Assembly (NCBI GenBank): GCA_947491935.1
Contig: CANLLF010000003.1
Coordinates: 830,397 to 894,396, forward strand
Source: an uncultured Roseicyclus sp.
GTDB taxonomy: Bacteria; Pseudomonadota; Alphaproteobacteria; Rhodobacterales; Rhodobacteraceae
Direction of reading: 5' to 3'
DNA: 64,000 nucleotides
Both the position numbers and the translations under genes were made by a program. Position 1 is the stretch's first letter. Each line of letters opens with the position of its first letter. Under the pieces are notes generated by a model. That model was not told the origin of the DNA, did not search any database, and was given only the letters and a program-made list of their open reading frames with translations. Shown one piece after another: positions 1 to 64,000 of the stretch.

Positions 1-66
1 CTGACCGCCCTCGCCCGGTCCGAGGGCGCGCCGATGCCGACCTACAGCCTTCACCAATTGGGATAG
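1..66 (+). CDS. 3' end of an unidentified protein (partial)
   Basis: An open frame enters from the left edge and ends with TAG at 64-66, giving 21 codons ending in YSLHQLG. It stops 3 nt before the ATG of the aldolase gene, so it is probably the preceding gene of the same sugar operon. The fragment is too short to identify. A dehydrogenase or isomerase would fit the context, but that is only inference. Confidence 0.55.
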   Translation: MTALARSEGAPMPTYSLHQLG

Positions 67-69
67 ATC

Positions 70-1035
70 ATGACCCTGCCCGACGATTTTCCCGCCTTTC
101 GCACGCTCTCCGCCCGGCTCGGTTCCGATCCCCTCCGCGTGCAGGGGCCTGGCGGGAATACGTCGATCAAGGCGGGGGGAACCATGTGGATCAAGGCCTC
201 CGGCACCGAATTGGCGGAGGCCGAGGGAAAAGACATCTTCGTAGCGGTGGATCGCGCGGCCGCAAAGGCCGAGGCCCACGGTGCAGGCGACGGGACGTGC
301 AAAGCCACGGTGCTGGATCCGGCCAATACCCTGCGCCCGTCGATTGAAACCACGTTTCACGCCGCGCTGGATTGGCCGGTTGTGGCCCACACACATTCCA
401 TCGCCACCCTGACCCACGGCGTCAGCCCCGAGGGCCGTGCTGAAGCGGCAGGCAAACTCGACGGCCTGCCCGCGATCTTCGTGCCCTATGCCAAGCCGGG
501 CCTGCCCCTGACGGAGCAGATCCTCGCGCGCGTCACTCCGGACACCCGCGTCTTCGTTCTGGAAAACCACGGCCTGATCTGCTGCGGTGCCAGCGTGGCG
601 GAGACCGCAGCCATCATGGATGAGGTTGAGGCGCGCTTGGCCCTGCCAGTCCTGCGCGATACGGAAAGTCGCCCCGCCGCGGCTGCACCGGAGGGGTTCC
701 AATGGGCCGAAGAAAGCTGGTTGGCGCAGGATGACCGCGCCAGCGCCCTTGCAACCGGCGGGTCCTATTACCCGGATCACGTGGTCTTCCTGGGGCCCGC
801 CTTGCCGGTGGCGGACCATGACGGCGCGCCACCTGCGATCCTGATCAAAGGCACGGGCGTGCTGATCCGCAAGGATGCGACGGCATCACAAAGGGCCATG
901 CTGCGGTGCCTCTCCGACCTGCTTTGCCGTCTGCCTGACGCATGGACGCCCGAGGCCATCGGCCCCGACGCGGAGGCGGAATTGCTGAACTGGGATGCCG
1001 AGAAATACCGTCAGGCGCTGGCGGCGCGGTCATGA
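70..1035 (+). CDS. class II aldolase/adducin family protein (RhaD-like)
   Basis: 321 aa. Probably cleaves or epimerises a phosphorylated sugar with a Zn2+ ion. The class II aldolase fold is visible from GGNTS (28-32) and SGT (44-46) in the phosphate-binding loops, HTHS (107-110) with the metal histidines, and ENHG (165-168). About 120 extra C-terminal residues, including a PDHVVFLGP segment, resemble the aldolase half of long rhamnulose-1-phosphate aldolase/short-chain dehydrogenase fusions, but no dehydrogenase domain follows here. The stop overlaps the start of the FGGY kinase by ATGA (1032-1035), so the pair is translationally coupled. A kinase plus an aldolase implies phosphorylation and then retro-aldol cleavage of a ketose or sugar acid. 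The substrate cannot be read from sequence. Confidence 0.85.
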   Translation: MTLPDDFPAFRTLSARLGSDPLRVQGPGGNTSIKAGGTMWIKASGTELAEAEGKDIFVAVDRAAAKAEAHGAGDGTCKATVLDPANTLRPSIETTFHAALDWPVVAHTHSIATLTHGVSPEGRAEAAGKLDGLPAIFVPYAKPGLPLTEQILARVTPDTRVFVLENHGLICCGASVAETAAIMDEVEARLALPVLRDTESRPAAAAPEGFQWAEESWLAQDDRASALATGGSYYPDHVVFLGPALPVADHDGAPPAILIKGTGVLIRKDATASQRAMLRCLSDLLCRLPDAWTPEAIGPDAEAELLNWDAEKYRQALAARS

Positions 1036-2324
1036 CGGGTCTTTCGCTCGGCATCGATCTCGGCACATCCGGCATCCGGTCGGCGGTGATTGATGTCGAT
1101 GGCGCGGTCATCTCGACGGCGCGCGCGGAATACGGACCGCAGAACGCGACGAACATCGACGCCAACGCGTGGTGGCTGGGGGTCGAGACGTGCCTGGATG
1201 CCCAGATCAACGCGCTCCTGGCCGACGAGCAAGACCCTGCCCAGATCACCCGGATCGGGGTCGACGGCACGTCGGGAAGTATGGTTCTGACCGACGCCGG
1301 CCTGCGCCCGGTGACCCGCGCGCTGATGTACAATTCGGGCGGCTTCGAGGCGAAGGCGCAGGTGATCGCCGCCCATGCGCCAGACCCCCACATCACGCGC
1401 GGCAGCAGTTCCGCCTTGGCGCGCGCGTTGCACTTGCAGGCGGAGGACGCTGAACACCGCGCCGCCCATCTGCTGCACCAGGCCGATTTCATCGCGGCCA
1501 AGCTGATGGGACGCGGCGGGTATTCGGATCACAACAACGCGTTGAAAACCGGATTTGATCCCGCAGCGGAGGCCTGGCCGGATTGGTTCCGCGCCACCGG
1601 CTTGCGCCCCGAGATCCTGCCACGTGTCCTGCCCGCGGGCGCGCCCGCCCGACCGATTGCGCCCGGGATCGCCGAGCGGTTCGGCCTTAACGCCGATGCC
1701 ATGATCCATGTCGGCACCACCGACAGCATCGCCGCGTTCCTGGCCGCGGCACCCTTGCGGATCGGGGCCGCCGTCACGTCGCTTGGCACCACGCTGGCCG
1801 TCAAACTGCTCAGCGACCGGCGGATCGACGCGCCGGAGATCGGGCTCTATTCGCACCGTCTGGGGGACGGGTGGCTGGTGGGCGGGGCGTCCAATTCCGG
1901 CGGCGGCGTGTTGCGCCAGTTCTTCACCGTGGCGCAGATGACGGAGCTTTCGGCTCGGATCGATCCGTCTGTCGCCAGTGATCTCGACTATTATCCCCTG
2001 CCGGAACCGGGGGAGCGGTTTCCGATCAATGACCCGTCGCTTGCGCCGCGCCTGTCCCCCCGGCCCGAGGACGACACGCGTTTCTTGCACGGGCTTCTGG
2101 AAGGCATCGCGCGGATCGAAGCGCGTTGTTATGCCGAGATGTCGGCCAAGGGCGCGCCACCGCCTGGGCCGCTCTTCACGGCCGGAGGTGGCGCAAGCAA
2201 CCCGGTCTGGACGGCCATTCGGGCGCGGGTTATGAACTGTGAGATCCAAACCGCCGCGGATACGGAGGCCGCCATTGGTACCGCGCGCCTGATCGCGTCG
2301 CAGGTTCAAGCCACCGGTCTCTGA
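1032..2324 (+). CDS. FGGY-family carbohydrate kinase
   Basis: 430 aa. ATP-dependent kinase of a ketose or polyol. The N-terminal ATPase-fold motif GIDLGTSG is at 7-14. The mid-protein segment with SDHNNALKTGFDP and the GTTDSIAAF motif near 228 are typical of FGGY kinases and resemble the D-ribulokinase/xylulokinase branch, followed by the SLGTT adenosine-side loop. At 430 aa it is shorter than the usual 480-520 aa, with a compact C-terminal domain. The ATG lies inside the stop of the aldolase gene. A longer upstream reading in this frame was rejected because it would run through the aldolase. Kinase family is firm; substrate is unknown. Confidence 0.87.
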   Translation: MTGLSLGIDLGTSGIRSAVIDVDGAVISTARAEYGPQNATNIDANAWWLGVETCLDAQINALLADEQDPAQITRIGVDGTSGSMVLTDAGLRPVTRALMYNSGGFEAKAQVIAAHAPDPHITRGSSSALARALHLQAEDAEHRAAHLLHQADFIAAKLMGRGGYSDHNNALKTGFDPAAEAWPDWFRATGLRPEILPRVLPAGAPARPIAPGIAERFGLNADAMIHVGTTDSIAAFLAAAPLRIGAAVTSLGTTLAVKLLSDRRIDAPEIGLYSHRLGDGWLVGGASNSGGGVLRQFFTVAQMTELSARIDPSVASDLDYYPLPEPGERFPINDPSLAPRLSPRPEDDTRFLHGLLEGIARIEARCYAEMSAKGAPPPGPLFTAGGGASNPVWTAIRARVMNCEIQTAADTEAAIGTARLIASQVQATGL

Positions 2325-2350
2325 CCGGCGCGGCGGCGCGGGTCAATCTT

Positions 2351-3121
2351 CTACAACAAGCGTGCGTAGACATCCCCGGAATTCGCCGCGTTTGGCAAGT
2401 TCTGAAGCTCCTCAACGATAACGTCGGGTTGCAGCCAGATCGCATGACGCAACGCGTGGTCCTCACCGAGGCTCAGGTTGAACTCATAGCGCCCCAGGTC
2501 GGCAAGCCGGGCCACGCAAGCCAGTGCCACATCGCGCTGTAGCGTGGTGAATTCGAACGACAGCATCGGAAGGGCGGTGCTCAAGCCCAGAAGAACCTCG
2601 TGCTCATGGCCCTCCACATCGATTTTCACGAAATCGGGCCGCCCATGTTCGGCAATCAAGTGGTTCAGCGTGGTCACCGGAACAGTGATCTGCCGATCCC
2701 AGACCTGCCCTTGCCATTCCCGCGCGGTCGGGGCGGCGGCCACCAGATCGGCGGACGCGGTTGAGATCGTCGGGTTGGCCGTGTTCACGAACATCGTAGC
2801 GGTCCCAACCTCCGCGCCAACAGCCTCGCATCTCAATACGACCGTGTTCGCCCGCCCATGGATCAGGCGCAGCGCACGGAAGACGCGCGGCTGCGGCTCC
2901 AAGGCGACAACCCGCGCGCCAAGGCGGAGAAAACTGGCGGTGCGATCCCCCACATGGGCACCGATATCGAACGCCAACCCGCCGCGTGGCACGCATTGCG
3001 CGTTGAGCCTATCCATCCGCGCCGTCCGCGCCGCGTCCCGATAATAGACATCGAGGGATCGCCCGATGGCCGTGGCCATGCCCTCCGCGTCGGGTCGGTC
3101 CGGGTGGGTTGGCTTGGCCAT
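2351..3121 (-). CDS. FkbM family methyltransferase
   Basis: 256 aa. SAM-dependent methyltransferase of the FkbM type, a family that O-methylates sugars or polyketides. Visible signatures are the SAM loop DIGAHVGD (52-59), the acidic end of strand 2 in EPQP (75-78), and KIDVEGHE (166-173), a hallmark of FkbM enzymes. It is the last gene of a leftward run, 9 nt downstream of a GT4 glycosyltransferase, so a glycan made by that enzyme is a reasonable acceptor. This is inferred from position only. It faces the FGGY kinase tail to tail with 26 nt between them. Confidence 0.9.
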   Translation of the reverse strand: MAKPTHPDRPDAEGMATAIGRSLDVYYRDAARTARMDRLNAQCVPRGGLAFDIGAHVGDRTASFLRLGARVVALEPQPRVFRALRLIHGRANTVVLRCEAVGAEVGTATMFVNTANPTISTASADLVAAAPTAREWQGQVWDRQITVPVTTLNHLIAEHGRPDFVKIDVEGHEHEVLLGLSTALPMLSFEFTTLQRDVALACVARLADLGRYEFNLSLGEDHALRHAIWLQPDVIVEELQNLPNAANSGDVYARLL

Positions 3122-3130
3122 CCGCGCCCC

Positions 3131-4180
3131 CTACCGGTCCAAACCGTTCAGGACTTGTCCGGCAATTGCCGCGGTCCCTTGCCATGTCGGCAAAGCCGCC
3201 CCGGCCCGCGCGGCGGCGTCCCCCATGCGGGTGCGCAAGGCCGGGTTTGTCAGCATCTGTTTCAGCGCATTGGCCAGCGCGCCCGGCGCATCGACGGGCA
3301 CCAGCAGCCCCGCATCGTCCGGCACTGTGTGAGGCACCGCGCCGGTGGCGCAGGACACGATGGGAAGCCCCCGCGCCAGCGCCTCATCAAACACCATGCC
3401 GTAGCCCTCGTAGCGGGTGGCGAGGGCAAAGAGGGAGGCGCTTCTGTAAAGGTCCTCCAAGTCCGACTGCGAGACGCGACCGGCCAGATCCACCCGATCG
3501 CCGAACCCGAGATCCCGCCACAACCGCGCCAGATCCTCCGCATGGGCGGTATCGTGGACCGAACCGACGATCACCGCCCGCCAGTCCAGATCCATCAGCT
3601 CCGCCAGCGCCCGGAGCAGGACATCGTGCCCTTTACGCCGGTGCTGAATGCCGACCGACAGGATCAGCGGTGGATGGGAGGGCGCGCGTGCGCCTTTGGG
3701 CCGTTCGGTGCCTGGCTGTGCAATGGTGATCTTCTTTGGAGGAACGTCGTAGCCGGTCCGCAGGATATGGGCGGTATGGGTGCTTGGCACCAGAACACGG
3801 GCCGCCAGCGCCAGATTGGCGCGCTCGGTTTCAAGCAGATGCGCCCGCCGCGACGGGCTGAGGCCGGTTTCCAAAGCCAAGGGATGGTGGATCATTGCAA
3901 CGATGGGCGCGGCGACCCCGGCCAACCCGTCGGTGTCGATGGAGCCATAGACCAGCCCGTCGAGGATCAGCGCGCGCGCCGGATCGAGCGCTTGGAGCAC
4001 CCGCACGGCGTGGTCCATGTCGGACGGCGTCGGATCAGGGAACGACGCGCCAAGTTGGAGATGCACCACGTCATGGCCGTGCGCACGCAACTCCTCCAGC
4101 AGGCGACGTTCATAGATATAACCGCCGGTCACGGTGGCGATGTCGCCTGGAATGGCGAAGGCGGCGGCGCGGGGTGTCAT
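3131..4180 (-). CDS. GT4-family glycosyltransferase
   Basis: 349 aa. Retaining GT-B glycosyltransferase using a nucleotide-sugar donor. The C-terminal domain has the GIQHRRKG donor loop (177-184) and the EX7E motif E258 to E266 inside EGYGMVFDEALARG, typical of GT4. There is no signal peptide or membrane span, so it probably acts at the cytoplasmic face. The start is set by an ATGA overlap (4177-4180) with the ABC permease stop. The open frame continues upstream through the permease gene, but that extension is not coding. It sits between a transporter and an FkbM methyltransferase, suggesting a glycoconjugate gene tail on the ABC operon. Acceptor and donor are unknown. Confidence 0.9.
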   Translation of the reverse strand: MTPRAAAFAIPGDIATVTGGYIYERRLLEELRAHGHDVVHLQLGASFPDPTPSDMDHAVRVLQALDPARALILDGLVYGSIDTDGLAGVAAPIVAMIHHPLALETGLSPSRRAHLLETERANLALAARVLVPSTHTAHILRTGYDVPPKKITIAQPGTERPKGARAPSHPPLILSVGIQHRRKGHDVLLRALAELMDLDWRAVIVGSVHDTAHAEDLARLWRDLGFGDRVDLAGRVSQSDLEDLYRSASLFALATRYEGYGMVFDEALARGLPIVSCATGAVPHTVPDDAGLLVPVDAPGALANALKQMLTNPALRTRMGDAAARAGAALPTWQGTAAIAGQVLNGLDR

Positions 4181-5748
4181 GCCAGTTGCTCCGGCGCATA
4201 GGCCGCCAGAACGCGCCGTTCCAGCAGGCCCACACAGGCATATCCCATCGCCGAGAGCACGCAGACCAGCGCGACCGAGCTCCACAACATGTCGTAATCC
4301 GAGAGCGAGGCCGACAGGGCCATGACGCTGCCGATGCCGTTCCCGGTGGCAAGCCATTCCACGACCGTCACGGCCAGCACCGAAGCGGGCACGTTCATCC
4401 GTGCGGCGGCGAAAAACGCAGGCAACATCGCGGGAATACGTACCCGAAGCAGCACTTGCCACGGGCTCGCCGCATAGCTCCGCATCACGTCCATGACGCG
4501 GCCCGGGGCCTGACGAAGCCCGTGCAGGCAGGCCACGAAAGTGGGGAAAAAGACCATGATCGCCACCAGCACCACCGTGCCGAGGGCTCCGCGCCCGAGG
4601 ATCAGCACAACCAGCGGCGCCGTCGTGATGATCGGGACGGAGCGAAGCGCGATGGCCACCGGCATCGCCGTGCCCGAGATCGCCGGAAAGAGCACCACCA
4701 ACATGGCCAGAACGGCCCCGGCCGCCAGCCCTGCCACGTAGCCGGGGAGAAGGAACACTCCCGTTTCGCGCATCGCGTTCGCCAGCGTCGAGCGGGTTGC
4801 GGCGGCATCGGGGGCGAGAAAAAGCGCCTCGAACACATCCCACGGCCCCTTGGCGAAGAACGGGCTCAGGTTCAGGAGCCTCAAGCCACCCCACCAGATG
4901 GCGATCATCGCCGCCGCGACGGCAAGAACGGTGAGAAACGCGCGGGAGCCTTTGCGCCCACCCTCCGCCGGTGCCGCAAGGATCACCGGGGGTTCGTCGG
5001 CCATGAACAGCCGTGCAATCCAGCCGATGGCGAGGTAGCCCAGAACCGCCACAGCCGTGGCCACACTGGCCAGCGCCCATGTCATCTCGACATTCATGCC
5101 CCGCATGGCCCGGATCGTGAGCACGCCCATACCGCGCTCAGCCCCGGTGAACTCGCCCACCATCGCGCCCAGAAACGCCGCGGGCGCCGCGATCTGCAAC
5201 CCGGCCACCAAATAGGGAAGCGCCGCCATGGCGCGCACATGGATCAGGGCCGCCATCCGCCCGCGCCCATAGCTGCGCACAAGATCGAGCCAACCGGTCG
5301 GCAGGGCCCGGAGACCCACAAGCAGTGGGATCAACGTGGTGTAGTAGACCGCCAGCGCCGCCAACACGATCTGCGGCCACGGGCCCGGGCCGAACACCAC
5401 GCGCAGGATCGGGCCGGTGGCCACCAGCGGCAGGCAGAACACCAGAAGCGCCAGGCCACGCACCATGGCATCGCTGCGCGGCCAGACAACGGCCAGCGTC
5501 GCAAGGGCGATGGCCGCCAGATTGCCGATGACAAAGCCCGCGGCCGCATTGCCAAGCGTCACGCCAAGGGCGCGGGCCATCAAGGCGGCATTGTCGGACA
5601 GGTAGATCAGGATCGCCGAAGGTGCCGCGAGAACAAAGGCATCGGACAGGGCGCGGGCCCCAAGTTCCCAGATCACGAGTGCAAGGATCGGGCCAAGATA
5701 AGGGCCTGCCCGGACCGGCCAACGCTGCGCCGGGGTGGCTATTGTCAT
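4177..5748 (-). CDS. ABC transporter permease with two fused TM domains
   Basis: 523 aa, about twice the length of a SsuC/TauC/ThiX-type permease. Two binding-protein-dependent permease modules lie in tandem. The first spans about 1-250, with the coupling-helix region around YGRGRMAALIHVRAMAALPYL. A linker around 250-265 follows, then a second module with the equivalent SYAASPWQVLLRVRIPAMLPAFF. Each has about six hydrophobic helices. The fusion supplies both halves of the membrane channel from one gene. It overlaps the ATPase gene (5745-5748) and the glycosyltransferase gene (4177-4180) by ATGA, so expression is tightly coupled. The family transports sulfonates, nitrate or thiamine precursors, so the substrate is open. 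Confidence 0.9.
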   Translation of the reverse strand: MTIATPAQRWPVRAGPYLGPILALVIWELGARALSDAFVLAAPSAILIYLSDNAALMARALGVTLGNAAAGFVIGNLAAIALATLAVVWPRSDAMVRGLALLVFCLPLVATGPILRVVFGPGPWPQIVLAALAVYYTTLIPLLVGLRALPTGWLDLVRSYGRGRMAALIHVRAMAALPYLVAGLQIAAPAAFLGAMVGEFTGAERGMGVLTIRAMRGMNVEMTWALASVATAVAVLGYLAIGWIARLFMADEPPVILAAPAEGGRKGSRAFLTVLAVAAAMIAIWWGGLRLLNLSPFFAKGPWDVFEALFLAPDAAATRSTLANAMRETGVFLLPGYVAGLAAGAVLAMLVVLFPAISGTAMPVAIALRSVPIITTAPLVVLILGRGALGTVVLVAIMVFFPTFVACLHGLRQAPGRVMDVMRSYAASPWQVLLRVRIPAMLPAFFAAARMNVPASVLAVTVVEWLATGNGIGSVMALSASLSDYDMLWSSVALVCVLSAMGYACVGLLERRVLAAYAPEQLA

Positions 5749-6524
5749 TGGGCGGCCTTGGGCAACGTTTCCGCCATACCATGGGCCAACGCCGCGAAGA
5801 CCTGATCCACGATTGCGCCAAATTCGGGCCGCCGCGCCTGATCGGAGGACCGGGGACGGGGCAGATCCACGGCGATATCCTCCACAATCCGCGCCGGGCG
5901 GGGCGACAGGACGATGATGCGATCCGACAGCATCACGGCCTCGCTCACGGAATGGGTGACAAGGATCGTGGTGGCGCCCCGCGCCTCCCAGATGCCGGGC
6001 AGATCATTGGCCAATTGCTGGCGCGTCAACTCATCCACCGCGCCGAACGGCTCATCGAGCAGGAGCAGATCAGGCTTCGTCGACAGCGCGCGCGCGATGG
6101 CGGCCCGCTGGCGCATCCCGCCAGACAGCTCGGCCGGGCGCGTCTCGGCAAAGCCATCGAGGCCCACAAGGCGGATCAACTGATCGATATCATCGTCTTT
6201 CTTCGGGCGGCGCGCCAGATCCAGCGCCAGCTCGATATTCTTGCGCACCGACCGCCAGGGCAGCAGCGAAGGATCCTGAAATGCGACCGACAGGTTGGCC
6301 TTGCGCAGCGTCTCCTCCGGGGGCTGCCCGCCGATGGTGATCTGCCCCGCGCTCGGCTGCTCCAGCCCCGCGATCATCCGCAACAAGGTGGACTTGCCGC
6401 AGCCCGATGGCCCCACCAACGCCGTCGTCTGCCCGGCGGCAAAGGTGAGGCTGGTGGGCGCAACGGCCTCCACCCCCCCTTTGAAGGTCTTGGACAAATC
6501 GGTGCAGATGACGGCGGCGGACAT
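5745..6524 (-). CDS. ABC transporter ATP-binding protein (SsuB/TauB type)
   Basis: 259 aa. Cytoplasmic ATPase energising the fused permease. Motifs in order: Walker A GPSGCGKST (38-46), Q-loop Q83 in AFQDPSLLPW, signature LSGGMRQR (133-140), Walker B LLLLDEP (153-159), D-loop, and switch histidine H191. The Q-loop sequence is that of the nitrate/taurine/sulfonate group. The gene is 7 nt downstream of the binding-protein gene and overlaps the permease start. Placement in the family is secure; specificity must come from the binding protein. Confidence 0.93.
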   Translation of the reverse strand: MSAAVICTDLSKTFKGGVEAVAPTSLTFAAGQTTALVGPSGCGKSTLLRMIAGLEQPSAGQITIGGQPPEETLRKANLSVAFQDPSLLPWRSVRKNIELALDLARRPKKDDDIDQLIRLVGLDGFAETRPAELSGGMRQRAAIARALSTKPDLLLLDEPFGAVDELTRQQLANDLPGIWEARGATTILVTHSVSEAVMLSDRIIVLSPRPARIVEDIAVDLPRPRSSDQARRPEFGAIVDQVFAALAHGMAETLPKAAQ

Positions 6525-6531
6525 TGCGGGC

Positions 6532-7533
6532 CTAGCTTCCGTGCACTTCTTCCAGGATGGAACGGTCCCACAGATCGGGCGTGACCGTCCGGTCCAGAAG
6601 CGCCAGCGTTTCGATATTCGCGGCGACGGTTTCGTCGGTCCACCAGCCGAACCCGTTGGCGTCAGTCAAGTCCGAGAACATCAGCGGCACCTGCCGCGCG
6701 GCCTGAAGGCGCTGGGTTTCGAGATCGAGGCCCGCATCGGGGAACATTGCCAGCGTCAGATCGGTGGCCGCGTCGGTATCCTCGCGATAGGCGTCCCAGC
6801 CGCGCACTTCGCCCGCCATCAGGGCCACGATATCATCGCGGCGATTGGCAAGGCTGTCTTCGGTCACGATGTAGGTCTGCGAATGCACGGCATAACCATG
6901 ATCGGCGAGCAGCATGGTTGTGTTGTCCACGCCCTGGATCGTGAGCGCGACGGGCAGATCGGTTTCCCAGCTGAGCAGGCAATCGACCTCACCGGCGACA
7001 AGCGGCTGGGGCGAATACTGGGTGGGCACAATCTCGATCGCGTCAAAATCCACATCGTTGAGCGTGCAAAGCGCCTGAAGCACCGGCGTGTTGGCCAGCG
7101 CCATGCCGATGCGCTTTCCCTCCAGATCACTCGGCACATTGACGGGATTTTCCGTCAGCGACGTGATGGCAAACGGATTGTTCTGCATCGCCACGCCGAT
7201 GATCTTGAACGGCGCGCCTTCGGCCACCGCGGCGGCGGTGTAATCGGCGGCGGAGATGCCCACGAGCGCGGTGCCCGACACAACCGGCGGCTCCACCGGC
7301 GCGTTCGGCCCGCCCTGCAGGAGCGAGACTTCAAGCCCGCCTTCGGCCCACCAGCCGCGATCCAGCGCGATGTAACTGCCCGCGAACTGCGTCGAATGCA
7401 GCCAGGACAATTGCAGGCTCACCTGCGATTGCGCAAACGCGTGGCGAGGCGACAGGCCGAGGATGCCCGCACCCATGGCCCCCGCCCCCGTTACAAGCAG
7501 ATGGCGCCGGTTGATCACTGGTTTCGCTGTCAT
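6532..7533 (-). CDS. ABC transporter substrate-binding protein (NMT1/THI5-like)
   Basis: 333 aa with ATG at 7533. Periplasmic binding protein of the NMT1/THI5-like group (nitrate, sulfonate, pyrimidine or amidine binders). The N-terminus has an RR pair (NRRHLLV) before a hydrophobic stretch ending in AFAQ, so export may be by Tat. The mature part begins QVSLQLSWLHSTQFAGSYIALDRGWW, the usual opening of hydroxymethylpyrimidine and riboflavin-type binders. I chose the ATG over a GTG four codons upstream because a GTGAG stretch lies about 7 nt before it. No THI-box is visible in the 75-nt leader, so thiamine-precursor uptake is not supported by regulation. Confidence 0.87.
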   Translation of the reverse strand: MTAKPVINRRHLLVTGAGAMGAGILGLSPRHAFAQSQVSLQLSWLHSTQFAGSYIALDRGWWAEGGLEVSLLQGGPNAPVEPPVVSGTALVGISAADYTAAAVAEGAPFKIIGVAMQNNPFAITSLTENPVNVPSDLEGKRIGMALANTPVLQALCTLNDVDFDAIEIVPTQYSPQPLVAGEVDCLLSWETDLPVALTIQGVDNTTMLLADHGYAVHSQTYIVTEDSLANRRDDIVALMAGEVRGWDAYREDTDAATDLTLAMFPDAGLDLETQRLQAARQVPLMFSDLTDANGFGWWTDETVAANIETLALLDRTVTPDLWDRSILEEVHGS

Positions 7534-7608
7534 ATCAAGTCTCACTTTCCGGGAATTCTTGCGGCCGTTGTTCGCGCACCGGTCGCCGTTTCGTTACACT
7601 CATTTAGA

Positions 7609-8565
7609 TCATCGTCGCCCCAAGACAGGTGCATTTGGTCGCATCCACGTCACCAGCAGGCCCGGCAGGACCGTCGCCAGAAAGACAAGGCCAAAGGCGA
7701 CGCTGGTGGCGAGGCCTTCGCTCATCGCGGCTCCTATGACGGGGAACAGAACCGCCGCGGCCCCTTCCCTCAGGCCCCAGCCGCTGATCGACAGTGGAAG
7801 GACCATCGCGAAGAGGATCAAGGGGATCAGGGTGAAGACGGCCACAGGCGGCAGATCCACGCCAAGGGCCATGGCGCAGAATGCAAAGGCCGTGACATTG
7901 CAGAGTGCTGTGCCGAGGCTGAGCCCCGTTTGGCGCAAACGCACGTCCGGTGCCCACAGGGCGTGGGTGAAGGCGCGAACAGAGCGGCGAAGGGCATGAT
8001 CGGACGGGCCTGTCACCCGAAGCGCAACGGCGAGGCCGACGGGGATCAACGCCAAAGCGACAAAGGCGATGGCGACCGGGCCCAGGAGCCAGAGCGGCCA
8101 ATCGATGGGGTTCGACGCTAGAAACGACAGGGCAAACCCCACAACCAACACGGCCAGTAGGCCGATCTGCCCGGCCAGGCGCTCGAACACCACGGCCTGC
8201 CCCGACGCGATCAGCCCTGCCTGCCCCCGTGCCCGCACCGCGCGGCTGGCATCACCCACGACGCCTCCCGGCAAAGACTGGTTCACCACCTGAGACAGGT
8301 AGTATTCGCGGATCGCCTCGCCCGGCGTGAGGGAGATGCCCAATTGCCCCGCCGTGATCCGCCAGCGCAGGGCCGATAGAACGGTCTGCACTGTCAGGGC
8401 CAAAGCTGCAGCGGCCAACCACAACGGGTCCGCAGCCTGTAGCCGCGCCAAGGCCTCCCACCCGTCCGCCGCGCGCCAGAGAAGAACGGCGAGCCCCGCA
8501 AAGACCGCTACCTGCACCATGCGGATCACCCATCCGGGCACCGATATCGGCCACCGGCGGATCAA
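7609..8565 (-). CDS. lysylphosphatidylglycerol synthase-type transmembrane protein
   Basis: 318 aa, seven or eight hydrophobic helices, no soluble domain. It belongs to the membrane family related to the flippase half of MprF and to AglD (PF03706 type). The conserved stretch YYLSQVVNQSLPGGVVGDASRAVRA near 90-112 is the family's loop motif. The start is TTG at 8563-8565 in a TTGA overlap with the sulfatase-like gene. Some members flip or handle lipids and others are hopanoid- or sphingolipid-linked. Here it closes a three-gene cassette with a CDP-alcohol phosphatidyltransferase and an LTA-synthase-like enzyme, pointing to movement of a modified lipid. The role is inferred. Confidence 0.82.
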   Translation of the reverse strand: MIRRWPISVPGWVIRMVQVAVFAGLAVLLWRAADGWEALARLQAADPLWLAAAALALTVQTVLSALRWRITAGQLGISLTPGEAIREYYLSQVVNQSLPGGVVGDASRAVRARGQAGLIASGQAVVFERLAGQIGLLAVLVVGFALSFLASNPIDWPLWLLGPVAIAFVALALIPVGLAVALRVTGPSDHALRRSVRAFTHALWAPDVRLRQTGLSLGTALCNVTAFAFCAMALGVDLPPVAVFTLIPLILFAMVLPLSISGWGLREGAAAVLFPVIGAAMSEGLATSVAFGLVFLATVLPGLLVTWMRPNAPVLGRR

Positions 8566-10184
8566 TTCTCCAGCCTCGCTTCAACATCGGCGGCATAGGC
8601 GTTCAATATGATGTCCCGCGCATTCTGCATCCCGATCACGGGCGTATCGTCGCCCGGAAGAAGTCCGGGATCAGGGGCGATTTGTGACAGCGGCGCCACC
8701 AGATGCGCGGGCCCGATCACATGGATCGGCACGTCGGGCCGCCCGTCCAGCGCGATGAATTCGGCGGCCTGATGATCCCCGACCACAATCATCAGCGGCG
8801 GGTCATCGGCATGGAGGGCGGCATATTCAAGCACCGATTGCAGCGCGTAATCAACAGCCAGCCGGTATTGAAACCGCACCCGCTCCCGGTCGCGCCAGAC
8901 GACTTCGGGCGGATCGCCAGAGGCCGCGACCTCATTGTAGATCGTGCCATCGCCCAGATCCTCCCACGGCAGGATCTCGGGCACCGGCACCCAGGGCGCA
9001 TGGGACGAGACAAGCGCCACCTGCGCAAAAAGCCGCCGTGTATCGCCCCCGTCGCGCAGGAGCCGATCCAACGCCCCGAGGGTGAATTGATCCGGCATCG
9101 TCACCCAGTTGAACGGCAGACCCTCATAGCCCAGATCCTCGGCCACCAGCACATCCTCAAACCCCATCCGGAGCGATTCCGGCCAGTCCAGCGTGATTGC
9201 GGGCATCACGGTTGCGGTGCGGAACCCATTGTCCGCCGCGTGGTGGAACAGCGTCTGCCGTCCGCTGGTCAATGCCGCGGCATACCGCACCTGGTTGTCG
9301 ATCCAGAGCCCGTTGGAGAAGGTCGAATGGGCCAGCCAGCTCTGCCCGCCTTGGGTGGGAGAGGTCAGGTAGCCCGATTGCATCGTCAGGCCCAGATCAG
9401 CCAACCGCGTCTGGTAGGTTCCCAGCGTTTCCCGGTGCAGTTCCGCGTAAAACGGCGTATCCAGGCTGGTGCGGCCGTAGCTTTCGATGAAGATGAGGAG
9501 CACGTCGCGATCAATGACCTCGAACAGCCCCGGCGCAGCGGTGTAGGGATCATTGGCCACTTCGGTGCGGAAGGCCCGCAATTCGGCAAGCGTCGTGCGC
9601 ACCATCACGACCCGCTCCGCGCCCAGACGGGCCGTGAACGCCGAACCGGGCGGCGTGGTGGGCAGGTCCCAGGCGCCCATCGTGTCACCGGCCTCCGCCA
9701 CGGCCACGCCACCGGCCAGCACCGCGGCCACAGCTGTCACACGGGTCAGTCTCTGGGGCAGCGCCACACGGGCCCAGACGCCCGTCGCCCACCAGATCAG
9801 TGCCGCGACGGCCGCGATCGCCAAGATGGCCGCGACCACGGCCAAACCGGCCAGAACCGGGCCGAGTGTGCCGGTCAGAAGCCGGACGAACGCATCGACA
9901 AGGGCGAGATCCGAGACAGGGTTGAAGCCCCGCGACAGGGCCGTGAAGCTTATGAAATCCGCGCCCTTCAACACCACGATCAGCGTCAGAACGACAACAA
10001 GCGCGAAGCGAAAGAGGCCGATTGCCCGCGTGCGCCCCAAAGCGATCAGCGCCAACAGGATCGCCGGCAATTCCAGCGGAAACAGGACCAACGCGCCCCA
10101 GCCGAGCGCGGCGGGGTGGTTGGGCTGGATCAGGACCAGATGCAGCACCAGGGCCGCGAGCAGAAGCGGCAGAGCAGCCCTCAT
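8562..10184 (-). CDS. MdoB/LTA-synthase-like sulfatase-fold transferase
   Basis: 540 aa. The N-terminal 165 residues hold about four or five membrane helices, and the rest is a periplasmic alkaline-phosphatase/sulfatase-fold domain. E234 in LLIFIESYG is the likely first metal ligand, the QGGQSW segment (278-283) holds a candidate nucleophile, and VVGDHQ near 471 carries the last metal pair. The layout matches lipoteichoic-acid synthase, phosphoglycerol transferase I (OpgB) and phosphoethanolamine transferases, which move a phospholipid head group to a glycan or lipid. The start is the ATG at 10184, overlapping the upstream stop by ATGA. OpgG lies 1.4 kb away, so OPG substitution is possible, but the tight cassette suggests a partner lipid made next door. 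Confidence 0.85.
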   Translation of the reverse strand: MRAALPLLLAALVLHLVLIQPNHPAALGWGALVLFPLELPAILLALIALGRTRAIGLFRFALVVVLTLIVVLKGADFISFTALSRGFNPVSDLALVDAFVRLLTGTLGPVLAGLAVVAAILAIAAVAALIWWATGVWARVALPQRLTRVTAVAAVLAGGVAVAEAGDTMGAWDLPTTPPGSAFTARLGAERVVMVRTTLAELRAFRTEVANDPYTAAPGLFEVIDRDVLLIFIESYGRTSLDTPFYAELHRETLGTYQTRLADLGLTMQSGYLTSPTQGGQSWLAHSTFSNGLWIDNQVRYAAALTSGRQTLFHHAADNGFRTATVMPAITLDWPESLRMGFEDVLVAEDLGYEGLPFNWVTMPDQFTLGALDRLLRDGGDTRRLFAQVALVSSHAPWVPVPEILPWEDLGDGTIYNEVAASGDPPEVVWRDRERVRFQYRLAVDYALQSVLEYAALHADDPPLMIVVGDHQAAEFIALDGRPDVPIHVIGPAHLVAPLSQIAPDPGLLPGDDTPVIGMQNARDIILNAYAADVEARLEN

Positions 10185-10951
10185 TCGCGCGCCCGCCACA
10201 GCCACCGCACGTCAACCGCAAAAGACCAGACCAGCGCGAGCGCGGCCACACCGGCCACGATATTCGAGAGCGGCGGCCCCACGAATGGCACCAACAGAAG
10301 GATCAGCGCCCCGATTTGCAGCACACACACCACCTTGCGGCTGAACCGATCCGGCAAGTTTCTGTTGAGCCATGGCGCAAAAAACTGTGCGATGAAAAAC
10401 ACGTAACGCGGCAGGCCAAGAATGATCACATAGGCCCCGACAGTCCCGCTCTGGTAGGCATGAAGCGCAAGAACCAGCGCCAGCACGGAATCGACTTCCA
10501 TGTCGAACCGCGCCCCAAAGCCTGAGACATACCCCTCCCGTCGGGCCAGCCAACCGTCCAGACCATCAAGCGCAAAGGCCAGGGCGGCGACGGCGAACAC
10601 AGCCCACGCGGACATGCCGGGCGAGACCAGCCCTGCGATCAGGACACTTGCCAAGGCCAGCCGGAACAGGGTCACGGCGTTGCACCAGCCGATCACCGGG
10701 TGCGGGTAACTCGCGCGCAAAGCCCCAAGCGCCACAAAGACGGCCAATAAATAGGCAAGGCCGCCGAAAATAGCGCCAGCCGGCAGGATGCCGCCGATCA
10801 GCACTCCGCTCAGCCCAAGTGTCACTGCAAAACCAGCTAGGGAAATGGCGGCGAATTGCGCGCTTGGGCTTAAGGTTTTCGCGGGCCAGACGGCTCCGGC
10901 CAAGCGACCAGCCGCATCGCCCGCGCCTGAGGGCTTGTTGGAAAACACCAT
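10181..10951 (-). CDS. CDP-alcohol phosphatidyltransferase family protein
   Basis: 256 aa membrane enzyme. It contains the complete CDP-alcohol phosphotransferase signature: D129, then D132-G133-x2-A136-R137-x8-G146-x3-D150-x3-D154. It therefore transfers a CDP-linked alcohol or diacylglycerol group to a hydroxyl acceptor. Roughly six helices are visible, and about 85 N-terminal residues precede the catalytic core, longer than in simple PgsA. It is first in the leftward cassette and overlaps the sulfatase-like gene by ATGA. A 103-nt gap separates it from the divergent cytochrome b561 gene, so the shared promoter region lies there. It is probably not the housekeeping PgsA or PssA, judging by context. 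Confidence 0.88.
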   Translation of the reverse strand: MVFSNKPSGAGDAAGRLAGAVWPAKTLSPSAQFAAISLAGFAVTLGLSGVLIGGILPAGAIFGGLAYLLAVFVALGALRASYPHPVIGWCNAVTLFRLALASVLIAGLVSPGMSAWAVFAVAALAFALDGLDGWLARREGYVSGFGARFDMEVDSVLALVLALHAYQSGTVGAYVIILGLPRYVFFIAQFFAPWLNRNLPDRFSRKVVCVLQIGALILLLVPFVGPPLSNIVAGVAALALVWSFAVDVRWLWRARE

Positions 10952-11054
10952 ATTTTGCTTTGGGACGAAGCCCTTGCTCGCTGTAGTCTATTGGGATCAA
11001 ACTGGCCGCAACGGCGTGTTCGCAATCGATAAACCATAGCGAGGCAGCTCGAAA

Positions 11055-11609
11055 ATGACAATTCCGGCACCGGCATACCGCGCCCCTGCACGGTGGATCC
11101 ATTGGCTGATGGCATTGCTGGTTCTGGCGATGATCCCGGTGGGCTTCATCATGATCCAGGACGGGCTACCCCGGCCCCTGCAAAACACCTTGTTCATCTT
11201 CCACAAGAATGTGGGCGTTTTGCTTCTGGTGCTCATCGTCATCCGGATCATCTATCGCTGGCGCAACGCCCCTCCACCGGAGCCTGCACATCTGCCCGGC
11301 TGGCAGGTCAAGATCGCCGGGTTGACCCATGGGCTGCTCTACGCGCTGCTCTTTCTCATGCCGGTGGCGGGTTATGTGCGGGTCCGCGCCGGGGGCTTCC
11401 CGATTGAAGCGCTCGATGCGTTGGGCGTCCCCGCGCTTGTTCCCCGCTCGGACGCCTTGGCAGATTTTGCCAAGGCGGTGCATTTCTACGGTGCCTGGGT
11501 GATTGTGGCGCTGATCGCCTTGCATATCGGCGCGGCGCTGCAACATGGGCTGATCAAACGTGATGGCGTATTTTCCCGGATGTGGCCGCGCGCCAAGGGC
11601 GCGGATTAA
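11055..11609 (+). CDS. cytochrome b561
   Basis: 184 aa, four transmembrane helices. Small diheme b-type cytochrome (YodB/CybB type) that passes electrons from ubiquinol. Histidines in RWIHWL near the N-terminus, HKNVG in helix 2, THGLLY in helix 3 and ALHIGAAL in helix 4 are the expected heme ligands. RBS-like GAGGCAGC lies upstream of the ATG. It is followed after 13 nt by opgG, an arrangement known in other proteobacteria where b561 and OPG genes travel together. A second b561-like gene is at 62019. Confidence 0.9.
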   Translation: MTIPAPAYRAPARWIHWLMALLVLAMIPVGFIMIQDGLPRPLQNTLFIFHKNVGVLLLVLIVIRIIYRWRNAPPPEPAHLPGWQVKIAGLTHGLLYALLFLMPVAGYVRVRAGGFPIEALDALGVPALVPRSDALADFAKAVHFYGAWVIVALIALHIGAALQHGLIKRDGVFSRMWPRAKGAD

Positions 11610-11622
11610 GCCGCCATCCGAA

Positions 11623-13131
11623 ATGATCGACCGTCGCACCCTTCTGGCCCTGATGGCCGCTGGCCTCTCCGCCTCACCCGTCCGCGTCTGGGCGCAGGAA
11701 GACGGCTCATTGCGCGAGGCGGCACGCCGCCTCGCAGCCGCGCCCTATGCCCCACCATCGGGCGCCCTGCCCGCGCCGTTTGCCGATCTGGATTACAACG
11801 CCTATCGCGGCATCCGGCCCATTGCCGGGCGCGCCGCGATGTTGCCCCAGGGGGAAGGCTTCGCCGTCGACCTTCTGCCGCCCGGCCTCTACTTCCCCGA
11901 TCCGGTTCAGGTCGACCGCCGTGTGGACGGCGAATGGCGCGATCTGCCGCTGACCCCGGATCTCTTCGACTTCGAGCCGCGCTACTTTAACGATATCCCG
12001 CAAACTGCTCCCGGGGCTGGATTTTCCGGCCTGCGCTTGCGCCATCCACTCAACAATCCGGATGTCATGGACGAAGTGGCGGTCTTCCAGGGCGCAAGCT
12101 ATTTCCGCGCCATCGGGCAGGCGATGGTCTATGGGCTCTCGGCGCGCTCCGTTGCGCTTGGCACCGGCGGCGCGGAGCCCGAGGAATTCCCGCGCTTCAC
12201 CCATCTGCGCCTCCATAACGGCGCGAATGGCCGCATCCGGATCGAGGGCCTGATCGACAGCCCGTCGCTTGCCGGATATGTCGACCTCACGCTGATCCCC
12301 GGCGCGGATACGGTGATGGAGATCTCCGTCACCCTCCTGCCTCGCGTGCAGCTCACCACAATCGGGATCGCACCGCTCACCTCGATGTATCTCAAGGGGC
12401 CGATGCACGGGGCGGCATCGGATGATTTCCGCCCACGGGTCCATGACAGTGACGTGCTGTTCATCGAAAACGGCGCGGGGGAGCGGCTCTGGCGGCCCAT
12501 CGCGAACCCGACGCGGATCGAGACCTCCGCCTTCGCGGATACGGCGCCGGTGTCGTTCGGCCTCTATCAGACGGCGAGAGATTACGAAGATTTCGAGGAT
12601 ACAGAGGCGCAGTATCAGAACCGCCCCTCGGCCTCTGTGCGGCCCGTGGGGGATTGGGGTGACGGCGCGGTGATGCTGGTGGAAATCCCGACGGGCACCG
12701 AATTTCTCGACAATATCGTGGCTTTCTGGCGGCCCGCCGCGCCGTTGCAAGCGGGCTCTGAGCATCGCTTCGACTATCAGCTTGTCTGGACCAAGTCGCC
12801 CCCGGATCAGGCCCATCCGGCCGCCATCGTGCAATCCCGTAGTGGGCGGGAGCATGAATTTCCCGCAACCCGCCGCTTCGTGGTGGATTTCGAGGGGCCG
12901 GCCGAGGGGCTTACCCCCGATCTGTCGGTCTCCGGCCCGTCGCAAGACCTTCTGACCGGCTTGAGCCTCTTTGCCCTGCCCGAGGGGCGCGGCACACGCG
13001 CCACCTTCCTGCTGACGCCGGAAGAGGCCGACGCGCTGGAGTTGCGCCTGATCCTGCGCGATGAGGCGGGCACGCCTCTCAGCCCGGTCTGGCTGCACCG
13101 CTGGACACGCAAGCGTGACGGCGGCGTTTGA
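11623..13131 (+). CDS. opgG: glucan biosynthesis protein (OpgG/OpgD family)
   Basis: 502 aa. Periplasmic protein for osmoregulated periplasmic glucan synthesis or branching. The N-terminus is twin-arginine-like (DRRTLLALMAAGLSASPVRVWAQ, written here as one signal), which is more usual for OpgD than OpgG. The mature region has the family signatures FADLDYNAYRGIRP and LYFPDPVQV, and later KGPMHGAASDDFRPRVHDSDV. No opgH glucosyltransferase lies next to it, although opgG and opgH normally form an operon. An MdoB-like transferase is encoded nearby on the other strand. Family assignment is firm, but G versus D cannot be settled by eye. Confidence 0.88.
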   Translation: MIDRRTLLALMAAGLSASPVRVWAQEDGSLREAARRLAAAPYAPPSGALPAPFADLDYNAYRGIRPIAGRAAMLPQGEGFAVDLLPPGLYFPDPVQVDRRVDGEWRDLPLTPDLFDFEPRYFNDIPQTAPGAGFSGLRLRHPLNNPDVMDEVAVFQGASYFRAIGQAMVYGLSARSVALGTGGAEPEEFPRFTHLRLHNGANGRIRIEGLIDSPSLAGYVDLTLIPGADTVMEISVTLLPRVQLTTIGIAPLTSMYLKGPMHGAASDDFRPRVHDSDVLFIENGAGERLWRPIANPTRIETSAFADTAPVSFGLYQTARDYEDFEDTEAQYQNRPSASVRPVGDWGDGAVMLVEIPTGTEFLDNIVAFWRPAAPLQAGSEHRFDYQLVWTKSPPDQAHPAAIVQSRSGREHEFPATRRFVVDFEGPAEGLTPDLSVSGPSQDLLTGLSLFALPEGRGTRATFLLTPEEADALELRLILRDEAGTPLSPVWLHRWTRKRDGGV

Positions 13132-13256
13132 GCCGAGTGCCGCAGCGATCCGGGGCCAAGCGTTCACGCCGCCGAGGAAAAACGTGATCGCCCGACATCA
13201 CCAATTCTATAGCTATTTCATCCTCATACGCCCTAACATCCCGGCGAGACGTGCGA

Positions 13257-14549
13257 ATGGACGAAGGGGCGACAGCAGGCATGATGGGCTATCTGACCAT
13301 TGCCATGTTCCTGTCCGCGTTCTGCATGGTCGCGAACCGTCTGTCCCGCACCCCCCTGACAGCGCCGATGGTGTTCCTTGGCTTCGGCGCCTTGCTGGCG
13401 CAGTTCGGCATGGTGCCCGAACCCAGTTCGGAGGCCGCGCTGCATGTGGTGGCCGAGGTGGCACTGATCGTGCTGCTGTTTTTGGATGCGGCGCAGATCG
13501 ACCAGCGCGCGCTGCTGCGCCGCCGGGTCTGGCCGTTCAGGATGCTCACCATCGGACTGCCGCTTGGGTTTCTGTTCGGCGTAGCGCTGGGATGGATCCT
13601 GCTGCCGGGATGGCCGTTTGCCGTGGTGGCCCTGATCGCTGCCATCCTCGTGCCCACCGATGCTGCCCTCGGCCAGGCCGTGGTGACGAATACCGACATT
13701 CCTGAACGCCCGCGCCGGGCGCTGACGGTGGAAAGCGGCCTCAATGACGGGCTTGCCCTGCCGCTGGTTCTGATGATGGCCGCGCTGGCCGCGCCCGAGG
13801 CGATGGCGCCTGCGGGCGGCTGGCTGTTCTTCACCCTGAAACAGCTGGTGCTTGGCCCGCTGGTCGGGATCGCGCTGGGGCTCGGGGCGGGCTACGTTCT
13901 CCTCTGGGCCAAACGCACCCACGCGACATCGGATGTCTATGAGGGGATCGGTGCGCTGGCGCTGGCCGGCGCAAGCTATCTGGCGGCCACGCAGATCGGC
14001 GGGAACGGCTTCATCGCGGCCTTCGCCGCCGGGTTGGGCTTTGGCGCCATCGTCCGGGGCCAATGCGCCTTTGTCTACGAATTCACCGAAAGCGAGGGGC
14101 AGTTGCTCTCATGGGCGGCCTTCTTCCTTCTGGGCGCCGTTCTGGTGCCGCAGGCCGTGGCCCACCTGACCCTCAACACATTGCTGCTGATCCTCGGGAG
14201 CCTCTTCCTCGTGCGCCCGCTGGCGATCTGGCTCTCGCTTCTGGGCACCGATGCCTCTCCCATCTCGCGGCTCTTTTTCGGCTGGTTCGGGCCCAGGGGC
14301 CTGGCCACCGCACTCTTCGCGCTTCTGGTGGCCGATCAGCTGGATCATCAGGTCGCCGAAGACGTGCTATACCTCGCGGTGAATGCCGTCTGGATCAGCG
14401 CGGTGCTCCACGGGATCAGCGCCGCGCCGGGCGCCACACTCTATGCGCAACGCCTTGCGCAGATGCCACAAAATGACGGTGAGATGCGGCCGGAAGAGCC
14501 CTCCACCGACGCCTTTAAAACACGACAGACTGAACCGACAGGGACGTAA
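13257..14549 (+). CDS. CPA-type cation:proton antiporter
   Basis: 430 aa, about 12 membrane helices. NhaP/CPA1-like Na+/H+ or K+/H+ exchanger. The conserved core VPTDAALGQAVV and the following ESGLNDGLALPLV carry the ion-binding D and N/D residues expected for CPA1. A hydrophilic tail ends in TEPTGT. I chose the ATG at 13257; GTG 6 nt upstream and ATG at 13281 are alternatives. The stop is 3 nt before the Rieske-glutamate-synthase gene, so this transporter appears to lead that operon. That suggests the pathway needs pH or ion adjustment, or that the product generates ammonium. The link is inference. Confidence 0.87.
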   Translation: MDEGATAGMMGYLTIAMFLSAFCMVANRLSRTPLTAPMVFLGFGALLAQFGMVPEPSSEAALHVVAEVALIVLLFLDAAQIDQRALLRRRVWPFRMLTIGLPLGFLFGVALGWILLPGWPFAVVALIAAILVPTDAALGQAVVTNTDIPERPRRALTVESGLNDGLALPLVLMMAALAAPEAMAPAGGWLFFTLKQLVLGPLVGIALGLGAGYVLLWAKRTHATSDVYEGIGALALAGASYLAATQIGGNGFIAAFAAGLGFGAIVRGQCAFVYEFTESEGQLLSWAAFFLLGAVLVPQAVAHLTLNTLLLILGSLFLVRPLAIWLSLLGTDASPISRLFFGWFGPRGLATALFALLVADQLDHQVAEDVLYLAVNAVWISAVLHGISAAPGATLYAQRLAQMPQNDGEMRPEEPSTDAFKTRQTEPTGT

Positions 14550-14552
14550 GAC

Positions 14553-16166
14553 ATGAACAAAACATCCGTAGCCCGCGTGAGCGACCTGCCCGACCGCAAA
14601 CCGGCCTATGCTCTGGTGGCAGACGTCGATCTCGTGGTGGTCCGCTTCGATGATGAGGTGTCGGTTTTCTACGGGCGCTGCCTGCATCGCGGCGCGTTGA
14701 TGTCGGACGGATATGTGCGCGGCAAGGACCTGATCTGCGGGCTGCACAATTGGGATTACCGGATGGATACCGGCGTGTCGGCCTATGCCAACGAGGAAAA
14801 GCTGCCGAAATTCAAGGCGTGGGTGGAGGGCGACGACATCCTGGTGGATGCAGATGAAATCGCCGCTTGGGCCGAGGACAATCCCCAGCCCTTCAACCGC
14901 AACGCCTATCTGGGCCTTTACGCCGACACGTCCCACGGCACGGCGGAAGAGCCCCATAACGGCCTGATCCAGCAATATGCGCGCGACGGCCTCTCCAAGA
15001 CCGGCCATCACGGTGTGGTCGATGCCATGGGCGTGCCACGGGACGAATTGCCATCCTGGGACGATATCCAGATCCTCACCGCGCAATTGCAGACCCCGCC
15101 GCTGCTGGATGACGATCCGGTGGGCACCGATGTGGTGATCGGGCCCAATGCACAAAAACCGCTGCGCCTGAAGATCCCGCTCTTTGTCTCCGACATGTCC
15201 TTCGGGGCCCTGTCAGAGCCCGCCAAGATTGCACTGGCGCGCGGCGCCGAGCTGTCGGGCACGGGCATCTGCTCCGGCGAAGGCGGCATGCTACCCGAGG
15301 AGCAGGAAGCCAATAGCCGCTATTTCTATGAGCTTGCCTCCGCCCGGTTCGGGTTCGACTGGGAGAAGCTCTCCAGGGTCCAGGCGTTCCATTTCAAAGG
15401 TGGACAAGGGGCCAAGACTGGCACCGGGGGCCACCTGCCCGGCGCCAAGAACAAGGGCAAGATTGCCGAAGTGCGCGGGATCGAGGAGGGTACGGACGCG
15501 ATCTCCCCGCCGCGTTTCCCGGATTGGACGGAACCCTCGCAGATCAAGGATTTTGCCGACGAGGTGCGGGATCGGACCGGCGGCATCCCCATCGGCTACA
15601 AACTCAGCGCGCAGCATGTGGAGAAAGACATCGATGCCGCGTTGGAGGTTGGCGTCGATTACATCATCCTCGACGGGCGCGGCGGCGGCACCGGCGCGGC
15701 GCCCATCATCTTCCGCGACAATATCTCGGTCCCCACTATTCCCGCGCTCGCCCGCGCGCGGCGGCATCTCGATGTGCTGGGGCGCAAGGATGTGTCGCTG
15801 GTCATCACCGGCGGCCTGCGCAAACCGGCCGATTTCATAAAGGCCATGGCGATGGGGGCCGATGCGATCGCGGTTTCGAATTCGGCCATGCAGGCCATCG
15901 GCTGCATTGCGATGCGGGCCTGTCACACCAACAATTGCCCCGTCGGCATTGCCACGCAGAAACCCGAGCTTGTCAGCCGCATCGTGGTGGAGAAATCCGC
16001 GCGACGGCTGGCGAATTTCTTCGATGCCAGTGTGGAGTTGATGCAGGTGATGGCACGCGCCTGCGGGCATGGACACCTGTCGGAGTTCAACCAGAGTGAC
16101 CTGACCACATGGAAGCGGGACATGGCCGATCTGTCCGGCGTGGCCTATGGGGGCGTTGCGGGATGA
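14553..16166 (+). CDS. Rieske domain fused to glutamate-synthase-type FMN domain
   Basis: 537 aa. Residues 1-100 form a Rieske ferredoxin with all four ligands: C43-x-H45 and C62-x2-H65 (RCLHRG, ICGLHNWDY). Residues of about 150-530 form the FMN-binding TIM barrel of glutamate synthase, with SDMSFGALSEPAKIALA, the GLSGEGG-like loop GICSGEGGMLPEE, and near 450 the C..C....C pattern of a 3Fe-4S site (GCIAMRACHTNNCPVG). There is no glutaminase domain, so it cannot take nitrogen from glutamine by itself and may use another amino donor. It is coupled by ATGA to the next gene. Rieske fusion to this barrel is unusual. The physiological reaction is unknown. Confidence 0.88.
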   Translation: MNKTSVARVSDLPDRKPAYALVADVDLVVVRFDDEVSVFYGRCLHRGALMSDGYVRGKDLICGLHNWDYRMDTGVSAYANEEKLPKFKAWVEGDDILVDADEIAAWAEDNPQPFNRNAYLGLYADTSHGTAEEPHNGLIQQYARDGLSKTGHHGVVDAMGVPRDELPSWDDIQILTAQLQTPPLLDDDPVGTDVVIGPNAQKPLRLKIPLFVSDMSFGALSEPAKIALARGAELSGTGICSGEGGMLPEEQEANSRYFYELASARFGFDWEKLSRVQAFHFKGGQGAKTGTGGHLPGAKNKGKIAEVRGIEEGTDAISPPRFPDWTEPSQIKDFADEVRDRTGGIPIGYKLSAQHVEKDIDAALEVGVDYIILDGRGGGTGAAPIIFRDNISVPTIPALARARRHLDVLGRKDVSLVITGGLRKPADFIKAMAMGADAIAVSNSAMQAIGCIAMRACHTNNCPVGIATQKPELVSRIVVEKSARRLANFFDASVELMQVMARACGHGHLSEFNQSDLTTWKRDMADLSGVAYGGVAG

Positions 16167-16546
16167 CGGCCACGGCGATCATCGCGCTGGCGCAGGGCTA
16201 TTGCGTGATCGGGGTTATCGTGGCGCTGATTTTCCTGACCGTCGGCATGGATCGCATCGATGAGGACGCGCGCGGGGCCTACGCGTTTCGCCCACTCCTG
16301 ATCCCGGCAATTCTGCTGATCTGGCCTCTGGTGTTGTGGCGGTGGCTGCGCGAGGAAACCGGCGCCGCAAGCTGGCAGGGCCGCCATAGCCCGCCGCGCG
16401 CAGCCCATGGCGTTGCCGCGGCGTTGATGGCGGTGATCGTGGTGATCACGCTCGCCACGGGCTTCACCATTCGCCAGACATGGCCAGCTGACCGCGCGCC
16501 TCAGCTCCTTGTTGCACCCGATGGCGGATCGGAGGCCTCGCAATGA
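16163..16546 (+). CDS. small membrane protein of the Rieske operon
   Basis: 127 aa, three predicted transmembrane segments (about 4-27, 44-60 and 85-105) with a charged loop containing EETGAASWQGRH. I do not recognise a named family. The ATG overlaps the stop of the Rieske-glutamate-synthase gene, and its own stop overlaps the next start by ATGA, so it is made in step with both. Its position directly before a membrane cytochrome suggests an accessory or anchoring subunit of a membrane redox complex. That role is inference. Confidence 0.75.
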   Translation: MTATAIIALAQGYCVIGVIVALIFLTVGMDRIDEDARGAYAFRPLLIPAILLIWPLVLWRWLREETGAASWQGRHSPPRAAHGVAAALMAVIVVITLATGFTIRQTWPADRAPQLLVAPDGGSEASQ

Positions 16547-17607
16547 GCGTCAAGTATATCCCGGTGCAGTGGAACCGCTCCAAATGGGGTTATGATGCCG
16601 TTTTGCTTCTGGGCGTTGGCCTGTTCCTGTGGATCTTCATCCATATCGCGCCCGGCCTTCTGAACCACGAACGCCCGATCAACCCGCCGATCCGCAATGC
16701 CCGCGCCTACGGGGCCTGCGCGTTTGTGATGCTGACGATCATCCTGTGTATCGGCCCGTTGGCGCGGCTCGATCGGCGGTTCCTGCCGCTCCTCTACAAT
16801 CGGCGCCATTTCGGGGTGATGACGGCCGCCGTGGCGCTCAGCCATGCCTATTTCGTACTTGGCTGGTATTTCTCGGCCTATCAGGGTGCGACGCGGTGGG
16901 AAACGGTCCTGTTTGCCAATACCAGCTACGGGCAGGCTCTGGGCTTTCCCTTTGAAAGCCTTGGCATATTCGCGCTGATCTGCCTGTTGATCCTGGCCGC
17001 CACAAGCCATGATTTCTGGCTCAAATTCCTCACGCCGCCGGTCTGGAAGGCGATCCATTTCCTGATCTACCCGGCCTATGCGGCGCTGGTGGGCCATGTG
17101 GCGCTTGGCGCGTTTCAGGCGCGCGGGAACGAGACGCTGGCGGTGATCTTCACCGGTGGCGCGCTTCTGGTGGTGGGCCTGCATATCTGGGCCGCCCTGC
17201 GGGAGCGGACACGCGCCACGCCTGCCACCGATTGGGTCGCCATGGGCCCGGCCAGCGACATCCCCGAGGGCCGTGCCAAGATCGCGCTGCTGCCCTCGGG
17301 CGACCGCGTCGCCGTCTTCCGCCATGAGGGCCAGCTCAGCGCCATTTCAAACGCCTGCGCGCATCAGAACGGGCCGCTGGGTGAGGGGCGCATCCTCGAT
17401 TGCCTCGTCACCTGCCCCTGGCACGGCTTCCAATACGATGTGCGCACCGGCCAATCGCCCGCGCCGTTCACCGAAAAGGTGCCGACCTATCGCCTGAAGC
17501 TGGAAGGCGATGCAGTGTTTGTGGACCCGGACCCGAACCCGCCCGGCACGCCCGTCGATCCCGTCCCCGCCCCGGCAGGCACCCCAGCGCAGGAGGCCCC
17601 GGCATGA
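16543..17607 (+). CDS. ferric-reductase-like membrane domain fused to Rieske domain
   Basis: 354 aa. Residues 1-220 are a polytopic b-type cytochrome-like module with histidines H34, H101 (LSHAYF), H172 (AIHFLIYP) and H185 (VGHVALG), spaced as in ferric-reductase/YedZ-like heme proteins. Residues 228-335 form a Rieske domain with C272-x-H274 (NACAHQNGP) and C291-x2-H294 (TCPWHGF). The C-terminus is a proline-rich tail. The arrangement suggests electrons move between heme in the membrane and a cytoplasmic [2Fe-2S] cluster. It overlaps both neighbours by ATGA. It is the likely membrane terminal of the operon's electron chain; acceptor or donor unknown. Confidence 0.85.
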   Translation: MSVKYIPVQWNRSKWGYDAVLLLGVGLFLWIFIHIAPGLLNHERPINPPIRNARAYGACAFVMLTIILCIGPLARLDRRFLPLLYNRRHFGVMTAAVALSHAYFVLGWYFSAYQGATRWETVLFANTSYGQALGFPFESLGIFALICLLILAATSHDFWLKFLTPPVWKAIHFLIYPAYAALVGHVALGAFQARGNETLAVIFTGGALLVVGLHIWAALRERTRATPATDWVAMGPASDIPEGRAKIALLPSGDRVAVFRHEGQLSAISNACAHQNGPLGEGRILDCLVTCPWHGFQYDVRTGQSPAPFTEKVPTYRLKLEGDAVFVDPDPNPPGTPVDPVPAPAGTPAQEAPA

Positions 17608-18365
17608 AAGACGATCCGTTCTTCGTAGGTTATCTGCGTGTCCCGCCGGACCTGCGCCTGTTCCTGACGGCCACCTGCCTTGCGCTTCTGGTGGGCGCCG
17701 CAGGGCTCGCCTATGCCCTGTCGCTGACGCAGGACGATCCCGGCCAATCGCGCCCGCGCTTTGATTTCGGCCCGCAGACGGTGTTGGGCGTTCTGGAGCT
17801 CACCCCCAGCCCGATCCTGCATGTGACCCAAGGCACCGACACAATCCCGGACGGCCAGACCCTGATGCTGGCCGGTCAGGGCAAGAACGGGGCCGTGGAA
17901 CGCGCCATGGAGTTGGAGGGGCAGCTGGTGCAGGCGACCGGCGTGCTGTTTGACCGGGGCGATCTCGGCATGTTGCAGCTCAACGGCGGCAACGCGTTTC
18001 GCGCCGCCGAGGATCAATCCGCGATCCCCGACATCCCCGAACCCGAGTCCCTCGGCCGGTGGGAAATCACCGGGGAGATTTGCGATGGCAAGTGTGAAGC
18101 CGGTGCGATGCGCCCCGGGCGTGGCATAGGCCACCGCGCCTGCGCCAACCTGTGTATTCTGGGCGGCATCCCCCCGGTCTTCGTGACAACCCAACCGATT
18201 GAAGGTGAGGAGTTCCTGCTCATCACCGGCGAAGGCGACGAGGTGCTGCCCCCTTCCCTCATCGATTACGTCGGTCTTTACGTGACGCTGGAAGGCGATG
18301 TCGCGCGCCATGGCGACATGCTGGTGCTGACGGTCGATACCGAGACCGTGGAGCTGGTCCCATGA
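17604..18365 (+). CDS. membrane-anchored protein with Cys-rich motif, unknown function
   Basis: 253 aa. One N-terminal transmembrane segment (about 19-40) is followed by a soluble, probably periplasmic domain. The outstanding feature is a block near 158-185 with ICDGKCEAGAMRPGRG and HRACANLCILGGIPPVFV, carrying four cysteines and a histidine in a pattern that looks like a metal site. I have seen similar blocks in uncharacterised membrane proteins next to redox enzymes but cannot name the family. It is coupled by ATGA on both sides, so it belongs to the same complex or pathway as the Rieske proteins. Function is open. Confidence 0.75.
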   Translation: MKDDPFFVGYLRVPPDLRLFLTATCLALLVGAAGLAYALSLTQDDPGQSRPRFDFGPQTVLGVLELTPSPILHVTQGTDTIPDGQTLMLAGQGKNGAVERAMELEGQLVQATGVLFDRGDLGMLQLNGGNAFRAAEDQSAIPDIPEPESLGRWEITGEICDGKCEAGAMRPGRGIGHRACANLCILGGIPPVFVTTQPIEGEEFLLITGEGDEVLPPSLIDYVGLYVTLEGDVARHGDMLVLTVDTETVELVP

Positions 18366-18661
18366 TCCGCCGCATCGTCTTTCTCGCCATCGTCGCCCTG
18401 AACACGGTGATCTTCTACTACCTGTCGCGCTTCTGGGATTTCCGCCTTTGGGGCCGCGACGGCCTGTTCGGCGTGATGGAATTGCGACCCCAGGGCGGGC
18501 TTCTGGCCCGCTGGCTGCGCGGCACCGATTTCGCGCCGTTCGAGCTCCTGATCTGGGTGGTTGCGATCTTCCTGATCCTCACCTGGCTGCAGAAGCTCTT
18601 CGATTTTTTCACCCCCGGCCCGCCCGCTGACCCGGTAAGCAAGGACAATGATGATGACTGA
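18362..18661 (+). CDS. small two-helix membrane protein of the Rieske operon
   Basis: 99 aa. Hydrophobic segments at about 5-22 and 60-77, with a polar loop between and an acidic tail ending DNDDD. No family recognised. It overlaps the preceding gene by ATGA and the following Rieske-ThDP gene by 14 nt. Its size and placement match accessory membrane subunits that dock soluble enzymes to a membrane complex. This is inferred from gene order only. Confidence 0.72.
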   Translation: MIRRIVFLAIVALNTVIFYYLSRFWDFRLWGRDGLFGVMELRPQGGLLARWLRGTDFAPFELLIWVVAIFLILTWLQKLFDFFTPGPPADPVSKDNDDD

Positions 18662-20630
18662 CGAGACCCTCGACTGGATCCATGTGGCTGACGTGGCCGA
18701 AGTGCCCGAGGGCCGGGTGAAGACCGTCACTGCGCGCACAACCTTCCTGTGCCTGTCCCATTTCGATGGCCACTGGGCGGCGATGGACAACCATTGCCCG
18801 CATCAGGGCGGGCCCCTTGGCGAAGGCACGATCGAGCGTGGCGTGGATGACAAATGCTGGATCCGCTGCCCGTGGCACGGTTGGGATTTCGACCCGCTCA
18901 CCGGAGCGCCTCCGGGTGGGCACGAGGATACCGGGCAGAAAACCTACCCCGTCGAGGTCCGCGACGGCGCCGTTTATGTGGGGCTGGAGCCGGAACCCGA
19001 GCACACCCGCACCGTCACCGATGCGATGGCGGAAACGCTGGTCAATTGGGGTGTCAAACGCGTCTTCGGGATGGTCGGCCATTCCAATCTCGGCCTCGCC
19101 GATGCGATCCGGCGCCAGACGCTCACCGGCGCGATGAGCTATGTGGGTATCCGCCACGAGGGTGCAGCCGCATTCGCCGCCTCGGCCTATGGCAAGGTGA
19201 CCGGAAAACCGGCCGCCTGCCTGACCATCGCGGGGCCCGGCGCCACCAACCTGCTGACCGGCATGTGGGATGCGAAAGTGGACCGCGCGCCGGTTCTGGC
19301 GCTGACCGGGCAGGTGCAAACGCAAGTGATGGGCCCCGGCGCGTTTCAGGATATCGATCTGCTCTCCGCGTTCCAGGCCGTTAGCCGGTTCTCGCAACCG
19401 GTCCTGTCGACGTCCAACCACACTGAACTTGCCTCGCTGGCGTGTAAGACCGCGCTGATCGAGCGGGATGTCTCTCACCTGATCTTCCCCGACGACATGC
19501 AGACGCAGCCGAGCGACGCGCCCGCGGGTAAGCCCGATGGCCGCATGTCCGGCCCGGTTGTGAAACCCGCCGACACCGATGTGGATCAGACGATCCGCAT
19601 GATCAACGACGCCAAGCGCCCGATCATCATCATCGGCCACGGCGCGTGGGACGCGCGCGAACAGATCGCCGCGCTGGCCGAAACCATGGGCGCACCGGTG
19701 GTGACGACCTTCAAGGGCAAGGGCCTGATTGCCGACAGCCACCCCAATGCGGGCGGTGTTCTGGGCCGGTCCGGCACGCCGATTGCCAGCTGGTTCATGA
19801 ATGAATGCGACTTGCAGATCGTGCTCGGGGCCTCGTTTTCCAACCATACCGGCATCAATTCCGAGAAACCCACGATCCAGGTGGATTTCGAGCGGATGCA
19901 GCTTGGCAAATTTCACCCCGTCACCCTGCCCGTCTGGGGTGAGATCGGGGCCTTCTGTTCGGCCATTGAACGCCACCTGACGCGCAATCCGGACGCGCCG
20001 GACCAAATCGCGGAACTGGCCGAGCGCTGGCAGATGTGGCGGGGCGAAAAGACCGCCCGCCTCTCGGAAGAGGCCGCAAACGGCGTGCATTCCGCCGCAA
20101 TCTTCGAGGCGCTCTCGCGCGTCGCCCCGGCCGATGCGCTGATCGCCGTGGATGTCGGCAACAACACCTATTCCTTTGGGCGCTATTTCGAGACCAAGGG
20201 CCAGCACGTGATGATGTCGGGCTATCTCGGCTCCATCGGCTTCGCCCTGCCCGCGGCCATGGGTGCCTGGGCCGCGACGCAGGATTTCGAGCATCTGCGC
20301 GGGCGCAAGGTGATCTCCGTCTCCGGCGATGGCGGGTTCGGCCAATACGCGATGGAGATGACCACAGCGGTGAAATACCAGATGGATATCACCCATGTGC
20401 TGCTTCACAACGATGAGCTTGGCAAGATCTCCAAGGAGCAACGCTCCGGTGAATGGGAGGTCTGGGAGACGTCGTTGGTGAACCCCTCCTTCTCCGCCTT
20501 CGCTCGGCTCTGCGGCGCCCATGGCTCCAAGGTGACGGCGGGTGCGGATGTGGAGGCGGCGCTGGCGGAGGCGCTGGCGGTGGACGGCCCGGCGCTGGTG
20601 GAAATCATGTCGGATGCGGAACTGGTATGA
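18648..20630 (+). CDS. Rieske domain fused to ThDP-dependent pyruvate-oxidase-like enzyme
   Basis: 660 aa. Residues 1-115 form a Rieske domain with C50-x-H52 (NHCPHQGGP) and C74-x2-H77 (RCPWHGW). From about 120 there is a full acetolactate-synthase/pyruvate-oxidase fold: catalytic glutamate E171 in RHEGAAAF, GPGATNLLTG near 196-205, a central domain with IIIIGHGAWDA, and a ThDP-Mg site GDGGFGQYAMEM near 560 ending in HND. Enzymes of this group decarboxylate 2-oxo acids and may pass electrons to quinone. Here the Rieske domain could be the built-in electron acceptor. Three ATGs occur in a row; AAGGAC best fits the third (18654). It is the last gene before the opposing tRNA. Substrate unknown. 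Confidence 0.88.
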   Translation: MMMTDETLDWIHVADVAEVPEGRVKTVTARTTFLCLSHFDGHWAAMDNHCPHQGGPLGEGTIERGVDDKCWIRCPWHGWDFDPLTGAPPGGHEDTGQKTYPVEVRDGAVYVGLEPEPEHTRTVTDAMAETLVNWGVKRVFGMVGHSNLGLADAIRRQTLTGAMSYVGIRHEGAAAFAASAYGKVTGKPAACLTIAGPGATNLLTGMWDAKVDRAPVLALTGQVQTQVMGPGAFQDIDLLSAFQAVSRFSQPVLSTSNHTELASLACKTALIERDVSHLIFPDDMQTQPSDAPAGKPDGRMSGPVVKPADTDVDQTIRMINDAKRPIIIIGHGAWDAREQIAALAETMGAPVVTTFKGKGLIADSHPNAGGVLGRSGTPIASWFMNECDLQIVLGASFSNHTGINSEKPTIQVDFERMQLGKFHPVTLPVWGEIGAFCSAIERHLTRNPDAPDQIAELAERWQMWRGEKTARLSEEAANGVHSAAIFEALSRVAPADALIAVDVGNNTYSFGRYFETKGQHVMMSGYLGSIGFALPAAMGAWAATQDFEHLRGRKVISVSGDGGFGQYAMEMTTAVKYQMDITHVLLHNDELGKISKEQRSGEWEVWETSLVNPSFSAFARLCGAHGSKVTAGADVEAALAEALAVDGPALVEIMSDAELV

Positions 20631-20739
20631 GACACCGCTCATTGTTTCGTTGTCCGCGCGGACAACCGGTGCAGTCGGCGGCGGAACAGACCCTGAAACG
20701 ATGGTGCGGGTGACAGGAAAAACCTAGAATCCGCATCCC

Positions 20740-20769
20740 GGCCTCAAGTAGCCCGAAGGGCGGTAGGCC
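20740..20769 (-). terminator. possible terminator downstream of tRNA-Thr
   Basis: Nested stem: GGCCT (20740-20744) pairs with AGGCC (20765-20769), enclosing a perfect GCCC-GAA-GGGC hairpin (20751-20761). On the minus strand a run of five T follows, but about 17 nt away (20718-20722), which is far for intrinsic termination. It lies between the stop of the ThDP gene and the 3' end of the tRNA and could also act on the rightward operon. Confidence 0.35.
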
Positions 20770-20779
20770 AAGGATATGA

Positions 20780-20855
20780 TGGTGCCCCCAGAGAGACTCG
20801 AACTCCCGACCCTCTGATTACAAATCAGATGCTCTACCAGCTGAGCTATAGGGGC
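20780..20855 (-). tRNA. tRNA-Thr (anticodon TGT)
   Basis: 76 nt including an encoded CCA. The acceptor stem GCCCCTA pairs with TGGGGGC, the D-arm carries TAGCTCAGCTGG, and the anticodon stem TCTGA/TCAGA encloses the loop TTTGTAA, giving anticodon TGT for ACA codons. The T-arm has the expected GTTCGAGTC. It is read leftward, against the Rieske operon and the glutamine-synthetase-like gene that starts 160 nt to the right. The interval 20631-21015 holds this tRNA, the hairpin at 20740 and no other gene I can support. Confidence 0.97.
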
Positions 20856-21015
20856 ACCGGACCGCGTGGGTGACGCGATTGCGCGCGATATAGCGTCCCT
20901 GCCCCTGCCCGCGCAATGGCGAAAATGGCAGGCACGCGCGCGCACCATCTGGGGCTGGACAAATCCGCAACCCTTGGAAAGGCTCGGGCAGATCCAACCG
21001 GAAGGATGCCAGCCC

Positions 21016-22377
21016 ATGGCGGTTTTGACCTTTGATACCCTCAGCGCGCAGATCGCCAATGGCGCCGTGGATACCGTGCTGGTCTGTCTGGTGGATATGC
21101 AGGGGCGGCTGATGGGCAAAAGGTTCCATGCCCACGCGTTTCTCGACATGGCCCATGGGGAGACCCATTGCTGCAACTACCTTCTTGCCACGGATCTGGA
21201 GATGGCCACGCCCGATGGCTATGCCGCGACCTCGTGGCAGCAGGGTTATGGCGACTATACGTTACGCCCCGACCTGACGACGCTGCGCCCTGTGCCGTGG
21301 CTCGACGGCACGGCCATGGTGCTGTGCGATATCCTCGATCATCACACCCACGCGCCCGTCCCCCATGCTCCGCGCGAGATCCTGAAGCGCCAGATCGCCC
21401 GCGCCGCCGCCCTGGGGTTCACGCCGATGATGGCGACCGAGATCGAGTTCTTCCTGTTCCACGGCACCCATGATGCGATCGCCGAACGGGGCTACCGCGA
21501 TCTGCGTCCGATCTCGCGCTACAACGAGGATTACCATATCTTCCAGACCACCAAGGAAGAGCCGGTGATGCGCCCGATCCGCAACCACCTTTTTACGATG
21601 GGGATCCCGGTGGAGGGCACGAAGGGGGAGGCGGAAGCTGGCCAGGAGGAGTTGAACATCCGCTATGCCGACGCGCTGGCAACCGCCGATCACCATCTGC
21701 TGGCCAAACATGCGGTCAAGGAAATCGCCCACCAGCACGGCTTTGCCGCGAGTTTCCTGCCCAAGATCTCCGCGACGTCTGTGGGCAGTGCCGCCCATGT
21801 TCATGCATCGCTCTGGCAGGACGAGGCCAACGCCTTCCATGATCCCGACGCGCCCATGGGCAAATCGACGCTGATGGATCACTACATGGCAGGCCTGCTT
21901 GCCTATGCGCCTGATATCACGTATTTTCTGGCACCTTACATCAACAGCTACAAACGCTTTGCCAAGGGCACGTTTGCCCCCACGCAGCTTGTCTGGTCGG
22001 TCGATAACCGTACCGCGGCCTTCCGTCTGGTCGGTGAGGACACCAAGGGCGTTCGCGTGGAATGCCGGGTGCCGGGCGCGGATATGAACCCCTATCTGGG
22101 CCTTGCTGCGCTTCTGGCCGCCGGTCTAGCCGGGATCGAGGAGAAGCGCGCCCTGCCCGCCCCGTTCCAGGGTGACGCCTATGCCGACGATCAGGCTGGA
22201 GAGATCCCCGCCACCCTGCGGGATGCGCGTCAGGCGCTGACCACCTCAAAAATGCTCCGCGCGGCCATGGGCGACGATGTGGTTGACCACTACACCCGCG
22301 CCGCGGGGTGGGAAATCGAGGAATTCGACCGCGCGGTCACCGATTACGAAATCGCCCGCGGGTTTGAAAAAGCCTGA
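21016..22377 (+). CDS. glutamine-synthetase-like gamma-glutamyl ligase
   Basis: 453 aa. ATP-dependent ligase of the glutamine synthetase superfamily, which joins glutamate to ammonia or an amine. Visible motifs are ATEIEFFLF near 140 (metal glutamates), EAGQEELNIRY (the EGGQxE-type loop), GSAAHVHASLW (ATP/glutamate histidine), NSYKRF with VWSVDNRTAAFR, and ECRVPGADMNPYL. The sequence is closer to the GlnT/PuuA-like group than to housekeeping GlnA, as there is no adenylylation-site tyrosine motif I can see. The start is set by GGAAGGA 9 nt before ATG; open frame continues upstream without RBS. The iron alcohol dehydrogenase follows after 22 nt, suggesting amine or amino-alcohol metabolism. Substrate unproven. 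Confidence 0.88.
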   Translation: MAVLTFDTLSAQIANGAVDTVLVCLVDMQGRLMGKRFHAHAFLDMAHGETHCCNYLLATDLEMATPDGYAATSWQQGYGDYTLRPDLTTLRPVPWLDGTAMVLCDILDHHTHAPVPHAPREILKRQIARAAALGFTPMMATEIEFFLFHGTHDAIAERGYRDLRPISRYNEDYHIFQTTKEEPVMRPIRNHLFTMGIPVEGTKGEAEAGQEELNIRYADALATADHHLLAKHAVKEIAHQHGFAASFLPKISATSVGSAAHVHASLWQDEANAFHDPDAPMGKSTLMDHYMAGLLAYAPDITYFLAPYINSYKRFAKGTFAPTQLVWSVDNRTAAFRLVGEDTKGVRVECRVPGADMNPYLGLAALLAAGLAGIEEKRALPAPFQGDAYADDQAGEIPATLRDARQALTTSKMLRAAMGDDVVDHYTRAAGWEIEEFDRAVTDYEIARGFEKA

Positions 22378-22399
22378 CGGTCCAACGGAAAGCCCTCCT

Positions 22400-23545
22400 A
22401 TGAACCTCATCGCCAATTGGTCCTACCCCACGGCCATCAGATTCGGCGCGGGCCGCATCGCGGAACTGCCCGAAGCCTGCGCGCAGGCGGGCGTCACACG
22501 CCCGCTTCTGGTGACTGACAGGGGTCTCGCCGCCCTGCCCATCACGGCCCAGGCCCTTGATGTCCTTGAAGCTGCCGGCCTCGATGGCGCGCGGTTCGCC
22601 GAGGTCGATCCGAACCCGAACGACCAGAACCTTGCCGCCGGGATCGCGGCTTACAGACGTGGCGGCCATGATGGCGTGATTGCGTTTGGCGGCGGCTCCG
22701 GCCTCGATCTAGGCAAGATGGTTGCCTTCATGGCCGGTCAGACCCGCCCGGTCTGGGATTTCGAGGATGTCGGCGACAATTGGGCCCGCGCCGACGCCAG
22801 CAAGATCGCCCCTATCGTCGCCGTGCCCACCACCGCCGGGACCGGGTCCGAAGTGGGGCGCGCGTCCGTTCTGACCAATTCGCAAACCCATGTGAAGAAG
22901 ATCATTTTTCACCCGCAGGTGCTGCCGAAGGTGGTGATCTGTGACCCCGAATTGACCATCGGGATGCCGCAGGCGATCACGGCGGGCACGGGCCTCGATG
23001 CCTTCGCCCATGCCGTGGAGGCGTTTTCCAGCCCCCACTACCACCCGATGAGCCAGGGGATCGCGCTGGAGGCCATGCGCCTGGTGATCGACAACCTGCC
23101 GCTGGCCTATGCCGATGGCACCAACGTCGCGGCGCGCGCCAACATGATGTCCGCCGCCGCGATGGGGGCCACAGCCTTCCAGAAAGGCCTGGGCGCGATC
23201 CACGCCATGAGCCACCCGATCGGCGCCGTGTTCAACACCCATCACGGCACCACCAACGCCGTGTGCATGCCCGCCGTGCTGGACCTCAACGCACCCGCGA
23301 TCCGCGACCGCTTTGATCGCGCCGCCCCCTATCTGGGCATAAAGCATGGCTATGACGGGTTTCGTGCCTTGGTGCAGGAGTTCAACGACCGCTTTGCCAT
23401 CCCCCGCACCCTGTCCGAGCTTGGGGTGGACCCCGCCCGCATCCCCGATCTGGTCACCATGGCGCTTGATGACCCGTCCTGTGGCGGCAACCCCGTTCCG
23501 CTGACCCGCGCCAACCTGACGGACCTGTTCACATCAAACATGTGA
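22400..23545 (+). CDS. iron-containing alcohol dehydrogenase
   Basis: 381 aa. Group III, metal-dependent NAD(P)-linked alcohol dehydrogenase. The nucleotide loop GGGSGLDLGK is near 97-106. PTTAGTGSEVGRASVL follows, and the metal residues lie in GLDAFAHAVEAF and in AIHAMSHPIGAVFNTHHG. Full length for the family. The tight spacing to the glutamine-synthetase-like gene implies one transcript, so the enzyme may interconvert an aldehyde and alcohol produced from, or feeding, a gamma-glutamylated amine. Which direction it runs is not evident. A terminator-like hairpin follows immediately. Confidence 0.92.
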   Translation: MNLIANWSYPTAIRFGAGRIAELPEACAQAGVTRPLLVTDRGLAALPITAQALDVLEAAGLDGARFAEVDPNPNDQNLAAGIAAYRRGGHDGVIAFGGGSGLDLGKMVAFMAGQTRPVWDFEDVGDNWARADASKIAPIVAVPTTAGTGSEVGRASVLTNSQTHVKKIIFHPQVLPKVVICDPELTIGMPQAITAGTGLDAFAHAVEAFSSPHYHPMSQGIALEAMRLVIDNLPLAYADGTNVAARANMMSAAAMGATAFQKGLGAIHAMSHPIGAVFNTHHGTTNAVCMPAVLDLNAPAIRDRFDRAAPYLGIKHGYDGFRALVQEFNDRFAIPRTLSELGVDPARIPDLVTMALDDPSCGGNPVPLTRANLTDLFTSNM

Positions 23546-23550
23546 GCTGA

Positions 23551-23568
23551 GCGGGGTTTGCACCCCGC
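23551..23568 (+). terminator. hairpin terminator after iron alcohol dehydrogenase
   Basis: Perfect stem GCGGGGT with loop TTGC and ACCCCGC, starting 5 nt after the stop codon of the dehydrogenase gene. No T-tract follows, so its strength is uncertain, but position and stability fit the end of the operon. Confidence 0.55.
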
Positions 23569-23619
23569 AATCAGGCCGCTATACCTGCCACAAAAGGCGG
23601 ATTGGGCAAAAAACAAGCC

Positions 23620-24495
23620 ATGCAGGTTGTCTATCATCTCGGCGCGCCTTGCACCGACGGGGATCAATTGATCCAGTCGCTTCTCAAGAACCGTCTCCGA
23701 CTTGCGCAGGCCGGGATCGCCGTGCCACCGCCGGGGCGCTATCGCGCCGTGATCCGTGATACCGCCCGCGCGCTCAAGGGGCGGCCCGCCACGGACGAGG
23801 TGCAGGAAGCGTTGATGGACGCCATCCTTGACGATCTGGAGGTGGATCGCCTGATCCTGTCGGATCCCCGCTTTGTCTGCATCAACCGCCTTGTGGTTCA
23901 GAGGGCGCAGATCTGGCCAATGATCGACCGGGCGTCAAATCATCTCCGCGCGCTGTTCCCCCGCGCGCAGGCCGAGTTCTTCATCGGCATGCGGGACCCG
24001 GCCACGTTGATCCCGGCCCTGTTCAAAGCGTCGCGCTTTTCGGATTTTGATGAGTTCAGCGAAAACATGCAGCCCCACGCGGTGGCATGGTCGGAGGTTC
24101 TGCGTCGCCTGCAACTGACCCACCCGGATTGCCGCATCACCGTGTGGTGCAACGAGGATACGCCGCTCTTGTGGGGCCAGTTGATGCGGGAAATCGCAGG
24201 CGTCGGGCCGCAGGCGGATCTGGACGGGATCGATGATCTGCTGGAAGGGATCATGGAGCCGGGCGGATTTGCACGTATGCAGGCCTGGCTCACCCAGAAC
24301 CCGCCCGACACGGAAACGCAGCGGCGCCGCGTGGTGGCCGCATTCCTGGAACGTTACGCGCTCGAGAGCAAGATTGAGGAAACCCTGAACCTGCCCGGGT
24401 GGACCGAGGAATTGATGGCCGAGATGAGCCAAAGCTACGATGAGGATATGGACGTGATCGCCCGCATCCCCGGTGTCACGCTCCTGACCCCTTGA
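23620..24495 (+). CDS. hypothetical protein, sulfotransferase-like beginning
   Basis: 291 aa soluble protein. The first strand and turn, MQVVYHLGAPCTDGDQL, resemble the opening of P-loop/sulfotransferase-type proteins found in Roseobacters, but the loop lacks a GKT/S Walker motif. Later segments (FFIGMRDPATLIPALF and a WCNEDTPLLWGQLMREI stretch) fit the general architecture of capsule or sulfotransferase-like folds. I do not assign a reaction. ATG at 23620 was chosen; a TTG 18 nt upstream would also be in frame. It is separated from the dehydrogenase operon by a hairpin. Confidence 0.7.
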   Translation: MQVVYHLGAPCTDGDQLIQSLLKNRLRLAQAGIAVPPPGRYRAVIRDTARALKGRPATDEVQEALMDAILDDLEVDRLILSDPRFVCINRLVVQRAQIWPMIDRASNHLRALFPRAQAEFFIGMRDPATLIPALFKASRFSDFDEFSENMQPHAVAWSEVLRRLQLTHPDCRITVWCNEDTPLLWGQLMREIAGVGPQADLDGIDDLLEGIMEPGGFARMQAWLTQNPPDTETQRRRVVAAFLERYALESKIEETLNLPGWTEELMAEMSQSYDEDMDVIARIPGVTLLTP

Positions 24496-24647
24496 CCGAT
24501 TTCGGCACGCACGCGCTGACCCCGTCAGAAACCGTAGCGCATCACACGGCCAATCTGCCCTGTCGCGCCTCCGGCGAGATTGGGCTCGACGTCGCATAGT
24601 GCAACGGTGACGCAGTCGGCTTCCGCTCGCGGCACTGCGCGCCGAGT

Positions 24648-24920
24648 TCACCGCATCCCAAGCGCTTCCTTGTACATCTCCAGAACCGCCTCTTCCTCGG
24701 CGATATCGTCGGGCTCACGCTTGCGTAGCGCGATGACCTTGCGCATCACCTTGGTGTCGTAGCCGCGCGATTTCGCCTCGGCCATCACCTCTTTCTGGGC
24801 GTCGGCAAGATCCTTCTTCTCCGCCTCAAGCCGCTCGTAACGCTCAATAAACTGGCGCAGCTCATCGGCCGTCACGCGGTAGCTGTCGGGGCGCTCCGAG
24901 GTCTCTTGCATATCGTTCAT
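24648..24920 (-). CDS. gapR: GapR family nucleoid-associated protein (DUF2312)
   Basis: 90 aa, highly charged and helical. Matches the DUF2312/GapR family of alphaproteobacteria, whose Caulobacter member binds overtwisted AT-rich DNA ahead of polymerases and stimulates topoisomerases. Signatures: TADELRQFIERYERLEAEKKDL (coiled-coil N-terminal half), VMAEAKSRGYDTKVMRKVIALRK and the terminal EEEAVLEMYKEALG. The residue number is typical (about 90). It is transcribed leftward alone; neighbouring genes do not suggest an operon. Confidence 0.93.
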   Translation of the reverse strand: MNDMQETSERPDSYRVTADELRQFIERYERLEAEKKDLADAQKEVMAEAKSRGYDTKVMRKVIALRKREPDDIAEEEAVLEMYKEALGMR

Positions 24921-25052
24921 CTGGGCTCTGGCCTCATATCATAGGGGATCAATCGCGTCGCCGCCCTGCCTAGCTCCGCTGCGCAGCTCCTGCAAGGCTT
25001 GCACGCCGGGCTCAGACCGCTAGGGTCGCGCCCGAAACGGAATGGAGACGTC

Positions 25053-25268
25053 ATGGCCTGGTTGGTCTGGATCGGCACGGCAATCGCGGGCATCGGCCTG
25101 ATCATGCTCGGTTATTGCATCTCCGCTGCCGTCCGCGCCAAGCGGGCAAACCTCGAAGATGCCGCCATGCGCGCGCGCCTGCAGAGGATCGTGGCGATCA
25201 ACATGGCGGCGCTGATGCTGTCGGTCATCGGCCTGATGTGCGTGGTCATGGGCGTGTTTCTCAGCTGA
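25053..25268 (+). CDS. small two-helix membrane protein
   Basis: 71 aa. Two transmembrane segments (about 2-22 and 47-70) separated by a basic helix AVRAKRANLEDAAMRARLQRIV. RBS-like TGGAG lies 7 nt before the ATG, which is why I prefer it to an in-frame ATG 54 nt upstream. No named family recognised. The gene stands alone, 99 nt upstream of the gamma-glutamyltransferase gene. Confidence 0.7.
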   Translation: MAWLVWIGTAIAGIGLIMLGYCISAAVRAKRANLEDAAMRARLQRIVAINMAALMLSVIGLMCVVMGVFLS

Positions 25269-25367
25269 GATCTGGCGAGTTTCGGCCCAATGCGAAACAG
25301 CCGCTTTACTTTGCGTCAATCCGGGTCATCCTGAGGGTCAGATTTCACTGCCCCATGGAGATCCGGA

Positions 25368-27170
25368 ATGCGCCCCACCCTGCCCCTTGTCGTCGCCTGT
25401 CTTATCCTCACCACGCCGCTTTCGGCCCAGGAAGCCGCCGATGCGGTGGCGCCGGAAGGTGCAACGGAAACTGGCGCATCGGCCCTGTCCGAACGCGCCC
25501 AGGCCGCCATGGACGCCCGCGATGCCGGTGATCCCGTTGTCGCGCAGGACTGGATGGTGGCCGCCGCAAATCCGCTGGCCGTCGAAGCTGGCGCCGATGT
25601 GCTCGCAGCCGGTGGTACCGCTGCGGATGCCATGGTGGCCGTACAAGCCGTGCTTGGCCTCGTGGAGCCGCAAAGCTCCGGCCTTGGCGGCGGGGCGTTC
25701 CTTGTGTGGTACGATGCCGAAAGCGGTGAATTGACGACGCTGGATGGCCGCGAAACCGCGCCGCTCGATGTCACACCCACCCTGTTTCAGGGTGAGGACG
25801 GCGAACCCCTGGGCTTCTTTGACGCCGTTGTCGGCGGCCTATCGGTCGGAACGCCCGGCACGCCCGCGCTGATGGAGGACGCCCATCGCCGCTGGGGCCG
25901 TAGCAATTGGGGCGACCTTCTGGAACCGGCGATCGACCTCGCCGATGGTGGCTTCTCGGTGTCGGCCCGCATGGCAGGTTCCATCGCGAACGATGCCGAA
26001 CGCCTCTCGACCTTTCCCGCCACGGCCGCCTATTTCCTGCCCGATGGCGCACCGCTGGCAGAAGGCACGCTCCTGCAAAACACGGCTTACGCCAACACGC
26101 TCCGCGCAATGCAGGCGCAGGGCGCTGACGCGATCTATCACGGGCCCATCGCCGAAGGCATCGTGGAGACGGTGCGCAGCGCCGAGGGCAATCCCGGCCT
26201 CCTGTCGCTCCGCGATCTCGCAGTCTACGAGGTTATCGAACGGCCCGCCGTTTGCGCCGCCTATCGCGACATGGATGTCTGCGGCATGGGGCCCCCCTCC
26301 TCCGGCGCCCTGACCGTCGGCCAGATCCTCGGGATCTCGGGCCAGTTCGACCTGTCCACCCCCGATGATCCCGAAGCCTGGCGGATCATCGGTGACGCGT
26401 CCCGCCTCGCCTTCGCCGACCGGGGCCGCTACATGGCCGACAGCGACTATGTCCCGATGCCGACCGAAGGCCTGATCGATCCCGCCTATCTGGAGGAACG
26501 CGCCCAGCTGATCGGCGGTGACCGGACAGACGGCTTCGTGGCTCTGCCCGAGGTGAGCCCGGGCAACCCGACCTGGGATCACGCACAGGTCTGGGCCGAT
26601 GATCAAAGCCTGGAATTCCCCTCCACATCCCACATCTCCATCGTCGACAGCTACGGCAACGTGCTGAGCATGACGACCACCATCGAGAACGGCTTCGGCT
26701 CTCGCCTGATGGCGCCGGGTGGCTTCCTGCTCAACAACGAGCTGACCGATTTCAGCTTCCGCACTCACTCCGACGGCATCCCCATCGCCAACCGGATCGA
26801 GCCCGGAAAACGCCCCCGCTCCTCGATGTCGCCCACCATCGTGATGCAAGACGGCGAACCCGTCCTCGCCATCGGCTCTCCGGGTGGCAGCCGCATCATC
26901 GGTTATGTCGCCACCACCATTATCGCCCATTACGACTGGGGCCTCGATATCCAGGACGCCATCTCCCTGCCGCACGCCGTCAACCGCTTCGGTACCTACG
27001 ATCTGGAGGAAGGCACCGACGCGGAAGCACTCGCGGAAGGCCTCGAAGGGATCGGGTACGAAGTCAATATTCGTGGCCTGAACTCCGGCCTCCACGCCAT
27101 CGCCATCACTCCAGACGGACTGATGGGCGGGGCTGATCCCCGCCGCGAAGGCATCGCGCTGGGGCAATAG
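25368..27170 (+). CDS. ggt: gamma-glutamyltransferase
   Basis: 600 aa. Periplasmic N-terminal nucleophile hydrolase that hydrolyses or transfers gamma-glutamyl groups from glutathione and related amides. Signal peptide ends near SAQ (1-20). The large subunit has PQSSGLGGGAFLVWYD and GRETAP. The autoprocessing threonine is T420 in PSTSHISIVD, preceded by the usual large-subunit end. The small subunit shows GGFLLNNELTDF and GKRPRSSMSPTIV, with the oxyanion/substrate loop GSPGGSRIIGYV. RBS GGAGATCC lies before the ATG. Full-length and apparently intact. It could supply gamma-glutamyl products also relevant to the ligase at 21016, but is in a separate unit. Confidence 0.95.
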   Translation: MRPTLPLVVACLILTTPLSAQEAADAVAPEGATETGASALSERAQAAMDARDAGDPVVAQDWMVAAANPLAVEAGADVLAAGGTAADAMVAVQAVLGLVEPQSSGLGGGAFLVWYDAESGELTTLDGRETAPLDVTPTLFQGEDGEPLGFFDAVVGGLSVGTPGTPALMEDAHRRWGRSNWGDLLEPAIDLADGGFSVSARMAGSIANDAERLSTFPATAAYFLPDGAPLAEGTLLQNTAYANTLRAMQAQGADAIYHGPIAEGIVETVRSAEGNPGLLSLRDLAVYEVIERPAVCAAYRDMDVCGMGPPSSGALTVGQILGISGQFDLSTPDDPEAWRIIGDASRLAFADRGRYMADSDYVPMPTEGLIDPAYLEERAQLIGGDRTDGFVALPEVSPGNPTWDHAQVWADDQSLEFPSTSHISIVDSYGNVLSMTTTIENGFGSRLMAPGGFLLNNELTDFSFRTHSDGIPIANRIEPGKRPRSSMSPTIVMQDGEPVLAIGSPGGSRIIGYVATTIIAHYDWGLDIQDAISLPHAVNRFGTYDLEEGTDAEALAEGLEGIGYEVNIRGLNSGLHAIAITPDGLMGGADPRREGIALGQ

Positions 27171-27188
27171 GGGGGCCTCCGCCTCGGA

Positions 27189-27205
27189 CGGCGCGCTACG
27201 CGCGC
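27189..27205 (+). terminator. possible terminator after ggt
   Basis: GCGCG-CTA-CGCGC hairpin within a GC-rich tract 20 nt after the ggt stop. No clear T-run. Assigned on position alone. Confidence 0.35.
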
Positions 27206-27321
27206 CTTTGCCTCGCCGGACAGGGCACCTCGCACCCTTCGGGCGCTCGGCGCGGCAACCCAACCCGGGCCGGTGTTCCAATCGGCAAAGCTCGGTCCGC
27301 CTCCGGCGGGGGGATTTGGAC

Positions 27322-27360
27322 CCAATGGAAGACGGCAGGCTTCATCCCATCTTCCATTGG
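27322..27360. repeat. 11-bp inverted repeat attached to dispersed element copy A
   Basis: CCAATGGAAGA (27322-27332) and TCTTCCATTGG (27350-27360) are perfect inverted arms around a 17-nt loop. The right arm is also the 5' box of the dispersed element described at 27351, so the element's start forms part of a longer hairpin here. The other two copies lack the left arm. Confidence 0.7.
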
Positions 27361-27410
27361 TCAACAATACCCCGGGGGAGTCGCGATACGCGAAGGGGGC
27401 AGCGCCCCCT
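27351..27410 (+). repeat. dispersed structured element, copy A
   Basis: About 60 bp. Starts CTTCCATTGGTCAACAATA, then CCCCGGGGGAG, a variable hairpin TCGCG-ATA-CGCGA, and a fixed hairpin GGGGGC-AGC-GCCCCC. Copies B (46079) and C (38325) keep the order and the pairing but differ in the variable hairpin sequence. It lies between ggt and the convergent SnoaL-like gene. Confidence 0.8.
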
Positions 27411-27425
27411 CTTCGCAAAAGGAAT

Positions 27426-27439
27426 GCGGGCTTGCCCGC
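27426..27439 (-). terminator. Rho-independent terminator of the SnoaL-like gene
   Basis: On the minus strand a GCGGGC-AA-GCCCGC hairpin is followed by ATTCCTTTT, starting 9 nt after the stop of the gene at 27449. Stem plus T-tract is the classical form. Confidence 0.65.
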
Positions 27440-27448
27440 GCCATTGGA

Positions 27449-27973
27449 TCACGGCGCAGGGGGTGTCTTGCGGCCTTCGTCGAAAGCTTCCCAGCCTTCG
27501 CCGTCAAACACGTCGACGCCGAGCTGAAACAGCACATCCGGAAAATCGACCATCACGTAATTGTCGACGATCTTGCCATCCACAACCTTCCAGAAATCCA
27601 TGTATCGGATCGTGATGCGTTTGCCAGTGGGCTCCACGCCCATGAAGGTTCCGGAATGGGTTGCTTCCTGGCGCCCGAAGGCCGCAGCCCATTCGCCCAT
27701 GTAGAGCCGTGCTTCGTCCACGCAGACTTTGTTGGAGAACGCCGCTTGGAACGGCTTTTGCCAATTGTCCTGAAACGCCCGCAGCCCCTCCTTGGTACCG
27801 CAGCCGCGGTTGCCCATCCATTTGAACCCCTCGGCGAAGAACTCTCCGATGTCGGCGATGCGGTGGTCGTTCAGACCGTCGACCATGCCTTCGATGACGG
27901 CGCGGGTGGCCTCGGTCTTGCTCATATCCGTATCGCGCGTCAGCGCGGCCTGCTCGGGGCGAGAGCCTTTCAT
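27449..27973 (-). CDS. SnoaL-like (NTF2-fold) protein
   Basis: 174 aa. One NTF2-like domain of the SnoaL/ester cyclase group: EGMVDGLNDHRIADIGEFFAEGFKWMGN near the start and ITIRYMDFWKVVDGKIVDNYVMVDFPDVLFQLGVD near the end are the family signatures. Such proteins may be isomerases, cyclases or non-catalytic. A related tandem version is encoded at 29593 and an orphan sugar ABC ATPase lies between them, an arrangement that recurs in Rhodobacteraceae next to sugar transport genes. ATG at 27973 is used; an internal ATG 16 codons later (MSKTEATR) is also credible. Confidence 0.82.
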   Translation of the reverse strand: MKGSRPEQAALTRDTDMSKTEATRAVIEGMVDGLNDHRIADIGEFFAEGFKWMGNRGCGTKEGLRAFQDNWQKPFQAAFSNKVCVDEARLYMGEWAAAFGRQEATHSGTFMGVEPTGKRITIRYMDFWKVVDGKIVDNYVMVDFPDVLFQLGVDVFDGEGWEAFDEGRKTPPAP

Positions 27974-28013
27974 GGTCCAAACCTTCTTTGTTTAGGATGT
28001 GTTGGTTGTCGGC

Positions 28014-28364
28014 CTATGTCACGCCGACGCGACGGCGCGCCTCGGACATGGTGCGCGGGGCGGGGCCTGCGTTCTTTCTGTAGCGAAATCCGTGGCTTGC
28101 GAGGAATAGCACAACCTCCCACTGGCGTGTCGCTGTGCGGCGCGGGGCCTTGAAGGCTGACCCGATATCGACAGCCGCGCCGCCGCAGGTGGGGCATGTG
28201 TAGACGGTTTTGCTGCGATCGCGTTTGAAACAGGCCCGGCAATCCAGGCACAGGATCTTGGCGCGGTTGAGCGAGGCATAGGGCGGTGGCGCAGCCCGCC
28301 CCTTGGCCGAGGTCGCGGCGCGCGCGCGGCCCGGCTTGGGCCGTCCGGATGTGTCATGGACCAT
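28014..28364 (-). CDS. zinc-ribbon hypothetical protein
   Basis: 116 aa. A basic N-terminal tail precedes a zinc ribbon with two CxxC pairs (CLDCRACF near 42-49 and CPTCGG near 60-65), followed by a basic segment ending in TMSEARRRVGVT. GGAGGG about 9 nt before the ATG fixes the start; an in-frame ATG further upstream has no RBS. Possibly a nucleic-acid or ribosome-associated protein, judging only by zinc ribbon and charge. It stands between the SnoaL-like and ABC ATPase genes. Confidence 0.75.
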   Translation of the reverse strand: MVHDTSGRPKPGRARAATSAKGRAAPPPYASLNRAKILCLDCRACFKRDRSKTVYTCPTCGGAAVDIGSAFKAPRRTATRQWEVVLFLASHGFRYRKNAGPAPRTMSEARRRVGVT

Positions 28365-28436
28365 GGCAATACCCTCCAGCGAAAGACGCGGGGCTACAGC
28401 ATCCGATTGCCCGGTATCGCGCAACTGAGGGTTTCC

Positions 28437-29486
28437 TTAGCCGATCCGCGCGCCGGTTTCGGCATCGAACAGATGCGTGATCCCGTCCGGCAATGCGATG
28501 CCAACCGGCTCCCCGATCCGGGCGCGGTAATCCTTGGGCGCCTTCACCGCCACCAGCGCGCCACCGGCCCGCACGGTGACCATGGTGGCATCGCCCAGAA
28601 GCTCCATGGAATAGACCGGGGCGTTGATCGCCCCCTGCCCGCCGCCGGTGACCGTTGCGTCTTCGGCCCGGAACCCCAGCGTGACCTTGCCCGATGCGCC
28701 GTTCATGCCGGGCACATGCACGTTGTCCCCCTGGAACGTGCCATCGGCGATGTCCCCTTCCATCAGGTTCATGGCAGGCGATCCGATGAAGCCCGCCACG
28801 AAGGTGTTGGCGGGGTTGTCGTAGATATCCGTGGGCGTGCCCACCTGCTGCACGACGCCCGCCTTCATCACCACCACGCGGTCGGCCAATGTCATGGCCT
28901 CGATCTGGTCGTGGGTGACGTAGATCGTCGTGACCTTCAACTCATGGCTCAGGTTTTTGATCTGCGCCCGTGTCGAGACGCGCAGTTTCGCGTCGAGATT
29001 CGAGAGCGGCTCATCCATCAGGAACACCTGCGGCTCCCGCACGATCGCGCGGGCAAGCGCCACCCGCTGGCGTTGACCGCCCGACAGCGCGGCGGGCTTG
29101 CGGTGCATGAAATCTTCCAGCTCCACCATCGCGGCGGCGCGCGCGACGCGGTCTTCGTGTTCGGCCTCGGGCACTTTGCGCACTTTCAGAGGAAAGCGAA
29201 TGTTCTCCCACACCGTCATGTTCGGATAGAGGCCGTAACTCTGGAACACCATCGCCACGTCGCGATCCTTGGGGTCCAGCGTCGTCACCTCCCGGTCACC
29301 GATCCAAATCTCGCCGTCGGTCGGGTCCTCCAGCCCGGCGATCATCCGCATCGTGGTGGTCTTGCCACAACCAGACGGCCCCAGCAGGACGAGGAATTCC
29401 TGATCCGCGATGTCGAGGTGGAAATCATCCACGCCCACAAAGCTGCCCCAGCGTTTGCTTACGTGGTTGAGCCTGATCTGTGCCAT
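28437..29486 (-). CDS. sugar ABC transporter ATPase (UgpC/MsmK type)
   Basis: 349 aa. ATPase of the carbohydrate CUT1 family. Walker A GPSGCGKTTT (38-47), Q-loop in FQSYGLYPNMTV, signature LSGGQRQR, Walker B VFLMDEPLSNLD and switch histidine in VTHDQIEA are all present. The C-terminal 110 residues form the regulatory TOBE/OB region including LGFRAEDA. AAAGGA lies 8 nt before the chosen ATG; the frame is open further upstream without a credible start. No binding protein or permease is adjacent, so it either serves a distant transporter or is shared by several systems, as MsmK-like ATPases can be. Confidence 0.92.
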   Translation of the reverse strand: MAQIRLNHVSKRWGSFVGVDDFHLDIADQEFLVLLGPSGCGKTTTMRMIAGLEDPTDGEIWIGDREVTTLDPKDRDVAMVFQSYGLYPNMTVWENIRFPLKVRKVPEAEHEDRVARAAAMVELEDFMHRKPAALSGGQRQRVALARAIVREPQVFLMDEPLSNLDAKLRVSTRAQIKNLSHELKVTTIYVTHDQIEAMTLADRVVVMKAGVVQQVGTPTDIYDNPANTFVAGFIGSPAMNLMEGDIADGTFQGDNVHVPGMNGASGKVTLGFRAEDATVTGGGQGAINAPVYSMELLGDATMVTVRAGGALVAVKAPKDYRARIGEPVGIALPDGITHLFDAETGARIG

Positions 29487-29592
29487 CGCACCGTCCTTTC
29501 CCCGAACTGCGTCTTTGCCATCTAGACAGCCGGATTCGATTGGCGCAAGGCTTTTGCATAGGTTTGCAAAAATTGGGAGCAGCGCGGTGGAC

Positions 29593-30594
29593 ATGGCGAA
29601 TTTGGTATCGGAGAAGGCGCGCATCCATGCGCATCTTGCTGCTCTGGCCCGCGGCGCCGACCCCGCGGCGATCTTCGCGGAAGATGCCGTGGCCGAGATC
29701 GCCCACCCCTACGGCACCTGCGCAGGGCCAGAGGCGATCAGGCAATTCTACGCCGATCTGACCCGCGCGCTGCCCGATGCCCAATGGCGGCCAGAGATCC
29801 TGCTGGCCGGTGAGAACCATCCCGATGAACGCACGGAGGCGCGCCGCTACTCCCCTCTCGTCGGCACATTCGGCCATTGGCAGGGGACGTTCACCGCGCC
29901 GCTTCTGGGTATTCCGCCCACCGGCGGCGTGGTGCATCTGAGGATCTGCGAGGTGCATCACCTTGATGGGACGGGCCGAATCCTGCGCAGCTGGATCTTG
30001 CCGGATCTGCTAGACCTGATGGATCAGGCTGGCGTTTATCCCCTTCGGCCGATGGCCGGTGCGCGCGGGATGTGGCCAGGTCCGGATGGCGGTGGCGGCG
30101 TGAAGATGGGTGCGGTCGATGCCGCGGGCGGCGCGCAATCCATGGCTCAGGTGCTCGATATGCACAACGCGCTCAACACCCATATGGGCACTGACGTCTC
30201 CGGCCTTACCATGCATCATTGGACGCCCGATTTCATGTATTATGCCGCGGGCGGCATCGGCATCTGTCGGGGCGTCGAAGGGTTTCGCGTCAACCACCAG
30301 GTGCCGTTCCGCATTGCCTTTCCGGACCGATACAGCAAGGGCCATTTCGTGCGGATCGCCGATGGCCCGTTCGCGCTGACGGGCGGGCGGCTCTACGCGA
30401 CCCATACGGGGCCGTTTCTGGGGATGGAGACAACGGGGCGCCAAGTGCATATCGACGTGATGGACTTTTACCATTTCGACGAGGCCGGGTTGATTGCCGA
30501 GAACTGGCTACCCTTCGATATTCTGGGCCTTGCGCACCAGATGGGCATCGACCTGCTGGCGCAGGTCGCGGGGCCGACGGATAGTGCCGACTAG
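29593..30594 (+). CDS. tandem SnoaL-like (NTF2-fold) protein
   Basis: 333 aa with two NTF2-like domains, about 1-150 and 175-325. The halves share EIAHPYGTCAG/TPDFMYYAAGGIG and the closing FYHFDEAGLIAENWLPFDILGLAHQMGIDLL. A MAGARGMWPGPDGGGGVKMG linker joins them. Divergently transcribed from the sugar ABC ATPase across 106 nt. Related to the single-domain protein at 27449, so gene fusion or internal duplication is likely. Catalytic activity is unknown. ATG at 29593 chosen; a GTG 6 nt earlier is possible. Confidence 0.83.
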   Translation: MANLVSEKARIHAHLAALARGADPAAIFAEDAVAEIAHPYGTCAGPEAIRQFYADLTRALPDAQWRPEILLAGENHPDERTEARRYSPLVGTFGHWQGTFTAPLLGIPPTGGVVHLRICEVHHLDGTGRILRSWILPDLLDLMDQAGVYPLRPMAGARGMWPGPDGGGGVKMGAVDAAGGAQSMAQVLDMHNALNTHMGTDVSGLTMHHWTPDFMYYAAGGIGICRGVEGFRVNHQVPFRIAFPDRYSKGHFVRIADGPFALTGGRLYATHTGPFLGMETTGRQVHIDVMDFYHFDEAGLIAENWLPFDILGLAHQMGIDLLAQVAGPTDSAD

Positions 30595-30604
30595 AACGGG
30601 GCCG

Positions 30605-30934
30605 CTACCCCTCGCCGCGGGCGCATAGCCGACATTGCGGGGTGAAGGGCAGGACATCGAGACGTTCGCTCGAAATCTCCTCGCCACATGACACGCAGAC
30701 GCCGTATTCGCCGCGATCCATGCGCCGCAGGGCCTCCCGGATCAGGGAGATCTCGACCTCTCCGGCATGGCCCAGGCGTTCCAGAACCTCATCGCCTTCC
30801 AATTCGGTCGCCCGATCCTCCCAATCGCGGGATTTCGGGGCGTCCAGTTCCCGTTCGATCCCCGACAACCGTGAGGTCAGATCATTGAGCCGCGTATTGA
30901 GCGCTTTGCGGCGTTCCTTCAAATCATCTCGCAT
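30605..30934 (-). CDS. TraR/DksA-type zinc finger protein
   Basis: 109 aa. An N-terminal coiled coil (1-60) is followed by the four-cysteine zinc finger C80-x2-C83-x17-C101-x2-C104 (GVCVSCGEEISSERLDVLP). DksA-like proteins reach into the secondary channel of RNA polymerase. The DxxDxA tip motif of true DksA is not visible, so it is better called a DksA-related small protein; short homologues of this type are common in Rhodobacteraceae. Divergent from the DUF442 gene. Confidence 0.87.
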   Translation of the reverse strand: MRDDLKERRKALNTRLNDLTSRLSGIERELDAPKSRDWEDRATELEGDEVLERLGHAGEVEISLIREALRRMDRGEYGVCVSCGEEISSERLDVLPFTPQCRLCARGEG

Positions 30935-31018
30935 CACTCCACCTCCGTGCGCCTGTGACCGGGGGCATCGCCACCCCTGCTGCGACATCGACGGTAGCAT
31001 CGCGACGGCAGGACCACT

Positions 31019-31032
31019 TTGACCTGCGTCAA
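31019..31032 (+). promoter_or_regulatory. FNR-type (FnrL) box
   Basis: TTGACCTGCGTCAA, a perfect inverted repeat TTGAC-N4-GTCAA, matches the FNR/CRP-family consensus TTGAT-N4-ATCAA with two symmetrical changes seen in many alphaproteobacterial FnrL sites. It is centred about 92 bp before the DUF442 gene and also lies in the upstream region of the divergent DksA-like gene (start 30934). Oxygen-dependent control is inferred. Confidence 0.6.
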
Positions 31033-31117
31033 GACCCTCCGCTCCGGGCGGCGGCCCTTTCCCTCGCTCCGGGATTGGGGCAGGTTGCGCGAAACATTCG
31101 CAATCGGAGCCATTGCC

Positions 31118-31552
31118 ATGGACCTGCGCCAAATCATCGAGGGCTATTCCGTCACCCCGCAAATTGAGCCCGAAGACGTGAAAACGCTGGCCGATATGGG
31201 CGTGAAAACCCTGATCTGCAATCGCCCCGATGCCGAGAACCCGCCGCCCCTTCAGGCCGCCGCCATTCAGGCCGAAGCCGAGGCGCACGGCATCGCGTTC
31301 GTGTTCAACCCCTTTCAGGGCAACACCATGACCCAGGAACACGTGGAGGAGCAGGCCGACGCGATTGCGGGATCGGACGGACCGGTGGTGGCCTATTGCG
31401 CCTCGGGCAACCGCTCCACGGTCGTGTGGGCCTTTGGCGCGGCGGGCCGGGTGCCGGTGGATCAGATCATCGAGACCGCCACATCCTACGGCTATCCGTT
31501 CGATCAATTACGCCCGGCGCTTGAGGCCGCGGCCGCGCGCAACGCGGGTTGA
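31118..31552 (+). CDS. DUF442/TIGR01244 family phosphatase-like protein
   Basis: 144 aa. Small PTP-like fold of the DUF442 (TIGR01244) family, present as the N-terminal half of Blh persulfide-dioxygenase fusions in sulfide metabolism. The active-site loop is AYCASGNRSTVVWA, with Cys and Arg in the CxSGxRS form. The start has GGAGC upstream. Preceded by an FNR-type box at 31019. It is 10 nt ahead of the DMT transporter gene, so both may be oxygen-regulated. Function as sulfur handling or phosphatase is unproven. Confidence 0.85.
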   Translation: MDLRQIIEGYSVTPQIEPEDVKTLADMGVKTLICNRPDAENPPPLQAAAIQAEAEAHGIAFVFNPFQGNTMTQEHVEEQADAIAGSDGPVVAYCASGNRSTVVWAFGAAGRVPVDQIIETATSYGYPFDQLRPALEAAAARNAG

Positions 31553-31562
31553 GCGCACCCGT

Positions 31563-32468
31563 TTGACCAAACTCAGCCCCACCGCCCAAGGCATCGTGCT
31601 GATGCTGTCGGCGATCTTCCTGTTTTCCGCCATGGATGCCGTGGCCAAATCGCTCATGGCGCGATTTGACGTCATGCAGGTCGTGTGGGCACGCTATGCG
31701 GGGCAGATGGCAGTGGTCGCGGTGATCCTCGCGCCGCGCCTCGGCACCCTGATCCGGACGCGGCATATCGGGCTGCAACTCCTGCGCTCCGCCTTTCTCT
31801 TCGCCGCGACCTACTGCTTTTTCACCTCGCTGTCGTTCCTTGAGATCGCGTCGGCCACGGCGGTGATGAATATCCACCCCGTCATCCTGACCCTCGGCGC
31901 CGCGCTGATCTTACGCGAACGCCTGGGCCCGCGCCGCATCATCGGCATTGCACTCGCCCTCACCGGCGCGTTGATCGTGATACGCCCCGGCGCGGACGTG
32001 ATGACATGGCCGTCCCTCCTGCCGCTCGCGGCTGGCCTGTTCTACGCCTCCTACGGGCTGACCACGCGGTTTCTAGGCCGGGATGAACCGATCCTGACCT
32101 CGTTTCTCTATACCGCGCTGATCGGAACTCTGGTTGCCTCGGCCCTTGCGGTGCCGGTCTGGCAGCCGCCCGCAACCGTGGATTGGCTGATTTATCTCGG
32201 CCTTGGAATTCTAGGCGCTGCCGGGCAGCTTTGCCTTATCCGCTCCCTTACCGTGGCCGAGGCCGGGGCGGTTGCGCCTTTCGGATATGCCGGTGTGGTG
32301 TTTTCCACGATGTGGGGCATTTTCGCTTTCAACGAGGTGCCGGATGCCGTCACCATCCTCGGCGCGCTTGTGATCGTTGGGGCCGGTGTCTATGTCTGGC
32401 ACCGCGAAACCCGTGCCGCACGCGGGCCCGTTCGTTCCACACCCGCCCCTCCTGCCCCCGGAGCGTGA
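31563..32468 (+). CDS. DMT superfamily EamA transporter
   Basis: 301 aa, ten transmembrane helices in two EamA repeats. The second repeat begins near WPSLLPLAAGLFYASYGLTTR. Members export metabolites. The start is uncertain: TTG at 31563 gives TKLSPTAQGIVLMLSAIFLFSAMDAVAKSL; a GTG at 31593 or ATG at 31602 would truncate helix 1. Lies 10 nt after the DUF442 gene and 4 nt before the acyltransferase gene, probably one transcript. Confidence 0.88.
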   Translation: MTKLSPTAQGIVLMLSAIFLFSAMDAVAKSLMARFDVMQVVWARYAGQMAVVAVILAPRLGTLIRTRHIGLQLLRSAFLFAATYCFFTSLSFLEIASATAVMNIHPVILTLGAALILRERLGPRRIIGIALALTGALIVIRPGADVMTWPSLLPLAAGLFYASYGLTTRFLGRDEPILTSFLYTALIGTLVASALAVPVWQPPATVDWLIYLGLGILGAAGQLCLIRSLTVAEAGAVAPFGYAGVVFSTMWGIFAFNEVPDAVTILGALVIVGAGVYVWHRETRAARGPVRSTPAPPAPGA

Positions 32469-32472
32469 GATC

Positions 32473-33414
32473 ATGGCCCAGCAGCCCGGACGCCGACCCA
32501 CAGATTGGATCGTCGACCGCCTGTGGCGCGGGCTGATCTGGCTGGCGCTGCGCCTGCCCCACCGGATCCGCGTGGCTGCCATGGGCTGGCTCTTCCGCCG
32601 CATCATTGGCCCGCTTTCGGGGCGCAAACGGCAGGCGCTGGACAATCTGGCGATGGTCTTCCCCGAGATGGACGCGCGCGACCGGGCCCGGATTGCCGAC
32701 GCCGTGCTTGATAATGTGGGCCGCGTCGTGATGGAGAATTACGCGACTGACGACCAGATGGCGCGCGCACAGGCCTGGCATCCCGACGGCCCCGGTTGGG
32801 CGGCGGCGGAGGAGGCACGAGCGGCAGGCCGTCCGATCCTGTTCATCTCGGGCCATTACGGGAATTATCAGGCTGGCCGCGCGGCGCTGAACGTGCGTGG
32901 CTACCAGATGGGTGGCCTCTACCGTCCGCTCAACAACGATTACCTCAACGAACACTACATCGCGACGATCGAGAATGTCGGCGGCGGCGGGTTCACCCGC
33001 GACAGGCGGGGGTTGGCCGGGTTCGTCAAACACCTCAGGTCCGGCGCGCAGGGCGCGATCCTGATCGATCAATACCTCTATGACGGACAGATCTTCGAGT
33101 TTCTGGGCCATCCGGCCCCGACCTCGACCGCCGCCGCCGAAATGGCGCTGAAATACGAGGCCCTGCTGATCCCGATCTATTCCACCCGCGCCGAAAACGG
33201 CCTTGATTTCACGATCGAACTGGAGGCCCCGGTTCCCCATACGGATCCCGACACCATGACCGCGGCGCTGAACGACAGCCTCGCCGCGCGGGTGCGTTCC
33301 GCGCCGGAGCAATGGTTCTGGGTGCATAACAGGTGGAAGCCGGAACGCGCCTCGAAAGCCGCCGCCAAGGCCGCGCGGGCACGGGGCGCGGCACCGGAGG
33401 ATCAGTCGAGTTGA
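32473..33414 (+). CDS. LpxL/HtrB-like acyltransferase
   Basis: 313 aa. Lipid A late acyltransferase family (lauroyl/myristoyl transfer to KDO2-lipid IVA). One amphipathic/hydrophobic N-terminal helix (17-45) anchors it at the inner face. The catalytic HX4D/E motif appears as H128-YGNY-Q133 in FISGHYGNYQAGR, i.e. the acidic residue is glutamine. Later segments GGFTRDRRGLAGFVKHL and WFWVHNRWKP are typical. ATG sits 4 nt after the DMT gene. The replaced motif residue raises the question of altered substrate or loss of activity. Its 3' end overlaps the convergent DUF1223 gene by 13 nt. Confidence 0.85.
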   Translation: MAQQPGRRPTDWIVDRLWRGLIWLALRLPHRIRVAAMGWLFRRIIGPLSGRKRQALDNLAMVFPEMDARDRARIADAVLDNVGRVVMENYATDDQMARAQAWHPDGPGWAAAEEARAAGRPILFISGHYGNYQAGRAALNVRGYQMGGLYRPLNNDYLNEHYIATIENVGGGGFTRDRRGLAGFVKHLRSGAQGAILIDQYLYDGQIFEFLGHPAPTSTAAAEMALKYEALLIPIYSTRAENGLDFTIELEAPVPHTDPDTMTAALNDSLAARVRSAPEQWFWVHNRWKPERASKAAAKAARARGAAPEDQSS

Positions 33415-34103
33415 ACCGCCCCGAGGATCGCGCCGTGGTCGCGCGATTGCACGATCACCACGTGGGGCATATCGGCGGTCGGGACAACCTGGGCTTCGAA
33501 CGGTGTGGCACCGGCCCATTCCGCCACAACCTGCCAATCCTGAACGATATTGTAATAGGCGACGGACAGCCCGGCATTCTCGCCGCGGGTGATCTCCACC
33601 TGTTCCATCGGCGTGTAGGTGACCAGTTGAACCACCATGCCCGGCGCCGCGCCGGTCCCGGTCCAGACGGCGGTGACCTGCCAGCCGCTTTCGGCGGCGC
33701 TGGCCTCGACCGTGACGGGATTGGGTGTTTCGCGATGGGCGACGATCAGGTCCGCCACCTCCATCGGGCGATACCCCACAACGTGATCCACACCGCCGAC
33801 CACCATCTGGGGCGTGTAGACAACCGTGGAGCCGGCCGCATGGCCATAGCCCTGCTGACGCGCCGTGAAGGCCGCATCCGCAAATGTATCGGCCCAACCG
33901 ATATAGTCCCAGTAATCCACGTGAAGCGCCAAGGCGATGACGTCGTCACGCGCGGCCAATTCTCCCAGCAACCGGTCCGCAGGCGGGCAAGACGAACACC
34001 CCTGGGACGTGAAAAGCTCCACCACAACCGGGCCATCTGCCAGCGCAGGCGCGGCGGAGAGGGTCAGCCCGAGGGCCGTGGTCAATATCAGGCGGTTTGT
34101 CAT
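33402..34103 (-). CDS. DUF1223 periplasmic thioredoxin-like protein
   Basis: 233 aa. Signal peptide (1-22, ending ALA). The thioredoxin-like part has VVELFTSQGCSSCPPADRLLGELA with a CxxC, and HVDYWDYIGWADTFADAAFTARQQGY, both hallmarks of DUF1223. A C-terminal beta domain follows. Presumed periplasmic; redox role likely but not shown. Tail-to-tail overlap of 13 bp with the acyltransferase gene. Confidence 0.9.
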   Translation of the reverse strand: MTNRLILTTALGLTLSAAPALADGPVVVELFTSQGCSSCPPADRLLGELAARDDVIALALHVDYWDYIGWADTFADAAFTARQQGYGHAAGSTVVYTPQMVVGGVDHVVGYRPMEVADLIVAHRETPNPVTVEASAAESGWQVTAVWTGTGAAPGMVVQLVTYTPMEQVEITRGENAGLSVAYYNIVQDWQVVAEWAGATPFEAQVVPTADMPHVVIVQSRDHGAILGAVQLD

Positions 34104-34218
34104 CTGCTGGTCGTCCGTTGGTTGTCCCGTGGCCTTGAGAGGTAGTGGATCGTCGCAAGGATGGCCAATCAAGCCTTTGCGAGACGATGTGACACGCGGC
34201 GATCCGCGGCAGGCCTCC

Positions 34219-34668
34219 TCAGATCCACCGGCGCGTTCGCGACAGGTAATCGCGCCCCTCCTGCCCAAAGGCCGCAATCAGCCCCGCTTCCTCGGGCTTG
34301 GCAAACCGCGCTGTCAGAATCAGCAATAGGATCGGTGGCAGGATCACCGGGCTGAGCGCGCCAAGCCAGAGGACCTGACCCGTCAGAATCGCGATCATGC
34401 CCAGATAGATCGGGTTGCGGCCGATCCGGTACGGCCCTTCCACGATCAGGGTGCCCGGCGCGTGATGCGGTTCAATCGTGGTTTTCTTGCGCCAGAACCA
34501 AAGGGCGGACCAGCCGATCAAAGCAAATCCCGCCGCCGATAGCGCCATCCCGGCCAGTTGTAGTAGGGTCGATTGGACACCGACCAACGGCACAAACCGC
34601 GCCAACAGCCATGCAAGGGCCATGAACGCCAGCAGCCAAAGTGGCGGAAGATCGGGAAATCCTTTCAT
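34219..34668 (-). CDS. membrane methyltransferase (isoprenylcysteine/PEMT-like)
   Basis: 149 aa, four to five membrane helices. The C-terminal motif GPYRIGRNPIYLGMIAIL and a terminal KPEEAGLIAAFGQEGRDYLSRTRRWI are those of the ICMT/phospholipid methyltransferase family, which bind SAM in the membrane. Acceptor unknown. Divergent from the PTP-like gene across 79 nt. Confidence 0.87.
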   Translation of the reverse strand: MKGFPDLPPLWLLAFMALAWLLARFVPLVGVQSTLLQLAGMALSAAGFALIGWSALWFWRKKTTIEPHHAPGTLIVEGPYRIGRNPIYLGMIAILTGQVLWLGALSPVILPPILLLILTARFAKPEEAGLIAAFGQEGRDYLSRTRRWI

Positions 34669-34747
34669 GGTGGCAACTTTGGCTCCGCCAATGCCGCGGC
34701 GCAAGCCGTCTGGACGCGCCGATGCCGCCCATGTTACCGCGCGCCCC

Positions 34748-35341
34748 ATGACGCAGCCCGCCCCCTTCACGCCCACCGACCGGCTGCGCCTGTATTGGTT
34801 GAAGGATCATGGGTTTCTGCGGACGCTCTGGACCAACTTCCACAAACTTGATGACGATGTATGGCGCCACAATCATCCCAGCCCATCACGTCTTGCGCAG
34901 CTGAAGGCGATGGGCGCGGCCTCGGTTCTGACCCTGCGCGGCGACACGTCCCCCCCAAGCCGGATCGAAGCGGCCGCCTGCGCCGAGCTGGGGCTCGAGT
35001 TTCGGGCGTTGGAAATGCGCGCCATCATCCTGCCCCGGAAAGACGCGCTTCTGGGCCTGCTGGATGCATTGCGGGAGATGCCGAAGCCGATGGTCATCCA
35101 TTGCAAATCCGGCTCCGATCGCACGGGCCTCGCCGCTACGATCTATTTGCATGTGTCCAAAGGCGTGCCCCTGGCCGAGGCGCGCAAACAACTGGCTCCA
35201 CGCTTCATCCATAACCCCTGGGGCCGCGCCGCCATCGTGAACAAACTGCTGGATGCCTATGGCGCCGCCCACGATGCCACCGGTATCGGGTTCGAAGATT
35301 GGGTACGCTCGGACTACGATCAGGTCGGGTTGATGTCCTGA
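34748..35341 (+). CDS. PTP/dual-specificity-like phosphatase
   Basis: 197 aa. Cysteine phosphatase loop HCKSGSDRTG with C119 and R125 (CX5R). An upstream conserved segment SRLAQLKAMGAASVLTLRGD is typical of tyrosine phosphatases acting on small molecules or proteins (the family includes inositol polyphosphate and lipid phosphatases). No signal peptide. Single gene, ended by a bidirectional hairpin shared with aconitase. Confidence 0.87.
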   Translation: MTQPAPFTPTDRLRLYWLKDHGFLRTLWTNFHKLDDDVWRHNHPSPSRLAQLKAMGAASVLTLRGDTSPPSRIEAAACAELGLEFRALEMRAIILPRKDALLGLLDALREMPKPMVIHCKSGSDRTGLAATIYLHVSKGVPLAEARKQLAPRFIHNPWGRAAIVNKLLDAYGAAHDATGIGFEDWVRSDYDQVGLMS

Positions 35342-35344
35342 TGT

Positions 35345-35379
35345 GAAACGGGGCCCCCGAAGGGACCCCGCATCGTTTC
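35345..35379. terminator. bidirectional terminator between phosphatase gene and acnA
   Basis: Outer arms GAAACG/CGTTTC (35345-35350, 35374-35379) enclose CGGGG/CCCCG and an inner CCC/GGG, lying between two convergent genes. Stable stem in both orientations; T-rich only in the outer arm. Confidence 0.65.
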
Positions 35380-35392
35380 AGGTAATGGCCGC

Positions 35393-38173
35393 TTACTCCG
35401 CCGCCATGGGCGTTTTGGCCAGGTTGCGCAGCACGTAGTGCAGCACGCCGCCATTCTCGATGTATTCGATCTCGACACCGGTATCGATCCGGCATTTCAG
35501 GGTAATCTCCTTGGTCGACCCGTCCCGCATCGTGATCGTTGCAGGCACCTCGGCCAGTGGCGTCACGCTGTCGAGCCCGTGGATCGAAACCGTCTCGTCG
35601 CCCTTCAATCCGAGGCTCTTGCGCGTGTCACCGCCCGTGAACTCAAACGGGATCACCCCCATACCCACGAGGTTGGAGCGGTGGATGCGCTCAAAGCTTT
35701 CAGCGATAACCGCCTTCACACCCAGAAGGTTCGTGCCCTTCGCCGCCCAGTCGCGGCTGGAGCCGGCGCCATATTGCTCACCGCCGAACACGACCAGCGG
35801 CGTACCCTGCTCCTGATACGCCATGGCGGCATCGAAGATCGACATCTGTTCGCCATCCGGTCCGAGCGTATAGCCGCCCTCAACCCCATCCAGCATCTCG
35901 TTCTTGATGCGAATGTTGGCAAACGTGCCGCGCATCATCACTTCGTGGTTGCCGCGCCGCGACCCGTAGGAGTTGAACTCCCGCACCGGGACCTGCCGCT
36001 CCACCAGATACTGGCCCGCGGGGTGGCTCTCCTTGAACGAACCCGCGGGGCTGATGTGGTCGGTGGTGATCATATCGCCCAGAAGCGCCAGAACCTTGGC
36101 CCCTTCGATATTCTCGATCTCCTTGGTCTCCATCGTCATGCCTTGGAAGTAGGGTGGGTTCTGGATGTAGGTCGAGGTCGCGGGCCAGTCGTAGGTTTCC
36201 TGCTGCGGCACGTCCACGCCCTGCCATTTCTCGTCACCCTTGAAGACATCGGCGTATTTCTCCTGGAAGGCGTCGCGCGTCACGGTCTTCTCGACCAGAT
36301 CGGCGATTTCCTTCTGGGTTGGCCAGATGTCCTTCAGGTAGACATCGTTGCCATCCTTGTCCTGGCCCAGCGGTTCGGTCGTGATGTCGACATTCATGTC
36401 CCCCACCAGGGCATAGGCCACCACCAGCGGCGGCGACGCGAGGTAATTGGCACGCACATCGGGGCTGATCCGGCCTTCGAAGTTGCGGTTACCCGACAGG
36501 ACACTGACCCCGATCAGGTCATTGTCGTGAATCGTCTTGGAAATCGACGGCTCCAGCGGCCCGGAATTGCCGATGCAGGTGGTGCAACCATAGCCGACAA
36601 GGTTGAAGCCGATGGCGTCCAGATCGTCCTGCAGCTCCGCCGCTTCCAGATAGGCGCTGACGACCTGCGAGCCCGGCGCGAGCGAGGTCTTGACCCACGG
36701 CTTGCGCGTCAACCCCTTCTCATGGGCTTTCCGCGCCACCAGACCGGCCCCGATCATCACATAGGGGTTCGACGTGTTGGTGCACGACGTGATCGAGGCG
36801 ATCACGATGGACCCGTCGTGAAGCTGATAGCCCGCATCCTTATTGTAGCCCATCGCGTGGCTGCCGGTATCGCCGGGAATATCCGCAGGCGCAGGCTGCC
36901 CGCCCTCTGCCTCCCACCGTGTCTTGCAGTCTGCGGCCACGGTCGTGCCCTTGCGTTGGCCTTCGACATAGGCGTGGAACGCGGTCGCCGCTTTGTCGAG
37001 CGAGATGTAATCCTGTGGCCGTTTCGGCCCCGAGATCGCGGGCACGATGGTGCCCATGTCGAGGTGCAGGGTATCGGTATAAACCGGGGCATAATCATCG
37101 CCGCGCCAGAAGCCGTTTTCCTTGGCGTAGGCTTCAACCAATGCAATCCGATCCTCATCCCGGCCCGTGGTGCGCAGGTAGCGGAGCGTCTCACCATCGA
37201 TGGGGAAGAAGCCACAGGTCGCGCCGTATTCCGGGGCCATATTGGCAATCGTCGCGCGGTCGGCCAGAGGCAACGTATCGAGCCCTTTGCCGTAGAATTC
37301 CACGAACTTGCCGACCACACCTTTGGCGCGCAGCATCTCAACCACTTTCAGCACAAGGTCCGTGCCGGTCGTGCCTTCGACCATCTGACCAGTCAACTCG
37401 AAGCCCACCACTTCCGGGATCAGCATCGAAATCGGCTGTCCCAGCATCGCCGCCTCCGCTTCGATCCCGCCAACGCCCCAACCCAGAACAGCGGCCCCGT
37501 TGACCATCGTTGTGTGGCTGTCGGTGCCGACCAACGTGTCGGGATAGGCCACTTCGGCGCCCGACTGGTCGGTGTCGGTCCAGACGGTCTGCGCCAGATA
37601 TTCCAGGTTCACCTGGTGGCAGATGCCAGTGCCGGGGGGGACGACACGGAAATTGTTGAACGCGGTCTGGCCCCATTTCAGGAAGGTGTAGCGCTCCATG
37701 TTGCGCTCATATTCCCGGTCCACGTTCATCTGGAACGCGCGCGGATTGCCAAACTCGTCGATCATGACCGAATGGTCGATCACCAGATCGACGGGGTTGA
37801 GCGGGTTGATCTTCTGCGGGTCGCCCCCCAGAGCCTTGATCCCGTCGCGCATCGCGGCGAGGTCCACCACCGCCGGTACGCCGGTGAAATCCTGCATCAG
37901 CACACGCGCCGGGCGATAGGCGATCTCGCGCGGGTTCTTACCGCCCTGCGTCGCCCATTCGCTGAACGCCTTGATATCGTCGACGGAGACGGTCTTGCCA
38001 TCCTCGAACCGCAACATGTTCTCCAGCACCACCTTCAGGGCGGCGGGCAGCTTGGAGAAATCGCCCAGCCCCGCCTCTTCGGCGGCGGCGATGGAGTAAT
38101 AGGCGACCGACTGGTCCCCCACGGTCAATGTCTTGCGGGTCTTTGCGGAATCGTGGCCAACGGTGATGGGCAT
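35393..38173 (-). CDS. acnA: aconitate hydratase A
   Basis: 926 aa. TCA-cycle aconitase with a [4Fe-4S] cluster, interconverting citrate and isocitrate. Cluster cysteines are in ITSCTNTSNP and GCTTCIGNSGP. The catalytic arrangement GTDSHTTMVNGAAVLGWGVGGIEAE and the C-terminal swivel domain with GEQYGAGSSRDWAAKGTNLLGVKAVIAESFERIHRSNLVGMG are complete. Slightly longer than E. coli AcnA (891). Divergent from ccmA, as is common in Rhodobacteraceae. A palindrome in its upstream region suggests repression. Confidence 0.97.
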   Translation of the reverse strand: MPITVGHDSAKTRKTLTVGDQSVAYYSIAAAEEAGLGDFSKLPAALKVVLENMLRFEDGKTVSVDDIKAFSEWATQGGKNPREIAYRPARVLMQDFTGVPAVVDLAAMRDGIKALGGDPQKINPLNPVDLVIDHSVMIDEFGNPRAFQMNVDREYERNMERYTFLKWGQTAFNNFRVVPPGTGICHQVNLEYLAQTVWTDTDQSGAEVAYPDTLVGTDSHTTMVNGAAVLGWGVGGIEAEAAMLGQPISMLIPEVVGFELTGQMVEGTTGTDLVLKVVEMLRAKGVVGKFVEFYGKGLDTLPLADRATIANMAPEYGATCGFFPIDGETLRYLRTTGRDEDRIALVEAYAKENGFWRGDDYAPVYTDTLHLDMGTIVPAISGPKRPQDYISLDKAATAFHAYVEGQRKGTTVAADCKTRWEAEGGQPAPADIPGDTGSHAMGYNKDAGYQLHDGSIVIASITSCTNTSNPYVMIGAGLVARKAHEKGLTRKPWVKTSLAPGSQVVSAYLEAAELQDDLDAIGFNLVGYGCTTCIGNSGPLEPSISKTIHDNDLIGVSVLSGNRNFEGRISPDVRANYLASPPLVVAYALVGDMNVDITTEPLGQDKDGNDVYLKDIWPTQKEIADLVEKTVTRDAFQEKYADVFKGDEKWQGVDVPQQETYDWPATSTYIQNPPYFQGMTMETKEIENIEGAKVLALLGDMITTDHISPAGSFKESHPAGQYLVERQVPVREFNSYGSRRGNHEVMMRGTFANIRIKNEMLDGVEGGYTLGPDGEQMSIFDAAMAYQEQGTPLVVFGGEQYGAGSSRDWAAKGTNLLGVKAVIAESFERIHRSNLVGMGVIPFEFTGGDTRKSLGLKGDETVSIHGLDSVTPLAEVPATITMRDGSTKEITLKCRIDTGVEIEYIENGGVLHYVLRNLAKTPMAAE

Positions 38174-38282
38174 ACGGGCTGCTCCTGTCCGGTGTGAAAG
38201 CTGCGAATGTGGGTCTGTTCCGTTCCGGGGTGCCATTCAAACGGCGCCCCATCAATGGAACAAAACGTCTCTCCCGCGTTCT

Positions 38283-38312
38283 GTATGCCATTGCATACCG
38301 TTTTGACAAGCC
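38283..38312 (-). promoter_or_regulatory. candidate acnA promoter with palindromic operator
   Basis: Reading leftward, TTGTCA (38312-38307) is followed 16 nt later by CATACA as a poor -10, 110 nt before the acnA start. The perfect palindrome GTATGC-CATT-GCATAC (38283-38298) covers the spacer and -10. The -35 is TTGACA-like. The 331-nt gap between acnA and ccmA also holds dispersed element copy C and no further gene. Confidence 0.45.
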
Positions 38313-38324
38313 CCTTCGCCACCT

Positions 38325-38384
38325 CTTCCACTGGTTCTCAAAGCCCCCGGGGGCGTCGCCATCGGCGACGGGGGCAACGCCCCC
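38325..38384 (+). repeat. dispersed structured element, copy C
   Basis: CTTCCACTGGTTCTCAAAG, then CCCCCGGGGGC, variable hairpin GTCGCC-ATC-GGCGAC, and fixed hairpin GGGGGC-AAC-GCCCCC. Compared with copies A and B the variable stem is changed on both arms, preserving pairing. Lies between the divergent acnA and ccmA genes. Confidence 0.78.
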
Positions 38385-38504
38385 TCGCACATTTGCAAAA
38401 CACGCCGACATCCGCGGGCGCGGTGGCGGGACGGGGTGGGCGGGTGGGCGTTCCGCCACCGCGCCCCTTCCCCACCTGCGCCAAACCGGCTACCGCTATC
38501 GCCC

Positions 38505-39140
38505 ATGACGCTCCGCGTATCCGATCTCGCCTGCGCCCGCGGCCCCGCGCAAGTCCTTGCCTCTGTGTCGTTTTCCGTAGAGGCGGGCGAGGCACTGATC
38601 CTGCGCGGTCCAAACGGGGCGGGCAAGACTACGCTCCTGCGCACGCTCGCGGGGCTCACGCCCCCGATCACCGGCACGATCATGCACGAGGAGGACGCGA
38701 TTGCCTATGCAGGCCATGCCGACGGGTTGAAGGCGCAATTGAGCGTCACCGAGAACCTCACCTTCTGGGCCAGCATCTTCGGCACCGATGACATCACGCC
38801 CGCGCTGACCGCCTTCGATCTGCACCCCCTCGCAGATCGCCGCGCGGGCGAATTGTCGGCGGGCCAAAAGCGCCGCCTGTCCCTCGCCCGCCTTCTGGTG
38901 ACGGGCCGACCGATCTGGTGCCTCGATGAGCCGACCGTGTCGCTCGACGCTGAAAACACCGCCCGCTTTGCCACCGCCGTGGAGGCGCACCTGGCCCAGG
39001 GCGGCTCGGCGCTCATTGCCACCCATATCGATCTGGGCCTTTCCAATGCCCGCACGCTGGATATCACGCCGTTCATTGCCAAGGGCCTGCCCGCCTCCGA
39101 CCCTTTCGCCGACGATCCGTTTGTGGGGGCACTCTCATGA
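38505..39140 (+). CDS. ccmA: heme exporter ATPase CcmA
   Basis: 211 aa. ATPase of the CcmABCD heme-handling complex of system I cytochrome c maturation. Walker [12 protein letters not shown] (35-45), signature [15 protein letters not shown], Walker [12 protein letters not shown], switch H in IATHIDLG. First of a ccmA-B-C-D-G run. ATG selected by frame and by the CcmA N-terminus MTLRVSDL. Confidence 0.96.
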
Positions 39141-39793
39141 TCGGCCTCCTGAAACGCGACCTTTCGCTGGCCATCCGCGCCGGGGGCGGCTTTGGCCTTT
39201 CGCTGGCCTTCTTCCTGATCTTCACGGCGCTCGTCCCGTTTGGTGTCGGCCCCGAAACCGGACGGTTGAGCGAAATGGCGGCGGGCCTCCTCTGGCTCGG
39301 CGCATTGCTGGCCTGCCTCCTGTCGCTCGACCGGATCTTTCAGCTCGATTGGGAGGACGGGACACTCGACCTGCTCGCGACATCCCCCTTGCCGCTTGAA
39401 TCCGTGGCCGCACTCAAGGCGCTCGCCCATTGGCTCACAACCGGCCTTCCGCTTGTGGCCGCCGCCCCGGTTCTGGGCATCCTGCTGAACCTGCCCGGCG
39501 CGGCCTATCCGTGGCTGATCGCCTCGCTCTTCGTGGGCACACCCGCGCTCTCCATCATCGGCGCATTCGGGGCGGCCCTGACCGTGGGCATCAAGCGCGG
39601 CGGGCTTCTCCTGTCGCTCCTCGTGCTGCCTCTCTACGTCCCGACGCTGCTCTTCGGGGCCTTGGCCGCGACCCGGGGCGCGCAGGGCCTGGATGCGACA
39701 ACGCCGCTTGTCCTGACCGCCGGAATCACCCTCGGCGCCGCCGCACTTTTGCCGTTTGCCGCGGCCGCCGCACTCCGCGTCAATCTGCGCTAG
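39137..39793 (+). CDS. ccmB: heme exporter permease CcmB
   Basis: 218 aa, six transmembrane helices. Membrane partner of Ccm[32 protein letters not shown] is the characteristic CcmB stretch. ATGA overlap with ccmA (39137-39140). Needed to release holo-CcmE in cytochrome c maturation. ccmC follows after 55 nt. Confidence 0.96.
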
Positions 39794-39848
39794 CTTTGCG
39801 CCAGAACGTCCCATTGTGACCCCCAAATCACAGGCCTATGGTCCGGCC

Positions 39849-40580
39849 ATGTCCTCGATCTGGGAATATGCGAACCCACGGCGGTTCATGGCCACCTCCG
39901 GCGCGCTTCTGCCCTGGATATCGGCCATCGCGGCGGTCTGCCTTGTGGTGGGCCTGGTCTGGGGGTTCTTCTTTACCCCCAATGACTTCCGCCAGGGATC
40001 GACCGTCAAGATCATCTATGTGCATGTGCCCTCCGCCATCATGGCGGTGAACGCCTGGCTGATGATGCTGGTGGCCTCTTTGATCTGGGTCGTGCGCCGC
40101 CACCATGTCAGCGCATTGGCGGCCAAGGCGGCCGCACCGGTCGGCATGGTCTTTACGCTGATCGCGCTCTTCACCGGGGCGGTCTGGGGGCAGCCGATGT
40201 GGGGCACGTGGTGGGAATGGGATCCGCGCCTGACCTCGTTCCTGATCCTGTTCCTGTTCTACCTCGGTTTCATGGCCCTGTGGGAGGCCATCGAGAACCC
40301 CGATCAGGCGGCGGATCTGACAGCGGTGCTGTGCCTTGTCGGGTCAGTCTTCGCCGTGATCTCGCGCTATGCCTTGGTGTTCTGGAACCAGGGCCTGCAT
40401 CAGGGCGCGACGCTCTCGCTCGATGCGGAACAGAACATCGCGGATGTCTTCTGGTACCCGCTGATCACGGTCATGGCGGGCTTCGGGTTCCTGTTTCTCG
40501 CCCTCGTTCTTTACCGCACCCGCACCGAAATCCGCGCCCGCCGGGTCAAGGCGCTGATCGCGCAGGAGCGGATGGCATGA
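39849..40580 (+). CDS. ccmC: heme transporter CcmC
   Basis: 243 aa, six helices. Loads heme onto CcmE. The tryptophan-rich heme-handling loop WGTWWEWDPRLTS is complete, with flanking histidine-bearing loops YVHVPSAIMAV and NQGLHQGATLSL. ATG at 39849 is preceded by a short gap after ccmB. Overlaps ccmD by ATGA. Confidence 0.96.
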   Translation: MSSIWEYANPRRFMATSGALLPWISAIAAVCLVVGLVWGFFFTPNDFRQGSTVKIIYVHVPSAIMAVNAWLMMLVASLIWVVRRHHVSALAAKAAAPVGMVFTLIALFTGAVWGQPMWGTWWEWDPRLTSFLILFLFYLGFMALWEAIENPDQAADLTAVLCLVGSVFAVISRYALVFWNQGLHQGATLSLDAEQNIADVFWYPLITVMAGFGFLFLALVLYRTRTEIRARRVKALIAQERMA

Positions 40581-40741
40581 TGGTGGATCTGGGGCAATAT
40601 GCCGTAGAGGTCCTGTCAGCCTATGCGGGCACCCTGATCTTGTTGATTGCCTTGGTCGGCGGGTCGATCTGGCGCGCGCGGCGCGTGGCCCGCCACCTGG
40701 ATGAGGTCGAATCCCGCCGCGGACGTGGGGCCGCCCGATGA
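40577..40741 (+). CDS. ccmD: heme exporter subunit CcmD
   Basis: 54 aa, one transmembrane helix (about 12-32) and a basic C-terminal tail. CcmD stabilises CcmC-CcmE and is always small, so assignment relies mainly on its position between ccmC and ccmG (ATGA overlaps on both sides). Two ATGs in a row begin the gene. Confidence 0.88.
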   Translation: MMVDLGQYAVEVLSAYAGTLILLIALVGGSIWRARRVARHLDEVESRRGRGAAR

Positions 40742-41337
40742 AAGTCAATTGGTTGATGATCCTGCCGTTGGCGCTCACGGGCGGTTTCTTCGGCATCGCG
40801 GGCTGGCAGTTGATGAACAACCGCGATGCGCTGAGCGCCGGGGTCGACACCACCTCCCTGCCGTCGGTTCAGCAAGGCAATCCCGCCCCGGCGCTCGATC
40901 TGGTCGAGCTACCCGGCTCCGCCCTTCTGACGCGCGCCGCGCTTGAGGGGGAGGAATTGGTGATCCTGAATTTCTTCGCCTCCTGGTGCCCGCCCTGCCG
41001 TGCGGAACACCCGACGCTGACCGCGCTGGCCGAGGCTGGCGTTCCCCTTTACGGCGTGAACTACCGCGACCGGGAAAGCCAGGCCCTGTCGTTCCTCGAC
41101 GAATTGGGCAATCCCTACGATCTGATCGGGGCCGATCCCCAGGCCCGCAACGGGCGCGATTGGGGTGTTGTTGCAATGCCCGAGACATTCTTCATCAATG
41201 GTGATGGCATCGTGGTGCTGCATTTTCGGGGTCCGATCGTGCGGCGGTCTCTCGACAATCAGGTCCGCCCGGCTTTGGAAGAGGCAGGCTACACCTTGCC
41301 CGAGCTTCCGGCGCTCGGAGCCGTGGAAACCAACTGA
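40738..41337 (+). CDS. ccmG: thiol:disulfide interchange protein CcmG (DsbE)
   Basis: 199 aa. Membrane-tethered periplasmic thioredoxin that reduces apocytochrome c CxxCH thiols. N-terminal anchor 4-23, active site NFFASWCPPCRAEHP, and the GVVAMPETFFINGDG cis-proline region. Last gene of the ccm operon here; ccmE, ccmF and ccmH are not in the window. Confidence 0.95.
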   Translation: MKVNWLMILPLALTGGFFGIAGWQLMNNRDALSAGVDTTSLPSVQQGNPAPALDLVELPGSALLTRAALEGEELVILNFFASWCPPCRAEHPTLTALAEAGVPLYGVNYRDRESQALSFLDELGNPYDLIGADPQARNGRDWGVVAMPETFFINGDGIVVLHFRGPIVRRSLDNQVRPALEEAGYTLPELPALGAVETN

Positions 41338-41345
41338 CGCCGTTC

Positions 41346-41365
41346 CGGATCAGGGCTCTGATCCG
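41346..41365 (+). terminator. hairpin terminator after ccmG
   Basis: CGGATCA-GGGCTC-TGATCCG, a perfect 7-bp stem, 8 nt after the ccmG stop. No T-run. The rest of the 262-nt interval to the MarR gene holds no gene I can support, only an 8-bp inverted repeat (41556-41563 with 41591-41598) next to the MarR stop. Confidence 0.5.
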
Positions 41366-41599
41366 TCGGCGAAGAAGGTGTGTGCGCTTAGAAGTGCCGT
41401 CCGCCGCAGATGTCCGGTGAACCGGCAGACTGGAGTGGCCTATGGGTTCCAATGGCGTTGCACGTCCTTGAGATCACATCACGCGGGGCCCGCCCGCCTC
41501 AAACAGGCACCTTAGGAGCGCCGGACGCTGCCGCAAGACAATGTGGGTGGGCGGACCACTGCCCCCGCCCGTCCCAACACTGGTTACGCAGGCAGTGGT

Positions 41600-42097
41600 T
41601 TAATAGATGTAGCGGATCTGGTCGGACCAGAAGCGTTCGATCCGCTTGAGGGAATGGTTCAACCGATCCATCCCGTCCGCGTTCAGAACACCCTGCTTCT
41701 CAAGTCCTTCGGCGTGCCGCTCGAAGAGGCCCTCGACCGTGTTGCGCACATCGCGCCCTTTATCGGTCAGCCGCACGCGCACGGAGCGGCGGTCAATCTC
41801 GCAGCGCTGGTGGTGCATGTAGCCCATATCGACCAGCTTCTTGAGGTTGTAGCTGACGTTGGAGCCCTGGTAGTAGCCGCGCGATTTCAACTCGCCCGCA
41901 GTGACTTCGTTGTCGCCGATATTGAACAGCAACAGCGCCTGAACGGCGTTGATATCCAACACCCCCAACCGCTCGAATTCGTCCTTGATGACATCGAGAA
42001 GCAGCCGATGCAGGCGCTCCACCATGGCGAGGGATTCCAGATAAGCCGCTTCGAACCCGGTCTGGGTCGGCGTGGCCAGAGGCGCATGCATACTCAT
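41600..42097 (-). CDS. MarR family regulator (LdtR-like)
   Basis: 165 aa. Winged-helix MarR protein: HTH region DNEVTAGELKSRGYYQGSNVSYNLKKLVDMGYMHHQ and wing DRRSVRVRLTDKGR. The sequence resembles the LdtR group of alphaproteobacteria, which in rhizobia controls L,D-transpeptidase/envelope stress genes. No target gene is adjacent. The region upstream (42098-42181) is relatively AT-rich and probably carries its promoter. M1 taken at 42097; M3 is possible. Confidence 0.88.
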   Translation of the reverse strand: MSMHAPLATPTQTGFEAAYLESLAMVERLHRLLLDVIKDEFERLGVLDINAVQALLLFNIGDNEVTAGELKSRGYYQGSNVSYNLKKLVDMGYMHHQRCEIDRRSVRVRLTDKGRDVRNTVEGLFERHAEGLEKQGVLNADGMDRLNHSLKRIERFWSDQIRYIY

Positions 42098-42181
42098 GAT
42101 TTAAGCTCCGCAATCACTGCTTTCGAGCAAGATTCGGAGAAAAAGGGAAAAATTCCGTTAAGCGCCAAAAAGCCTTTGAAA

Positions 42182-42457
42182 TCAGGCGCCGCGGCCCAGG
42201 GTCGGCGTCATGTCGGCGGCGATGCGATCCAGCATGGGCGACAGGCCCGCAGGTGCGTCCGCCTGCCCCGACACCCATTGGTAAAGGTCGTGGTCCGCCT
42301 CGGCCAGCACCGCTTCGAAGGCATCAAGCGCCTGATCGTCGGCATCCGCCAGATGCGCATCGGCCCACCCGCCGAGGATCAGATCCATCTCCTTGATGCC
42401 CCGGTGCCACGCCCGCATCCGCAGGCGCTTCAGCCGGATCTCACGTGTCTCGGACAT
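42182..42457 (-). CDS. sdhE: succinate dehydrogenase assembly factor SdhE
   Basis: 91 aa. Flavinator of SdhA (DUF339 family). The conserved RGIKEMDLILGGWAD, with the RGxxE motif R19-G20-x2-E23, is present. The start overlaps the XRE gene's stop by one base (TGATG at 42457), so the pair is coupled. sdh structural genes are not in the window. Confidence 0.92.
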   Translation of the reverse strand: MSETREIRLKRLRMRAWHRGIKEMDLILGGWADAHLADADDQALDAFEAVLAEADHDLYQWVSGQADAPAGLSPMLDRIAADMTPTLGRGA

Positions 42458-42855
42458 CAGCCGCCCAAGGCCGCCTTCAGGCGCTTCTCCAACCGGCCCG
42501 CACGCTCCGCCAGTTGCGATTGGTCGAGCCGCAATTGCCGCAGATCCAGCAAGATCCGCTCCATATCCTCGTCCATGCGTTCAACCACATCGGGCCCGTC
42601 CGGCCCGTCGCCCTCACCGCTCAGAAGCCACATCATCGATACGCCAAGGATACCGGCCAGCATCGACAGCTTGTTGGCCCGCGGTTCGGACTGGTCGTTT
42701 TCCCAGGCCCGGATGGTCTTGACCTTCACACCCAGCCGTTTCGCCAGTTCCGGCTGGCCCAGGCCCGCCGCCTCCCGCGCGCCAGTGACGCGATCGCCAA
42801 ACGTGGTGGTCTCGGCATCGAACCAAGTCGGAGAGGATAGCGACAGATCGCCCAT
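42457..42855 (-). CDS. XRE family transcriptional regulator
   Basis: 132 aa. Cro/C1-type HTH (about 20-80: GDRVTGAREAAGLGQPELAKRLGVKVKTIRAWENDQSEPRANKL) plus a C-terminal coiled coil rich in D/E/R/L. Cotranscribed with sdhE. Shares a 107-nt divergent upstream region with aspartate aminotransferase, a possible target. Regulatory target is inferred from position. Confidence 0.88.
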   Translation of the reverse strand: MGDLSLSSPTWFDAETTTFGDRVTGAREAAGLGQPELAKRLGVKVKTIRAWENDQSEPRANKLSMLAGILGVSMMWLLSGEGDGPDGPDVVERMDEDMERILLDLRQLRLDQSQLAERAGRLEKRLKAALGG

Positions 42856-42902
42856 GGGATGTGTCCTTTTGAATGGTTGAAGGCGCGCACGGCCCGCCGT
42901 AA

Positions 42903-44165
<1,263 letters not shown>

Positions 44166-44174
44166 GATCCGGGT

Positions 44175-44197
44175 GGGCGGGCGCCCGTGGCCCGCCC
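44175..44197. terminator. terminator between aatA and convergent gene
   Basis: GGGCGGG (44175-44181) pairs perfectly with CCCGCCC (44191-44197) around a 9-nt loop, in a 36-nt gap between convergent stop codons. Could serve both strands; weak T-tracts. Confidence 0.6.
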
Positions 44198-44201
44198 TTG
44201 A

Positions 44202-44663
44202 TCAGGATAATTGTGCCGCAACCTCGCATAGTCCAACGGCCGTGCCACGGCCCCCGTCTTGTCGCGCGGCCCAGACACCGGGTGCCCCGTCGAGCCAGAT
44301 CCCGTCGGAAATCGTCTGTCCATCATCGGACAGGCGCCCAACATAACGGGAGATCACAAGGCCCGCGCCGCCATCCATCGACACCCCTTGCAAGGCAAGG
44401 GTTCCGTCATGTCGCAGAACGCCGACAAAGTGCTCCCGCCCGGCATGGCCACCGCTGCTCCGCCAATCGAAATACCCGGCCAGATCCTGCCCCTCGGCCC
44501 CGTCACTCTGCGTGGTGAAGACCAACCTTGTGTCGTGCCAGGTCAGCACACCATCCAGGCCGCAGACGGACCAGACATCGCCCGTTAGGACCACGTCTTG
44601 CGCGAAGGCCGGCCCGGCCAGTGCAATCGCGCAAGCCGCGAGTGTGGCTTTGACATATCCCAT
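44202..44663 (-). CDS. exported hypothetical protein
   Basis: 153 aa. Signal peptide (1-20, ALAGPAFAQ). The mature domain looks like a small beta-sandwich with repeated G/D/W residues (DVWSVCGLDGVLTWHDTRLVF, GLVISRYVGRLSDDGQTISDGIW), reminiscent of uncharacterised periplasmic proteins. Two cysteines. I cannot assign a family. ATG at 44663; a longer in-frame start lacks a signal sequence. Confidence 0.7.
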   Translation of the reverse strand: MGYVKATLAACAIALAGPAFAQDVVLTGDVWSVCGLDGVLTWHDTRLVFTTQSDGAEGQDLAGYFDWRSSGGHAGREHFVGVLRHDGTLALQGVSMDGGAGLVISRYVGRLSDDGQTISDGIWLDGAPGVWAARQDGGRGTAVGLCEVAAQLS

Positions 44664-44737
44664 GACGTGACGCCTCCGATGACGCCCCAACGTCTCAAGG
44701 CTCTGAACGCAATTCAAGGGCCGTCGACCTCACGGTT

Positions 44738-45133
44738 TCATCGCGCCGCCCGCTCCCTTGCCATGCCCCAGAGCATCACCGCCGAAATCGCCGCAAACAG
44801 CACCCACTGCAACATCACGCCCACGGTGCCCAGCAACACGATGCCGATCACGACAAACAGCGCGATGAAGGCCAGGTTGACGGCCAGGATTGTGACGACA
44901 AGCGCCCGGTTCGCGTGCCGCGCGGTCCAGAGCAGCGCCAGGCCGAAGACCACGAACAGCGCCGTCAATGCGTGCCAGACAACGGCGGAGATGGAGCGGA
45001 TCAACGCGTTGAGATCGCTGGCCTGAATGGGCGCGTTGATCTCCGGCCCGCCCATGAAAGCGTGGATCGCCGCCGTGGCAAAGAACAGGCCTCCGGCGAC
45101 GGCAAAAGGAATGTTGAGGGATTGAGATTGCAT
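44738..45133 (-). CDS. four-helix membrane protein, TetR-regulated
   Basis: 131 aa, about four transmembrane helices. FAVAGGLFFATAAIHAFMGGPEINAPI opens it. No family I can name confidently; similar short membrane proteins occur next to TetR genes in many proteobacteria. Divergent from the TetR gene across 83 nt carrying two operator-like palindromes, the nearer 23 bp upstream of this start. GAGGTG precedes the ATG. Confidence 0.75.
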   Translation of the reverse strand: MQSQSLNIPFAVAGGLFFATAAIHAFMGGPEINAPIQASDLNALIRSISAVVWHALTALFVVFGLALLWTARHANRALVVTILAVNLAFIALFVVIGIVLLGTVGVMLQWVLFAAISAVMLWGMARERAAR

Positions 45134-45155
45134 TGGAACACCTCGCTTTCTGATT

Positions 45156-45173
45156 CCATACGCCACCGTATGG
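45156..45173. promoter_or_regulatory. TetR operator 1
   Basis: CCATACG-CCAC-CGTATGG, a perfect 7-bp inverted repeat. Lies 23 bp before the membrane-protein start. It pairs with a second, near-identical copy 36 bp away, the usual layout for a TetR repressor controlling divergent genes. Confidence 0.75.
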
Positions 45174-45191
45174 CGAAGTGATTGCGGCCCG

Positions 45192-45209
45192 CAATACGCT
45201 ACCGTATGG
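45192..45209. promoter_or_regulatory. TetR operator 2
   Basis: CAATACG-CTAC-CGTATGG, one mismatch from a perfect palindrome and sharing ATACG-N4-CGTATGG with operator 1. It ends 7 bp before the TetR start, suggesting autorepression. Confidence 0.7.
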
Positions 45210-45216
45210 TGGCCGA

Positions 45217-45792
45217 ATGACAAATCGCCTCACCCCCGATGATTGGATCGCCGCGGGCTTCCGCGCGCTGGCAGCGGACGGGCCCGATGCGGTGAAGGCC
45301 GAGAAACTGGCGCGCCAGCTCGGCACGTCAAAGGGCAGCTTTTACTGGCATTTCAAGGACGTCCCGGCCTTTCACGCCGCGATGCTGGCGTTGTGGCAAG
45401 ACAAGGCCTTCACCGGCATCATAGACGGGCTTGCCGACCTCCCTTCAGCTGAGGCCAAACTCCGCGCCCTCGCCCGGATCGCCAATGACGGCGCGCCTGA
45501 CCGCTTCGGTGGCCTCCTGATCGAACCCGCGATCCGCGCCTGGTCGCTCCGCGATGACGCGGTCGCCAAGGCCGTGGCCGAGATCGATGCGGCGCGCATC
45601 ACCTATGTGGAGGATCTGCTGGAGGCCTGCGACCGCCCCCGCAACCTCGGCATCCTGTTCTACGGGGCCTTTGTCGGCCTCGACGATCTGCAAGCGCGCG
45701 GGCGGCCCGACACGGCCGGCGCACTGACGGCCCTGCTGGACTGCCTCTTCGGCCAAGGTGCCACAAAACCTTCGATCTTCACCCCTTCTTAA
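45217..45792 (+). CDS. TetR family transcriptional regulator
   Basis: 191 aa. N-terminal HTH ALAADGPDAVKAEKLARQLGTSKGSFYWHFKDVPAFHAAML is typical. C-terminal ligand domain is helical and unassigned. Divergent from the membrane-protein gene, with two operators between. ATG chosen for the distance to operator 2 and the usual TetR N-terminus length. Confidence 0.9.
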   Translation: MTNRLTPDDWIAAGFRALAADGPDAVKAEKLARQLGTSKGSFYWHFKDVPAFHAAMLALWQDKAFTGIIDGLADLPSAEAKLRALARIANDGAPDRFGGLLIEPAIRAWSLRDDAVAKAVAEIDAARITYVEDLLEACDRPRNLGILFYGAFVGLDDLQARGRPDTAGALTALLDCLFGQGATKPSIFTPS

Positions 45793-46198
45793 CCCCGCCA
45801 TGGGACACCTCCTCCCGTGGCCACATCACGAGGACGGTTCGCGCGGGATCCGAGCGAAGACAGCCCCCTCATTGGGCCAAGTTCAAACACCCCGCACCAA
45901 ACCGCCGGCATCCCGGTTCCATATACCGGGTCTTCCGAACCGCTCCGCCCCTTGACAGGAGGCGGCGCCGCCTCGCCCCATGTCACGCCGGATCCACCCA
46001 CGGACCGGCCGCACCATCCCGAGCCCATATCCCAGGCCGCGCCCGCAACGCGACGGCGATACCCGCATACGCGCCTCCCTTCCATTAGTTCAAAATACCC
46101 CGGGGGGAGTCCGCAGGACGGGGGGCAGCGCCCCCCACGCCGCATCGACACATGCCCCACAGCTTGCCCCGCGCGACCCCACGCGATACGCCCTGCCC
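45793..46198. other. 406-nt noncoding interval with hairpins and element copy B
   Basis: No gene supported. Contains CCCGGT/ACCGGG hairpin (45912-45930), a perfect 16-bp palindrome GAGGCGGCGCCGCCTC (45959-45974) and dispersed element copy B (46079-46136). An open frame runs through into the ABC permease, but it is explained by high GC and is not preceded by a plausible start. The interval may be a remnant of deleted transporter genes. Confidence 0.6.
46079..46136 (+). repeat. dispersed structured element, copy B
   Basis: CTTCCATTAGTTCAAAATA, then CCCCGGGGGGA, variable hairpin GTCC-GCA-GGAC and fixed hairpin GGGGGGC-AGC-GCCCCCC. Shares the 5' box and order with copies A and C. Sits 63 bp before the orphan permease start. 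Confidence 0.8.
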
Positions 46199-46966
46199 AT
46201 GCCGCGCGTCCGCCTGACCGACCACCTGATTCTGATCCTGGGCTGCGCGTTCATGCTGGCGCCGCTCGGGCTGCTGATCGGCATCGTCCTTGGGTCGGAT
46301 CTCTCCGCCGTTGAGGCCATCATTACCACCAGCACCGCATCCCGTCCGCCGCTCGCCGAAATGCTGCGCACCTCTTTCGTGATCGCACTTTGCGTCGCGC
46401 TTGTGAAAACCCTTGTCTCGCTGCTGGCGGCCTATGCGCTGGTCTTCTTCCGCCTGCCCTTCGCCTCGGCGATCATGCCCCTGATCCTTTTGCCGCTCTT
46501 CTTGCCCATCGAAAGCCGCATCCTGCCTACGATCCTCATCACCGATGCTTTGGGCCTTCTGAACACCTATACCGGGCTGATCCTGCCGGTCACGGCCACC
46601 GGGCTTGGCACGTTGATCCTGCGCTCGCAGATGATGCAGCTCCCGCCCGAAGTGATCGAGGCCGCGCGGATCGACGGGGCGGGGCCGATGCGGGTGTTTT
46701 TCCACTTCATCCTGCCCCTCAGCCTGCCGGTCATCGCCGCCCTTCTGGCCTTCTTTTTCGTTCTGGGCTGGAATCAGTATCTCTGGCCGCTCATCGCATC
46801 GCCCTCGGCACCGGAACGGGCCACGGTCGTCAGCGGCATCGCCCTTCTGCAGATCGGCTCACCATCCTCGTTGGCGCTGGCCGCCATCGCCATGCTGCCG
46901 CCGCTGGTCGTCTTCATCGTCGCACAGCGCTGGATCGCGAAGGGCCTTGCGCCGATGCGCGGCTAG
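46199..46966 (+). CDS. orphan carbohydrate ABC permease (UgpE/MalG-like)
   Basis: 255 aa, six transmembrane helices. CUT1 inner-membrane permease with coupling loop PEVIEAARIDGAGPMRVFFHFILPLSLPVIAAL. Partner permease, binding protein and ATPase are absent nearby; the sugar ATPase at 28437 is a possible partner. No clear RBS. It shares the palindromic stop CTAG (46963-46966) with the convergent LysR gene. It may be a leftover of a larger operon. Confidence 0.83.
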   Translation: MPRVRLTDHLILILGCAFMLAPLGLLIGIVLGSDLSAVEAIITTSTASRPPLAEMLRTSFVIALCVALVKTLVSLLAAYALVFFRLPFASAIMPLILLPLFLPIESRILPTILITDALGLLNTYTGLILPVTATGLGTLILRSQMMQLPPEVIEAARIDGAGPMRVFFHFILPLSLPVIAALLAFFFVLGWNQYLWPLIASPSAPERATVVSGIALLQIGSPSSLALAAIAMLPPLVVFIVAQRWIAKGLAPMRG

Positions 46967-47868
46967 CGGGTCAGCACCTCGGCGATGACGTCGAACACAA
47001 CCCGGATCCGCTGACTGGTGCGTAACTCACGATGGGTCGTCAGCCACATATGGACCGGCAGCGGCGCAAAGTCGGGCAAGACGCGCTCCACCCCCTCGGT
47101 TCTGAGCGCAATCTCGTCGGACATCACGCCAAGGCCCACGCCCTGCCGCACCATCTCCCAGGCCACGATCATGCTGTCGGTATGGACGCGGATATCGGCC
47201 TCGCAGGTCGGCAAACCCCAGGATTGCAGATAGCTCAGCATCTGCGCGGGCTCGGACATGCCGACAAAGGGTAGCCCGGCCAGATCGGCGATACTCTGGG
47301 GCCGCCCGTGGCGTTGCAGAAACCCGGCACTGGCCCAAAGCCCGGCCTCGCCTGACCGGACCCGGCGCGCGATCAGGTCCGGCTGGTCCGGCTCCACATG
47401 GCGCAATGCGATGTCGGCGTCGCGCCGCATCAGATCCGAAATGGCATTGGTCACCACAAGATCGACAACGATCTCCGGCACCCGGGCGGACAATTCCATA
47501 AGCAGATCCGGCACCAGATAGGTCGCCACGAGGTCCGACACACTGATCGAGACAGTGCCACGCACGTCCTCCACGCGGCCCGCCGCCACCAGCGACACAC
47601 GCAACGCCGCCTCCCCCATCGGGCGCACCTCATCCAGCACGGCCTTGCCGGACGGCGTCAGCACCAGGCCGCGCCCCACCCGCTCAAACAGGGCCACGCC
47701 GAGATCCTCCTCCAGCGCCGTCACCTGGCGACCGACGGTGGGCTGCGTCGTGCCGAGCGCCCGCGCGGCGCCGGACAGGCTGCCCAACTCGGCCGTCGCC
47801 ATGAAGGCGCGCACATGGTTCCAGTCGAATTTGATGGCGGACCAATTCGTTCCCATACGCCAATGCAT
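46963..47868 (-). CDS. LysR family transcriptional regulator
   Basis: 301 aa. N-terminal winged HTH FDWNHVRAFMATAELGSLSGAARALGTTQPTVGRQVTALEEDLGVALFER, then an effector domain. Divergent from the SAM methyltransferase across 75 nt, so that gene is a candidate target. ATG at 47868 used; 47856 also possible. Convergent with the orphan permease, sharing stop-codon bases CTAG. Confidence 0.92.
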   Translation of the reverse strand: MHWRMGTNWSAIKFDWNHVRAFMATAELGSLSGAARALGTTQPTVGRQVTALEEDLGVALFERVGRGLVLTPSGKAVLDEVRPMGEAALRVSLVAAGRVEDVRGTVSISVSDLVATYLVPDLLMELSARVPEIVVDLVVTNAISDLMRRDADIALRHVEPDQPDLIARRVRSGEAGLWASAGFLQRHGRPQSIADLAGLPFVGMSEPAQMLSYLQSWGLPTCEADIRVHTDSMIVAWEMVRQGVGLGVMSDEIALRTEGVERVLPDFAPLPVHMWLTTHRELRTSQRIRVVFDVIAEVLTR

Positions 47869-47943
47869 AGCATCTATTCCAATCCATGCAATTTCGTTCG
47901 ACTCGCCCCTGCGCTATCGTCAAAGCGAACACAGGAGGCCGAC

Positions 47944-48579
47944 ATGCCCGCAACCACCCCCGCCCCGGACGCTGAATTCTGGAACAAAGCCGCACCGCGC
48001 TATGCCAAGAGCAAGATCGGCGACGTGCCGGCCTACGAGGCCACGCTGGAGCGCACCCGCGCCCATCTGCACAGCGATGATCGCGTGCTGGAAATCGGCT
48101 GCGGCACGGTCTCCACCGCGATCCTGCTGGCCCCCCATGTGGCCCATATCACGGCCAGCGACGTCTCGACCGAGATGGTGGAAATCGGGCGCGCCAAGCT
48201 GTGGGACGCCTCCATCCGCAACGTCACCCCCGTGGCGGGCCGCATCGGTGATCCGGGGCTGGACGGCCAATTCGATGCCATCCTTGCCTTCAATCTGCTG
48301 CATCTGGTCAAGGACCTCGACGCCACGCTCTCCCGCATCTACGACCAGTTGCCGTCGAGCGCGCTTTTCATCAGCAAGACGCCGTGCATCGGCGAACGCA
48401 AACGCTGGCTGAAACCGGTGATCGCCGTCATGCAAGTCTTCGGCAAGGCGCCCTTCGTGCATTTCCTGAGCGTTGCCCAATTGGAGCGCCACATCACGCA
48501 AGCTGGATTCGAGATCATCGAGGCCGGCGATTATCCCAAGAAGATGCCGTCGCACTTCGTCGTCGCGCGCAAGCCCTGA
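47944..48579 (+). CDS. class I SAM-dependent methyltransferase
   Basis: 211 aa. Rossmann SAM-binding fold: VLEIGCGTVSTAILL (motif I near 48-62), ITASDVSTEMVEIGR and FDAILAFNLLHLV. Similar to small-molecule or quinone/lipid methyltransferases but not specific enough to name. Divergent from LysR. Followed after 73 nt by an unknown protein. Confidence 0.88.
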   Translation: MPATTPAPDAEFWNKAAPRYAKSKIGDVPAYEATLERTRAHLHSDDRVLEIGCGTVSTAILLAPHVAHITASDVSTEMVEIGRAKLWDASIRNVTPVAGRIGDPGLDGQFDAILAFNLLHLVKDLDATLSRIYDQLPSSALFISKTPCIGERKRWLKPVIAVMQVFGKAPFVHFLSVAQLERHITQAGFEIIEAGDYPKKMPSHFVVARKP

Positions 48580-48652
48580 CCCGCACATCTTGACCCGGGC
48601 CAGCTTTGCCCGGATGGTCTGAGGCCAAGGACGCAGCGCGAACAGGCCCTCC

Positions 48653-49078
48653 ATGACCGACTTGCCCGAATACTATTTCCGCATCCGTGAGAACGGGGCG
48701 GCGGTGTTCCGGGTCTCCACCGAGAACCGGCAGCGCCGGATCGAGATGGACGAGATTGCCGTGGTCAATATCCGCAATGGCAATGTCAAACCCCATGGCG
48801 AGCACCAACTGACGGCCGATGAACAGGCCGTCATCGCCGATTGGATCGCGGAACGCCAAGCGGTGCTGGCCGACCGGGATATCGACGACATCCACCGCGC
48901 GGTCGATTACCTGAACCTCACCACCCATTGGGCGCAGAGCCGTGCCTCGGACGAGGATCTGGAGGACGTGACGGATCGTCTGCTTCTGGCGATGCACGAC
49001 CTGCGCAGCGTGCTTGTCCGCAAGAAGGCGGACCGGATCATGGCCAGGGCCAAGCCAGCCGACAACGCGGCCGAGTAA
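48653..49078 (+). CDS. conserved hypothetical protein
   Basis: 141 aa, soluble. Beta-rich first half (YYFRIRENGAAVFRVSTENRQRRIEMDEIAVVNIRNGNVKPHGEHQL) and a helical second half. It reads like a Roseobacter-conserved protein of unknown function; no catalytic motif visible. Stands alone before a convergent exported protein. Confidence 0.75.
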   Translation: MTDLPEYYFRIRENGAAVFRVSTENRQRRIEMDEIAVVNIRNGNVKPHGEHQLTADEQAVIADWIAERQAVLADRDIDDIHRAVDYLNLTTHWAQSRASDEDLEDVTDRLLLAMHDLRSVLVRKKADRIMARAKPADNAAE

Positions 49079-49110
49079 GGTGAACGTCGCCGCGTAACCC
49101 GTTGAAATCG

Positions 49111-50499
49111 TTATTCGACCGTCAGGCGATATTCGGACTGACCCGCATCGGGCTGGATCATTTCAAGACAGTTGCCCGGCCCGTCCGTCGCCATCCAGAC
49201 ATGGCCGGGATCGGTGGTGAAAGCGGTCGCCTGGCCGGGGTTCAGGCCGCCCATGTTGACCGGCACGCCATCCGGATCGATCCAGGTCAGCCCGCGGAAC
49301 CCGCTGCTCTCGTTCACGAAATTCAGGTTGATCGCCTGTCCAGTGTCGCGCGAGGAGACGCGCCCGAAATTGTCACAGGCCAGATAACCCGCCTGCGCCC
49401 CGATCGGGGCGGAGGGGCGTATGCCGCCTTCCACCTCAAGCTGATCGATATTGGCGCAATCGGCCAGAAACGGCCCCAGCGTGTTGGGGCCATTGCCCGT
49501 CAGGGTAAAGCCACCCGCCCCGCCAACCCGCTCCAGCGCCAGAACCGGGCTGGTCGCCAGCACAAGCCAGGCGGGATCCGAAACATCCAGCGTCGCCTCG
49601 ATGCCCGAAATGCCGATTTCTGCAAAGCTACCGATCACGCTACCCGGGATCTCGACCGACCGGCCATCGGCGGCGGTGGCCCGCAACGTGGCCGCATCAC
49701 CATCCGCAAGGCCCGCGATATCCGCGGCGACCTGAAACGACACCAGCGGCCCCTGCGCACCGATCACGCATTGCGCACGCACCAACACATCATCGGTTTC
49801 CGGAACGCCGTAGAACACCTCGACAAACGTGTCAAAGACATTGTCTTCGCTGACCTCGGTGAACCGGGTCCAGACATGGCCGGTGATATCCGGGCCGACA
49901 TCGGGGAACAGTGCCGCCGCGGGCCCGCTGGGTGCAGCCGGGCGCTGCAACGCGCCGCCAGCGGACAGATCGCCGCAATCCTCGTCAAACTCCGCCACAT
50001 AGGCGCGGTTCGTGGACAGGTCGAAATCGAGGATGAAATCCGTCAGGCCGACAACGCCGTAGGTGACGATATCGGAATTGGCCAGCATCGTCATTTCCGG
50101 CCCGCCCGCCTCCACGATGATCTCGGCCCCACCGGTCGGATCGAAACCGCGGTTCACGATGGTCGCGCTGAGCGTGAAGGACGATCCGTCCGAGCCCGAC
50201 AGGGTGAACGCCACCGGATCCCCCGCCTGCGCCGCCCCGGCAAAGGCCTCGAACCGCAGGGCAATCTCGCCGCCATCGAATTCGGCCTGGCAATGGCCCC
50301 AGATCAGGCCAGAGGGCAGATCGTTCTCGGGGCCAGACGCATCCGCACCCGGTTGGATCGCAATGAGGTTCAACTGAGAATCGCTAGGGAAGAGGGCGAA
50401 TTCCGCGTCATAAACCCAGATGAACGCCTCCTGCGCGGCGAGCGGTGCGGTGGCAAGGCTGGCGACAAGGGCGAGCGGCAAAAGGCGGTGGAAGGGCAT
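49111..50499 (-). CDS. exported protein with C-terminal VHL-beta-like segment
   Basis: 462 aa. Signal peptide 1-23 (ending PLAAQ). Two central beta-rich repeats with paired cysteines, then a C-terminal segment (about 400-455) with LNFVNESSGFRGLTWIDPDGVPVNMGGLNPGQATAFTTDPGHVWMATD, closely resembling the von Hippel-Lindau beta domain (the WIDPDG and GHVWMATD blocks). In bacteria this fold is probably a binding module. No catalytic motif. Tail-to-tail with the preceding gene. The domain call is by eye. Confidence 0.78.
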   Translation of the reverse strand: MPFHRLLPLALVASLATAPLAAQEAFIWVYDAEFALFPSDSQLNLIAIQPGADASGPENDLPSGLIWGHCQAEFDGGEIALRFEAFAGAAQAGDPVAFTLSGSDGSSFTLSATIVNRGFDPTGGAEIIVEAGGPEMTMLANSDIVTYGVVGLTDFILDFDLSTNRAYVAEFDEDCGDLSAGGALQRPAAPSGPAAALFPDVGPDITGHVWTRFTEVSEDNVFDTFVEVFYGVPETDDVLVRAQCVIGAQGPLVSFQVAADIAGLADGDAATLRATAADGRSVEIPGSVIGSFAEIGISGIEATLDVSDPAWLVLATSPVLALERVGGAGGFTLTGNGPNTLGPFLADCANIDQLEVEGGIRPSAPIGAQAGYLACDNFGRVSSRDTGQAINLNFVNESSGFRGLTWIDPDGVPVNMGGLNPGQATAFTTDPGHVWMATDGPGNCLEMIQPDAGQSEYRLTVE

Positions 50500-50583
50500 G
50501 GGTGGTCTCCGTCGGGCACGAGGGCAGGCCCGGCCACTCTCCGCCCGGACCCCGCCCCGTGGCAAGGGAGGATTTCCGCAAGG

Positions 50584-50991
50584 TCAGGCGCGCGTGAACG
50601 TGCTGGTGATGACTGCGTCCTTCCGCGGCCCGGTCACGTGCCAGCGCGTGGTAAAGGCCTCCGGCCCCCCGAACCGGTAGGTCACACGGTAGGTGTCAGG
50701 CGGGCAGTCATGCAGCGCTTCGCCGCCGTCTTGCGGAACTTCATGGAACGGGCGGCCATCGTCGAAAAACACCTGCAACGTCCCGCCCTCGGCGCGCCAA
50801 AGATACCGCCGCGTGGCCTGCATCGGCGCGGTATTGCCATAGTGGAGCATACCGGTTTCCGTCTGGATCAGCCCGCCCTCGTCCATATTCCAGAGGCTCT
50901 CACCCTCCAGCCGTCCGGTGAGGCCCGCCCGTGCATCCTCGATCACCCGCGACAGGCGCCAGAGGCCCTCCAGCTCCGGCAAGGTGATCAT
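50584..50991 (-). CDS. DUF6314-like protein
   Basis: 135 aa. Lipocalin-like small beta-barrel protein: LEGLWRLSRVIEDARAGLTGRLEGESLWNMDEGGLIQTETGML opens it and VTYRFGGPEAFTTRWHVTGPRKDAVITSTFTR closes it, the DUF6314 pattern. ATGA overlap (50988-50991) with the upstream exported protein. Function unknown. Confidence 0.8.
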   Translation of the reverse strand: MITLPELEGLWRLSRVIEDARAGLTGRLEGESLWNMDEGGLIQTETGMLHYGNTAPMQATRRYLWRAEGGTLQVFFDDGRPFHEVPQDGGEALHDCPPDTYRVTYRFGGPEAFTTRWHVTGPRKDAVITSTFTRA

Positions 50992-51323
50992 TCGGCATAG
51001 ATCCCGATAAACGGGTTTCCGCGTGCATCGACGAAGGTGAACGCCCCGGTTCCATCGGCCTCCACATCGTAGCAGTCCCAATCACCGGATGGCGGCCATG
51101 TGCTGCAATACTGATCCGCTTCGATGCGCCTTTCGCCCCAGGAGGGCTCTCCGTGGGTATAGAGCGTGCGACCGGAGGCGTAGAAGATCTGTGTGGCGCC
51201 GGTCGCATAGTGCAGCGTCCGATCCGTCAGTGCCTCGGCAATCTCCGGCCCCGTCAAACCGCGCCACTCCTGTGCCCAGGCCGGGTGCGACAAGAGTACC
51301 AGTCCCAAAAGAGCCGCCCGCAT
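50988..51323 (-). CDS. exported small protein
   Basis: 111 aa. Signal peptide 1-17 (ending AWA). Mature part has GPEIAEALTDRTLHYATGATQIFYASGRTLY and two cysteines in YCSTWPPSGDWDCYD, a pattern seen in small periplasmic Rhodobacteraceae proteins. Overlaps the DUF6314-like gene by ATGA. Function unknown. Confidence 0.75.
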   Translation of the reverse strand: MRAALLGLVLLSHPAWAQEWRGLTGPEIAEALTDRTLHYATGATQIFYASGRTLYTHGEPSWGERRIEADQYCSTWPPSGDWDCYDVEADGTGAFTFVDARGNPFIGIYAE

Positions 51324-51395
51324 CGGCTTGTCCCCCCCGCGCTGTGCTTTTATCAGGCAGGCAGACAGCCAGACGTCACCCCGAAAGGCAAGCCC

Positions 51396-52700
51396 ATGAT
51401 CCCCCGCTATTCCCGCCCCGAGATGGTCGCCATCTGGGACCCCGCCACCAAATTCCGCATCTGGTACGAGATCGAGGCCCATGCCTGCGACGCCCAGGCC
51501 GATCTGGGGGTGATCCCGCGCGAGAACGCCGAGGCCGTGTGGAAAGCCAGGGATGTGGAATTCGATGTCGCCCGCATCGACGAGATCGAGGCCGTGACCA
51601 AGCACGATGTCATCGCATTCCTGACCCATCTGGCCGAACATGTGGGCGCGGATCAGGCGCGGTTCGTGCATCAGGGCATGACGAGCTCCGACGTGCTCGA
51701 CACCACGTTCAACATCCAGCTTGTGCGGGCTGCCGACATCCTTCTGGACGATATGGACAAGCTCCTTGCCGCGCTGAAAACCCGCGCGATGGAGCACAAG
51801 ATGACGATCCGCATCGGGCGATCCCACGGGATCCATGCCGAGCCGGTGACCATGGGCCTGACCTTCGCGCGCTTCTACGCAGAGATGGAGCGCAACCGGA
51901 ACCGTCTGGAAAAGGCGCGCTTTGAGGTGGCGACCGGCGCGATTTCCGGGGCGGTGGGCACGTTCGCCAATATCGACCCGGCGGTTGAGGCCCATGTGTG
52001 TGAGAGACTTGGTCTGCGCCCCGAACCGATTTCGACGCAGGTGATCCCGCGGGACCGCCACGCAATGTTCTTCGCGACGCTGGGTGTAATCGCCAGTTCC
52101 ATCGAAAACGTCGCGACTGAAATCCGCCACATGCAGCGCACCGAAGTGTTGGAAGCCGAAGAATTCTTCTCGAAGGGCCAAAAGGGCTCATCGGCGATGC
52201 CGCACAAGCGCAATCCGGTCCTGACCGAGAACCTGACAGGTCTGGCCAGGATCGTGCGCATGGGCGTGGTGCCTGCGATGGAGAACGTGGCGCTCTGGCA
52301 TGAGCGCGATATCTCGCATTCCTCGGTGGAGCGGATGATCGGGCCCGACAGCACGATCACGCTGGATTTCGCCCTCGCGCGCCTGACGGGCGTGATCGAG
52401 AGGCTGGTGATCTACCCCGACAACATGATCGCCAATATGAACAAGTTCCGCGGGCTGGTGCATTCCCAGCGCGTGCTTCTGGCCCTGACCCAAGCCGGTG
52501 TCAGCCGCGAGGATGCCTACCGCCTGGTGCAGCGCAACGCCATGAAGGTCTGGGAAGAGGGCCGCGATTTTCGGGAAGAATTGTTGGGGGATGCGGAGGT
52601 GACGGCCGCCCTATCGCCAGCCGAGATCGACGAGAAATTCGACCTCGGCTACCACACCAAACATGTCGATACGATCTTTGCGCGGGTGTTCGACGCGTAA
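51396..52700 (+). CDS. purB: adenylosuccinate lyase
   Basis: 434 aa. Cleaves SAICAR and adenylosuccinate in purine synthesis. The fumarase-superfamily signature KGSSAMPHKRNP is complete, with TSSDVLDT and RSHGIHAEPVTMG supplying active-site serine/histidine residues. Start selected at ATG 51396 (MIPRYSRPEM), the normal N-terminus. A terminator hairpin follows. Confidence 0.96.
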   Translation: MIPRYSRPEMVAIWDPATKFRIWYEIEAHACDAQADLGVIPRENAEAVWKARDVEFDVARIDEIEAVTKHDVIAFLTHLAEHVGADQARFVHQGMTSSDVLDTTFNIQLVRAADILLDDMDKLLAALKTRAMEHKMTIRIGRSHGIHAEPVTMGLTFARFYAEMERNRNRLEKARFEVATGAISGAVGTFANIDPAVEAHVCERLGLRPEPISTQVIPRDRHAMFFATLGVIASSIENVATEIRHMQRTEVLEAEEFFSKGQKGSSAMPHKRNPVLTENLTGLARIVRMGVVPAMENVALWHERDISHSSVERMIGPDSTITLDFALARLTGVIERLVIYPDNMIANMNKFRGLVHSQRVLLALTQAGVSREDAYRLVQRNAMKVWEEGRDFREELLGDAEVTAALSPAEIDEKFDLGYHTKHVDTIFARVFDA

Positions 52701-52719
52701 CCCGACACCCGTCCGCCAA

Positions 52720-52754
52720 TCCCGAGACGCGAAGCGGCGCGTTTTGCGTTTCGG
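52720..52754 (+). terminator. terminator after purB
   Basis: CCCGAGACGC pairs with GCGTTTCGGG (one G-T) around a GC-rich loop with TTTT, 19 nt after the purB stop. Confidence 0.6.
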
Positions 52755-52808
52755 GTGGCCTGTGGTAACGTCCCGGCATCCAAGCCAGCATTCCGGGAGA
52801 CCGCCTTC

Positions 52809-52976
52809 ATGACGATCAAAACCCTTTTGGCCGCGTTTGTTCTGATCTCGGCGCCCGCATTGGTGCACGCCCAGTGCATGTGGGGCGATCACTCCACCGA
52901 GGCCGCGATCAGCTGCGCCGATGGATCCACATGGGATCCCGTGGCGATGACCTGCGTGGCAGAAGCGTCCAGCTGA
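52809..52976 (+). CDS. small secreted protein, CBM14/peritrophin-like
   Basis: 55 aa. Signal peptide to about residue 22 (VHAQ). The mature peptide has three cysteines, CMWGDHSTEAAISCADGSTWDPVAMTCV, with the G-x2-W-D-x4-C pattern of peritrophin/CBM14 modules, though too short for a full domain. Independent of purB (a terminator lies between). Role unknown. Confidence 0.7.
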   Translation: MTIKTLLAAFVLISAPALVHAQCMWGDHSTEAAISCADGSTWDPVAMTCVAEASS

Positions 52977-53158
52977 TCCGCTGATAGTCGCCTCTCGAAA
53001 CGCCGCAGGACATCGGTCGGCGGGACGTTTCCCGCTGCGCCAGCGGTAGAATACTTTCAAACCGAAATAAATTCTGCAGCGGCTCCGATCCCGGAGACAC
53101 CGGCTGTTAACTCTTGTGGGTCACATCCTTGTCGCGGGTGAAGCGAAACGGGTGATCC

Positions 53159-54235
53159 ATGGGAATGCTACAGGATATTTTTGCCGATGGTCCGGCGGTG
53201 ACGCTGGATGGCAAGGCGGGGAATGCGGCGCGTGATGTCACGCCGTCACGTCTCACATCGCAGCAAAAGGCGGCCGTGATCGTGCGCCTTCTGCTGGGTC
53301 AGGGCGTATCGCCCGGCGTGGCGAAGCTTCCCACCCGGCATCAGGCCAAGCTGGCCCATACGATCTCGGGCCTTGGGCATATCGACCGCGCGACGCTGGC
53401 GGAAGTCGTCCGTGATTTCACCCATCGGATCGACAATCTGGCGCTCAGCTTCCCGGAGAACCTGTCGGAGACCCTTGAAATTCTGTCCCCTTTTCTGGCC
53501 GATGGCGTGCGCGACAACCTGACCGCCCAGGCTGAACTGGGCTCCGATCCATGGTCACGCGTCTCCAAGCAGCCGGTCAGCCGGTTGCGTCCGCTCCTTG
53601 ATAGCGAAAGCGCCGAAGTCTGTTCGGTCCTGTTGTCGAAACTCTCCGTCGCCAAGGCGGCGGAGCTGCTGTCGGACCTGTCGGAAGAGCGCGCCCAGAT
53701 CCTCGCCTATACCGTGTCGCTCACCGAGACGATCACACCGGATCTGGTAGAGCGGATCGGGGCCCATGTGGCCACGATCCTTGATGCGCAGCCGACGCAG
53801 GCCTTCACGAAAACCGCGGCGGAACGGATCGGCGCGATCCTCAATTCCACGCCGCAAGCGGCGCGGGATATGGTGCTCGACGGGCTCAACACGCGCAGCG
53901 CGCCCTTTGCCAGCGATGTGCGCAAATCGATCTTCGCCTTCCCCCATATCGCAATGCGCCTCAAGCCCGGCGATGCGCCTCTCGTGGTGCGCAAGGTGGA
54001 TGCCGAAACCTTGAGCGTTGCCATCGCCGCGGGCCTCTCCAGCGCGCCGTTGAGCGTCGAATTCCTGCTGGAAAACATCTCCAAACGCTTGGCCGAGCAA
54101 TTGCGCGACGAGGCCGAAGGCCTCGGCACACCCAAACCCGCCGAGGGTGAAGCCGCCATGGCCGATGTCGTCGCCGTGATCCGTGATCTGGAGGCGGCCG
54201 GCGAAATCAGCCTGTTGCCCCCGCCCGAGGACTAA
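53159..54235 (+). CDS. FliG-like protein (flagellar motor switch paralogue)
   Basis: 358 aa. N-terminal region LTSQQKAAVIVRLLLGQG and middle armadillo-like repeats resemble FliG; the C-terminal third (FAFPHIAMRLKPGDAPLVVRKVDAETLSVAIAAGL ... FLLENISKRLAEQLRDEAEGLG) is a FliG C domain with the charged pattern partly kept. The EHPQ motif of canonical FliG middle domain is replaced by DSESAEVCSVLLSKL. No other flagellar genes are near, so it is an orphan or second copy. Torque role is uncertain. Confidence 0.75.
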   Translation: MGMLQDIFADGPAVTLDGKAGNAARDVTPSRLTSQQKAAVIVRLLLGQGVSPGVAKLPTRHQAKLAHTISGLGHIDRATLAEVVRDFTHRIDNLALSFPENLSETLEILSPFLADGVRDNLTAQAELGSDPWSRVSKQPVSRLRPLLDSESAEVCSVLLSKLSVAKAAELLSDLSEERAQILAYTVSLTETITPDLVERIGAHVATILDAQPTQAFTKTAAERIGAILNSTPQAARDMVLDGLNTRSAPFASDVRKSIFAFPHIAMRLKPGDAPLVVRKVDAETLSVAIAAGLSSAPLSVEFLLENISKRLAEQLRDEAEGLGTPKPAEGEAAMADVVAVIRDLEAAGEISLLPPPED

Positions 54236-54287
54236 GTCGCGCACGGCCCCCCTCGCCCCCGGACCATGGGCGGCCTATATTCCGGCC

Positions 54288-55304
54288 ATGGTTCTGGAAT
54301 TCACCGAAGCGGGCATCTATTGCCCCGCCGCCGACGCCTACATCGATCCGTGGCGTCCCGTGCCCCGCGCGCTCATCACGCATGGGCATTCCGACCACGC
54401 CCGCCCGGGCCACGGCACCTACCTCGCAACCGATGCCGCCGCCCCGGTGATCCGCCATCGCCTGGGTGATATCCGCATCGAAACAACGCAATACGGCGTC
54501 GAACATCGGATGGGCGACGCCACGATCAGCTTTCATCCCGCCGGTCACGTCCCGGGCTCGGCCCAGATCCGGGTCGAGGTTGGCGGCGAGGTCTGGGTGG
54601 CATCAGGCGATTACAAAACCATCGATGATGGCCTGTCCGAACCGTTTGAGCCGGTGCGCTGCCATACCTTCATCACCGAAAGCACCTTTGGCCTGCCGAT
54701 CTATGATTGGCCGGATCAGGAGATCCTCCAGCGCGACCTCAACGCCTGGTGGGCGGGCTGCGTGGCCGAGGGCAAGCGCGCCGTCCTCGGCGTTTATGCC
54801 CTTGGCAAGGCGCAAAGGATCATGCGGCTTCTGGATCCGTCCATCGGCCCGATCCTGACCCATGGCGCGGTGGAGGCCACCAACAAGGTGCTGCGCGGTC
54901 AGGGCCAGATCCTGCCCGAGACGATCCATGTGACCGACGGTGTGGATGCCAAAAGCCACCCCAACGCGATTGTGCTGGCCCCGCCCTCGGCGCTGGGATC
55001 GGCCTGGATGAAGCGGTTCGGCACGGTCTCAACGGGTTTCGCATCCGGCTGGATGCGCCTGCGCGGGGTGCGGCGCCGCCGTGCGGCGGATCGCGGCTTC
55101 GTCGTCAGCGACCATGCCGATTGGAAAGGGCTGAACTGGGCCATCGCCCAAACCGGGGCTGAACGGGTCTTTGTCACCCACGGCTACACGGCCCAATTCT
55201 CAAAATGGCTGTCGGAACAAGGCTACGAGGCCGGTGTGGTCGAGACAGAATTCGGCGGCGAGAGCCTCGACGACGTGGAAGAGGCGGAGGTGACGGCGCC
55301 ATGA
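54288..55304 (+). CDS. ligase-associated DNA exonuclease
   Basis: 338 aa. Metallo-beta-lactamase/beta-CASP fold of the ligase-associated exonuclease family. Metal motif HGHSDHAR (32-39), SGDYK, FITESTFGLP, and a later SDHADWKGL are typical. It opens an operon: the hydrolase starts with ATGA overlap and the ATP-dependent ligase follows. In other genomes the set also includes a DEXH helicase and a phosphoesterase, not found here. Confidence 0.92.
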   Translation: MVLEFTEAGIYCPAADAYIDPWRPVPRALITHGHSDHARPGHGTYLATDAAAPVIRHRLGDIRIETTQYGVEHRMGDATISFHPAGHVPGSAQIRVEVGGEVWVASGDYKTIDDGLSEPFEPVRCHTFITESTFGLPIYDWPDQEILQRDLNAWWAGCVAEGKRAVLGVYALGKAQRIMRLLDPSIGPILTHGAVEATNKVLRGQGQILPETIHVTDGVDAKSHPNAIVLAPPSALGSAWMKRFGTVSTGFASGWMRLRGVRRRRAADRGFVVSDHADWKGLNWAIAQTGAERVFVTHGYTAQFSKWLSEQGYEAGVVETEFGGESLDDVEEAEVTAP

Positions 55305-56185
55305 AAGATCTCACGACAACCGATCGGTTCTGGCGCGGCATGGCGCGGTATCTGGACCGCAATGTTCTTCGGCTGATCCCGTCGCAGCCGGTTGTTCGCA
55401 AGCTGTTCGCAATCACGGCGCCCTTGGGCTCTGCCCTGCCACGCGCCTCCACGATGATCCGAAAACCCGATGGCTCGCTGCATATCCGCCCCGCCGGCAT
55501 CGCGCGCGATGCGCCGGTGCTCTACTATTTACACGGCGGTGGATTCACCATCGGCAGCCCGCGCACCCATGCGGCGCTGGCAGGCCATCTTGCGGCAGCC
55601 GCGGGCATGCGCGCCGTGTTGCCGAAGTATCGCCTTGCCCCGGAGCATCCGTTTCCCGCGGCCAAAACCGACGCCATTGCCGGGTTTGATGCACTTGTGG
55701 CCGACGGAACCCCGCCCGCCGCAATCTGCGGCGACAGCGCGGGTGGGTGCCTCGCCCTGCAAGTGGCCTGCCACGCCCGCGACACCGGCGCGCCGATGCC
55801 CGCCGCCTTGGGCCTGATGGCGCCGGTTGCCGATTTGTCAGGCGATATCGCAAGCCGGTTTGAGGCCGCGGAGGACGAGATCCTGATCCCCCCGGAATGG
55901 CCCGAGCGGATCAAGGATGTCTATTTGCCCGGCATGGCCCGCGATACGCCCGAGGTCTCACCGCTTTTCGCGGATCTCACCGGGCTGCCCCCCACCCTGA
56001 TCCAGGCGGGCGCGGGGGAGGCACTGGCCGGGGATGCCAAACGGCTTGTGGCGGCGATGGATGACGCCACGCTCGATCTCTGGCCCGGCCTGCCCCATAT
56101 CTGGCACCTCCATGCCGGGCGCGCACCGGCGGCCGACAACGCCATCGCGCAGATGGGGGCGTTCCTCGCCAGCAAGTTGCCGTGA
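55301..56185 (+). CDS. alpha/beta hydrolase (HSL-like)
   Basis: 294 aa. HGGGF oxyanion motif (78-82), nucleophile S146 in GDSAGG (144-149), and H near the end in GLPHIWHLHAGR. Hormone-sensitive-lipase-type hydrolase acting on an ester. Placed with ATGA and GTGA overlaps between exonuclease and DNA ligase genes, an odd position for a hydrolase. Link to DNA repair is not known. Confidence 0.88.
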   Translation: MKDLTTTDRFWRGMARYLDRNVLRLIPSQPVVRKLFAITAPLGSALPRASTMIRKPDGSLHIRPAGIARDAPVLYYLHGGGFTIGSPRTHAALAGHLAAAAGMRAVLPKYRLAPEHPFPAAKTDAIAGFDALVADGTPPAAICGDSAGGCLALQVACHARDTGAPMPAALGLMAPVADLSGDIASRFEAAEDEILIPPEWPERIKDVYLPGMARDTPEVSPLFADLTGLPPTLIQAGAGEALAGDAKRLVAAMDDATLDLWPGLPHIWHLHAGRAPAADNAIAQMGAFLASKLP

Positions 56186-57780
56186 AGGCGTTTGCGGCCC
56201 TCTTCACCGCGCTGGATCAGACCACCAAGACCAGCGTGAAGACAGCGGCGCTGGCCGAGTATTTCTCCACCGCGCCCGAAGATGACAGGATCTGGACCAT
56301 CGCGCTCCTGTCCGGCCGCCGTCCGCGCCGGGCGATCACCACGACGAAATTGCGCGAATGGGCGGCCGAGCATGCGGGCATTCCCCTGTGGCTTTTCGAG
56401 GCCTGTTATCCCGTGGTCGGGGATCTGAGCGAGACCATCGCGCTGGTCCTGCCCGAACCCAAGACCCGCATCGAAAAGAGCCTGAGCGGGTGGATTGCCA
56501 CGCTCCGCGGTCTCGACAACGCGGAGGACGACGTGCGCAAAGCCGCGATCCTGGAGGCCTGGGATGGTCTGCCGCCGATCGAGCGTTTCGTCTTCAACAA
56601 GCTGATCACCGGCGGCTGGCGTATGGGGGTGAGCCAAAAGCTGATGACGCGCGCGCTGGCCAAGGCCACGGGGATCGAGGAAGCCGAGCTGACGCACCGT
56701 CTGATGGGCGATTGGTCGCCCGACAGGGTCAGCTGGGACAGCCTGATCGAAGCGCCTGATCCCACGGCGGATCTGAGCCGCCCCTACCCGTTCTACCTGG
56801 CCTATCAGGTGGATGGGGAGCCACATGAACTTGGGGATGTAAGTGATTGGTTAGCCGAGAGAAAGTGGGACGGGATACGGGGGCAATTGATCCTGCGCGG
56901 CGGCGAACGCTACCTCTGGTCCCGCGGGGAAGAGTTGATGACCGACCGGTTCCCGGAATTCGCGCAGCTTGTTGATTTTCTGCCCCCGGGAACGGTCATG
57001 GATGGCGAGGTGCTGGCCTATGACCGCGAAGCCGAAACGCCGCTCTCGTTCAACAAGTTGCAGCCCCGGATCGGCCGCAAGACCGTGCCGAAAAAGCTGC
57101 TGGCCGAGGCGCCCTGCATCCTGATGGCCTATGACCTGCTGGAATGGCAAGGGGCCGACTTGCGGCGGACGCCGCTTGTCGACCGGCGCGCAATTCTTCA
57201 GGACGCGCTTGGCGCCCTGCCCGCGGACCTGCCCATTCGCCTGTCCCCGCGCGTCGAGGCGGAGACGTGGGACGACCTGGCAAACGCCCGTGCAATCAGC
57301 CGGGAGATCGGGGCCGAGGGGCTGATGCTCAAACGCCTGTCCGCGCCTTATCTGGCGGGCCGCAAGAAGGGGGATTGGTGGAAGTGGAAGGTCGATCCGC
57401 TGACCATCGACGCGGTCATGATCTATGCGCAGGCGGGTTCGGGCCGCCGCGCGACGCTTTACACCGATTTCACCTTCGCCGTCTGGAATGGCAACGATCT
57501 GGTGCCCTTCACCAAGGCCTATTCCGGCCTGACCGATGCGGAGTTTCGCGAGATCACCGCCTGGGTGCGCAAGAACACAACCGACCGCTTCGGCCCGGTG
57601 CGCGCCGTCATACCGCACCATGTCTTCGAAATCGCCTTCGAGGGCATCCAGGCCTCCCCCCGCCACAAATCCGGCGTCGCCCTGCGGTTCCCGCGGATGG
57701 CGCGCTGGCGCAAGGACAAACCGCTCAATGAGGCCAATACGCTGGAGGATCTCAACGCGATGCTGGCGCAGTATGGCTAA
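56182..57780 (+). CDS. ATP-dependent DNA ligase
   Basis: 532 aa. Nucleotidyltransferase motif I K228-W-D-G in AERKWDGIRG; GTVMDGEVLAY is motif III, EGLMLKRLSAPYLAGRKKGDWWKWK motifs IV-V. N-terminal DNA-binding domain 1-200. Starts with GTG in GTGA overlap with the hydrolase. The segment around motif I (56839-56880) uses a cluster of codons unusual for the window (GTA, AGT, TTA, AGA, ATA). Partner in a repair pathway with the exonuclease. Confidence 0.94.
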   Translation: MKAFAALFTALDQTTKTSVKTAALAEYFSTAPEDDRIWTIALLSGRRPRRAITTTKLREWAAEHAGIPLWLFEACYPVVGDLSETIALVLPEPKTRIEKSLSGWIATLRGLDNAEDDVRKAAILEAWDGLPPIERFVFNKLITGGWRMGVSQKLMTRALAKATGIEEAELTHRLMGDWSPDRVSWDSLIEAPDPTADLSRPYPFYLAYQVDGEPHELGDVSDWLAERKWDGIRGQLILRGGERYLWSRGEELMTDRFPEFAQLVDFLPPGTVMDGEVLAYDREAETPLSFNKLQPRIGRKTVPKKLLAEAPCILMAYDLLEWQGADLRRTPLVDRRAILQDALGALPADLPIRLSPRVEAETWDDLANARAISREIGAEGLMLKRLSAPYLAGRKKGDWWKWKVDPLTIDAVMIYAQAGSGRRATLYTDFTFAVWNGNDLVPFTKAYSGLTDAEFREITAWVRKNTTDRFGPVRAVIPHHVFEIAFEGIQASPRHKSGVALRFPRMARWRKDKPLNEANTLEDLNAMLAQYG

Positions 57781-57881
57781 GAAATAGGACCGATCCGGCC
57801 CGACCTGACGCGCGCGCCGCTGATGTGTTATACTGGTCCCGCACACGCACGATCTATCGGTCAACACGGAGGATCAGGACG

Positions 57882-58064
57882 ATGCAGACCAGCTCTCTCA
57901 GCCAATATGCCCACGCACTTTATGCCGCCCATGGCGACAAGGCCGAACACGAGGCCGCACTCAAGGCGCAGGCCGCCAACAAGGATGGCAACCCGGATGA
58001 AGCGGAGAAATGGCAAAACATCCGTATGCATATCAAGGAGTTACGTGGCGCGCGGCAGACCTGA
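57882..58064 (+). CDS. small hypothetical protein
   Basis: 60 aa, helical and charged: SLSQYAHALYAAHGDKAEHEAALKAQAANKDGNPDEAEKWQNIRMHIKELRG. Good RBS (GGAGGA) upstream. Resembles small conserved proteins in Rhodobacteraceae; no function known. Confidence 0.75.
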   Translation: MQTSSLSQYAHALYAAHGDKAEHEAALKAQAANKDGNPDEAEKWQNIRMHIKELRGARQT

Positions 58065-58129
58065 GCGCCAATTAGGCCAGATATCCGGAACCCGTCCGGC
58101 CCCTGTCGGACCGGACGGTAAAGACGTGC

Positions 58130-58846
58130 CTACTGGAACACGTAGCTCCGCGGCCATTCGCCGAAGTCGGCGGAGGCCACCCCGTTGCGCTCTGTTCCGG
58201 TGAAGGTGGGTTGCGACCCGAGGATCAGGATCGTCACCGGTCCGCCCTCAGCGGCGACGATGTGGCCACGATGTACGGCCGCGTTGCAGATCGGGCTGTC
58301 CGACGAATAGACATCCGTGCCCCAGATCGTTCCCCCGCCGAACTGGTCCGCCGGGCAGCTTAGCGTGAAGGTCTCGCCCAGAGCCTCGCCGATATCGAGC
58401 GCGTCGGCATTGTCCCCCCAGGTGATCGCCCGGGTCCCCGGCGTGGGGGCAGGTGCTACGGCGGCCAGCGGCTCCGCCCCGGTGATCTGGAGGCTCAGGC
58501 TCCAGGTGCCGTAATCCGATGTCGTCACGCCGTTCTGGCTGGAGCCTTCATAGGCCCCAAGCCCCGCCACCATGCGATAGCTGACGCGCCCGCCCTCGGC
58601 GGCATTGATCCAGCCGAAATGCTGTGCCGCGCCGCAGATGGAACTGTCGGATGTGTAGGTTCCGGTGCCCCAGACCGCGCCAGGCACGCCGCCGGGGGCG
58701 CACTCGACAGACCCGGTATCGCCGTCGGTCGTGGTGCCCTGGGTGATGGCGGTGGCGTTCCAGTCGGCCAACGCGGGCATGGCGCCAAGACAGGTCGCAG
58801 CGGCGACGATGGCGAGGCGGGTGAACGGGGTGGGCAGGGTCTTCAT
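58130..58846 (-). CDS. exported protein with two LCCL-like domains
   Basis: 238 aa. Signal peptide to about 27 (PALA). Two domains of about 95 aa each with the LCCL pattern: C-x-G-x(2)-W-G-T-x-Y-x-S-D-S-x-I-C-x-A-A-x-H-x-G-x-I and a closing G-x(2)-N-G-V-x(2)-S-x-x-G-x-W. The two copies (about 47-116 and 162-235) are tandem, with four cysteines in total. LCCL modules bind carbohydrate or lipopolysaccharide in eukaryotic and some bacterial secreted proteins. No catalytic region. Confidence 0.8.
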   Translation of the reverse strand: MKTLPTPFTRLAIVAAATCLGAMPALADWNATAITQGTTTDGDTGSVECAPGGVPGAVWGTGTYTSDSSICGAAQHFGWINAAEGGRVSYRMVAGLGAYEGSSQNGVTTSDYGTWSLSLQITGAEPLAAVAPAPTPGTRAITWGDNADALDIGEALGETFTLSCPADQFGGGTIWGTDVYSSDSPICNAAVHRGHIVAAEGGPVTILILGSQPTFTGTERNGVASADFGEWPRSYVFQ

Positions 58847-58951
58847 GAAAATGTCTCCGGCAGAACGTGAAATCTTCCCGCACACTGGCAGGGCCAGTGA
58901 CGTAGCGGCAAGGAAAATCCGGATCGAAGGAGATAAGATCGCGCGCTGCGA

Positions 58952-59731
58952 TCAGGCGACGTCGCAGACCGGAACCGGGCGTTTGCCCGCGGCCCAGGCC
59001 CGCGCGGCCTCACCAAACGCCGCGAAGAGCGGGCGGGAGACCGGATCTTCCGCCGCGCGGTATTCGGGGTGCCATTGCACCGACAGCGTAAAGCCCGGCG
59101 CATCGGCGATGTAGACGGCTTCGGGCGTGCCGTCCGGCGCGTGACCGTCGATCACGATCCGGTTGCCGGCCTGCTTGATCCCCTGCCCGTGCAGCGTATT
59201 CGTCATCACCTCCCGCGCGCCCATCAGGCGGTGGAATGGCCCGCCATCGGAAAACGTCACGGTGTGGCGCAGGGCAAATTTCTCTTCAATCGTGCCGTCG
59301 GGGGGCATGCGGTGGTTCATCCGGCCCGGCAGATCGCGGATTTCGGGGTAGAGCGACCCGCCCATGGCGACATTCACCTCCTGAAATCCCCGGCAGACGC
59401 CCAGAAACGGCTGCCCCCGATCCACGCAGGCCCGGATGAGCGGCAGGGCGACGGCATCGCGGGCGCGGTCAAACGCGCCATGGGCTTCGGTTTCATCCTC
59501 GCCATATTCCTCGGGGTGGACATTGGGCCGCCCGCCGGTGAACAGGAATCCGGCACAAACCTCCAGCAGATCATTCACCGATACGAACCGGGGATCGGCG
59601 GGGATCACCATCGGCAATCCGCCAGACACTTCGGCCACGGCTTCGGAATTCATCGTGCCCCCGGCATGGGTCGCGTACTGATCGTTGATCAGGTGGTGAT
59701 TTCCGATGATGCCGATAATGGGACGGGCCAT
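58952..59731 (-). CDS. class I glutamine amidotransferase-like hydrolase (PuuD-like)
   Basis: 259 aa. Peptidase C26 family: nucleophile C113 in FLGVCRGFQ, catalytic H221/E223 in WHPEY. Similar to gamma-glutamyl-GABA hydrolase PuuD and related proteins that cleave gamma-glutamyl amides. Divergent from cytochrome P450. Together with ggt and the ligase-like gene it gives three gamma-glutamyl enzymes in the window, though separated. Confidence 0.88.
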   Translation of the reverse strand: MARPIIGIIGNHHLINDQYATHAGGTMNSEAVAEVSGGLPMVIPADPRFVSVNDLLEVCAGFLFTGGRPNVHPEEYGEDETEAHGAFDRARDAVALPLIRACVDRGQPFLGVCRGFQEVNVAMGGSLYPEIRDLPGRMNHRMPPDGTIEEKFALRHTVTFSDGGPFHRLMGAREVMTNTLHGQGIKQAGNRIVIDGHAPDGTPEAVYIADAPGFTLSVQWHPEYRAAEDPVSRPLFAAFGEAARAWAAGKRPVPVCDVA

Positions 59732-59825
59732 GCTGCTTCCAAAGTTACCAGTGAGATCTTAAGTAGCGGTGCAGAGAGCGAAGGAAAAGGCGTTTGCCCG
59801 CGCAGATCGCCTTGCACTTGCGCAC

Positions 59826-61058
59826 ATGACGCCAAAATGGGCAGGTTCCATGGTCTATCGCCTGACTGATCCCGAGTTTCTGAACGATCCCGCCGCGCAA
59901 TTGGCCCGGATGCGGGCCGATGGGCCACTGGTGCATGTCAAGGTGCCGCTGATCGGCAAGACATGGGTCACAACCACCGATGACGCAGCCCGCAAGCTGC
60001 TGAAATCACCGGAGATGTTCCGCCGGGATCCCGCGCCGATCACCGGCAAGTCGCTGGCCCGCCGATTCTGGTGGATGCCGTCGGCGATCAAACCGATGCT
60101 CAACACGATGATCGTGCAGGACGATCCGGCCCATCGCCGCCAGCGCAAGCTTGTGGAATTGGCCTTCGCCCGCGCCACGATCGAGGATCTGCGCCCCGAG
60201 ATCACCCGGCTGGCCGACCAATTGCTCGACAGCCTCCCCGACGCGCCCTCGGTCGATATCGTCGCCCGCTATTCCCGGCCCCTGCCCTTCCTGACGATCT
60301 GCGCGCTTCTGGGCATTCCCGACGAGGCCCATGCCCGCCTGACGGCCCATATCGCCCCGCTCAGCCATGTCACCAACCCGCTCAAGGCGATCTATGCCGT
60401 GATGCGTCTGCGCGGTGTTCATAGTGATTTCCGCGAGATGTTCGCCGCCGCCCGCGCCGCCGCGCCCGGCCCCGGCCTGATCTCCGCCCTCGTCCATGCC
60501 GAGGATGAGGGAGAGCGGCTGTCGGATGACGAACTTCTGTCGATGGTCATGCTGCTGTTCCTGGCGGGCCATGAAACAACGGTGCATCTGATCAACAACG
60601 CCATTGTGGCGCTGTGGGGCGATCCCGCCCTGCGCACTCATTTTGACGCCCACCCCGAGACGCGGCACCTGATGATCGAGGAATTCGTGCGGTTCTATTC
60701 GCCGGTGATGATGACGAAGGGCATGTTTGCCGCCGAAGATACCGACATGCTCGGCGTGCCGATCAAGAAGGGCGACATGGTCAGTGCCTTCCTGATCGGG
60801 GCCAACCATGATCCCGACCGTGTGGAGGCCCCCGGCACATTTGACCCCGAAAGGCGCCCAAACGCCCATCTGGGCTTCGGGTTCGGGCCCCATGTCTGCC
60901 TTGGGATGCAACTGGCGCGGATGGAGGCGGCGGTGGCCATCGATCGCCTCTTCGCGCGGTTCCCGGACCTGTCGCTGGACGGCAAGACCGGTTGGCTCAA
61001 ACGCCCTGGCCTGCGGGCGCCAGCGGGCGTGCGGCTCCGCTTGGGCGCGCGGGCCTAG
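59826..61058 (+). CDS. cytochrome P450
   Basis: 410 aa from ATG 59826 (in-frame GTG at 59769 and ATG 59850 possible). Class I bacterial P450: I-helix AGHETT near 245-250, K-helix ExxR in EEFVRF, heme loop FGFGPHVCLGMQLAR with C358. Substrate unknown; no adjacent ferredoxin reductase. The stop codon shares CTAG with the convergent RidA gene (61055-61058). Confidence 0.94.
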   Translation: MTPKWAGSMVYRLTDPEFLNDPAAQLARMRADGPLVHVKVPLIGKTWVTTTDDAARKLLKSPEMFRRDPAPITGKSLARRFWWMPSAIKPMLNTMIVQDDPAHRRQRKLVELAFARATIEDLRPEITRLADQLLDSLPDAPSVDIVARYSRPLPFLTICALLGIPDEAHARLTAHIAPLSHVTNPLKAIYAVMRLRGVHSDFREMFAAARAAAPGPGLISALVHAEDEGERLSDDELLSMVMLLFLAGHETTVHLINNAIVALWGDPALRTHFDAHPETRHLMIEEFVRFYSPVMMTKGMFAAEDTDMLGVPIKKGDMVSAFLIGANHDPDRVEAPGTFDPERRPNAHLGFGFGPHVCLGMQLARMEAAVAIDRLFARFPDLSLDGKTGWLKRPGLRAPAGVRLRLGARA

Positions 61059-61435
61059 GCCGGAAGCTTCGCGGTCACCTCGATCTCGATCTTCATGCGC
61101 GGGTCCTGCAGGCCCACCACCATCATCGTGGCCGCTGGCCCTGCCTCTCCCAGCCACGCGCGGGTGACGGGCCAGCAGGCCTCCCACAGGTCCGGATCGG
61201 GCAACATGTAGGTGACCCGCACCACATCCCGCATCGCCGCGCCCGCCTCGTCCAACGCGGCGGCAATGTTGCGAAATGTCTGCTCGGCCTGGGCCCGGAC
61301 ATCCTCTTCGATTTCCATCGTCTCGTAGTCGAAGCCGGTTGTCCCCGCGACGAAAACCCAGCCATCCTGCACCACGGCGCGGGAATACCCGATCTGCCGC
61401 TCGAACTCGGAGCCTGATGAGATCAGCCGCTTCAT
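61055..61435 (-). CDS. RidA family protein
   Basis: 126 aa. RidA/YjgF fold with DGWVFVAGTTGFDYETM and VVRVTYML. Possibly detoxifies imine or enamine. ATGA overlap with the GlcG/HbpS-like gene. Shares CTAG stop with P450. The canonical arginine of active RidA is not evident at the C-terminus, so activity is uncertain. Confidence 0.9.
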   Translation of the reverse strand: MKRLISSGSEFERQIGYSRAVVQDGWVFVAGTTGFDYETMEIEEDVRAQAEQTFRNIAAALDEAGAAMRDVVRVTYMLPDPDLWEACWPVTRAWLGEAGPAATMMVVGLQDPRMKIEIEVTAKLPA

Positions 61436-61851
61436 GCGCTGGCCTCCAGCCCGGCTGCTTCGATGCCCGCGACGGCGGCGGCGGCATCATTGTCGGACGT
61501 ATCGCCGGTGACGCCCACCGCGCCCACCACCGTGCCGCCCTCGATCACCAGAACTCCACCGGGCACGGGGATGACCTTGCCACCGTAGACGCCGTTCACG
61601 GCGGCCATGAAATAGGCCTGCGCCTCGGCCCGCGCCATCTGCGCGCTGCCCGGCATTCCCAGCATCACCGCGCCATAGGCCTTGCCCTGGGCGATCTCGA
61701 ACCGCCCCGGCGCCGCGCCGTCCTCCCGCTCGAAGGCCAGCACATGGCCGCCCGCATCCAGCACCACGACCGAGAGCGGCTTCAGGCCCATATCCCGCCC
61801 GGTTTGCCGCGCCACGGCGATCATCGTCCGCGCCTGTTCCAGTGAAATCAT
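61432..61851 (-). CDS. GlcG/HbpS-like heme-binding family protein
   Basis: 139 aa. DUF336 fold: KPLSVVVLDAGGHVLAFEREDGAAPGRFEIAQGKAYGAVMLGM and GGVLVIEGGTVVGAVGVTGDTSDNDAAAAVAGIEAA are family markers. HbpS-like proteins bind heme; function here unknown. Overlaps RidA gene by ATGA. Confidence 0.87.
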   Translation of the reverse strand: MISLEQARTMIAVARQTGRDMGLKPLSVVVLDAGGHVLAFEREDGAAPGRFEIAQGKAYGAVMLGMPGSAQMARAEAQAYFMAAVNGVYGGKVIPVPGGVLVIEGGTVVGAVGVTGDTSDNDAAAAVAGIEAAGLEASA

Positions 61852-62018
61852 ATCCCGTTCTCCACACGAAATGTCTCTCGCGGCACCCTTCCCCCGTTTG
61901 CCGCCGGGCGCAACCACGCGCGGTCACCGGCACGCGGCACAGCCGGTCCGGACGCGCGCAGATGTTACTTTGTGTCATCCACCTGCCGCCCTACCTTGCC
62001 GGGCAGAAAGGCCCATTG

Positions 62019-62594
62019 ATGTTCGATATCAGCACGCCCGGTTTCCGCCTGCCCCGCCCGCGCCTTCCGCATCGGCGCACGTTCCTCAAGGCGCTGCATT
62101 GGGGCATCGTGCCGTTCTTTGTCTGGTTCATGTTTGCCGATCCCGATGCCCTGCGTCGCATGGGGCCGGGCTGGTTTCAGCTTCACTCGATCAACGGGCT
62201 GATCTTCGTGACGCTGGCGCTGATCTGGACCGGATCGCACCTGCGCGCGGGGCTTGCCTCGCGGCCGGGGCCAAAACTGCCGCAAACGGCCCGCAGGGTG
62301 CATCCGATCCTGCACAAGACGCTGATCTGGGGGCTGTTTCTGGTGGCCCTGACGGGGTTCGGCCTTGGCCTCACCTCGGCGGTCTTGCTGAAGGCCGGGG
62401 GCGTTTTGCCCATTGCTCCGCCGCTTAACCTGCCCCAGGCCCACGCCATCGTGTCATGGATCCATGTCTACCAGTTCTATGCACTCGCCCTGATCGTCGT
62501 GGCCCATGCCGGCTTCCATATCTGGCGGCACCTGCGGCTGCGCGACAACGCGTTGCGGATCATGGCCCCGAAAGCTCTGCACCGGTTCCTCTGA
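62019..62594 (+). CDS. cytochrome b561-like membrane protein
   Basis: 191 aa, four helices with histidines in ALHWGIV, LHSINGL, VHPILHKTL and VAHAGFHIWRH. Similar role to the gene at 11055. Stands alone. ATG at 62019 with AGAAAGG upstream. Confidence 0.82.
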   Translation: MFDISTPGFRLPRPRLPHRRTFLKALHWGIVPFFVWFMFADPDALRRMGPGWFQLHSINGLIFVTLALIWTGSHLRAGLASRPGPKLPQTARRVHPILHKTLIWGLFLVALTGFGLGLTSAVLLKAGGVLPIAPPLNLPQAHAIVSWIHVYQFYALALIVVAHAGFHIWRHLRLRDNALRIMAPKALHRFL

Positions 62595-62687
62595 TCCCCG
62601 CGTTTTCCGGTTTTCCCTGCTTGAACCTCCGGCCAAGGCACGGGACTATGCCCCCATCACTCAAGCCGCGCCCGGAACCCCCCTCCC

Positions 62688-63815
62688 ATGTCCGACACGT
62701 TCGACCAAAGAGAAGAAGACGCCCGCCCCGAAGATGAACACCGCTTTCCGTGCTCCAATTGCGGGTCGGACATGCGCTATGCGCCGACCGAGGGCAAAAT
62801 GGTGTGCGACCATTGCGGCAACGAGGAAGCCATCGACGTGGCCGATGGCCCGTGGGGCGGTGGCGAAGGGCTGGTCGAAAACGATTTCGAGGCGGCCCTG
62901 CGCGGTCAGACGGACGGCCTGGAGATTGAAGAAACCCGCGTCTCGCAATGCCCGTCCTGCGGCGCGCAGGTGCAGTTCGATGCAGATACCCATTCGCAGG
63001 AGTGTCCGTTCTGCGCCACGCCGGTTGTCACCGATACCGGCACCCATCGCCACATCAAACCCAAGGGCCTGATCCCGTTCCAGCTGACTGAGCGCGAGGC
63101 GCACAAGGCCATGAACGATTGGCTCGGTCGCCTGTGGTTCGCGCCGGGCGGGCTGAAGGATTATGCCCGCCAGGGCCGCACGCTCGATGGCATCTACGTG
63201 CCCTACTGGACCTATGACGCCGACACCGACACCACCTATCGCGGCCAGCGCGGGACGGCCTATTACGTCACCGTCAAAGGCCCGGACGGCAAATCCCGGC
63301 AAGAGCGGCGCATCCGATGGGCCCGCGTCTCGGGCCGGGTCAGCCGGTTCTTCGACGATATTCTGGTGCTTGCCTCCAGATCCCTGCCGAAGCGCTATAC
63401 CGATGCGCTGGCGCCGTGGGATCTGAGCGCGCTGGCCGAATACAAGCCTGAATTCCTGTCGGGCTTCCGCGCCGAGGGCTATACGGTGGAGCTTGACGAA
63501 GGCATGGTCGAGGCGCGCCAGATCATGAATGCGCAGATCCAGCGCGATATCCGCCGCGATATCGGCGGCGACGCCCAGAAGATCGATGCGATGAACACCC
63601 ATGTCGATGCCGTGACGTTCAAGCACATCCTCCTGCCGGTCTGGATCGCGGCCTACAAATACCGCGGCAAGAGCTTCCGCTTCGTGGTCAATGCACAGAC
63701 CGGCAAGGTGCAGGGGGAGCGGCCCTATAGCTGGGGCAAGATCGCGCTGGCCGTCATTGGCGCGATTATCCTGGCGGTTGTCGTATTCTACGGCCTTGAG
63801 GTGATGGATAGCTGA
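62688..63815 (+). CDS. zinc-ribbon membrane-anchored protein
   Basis: 375 aa. Two zinc ribbons: C22/C25/C40/C43 (FPCSNCGSDM...VCDHCGN) and C88/C91/C106/C109 (CPSCGAQ...CPFCATP). A middle domain of unknown fold follows, then one transmembrane helix at about 353-371. Often annotated in related genomes as primosomal protein-like, which I do not support as there is no helicase motif. Function unknown. Confidence 0.8.
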   Translation: MSDTFDQREEDARPEDEHRFPCSNCGSDMRYAPTEGKMVCDHCGNEEAIDVADGPWGGGEGLVENDFEAALRGQTDGLEIEETRVSQCPSCGAQVQFDADTHSQECPFCATPVVTDTGTHRHIKPKGLIPFQLTEREAHKAMNDWLGRLWFAPGGLKDYARQGRTLDGIYVPYWTYDADTDTTYRGQRGTAYYVTVKGPDGKSRQERRIRWARVSGRVSRFFDDILVLASRSLPKRYTDALAPWDLSALAEYKPEFLSGFRAEGYTVELDEGMVEARQIMNAQIQRDIRRDIGGDAQKIDAMNTHVDAVTFKHILLPVWIAAYKYRGKSFRFVVNAQTGKVQGERPYSWGKIALAVIGAIILAVVVFYGLEVMDS

Positions 63816-63861
63816 GAACTGGCGACTGGCCAGATGCCGGTTGGGGCTTTTCACCCCGATA

Positions 63862-63875
63862 TGTGAGCGCTACCA
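63862..63875. promoter_or_regulatory. LacI-family operator-like palindrome
   Basis: TGTGAGCGCTACCA, an AGCGCT-centred imperfect palindrome like those bound by LacI-family sugar regulators, 38 bp before the sugar kinase start. Confidence 0.55.
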
Positions 63876-63913
63876 CTACCGCAGTGTGAAACCCGCCACG
63901 ATGAGGCCGTCCC

Positions 63914-64000
63914 ATGATCCTGTGCGCAGGCGAAGCCCTGATTGATATGCTGCCCCGCCAGACCGAGGCGGGCGAAGCCGCCTTTGCGCCCTATCCCGGC
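63914..64000 (+). CDS. PfkB-family sugar kinase (5' end, partial)
   Basis: 29 codons to the window edge: MILCAGEALIDMLP, the usual N-terminus of fructokinase/ribokinase-like PfkB kinases (GEALIDM). Runs off the right edge. Preceded by a LacI-type operator, which fits sugar induction. Confidence 0.8.
   Translation, partial: MILCAGEALIDMLPRQTEAGEAAFAPYPG

Follow-up and report, generated by a model that had tools for sequence, protein, structure and literature searches.

Why should one bacterial operon equip three unrelated redox proteins with the same small iron-sulfur domain? The window, a 64,000-nucleotide stretch of DNA from an uncultured marine Roseicyclus sp., raises this question with an antiporter gene followed by six tightly packed genes, three of which encode Rieske-fused redox proteins, all on the plus strand. 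The cation:proton antiporter (NHA, 13257..14549; PF00999, 3.1e-36) is separated by a 3-bp gap from GLT+R (14553..16166), assigned from Pfam matches and invariant ligands as an N-terminal Rieske domain (14562..14861; PF00355, 1.4e-12) joined to an FMN/3Fe-4S glutamate-synthase barrel. FRD+R (16543..17607) is, according to Pfam, an MsrQ/ferric-reductase-like b-type cytochrome with a C-terminal Rieske domain (17233..17523; PF00355, 3.7e-15), and TPP+R (18648..20630) is, according to Pfam and NCBIfam, a pyruvate-oxidase-like ThDP enzyme with an N-terminal Rieske domain (18675..18980; PF00355, 1.5e-15). The other three genes encode the small membrane proteins TM1 (16163..16546) and TM2 (18362..18661), with three and two TM segments predicted from hydropathy, respectively, and the membrane-anchored, predicted periplasmic protein P4 (17604..18365), to which the AF2 model, Foldseek and alignment assign two OB-like folds. 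In order, the six genes are linked by four overlaps of 4 bp and a last one of 14 bp between TM2 and TPP+R, confirming the six overlapping genes after an antiporter that had been described from the sequence alone.

The PF00355 scores of GLT+R, FRD+R and TPP+R (47.8, 56.0 and 57.3 bits, respectively) all exceed the cut-off of 20.3, and alignments display the C-x-H and C-x2-H ligand pairs in all three Rieske domains. The ligands are invariant: C43/H45/C62/H65 in 9/9 aligned sequences of GLT+R, C272/H274/C291/H294 in 38/38 of FRD+R and C50/H52/C74/H77 in 14/14 of TPP+R. The claim of three unrelated redox proteins, each fused to a Rieske domain with intact ligands, thus holds down to the exact residues. 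The whole 4.65-Mb genome contains nine Rieske matches, from which only ~0.01 would be expected per 6 kb, so the three that fall in this locus are not there by chance.

The catalytic part of GLT+R matches Glu_synthase (PF01645) at 6.6e-90 with 302.4 bits and has the fold of the glutamate synthase large subunit, with C451, C457 and C462 (kept in 9/9) aligning with the C-x5-C-x4-C motif of solved glutamate synthases. Unlike that subunit, GLT+R is Rieske-fused and revealed no glutaminase domain in a Pfam search; its score against the glutamate synthase NCBIfam equivalog, 126.8 bits, does not reach the cut-off of 1047. Pfam found no CDGSH domain in GLT+R of the window, which has the Rieske domain in that place. 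The nearest Rieske-less GLT relatives examined have two CDGSH [2Fe-2S] domains in its stead, as seen on L131, L132 and L185, and the catalytic part is ~70% identical over ~406 residues whether it bears a Rieske domain or two CDGSH domains. In genome G635, the sole TPP+R genome without GLT+R in our order survey, a CDGSH-GLT gene occupies the operon slot beside TPP+R and overlaps it by 4 bp. These sequence comparisons show that the [2Fe-2S] module, either a Rieske domain or two CDGSH domains, is exchangeable on one GLT catalyst. The portion of PMC5859297 available to us lists Glu_synthase, Fer4_19 and Rieske_2 as fusion partners of CDGSH among its architectures, the first giving the domain pair of the GLT relatives, whereas the window protein has a Rieske domain; that portion mentions neither a Rieske-GLT protein nor its neighbours.

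TPP+R matches the N, M and C domains of TPP_enzyme at 4.2e-34, 7.1e-35 and 8.6e-31, respectively. Its best solved relative is E. coli PoxB, with which it shares the catalytic fold, including an alignable central domain, as well as the ThDP motif and catalytic Glu (E171 and D561 in 14/14, N588 in 13/14). Compared to PoxB, TPP+R possesses a fused Rieske domain and a Lys (K593 in 14/14) at the position of F465, which in PoxB lies between ThDP and FAD. This invariant Lys suggests that the chemistry of TPP+R may differ, and the score against the best pyruvate oxidase equivalog model, 375.8 bits, does not reach the cut-off of 742. Some TPP+R proteins additionally carry a CDGSH-Fer4_19-CDGSH segment.

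FRD+R matches Ferric_reduct (PF01794) at 1.3e-10, with 41.8 bits against a cut-off of 28, and its AF2 model has a pLDDT of 84.0; Pfam detected none of the FAD- and NADPH-binding domains of NOX or the long-form ferric reductases. Residues H89, H101, H156, H172, H185, H214 and R87 are kept in 38/38 sequences, of which H101, H172, H185 and R87 form the set common to YedZ, the equivalents of YedZ His-115, 209 and 222 being matched by spacing, with Arg as the fourth (PMC3591440, in the portion available). The MsrPQ (YedYZ) system of E. coli likewise has a short b-type FRD protein, MsrQ, that hands electrons to a periplasmic partner. However, FRD+R scores only 24.7 bits against the NCBIfam MsrQ model (cut-off 130), its cytochrome bears a fused Rieske domain that is predicted by the charge pattern to lie in the cytosol, the next gene encodes the OB-fold Cys/His protein P4 rather than the MsrP molybdoenzyme, and the set includes two more small membrane proteins, TM1 and TM2. 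The best Foldseek matches of the FRD+R Rieske domain are the Rieske ferredoxins serving the aromatic dioxygenases for carbazole, toluene, naphthalene and biphenyl, with an E-value of 2.6e-8. Those ferredoxins are separate shuttle proteins that feed oxygenases, whereas here the shuttle domain is fused to each catalyst.

The AF2 model of P4 (pLDDT 89.6) consists of a helix at residues 15~41 and a β-rich remainder. Its motif, C-x3-C ... H-x2-C-x3-C, is highly conserved (C160 in 39/40; C164, M169, H177, C180 and C184 in 40/40). No Pfam family was assigned to P4, the best candidate being DUF5818 at 0.09 in 2/15 sequences, and no significant match was found by sequence in the PDB or by fold in Foldseek, where the best hits were weak (E-value 5.1e-3) and to OB-fold proteins. 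TM1 gave a single Pfam match (0.077), far below the cut-off, and TM2 gave none. TM1 and P4 go with FRD in 51/51 loci having at least 9 kb on either side, and in one locus (L053) P4 is fused to FRD. In genome G252, there is no P4 beside FRD+R on its 8.4-kb contig; the gene directly 3' of FRD+R encodes a further Rieske fusion, to an FMN reductase, a relative of which (64% identity) occurs in G150, where FRD+R was not found. Neither Pfam nor the literature searched provided a role for the OB-fold P4 family or the four-gene membrane set.

To trace the history of the Rieske domains, a tree of 138 rows was built from 266 domain matches after removal of near-copies and addition of haloarchaeal, own-genome and P450 rows; four of the six own-genome Rieske proteins outside the locus entered the trees, as L172 and L177 missed the motif. 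In this tree, the GLT rows (76/86) and the NirD-like rows each lie on one side of a branch, the FRD group also takes in L115, a copy of FRD in which one residue is masked, and the TPP group also takes in the L148 Rieske domain. After removal of L115 and the long-branch row L176, a 46-row tree recovered FRD, GLT (support 100/98) and NirD each as a single group, with TPP split by L138. In the best trees, other families fall between the three locus types, and one tree groups the GLT Rieske domain with a Rieske-P450. In the AU test on 43 rows (without L138, L144 and L148), the pairs FRD+TPP (0.284) and TPP+GLT (0.156) were not rejected and FRD+GLT (0.008) was, whereas one clade of all three, with a p-AU of 0.124 on ~110 columns with long branches, was neither supported nor rejected. 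A single origin of the three domains was set aside.

The sequence-only reading took these proteins as a modular electron chain in which soluble enzymes exchange electrons with the membrane cytochrome. In our survey of 195 genomes from the order to which the window belongs, 21 have FRD+R, 22 have GLT+R and 17 have TPP+R, with 17 FRD+GLT, 15 FRD+TPP and 16 GLT+TPP pairs and 15 genomes bearing all three; outside the genus of the window, the corresponding counts are 14, 15 and 10, with eight genomes bearing all three. Among 240 genomes of the class, FRD+R was found in 13, GLT+R in seven and TPP+R in 12, and six have all three; the one GLT+R genome left over comes from an assembly that is 67% complete. 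The fusions thus co-occur far above chance, although the genomes are kin and Fisher values overstate their independence. The set also recurs in different arrangements: NHA-GLT-TM1-FRD-P4-TM2-TPP, NHA-GLT-TPP-TM1-FRD-P4 and TM1-FRD-P4-GLT-TPP. Co-occurrence that outlasts both rearrangement and dispersal of the genes, together with module exchange, favors a shared system, but not one with FRD+R as its obligate centre, since FRD+R is missing from 5/22 GLT+R genomes and 2/17 TPP+R genomes of the order. The former count overturned an impression from the class survey (1/7) that GLT+R hardly ever occurs without FRD+R. Each fusion is found without its partners, which, along with the tree results, partly realises the counter-evidence that the sequence-only reading itself had named: neither partner is present in 4/21 FRD+R and 4/22 GLT+R genomes of the order, or in 7/13 FRD+R and 6/12 TPP+R genomes of the class.

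Plasmids extend this distribution. In haloarchaea, GLT+R and TPP+R lie together on three plasmids, at distances of 1.4, 4.0 and 16.7 kb, and FRD+R was absent from the plasmid sequences searched. TPP+R orthologues without GLT+R reside on plasmids of Haloferax (57% identity) and Mycobacteroides (52%). Altogether, the recurrence of the set or its parts in relatives and archaeal plasmids suggests an undescribed plug-and-socket electron circuit. Our literature searches agree with the earlier statement that no such system had been described; single fusions, however, are already catalogued, including a bacterial FRD-Rieske fusion of the kind seen in FRD+R (architecture M4, among bacterial extensions), for which the portion of PMC3591440 available gives no partners, operon or function.

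We tentatively favor a cytosolic TPP+R/GLT+R pair whose fused His-ligated [2Fe-2S] domains wire the two enzymes together, plus an optional branch to the membrane and periplasm, a reading that we consider quite possible yet short of probable. The core pair is deduced from co-occurrence. TPP+R, as a cytosolic ThDP enzyme, would most likely draw electrons from a 2-oxo acid, and GLT+R would most likely use them for reductive amination, yielding glutamate or a relative, with electrons passing from one Rieske domain to the other and neither NAD(P)H nor free ferredoxin as carrier. Through the TM1-FRD+R-P4-TM2 branch, the cytosolic Rieske domain of FRD+R could trade electrons with the same pool, and its heme b might link to the periplasmic OB-fold P4, as an overflow to, or a supply from, the periplasm; the antiporter frequently accompanies GLT. 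We infer the cofactor loading, substrates, direction, activity and Rieske-Rieske contact. The reading is favored by the likeness of the FRD Rieske domain to shuttle ferredoxins, its cytosolic charge pattern, the FRD-P4 fusion, the retention of the set through changes of gene order, the arrangements in G567 (NHA-GLT-TPP, FRD+R not found in the genome) and G635, the plasmid pairs and the Rieske/CDGSH swap. Against it stand TPP+R without GLT+R in 6/12 TPP+R genomes of the class and on the plasmids of Haloferax and Mycobacteroides, GLT+R without TPP+R in 6/22 order genomes, the glutaminase domain not found in GLT+R, K593, and the missing P4 in G252.

The same data bear on the proposal of the sequence-only reading in its strict form, by which the soluble Rieske enzymes would work only against the membrane cytochrome and not with each other. 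GLT+R in 17/21 FRD+R genomes, the constant company of TM1 and P4, the Rieske-FMN reductase right after FRD+R in G252 and the predicted cytosolic Rieske domain of FRD+R would all fit, but GLT adjoins TPP+R in G567 and G635 and on the three haloarchaeal plasmids with no FRD+R found, the Rieske-FMN reductase of G150 likewise does without it, and FRD+R occurs alone in 4/21; we regard this as rather unlikely. Mere co-transcription, in which each Rieske domain serves its own enzyme via general reductases and regulation is shared while electrons are not, accords with the occurrence of every fusion without the others and with trees that give no common Rieske lineage. It is unlikely nonetheless, as it hardly explains retention across several gene orders and two domains of life, the swap of the [2Fe-2S] type in one slot or the FRD-P4 fusion.

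Still less probable, in our view, is an ion/pH stress module, in which His-ligated clusters gate the enzymes by pH or redox state and glutamate acts as counter-ion or osmolyte beside the antiporter. Rieske and CDGSH clusters are both His-ligated. A same-strand antiporter lies immediately upstream of GLT in 17/39 GLT-bearing loci and stays beside GLT+R even where the latter is remote from FRD (L141, L150); on the Halorarius plasmid an antiporter follows TPP+R after 43 bp with an adjoining potassium channel, and on that of Mycobacteroides one lies ~3 kb from TPP+R. However, 22/39 loci have no such upstream antiporter (a few of them offering little sequence upstream of GLT), identity of the Halorarius antiporter is a mere 26% over 227 residues, and FRD and P4 are left unexplained. 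The nearest NCBIfam models of the window antiporter are K+/H+ antiporters, with scores below the cut-off.

If the TPP+R/GLT+R pair operates as proposed, electron transfer would be standardised by one small cluster domain on unrelated catalysts, in which partners change and the plug stays, offering natural, testable rules for which iron-sulfur proteins talk to each other. It would also open a possible way into amino-acid synthesis that is independent of NAD(P)H, and would assign a role to the four-gene membrane set and the OB-fold P4 family. In its furthest form, the proposal would be a glutamate-forming or reductively aminating system of Bacteria and Archaea, driven directly by 2-oxo-acid oxidation through a ThDP enzyme - Rieske - Rieske/CDGSH - 3Fe-4S/FMN route free of pyridine nucleotides and free ferredoxin, with a heme-b/OB-fold branch exporting surplus electrons to the periplasm and Rieske and CDGSH as interchangeable plugs of a single electron standard; as a whole, this is improbable.

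Downstream of the operon, glutamine-synthetase-like and Fe-alcohol dehydrogenase genes were considered as further parts and rejected, because a tRNA-Thr intervenes and their matches among 80 loci are weak and scattered only. No universal extra neighbour gene was found among these 80 loci. The commonest extra neighbour cluster, present in 22/80, is an ABC-type ATP-binding-like protein, encoded on either strand and at varying distance.

The gene set on the + strand at 13257-20630 consists of a cation:proton antiporter (NHA, PF00999), GLT+R, TM1, FRD+R, P4, TM2 and TPP+R, in this order, with one spacing of 3 bp, four of -4 bp and one of -14 bp, which suggests that these genes form one transcript. 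Three of the nine Rieske matches in the whole genome fall within this set. The window's FRD+R shares 97% identity with that of an uncultured Roseicyclus, so the source probably belongs to this genus. The protein families proposed in the sequence-only reading were borne out by domain-family assignments, and the Rieske ligand residues it quoted are exact for the window proteins. GLT+R consists of a Rieske domain followed by an FMN/3Fe-4S glutamate-synthase barrel with the cysteines C451, C457 and C462, and a domain search found no glutaminase domain in it. In TPP+R, the Rieske domain precedes a ThDP enzyme whose nearest family is the pyruvate oxidases, with E. coli PoxB as the best solved relative. 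Alignment showed that the ThDP residues are retained, and that Lys 593 occupies the position of PoxB Phe 465 in all 14 aligned sequences. About 1.6 kb before NHA lies a cytochrome b561-type gene (PF01292, 11055-11606), with an MdoG gene in between.

FRD+R, an MsrQ/ferric-reductase-like b-type cytochrome with a C-terminal Rieske domain, has six transmembrane segments by hydropathy. Its presumed cytosolic parts have mean K+R values of 2.6, 4.6, 2.0 and 2.7, compared to 2.2, 1.0 and 0.2 for the presumed periplasmic parts, a pattern that most likely places the Rieske domain in the cytosol. FRD+R shares the histidine pattern of YedZ/MsrQ (H101, H172, H185 and Arg 87), for which a surface-proximal heme is expected according to PMC3591440, and has three further invariant histidines. 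In its AF2 model (pLDDT 84.0), the Rieske part matches the Rieske ferredoxins of dioxygenases. In the AF2 model of P4 (pLDDT 89.6), the predicted periplasmic protein, a single transmembrane helix is combined with two OB-like barrels; a Foldseek search with this model gave no significant match. Its motif C-x3-C ... H-x2-C-x3-C is conserved in 40 of 40 sequences at every position except C160 (39/40). TM1 and TM2 have three and two transmembrane segments, respectively, and no credible family was found for either. In L053, from a Roseobacter assembly, FRD and P4 form a single open frame of 611 aa, which sits downstream of a GLT (about 3290-4830) in which the second pair of Rieske ligands is missing, together with the linker behind it.

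Near full-length FRD+R was found in 13 of the 61 genomes searched, comprising the window's own and its relatives. The six-gene order is identical in the window and in G001, G005, G007, G009 and G010, of which only the window and G010 have NHA beside the six genes. G008 and G011 have the order TM1-FRD-P4-GLT-TPP, G013 has the membrane genes on one contig and GLT-TPP on another, G045 has the three Rieske fusions within about 66 kb, and G016, G020 and G029 have the membrane genes alone within the stretch examined. Among the best 80 of 576 FRD loci from a contig scan, a sample biased to near relatives, 51 are flanked by 9 kb or more on either side of FRD; P4 and TM1 accompany FRD in all 51, GLT is present in 31, TPP in 30 and both in 26. 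GLT is present in 39 of the 80 (counting L053 though its second Rieske half is missing), and an antiporter lies directly upstream of it in 17 of the 39, with -1 to 94 bp between the matched parts. P4 also accompanies eight of nine further FRD loci taken after the class survey (L139, L140, L143-L149); it was not found on the 8.4-kb contig of G252 (L148), where a Rieske-FMN reductase takes its place. G159 (L140:4425-6069) has, just upstream of TM1-FRD-P4, a gene with a YHS domain and another with a SPASM domain that resembles a radical-SAM enzyme. The membrane genes are also present on two Rhizobium plasmids, where the stretches examined contain neither GLT+R nor TPP+R. On a Rhizobium plasmid (L032:12191-15385), the membrane set is followed by TetR, sigma-70-family, DUF1109, NrsF and chlorite-dismutase-family genes, which may point to stress control.

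The three fusions tend to occur together. In a class survey of 240 evenly drawn genomes, FRD+R is present in 13, GLT+R in 7 (matching over nearly the whole length) and TPP+R in 12; each pair co-occurs in six, as do all three, these six including two same-genus pairs. In G159, each of the three is on a separate contig. The order survey of 195 genomes gave 21, 22 and 17, respectively, with 17 FRD-GLT, 15 FRD-TPP and 16 GLT-TPP pairs and 15 genomes with all three. In both surveys, Rieske and other forms were told apart by match range and E-value rather than protein-by-protein reading; the scripted gene calling is crude for GC-rich sequence. Fisher p values for co-occurrence range from 5e-6 to 1e-17, uncorrected for the kinship of the survey genomes, which are related to one another; leaving out the window's genus, 14, 15 and 10 genomes remain, eight with all three. 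Four order-survey genomes have FRD+R without either partner (G190, G662, G671, G678), and four have GLT+R likewise (G568, G644 and G668 of one genus, and G682). TPP+R occurs without FRD+R in G567, as NHA-GLT-TPP, and in G635, with a CDGSH-GLT; thus GLT of some form accompanies TPP+R in 17/17 cases in the order survey, compared to only 6/12 in the class survey. In G668, G568 and G644 (L187-L189), no more than about 3 kb separate GLT+R from a molybdoenzyme/ferric-reductase pair resembling MsrP-MsrQ (Pfam for L188 only), with a fasciclin-like gene in between.

Two of the fusions also occur together outside the class: on plasmids of Salinirubellus, Halorarius and Halorubrum, GLT+R (62-63% identity) and TPP+R (58-60%) are separated by 1.4, 4.0 and 16.7 kb, and no FRD+R was found on these plasmids. 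In Halorarius, a PF00999 antiporter begins 43 bp past TPP+R, with an ion-channel gene adjoining. The three neighbourhoods (L178-L180) all contain merA and an M20 peptidase gene, and two (L178, L179) contain dihydrofolate reductase and TauE/SafE genes. Haloferax larsenii and Mycobacteroides plasmids bear TPP+R as well, and the ranked tblastn matches included no near full-length GLT+R on either. Near TPP+R, the Mycobacteroides plasmid encodes an antiporter and also an FMN_red protein.

The cluster domain itself is exchangeable. The GLT relatives nearest to the Rieske form, whose matches start at position 126-130 with E near 1e-210, number three in the class survey and 11 in that of the order, together representing 13 distinct genomes; a twelfth order-survey match, G665, is a GLT+R split across two frames. 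Two CDGSH motifs replace the Rieske domain in all five read of the 13 (L131, L132, L133, L185, L194; Pfam-confirmed in the three tested, L131, L132 and L185), and likewise in a Vibrio plasmid copy (L181). None of the 11 order-survey genomes also has GLT+R. In G635, CDGSH-GLT overlaps TPP+R by 4 bp; therefore, the exchange occurred within the operon slot itself. As the GLT catalyst stays while Rieske or CDGSH changes, this swap is the strongest sign of a connector role for the cluster domain. TPP+R of G120 and G268 has CDGSH, Fer4_19 and CDGSH ahead of the Rieske domain (domains from Pfam, their order by eye); in G166 the same motifs were recognised by eye, and G220 has a frame of equal length. 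This gene lies directly behind an IlvD (dihydroxy-acid dehydratase) gene in G268 (L136, Pfam) and G166 (L137, by likeness). The gene next after FRD+R in G252 encodes a Rieske-FMN-reductase fusion, an architecture present in 2/240 genomes, the other without FRD+R. In the Rieske trees, whose branching is unresolved, its Rieske domain falls among those of TPP on a long branch. An apparent cytochrome P450 fused to a Rieske domain is encoded on the Methylorubrum extorquens AM1 megaplasmid (L182:5980-7809); in one tree this Rieske domain is the nearest outside neighbour of that of GLT.

The known chemistry of the ThDP and glutamate-synthase families points to 2-oxo acid oxidation followed by reductive amination, and within the set, only the ThDP enzyme appears to have an obvious substrate that could act as low-potential donor. 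For these reasons, TPP+R most likely oxidises a 2-oxo acid and passes single electrons from its Rieske cluster to the Rieske (or CDGSH) cluster of GLT+R and on through 3Fe-4S to FMN, where GLT+R would spend them on reductive amination. The cytosolic Rieske domain of FRD+R could connect to the same electron pool and link it through heme b to P4. Electrons might also run the other way, from periplasm or quinone to GLT+R. Candidate roles of the antiporter concern ammonium, potassium or pH. The FRD-Rieske and CDGSH-Glu_synthase architectures are already in print (PMC3591440 and PMC5859297, respectively), whereas a search of open-licence full texts found nothing published on Rieske-GLT, on Rieske-TPP or on the whole set; the gene set is thus a combination of known kinds. 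It would be categorically new only if the direct wiring proves true.

The C-terminal domain of P4 also occurs alone in small secreted proteins (L165:6978-7472 and L168:6375-7070, frames stop to stop), and two of the nine genomes matched by query A2 (of 299) are matched via this domain alone. In G143 (L168), another gene for a small secreted protein comes after the one for this domain, and SCO1 (SCO1/SenC) begins 3 bases further on, a neighbourhood that hints at copper or thiol redox.
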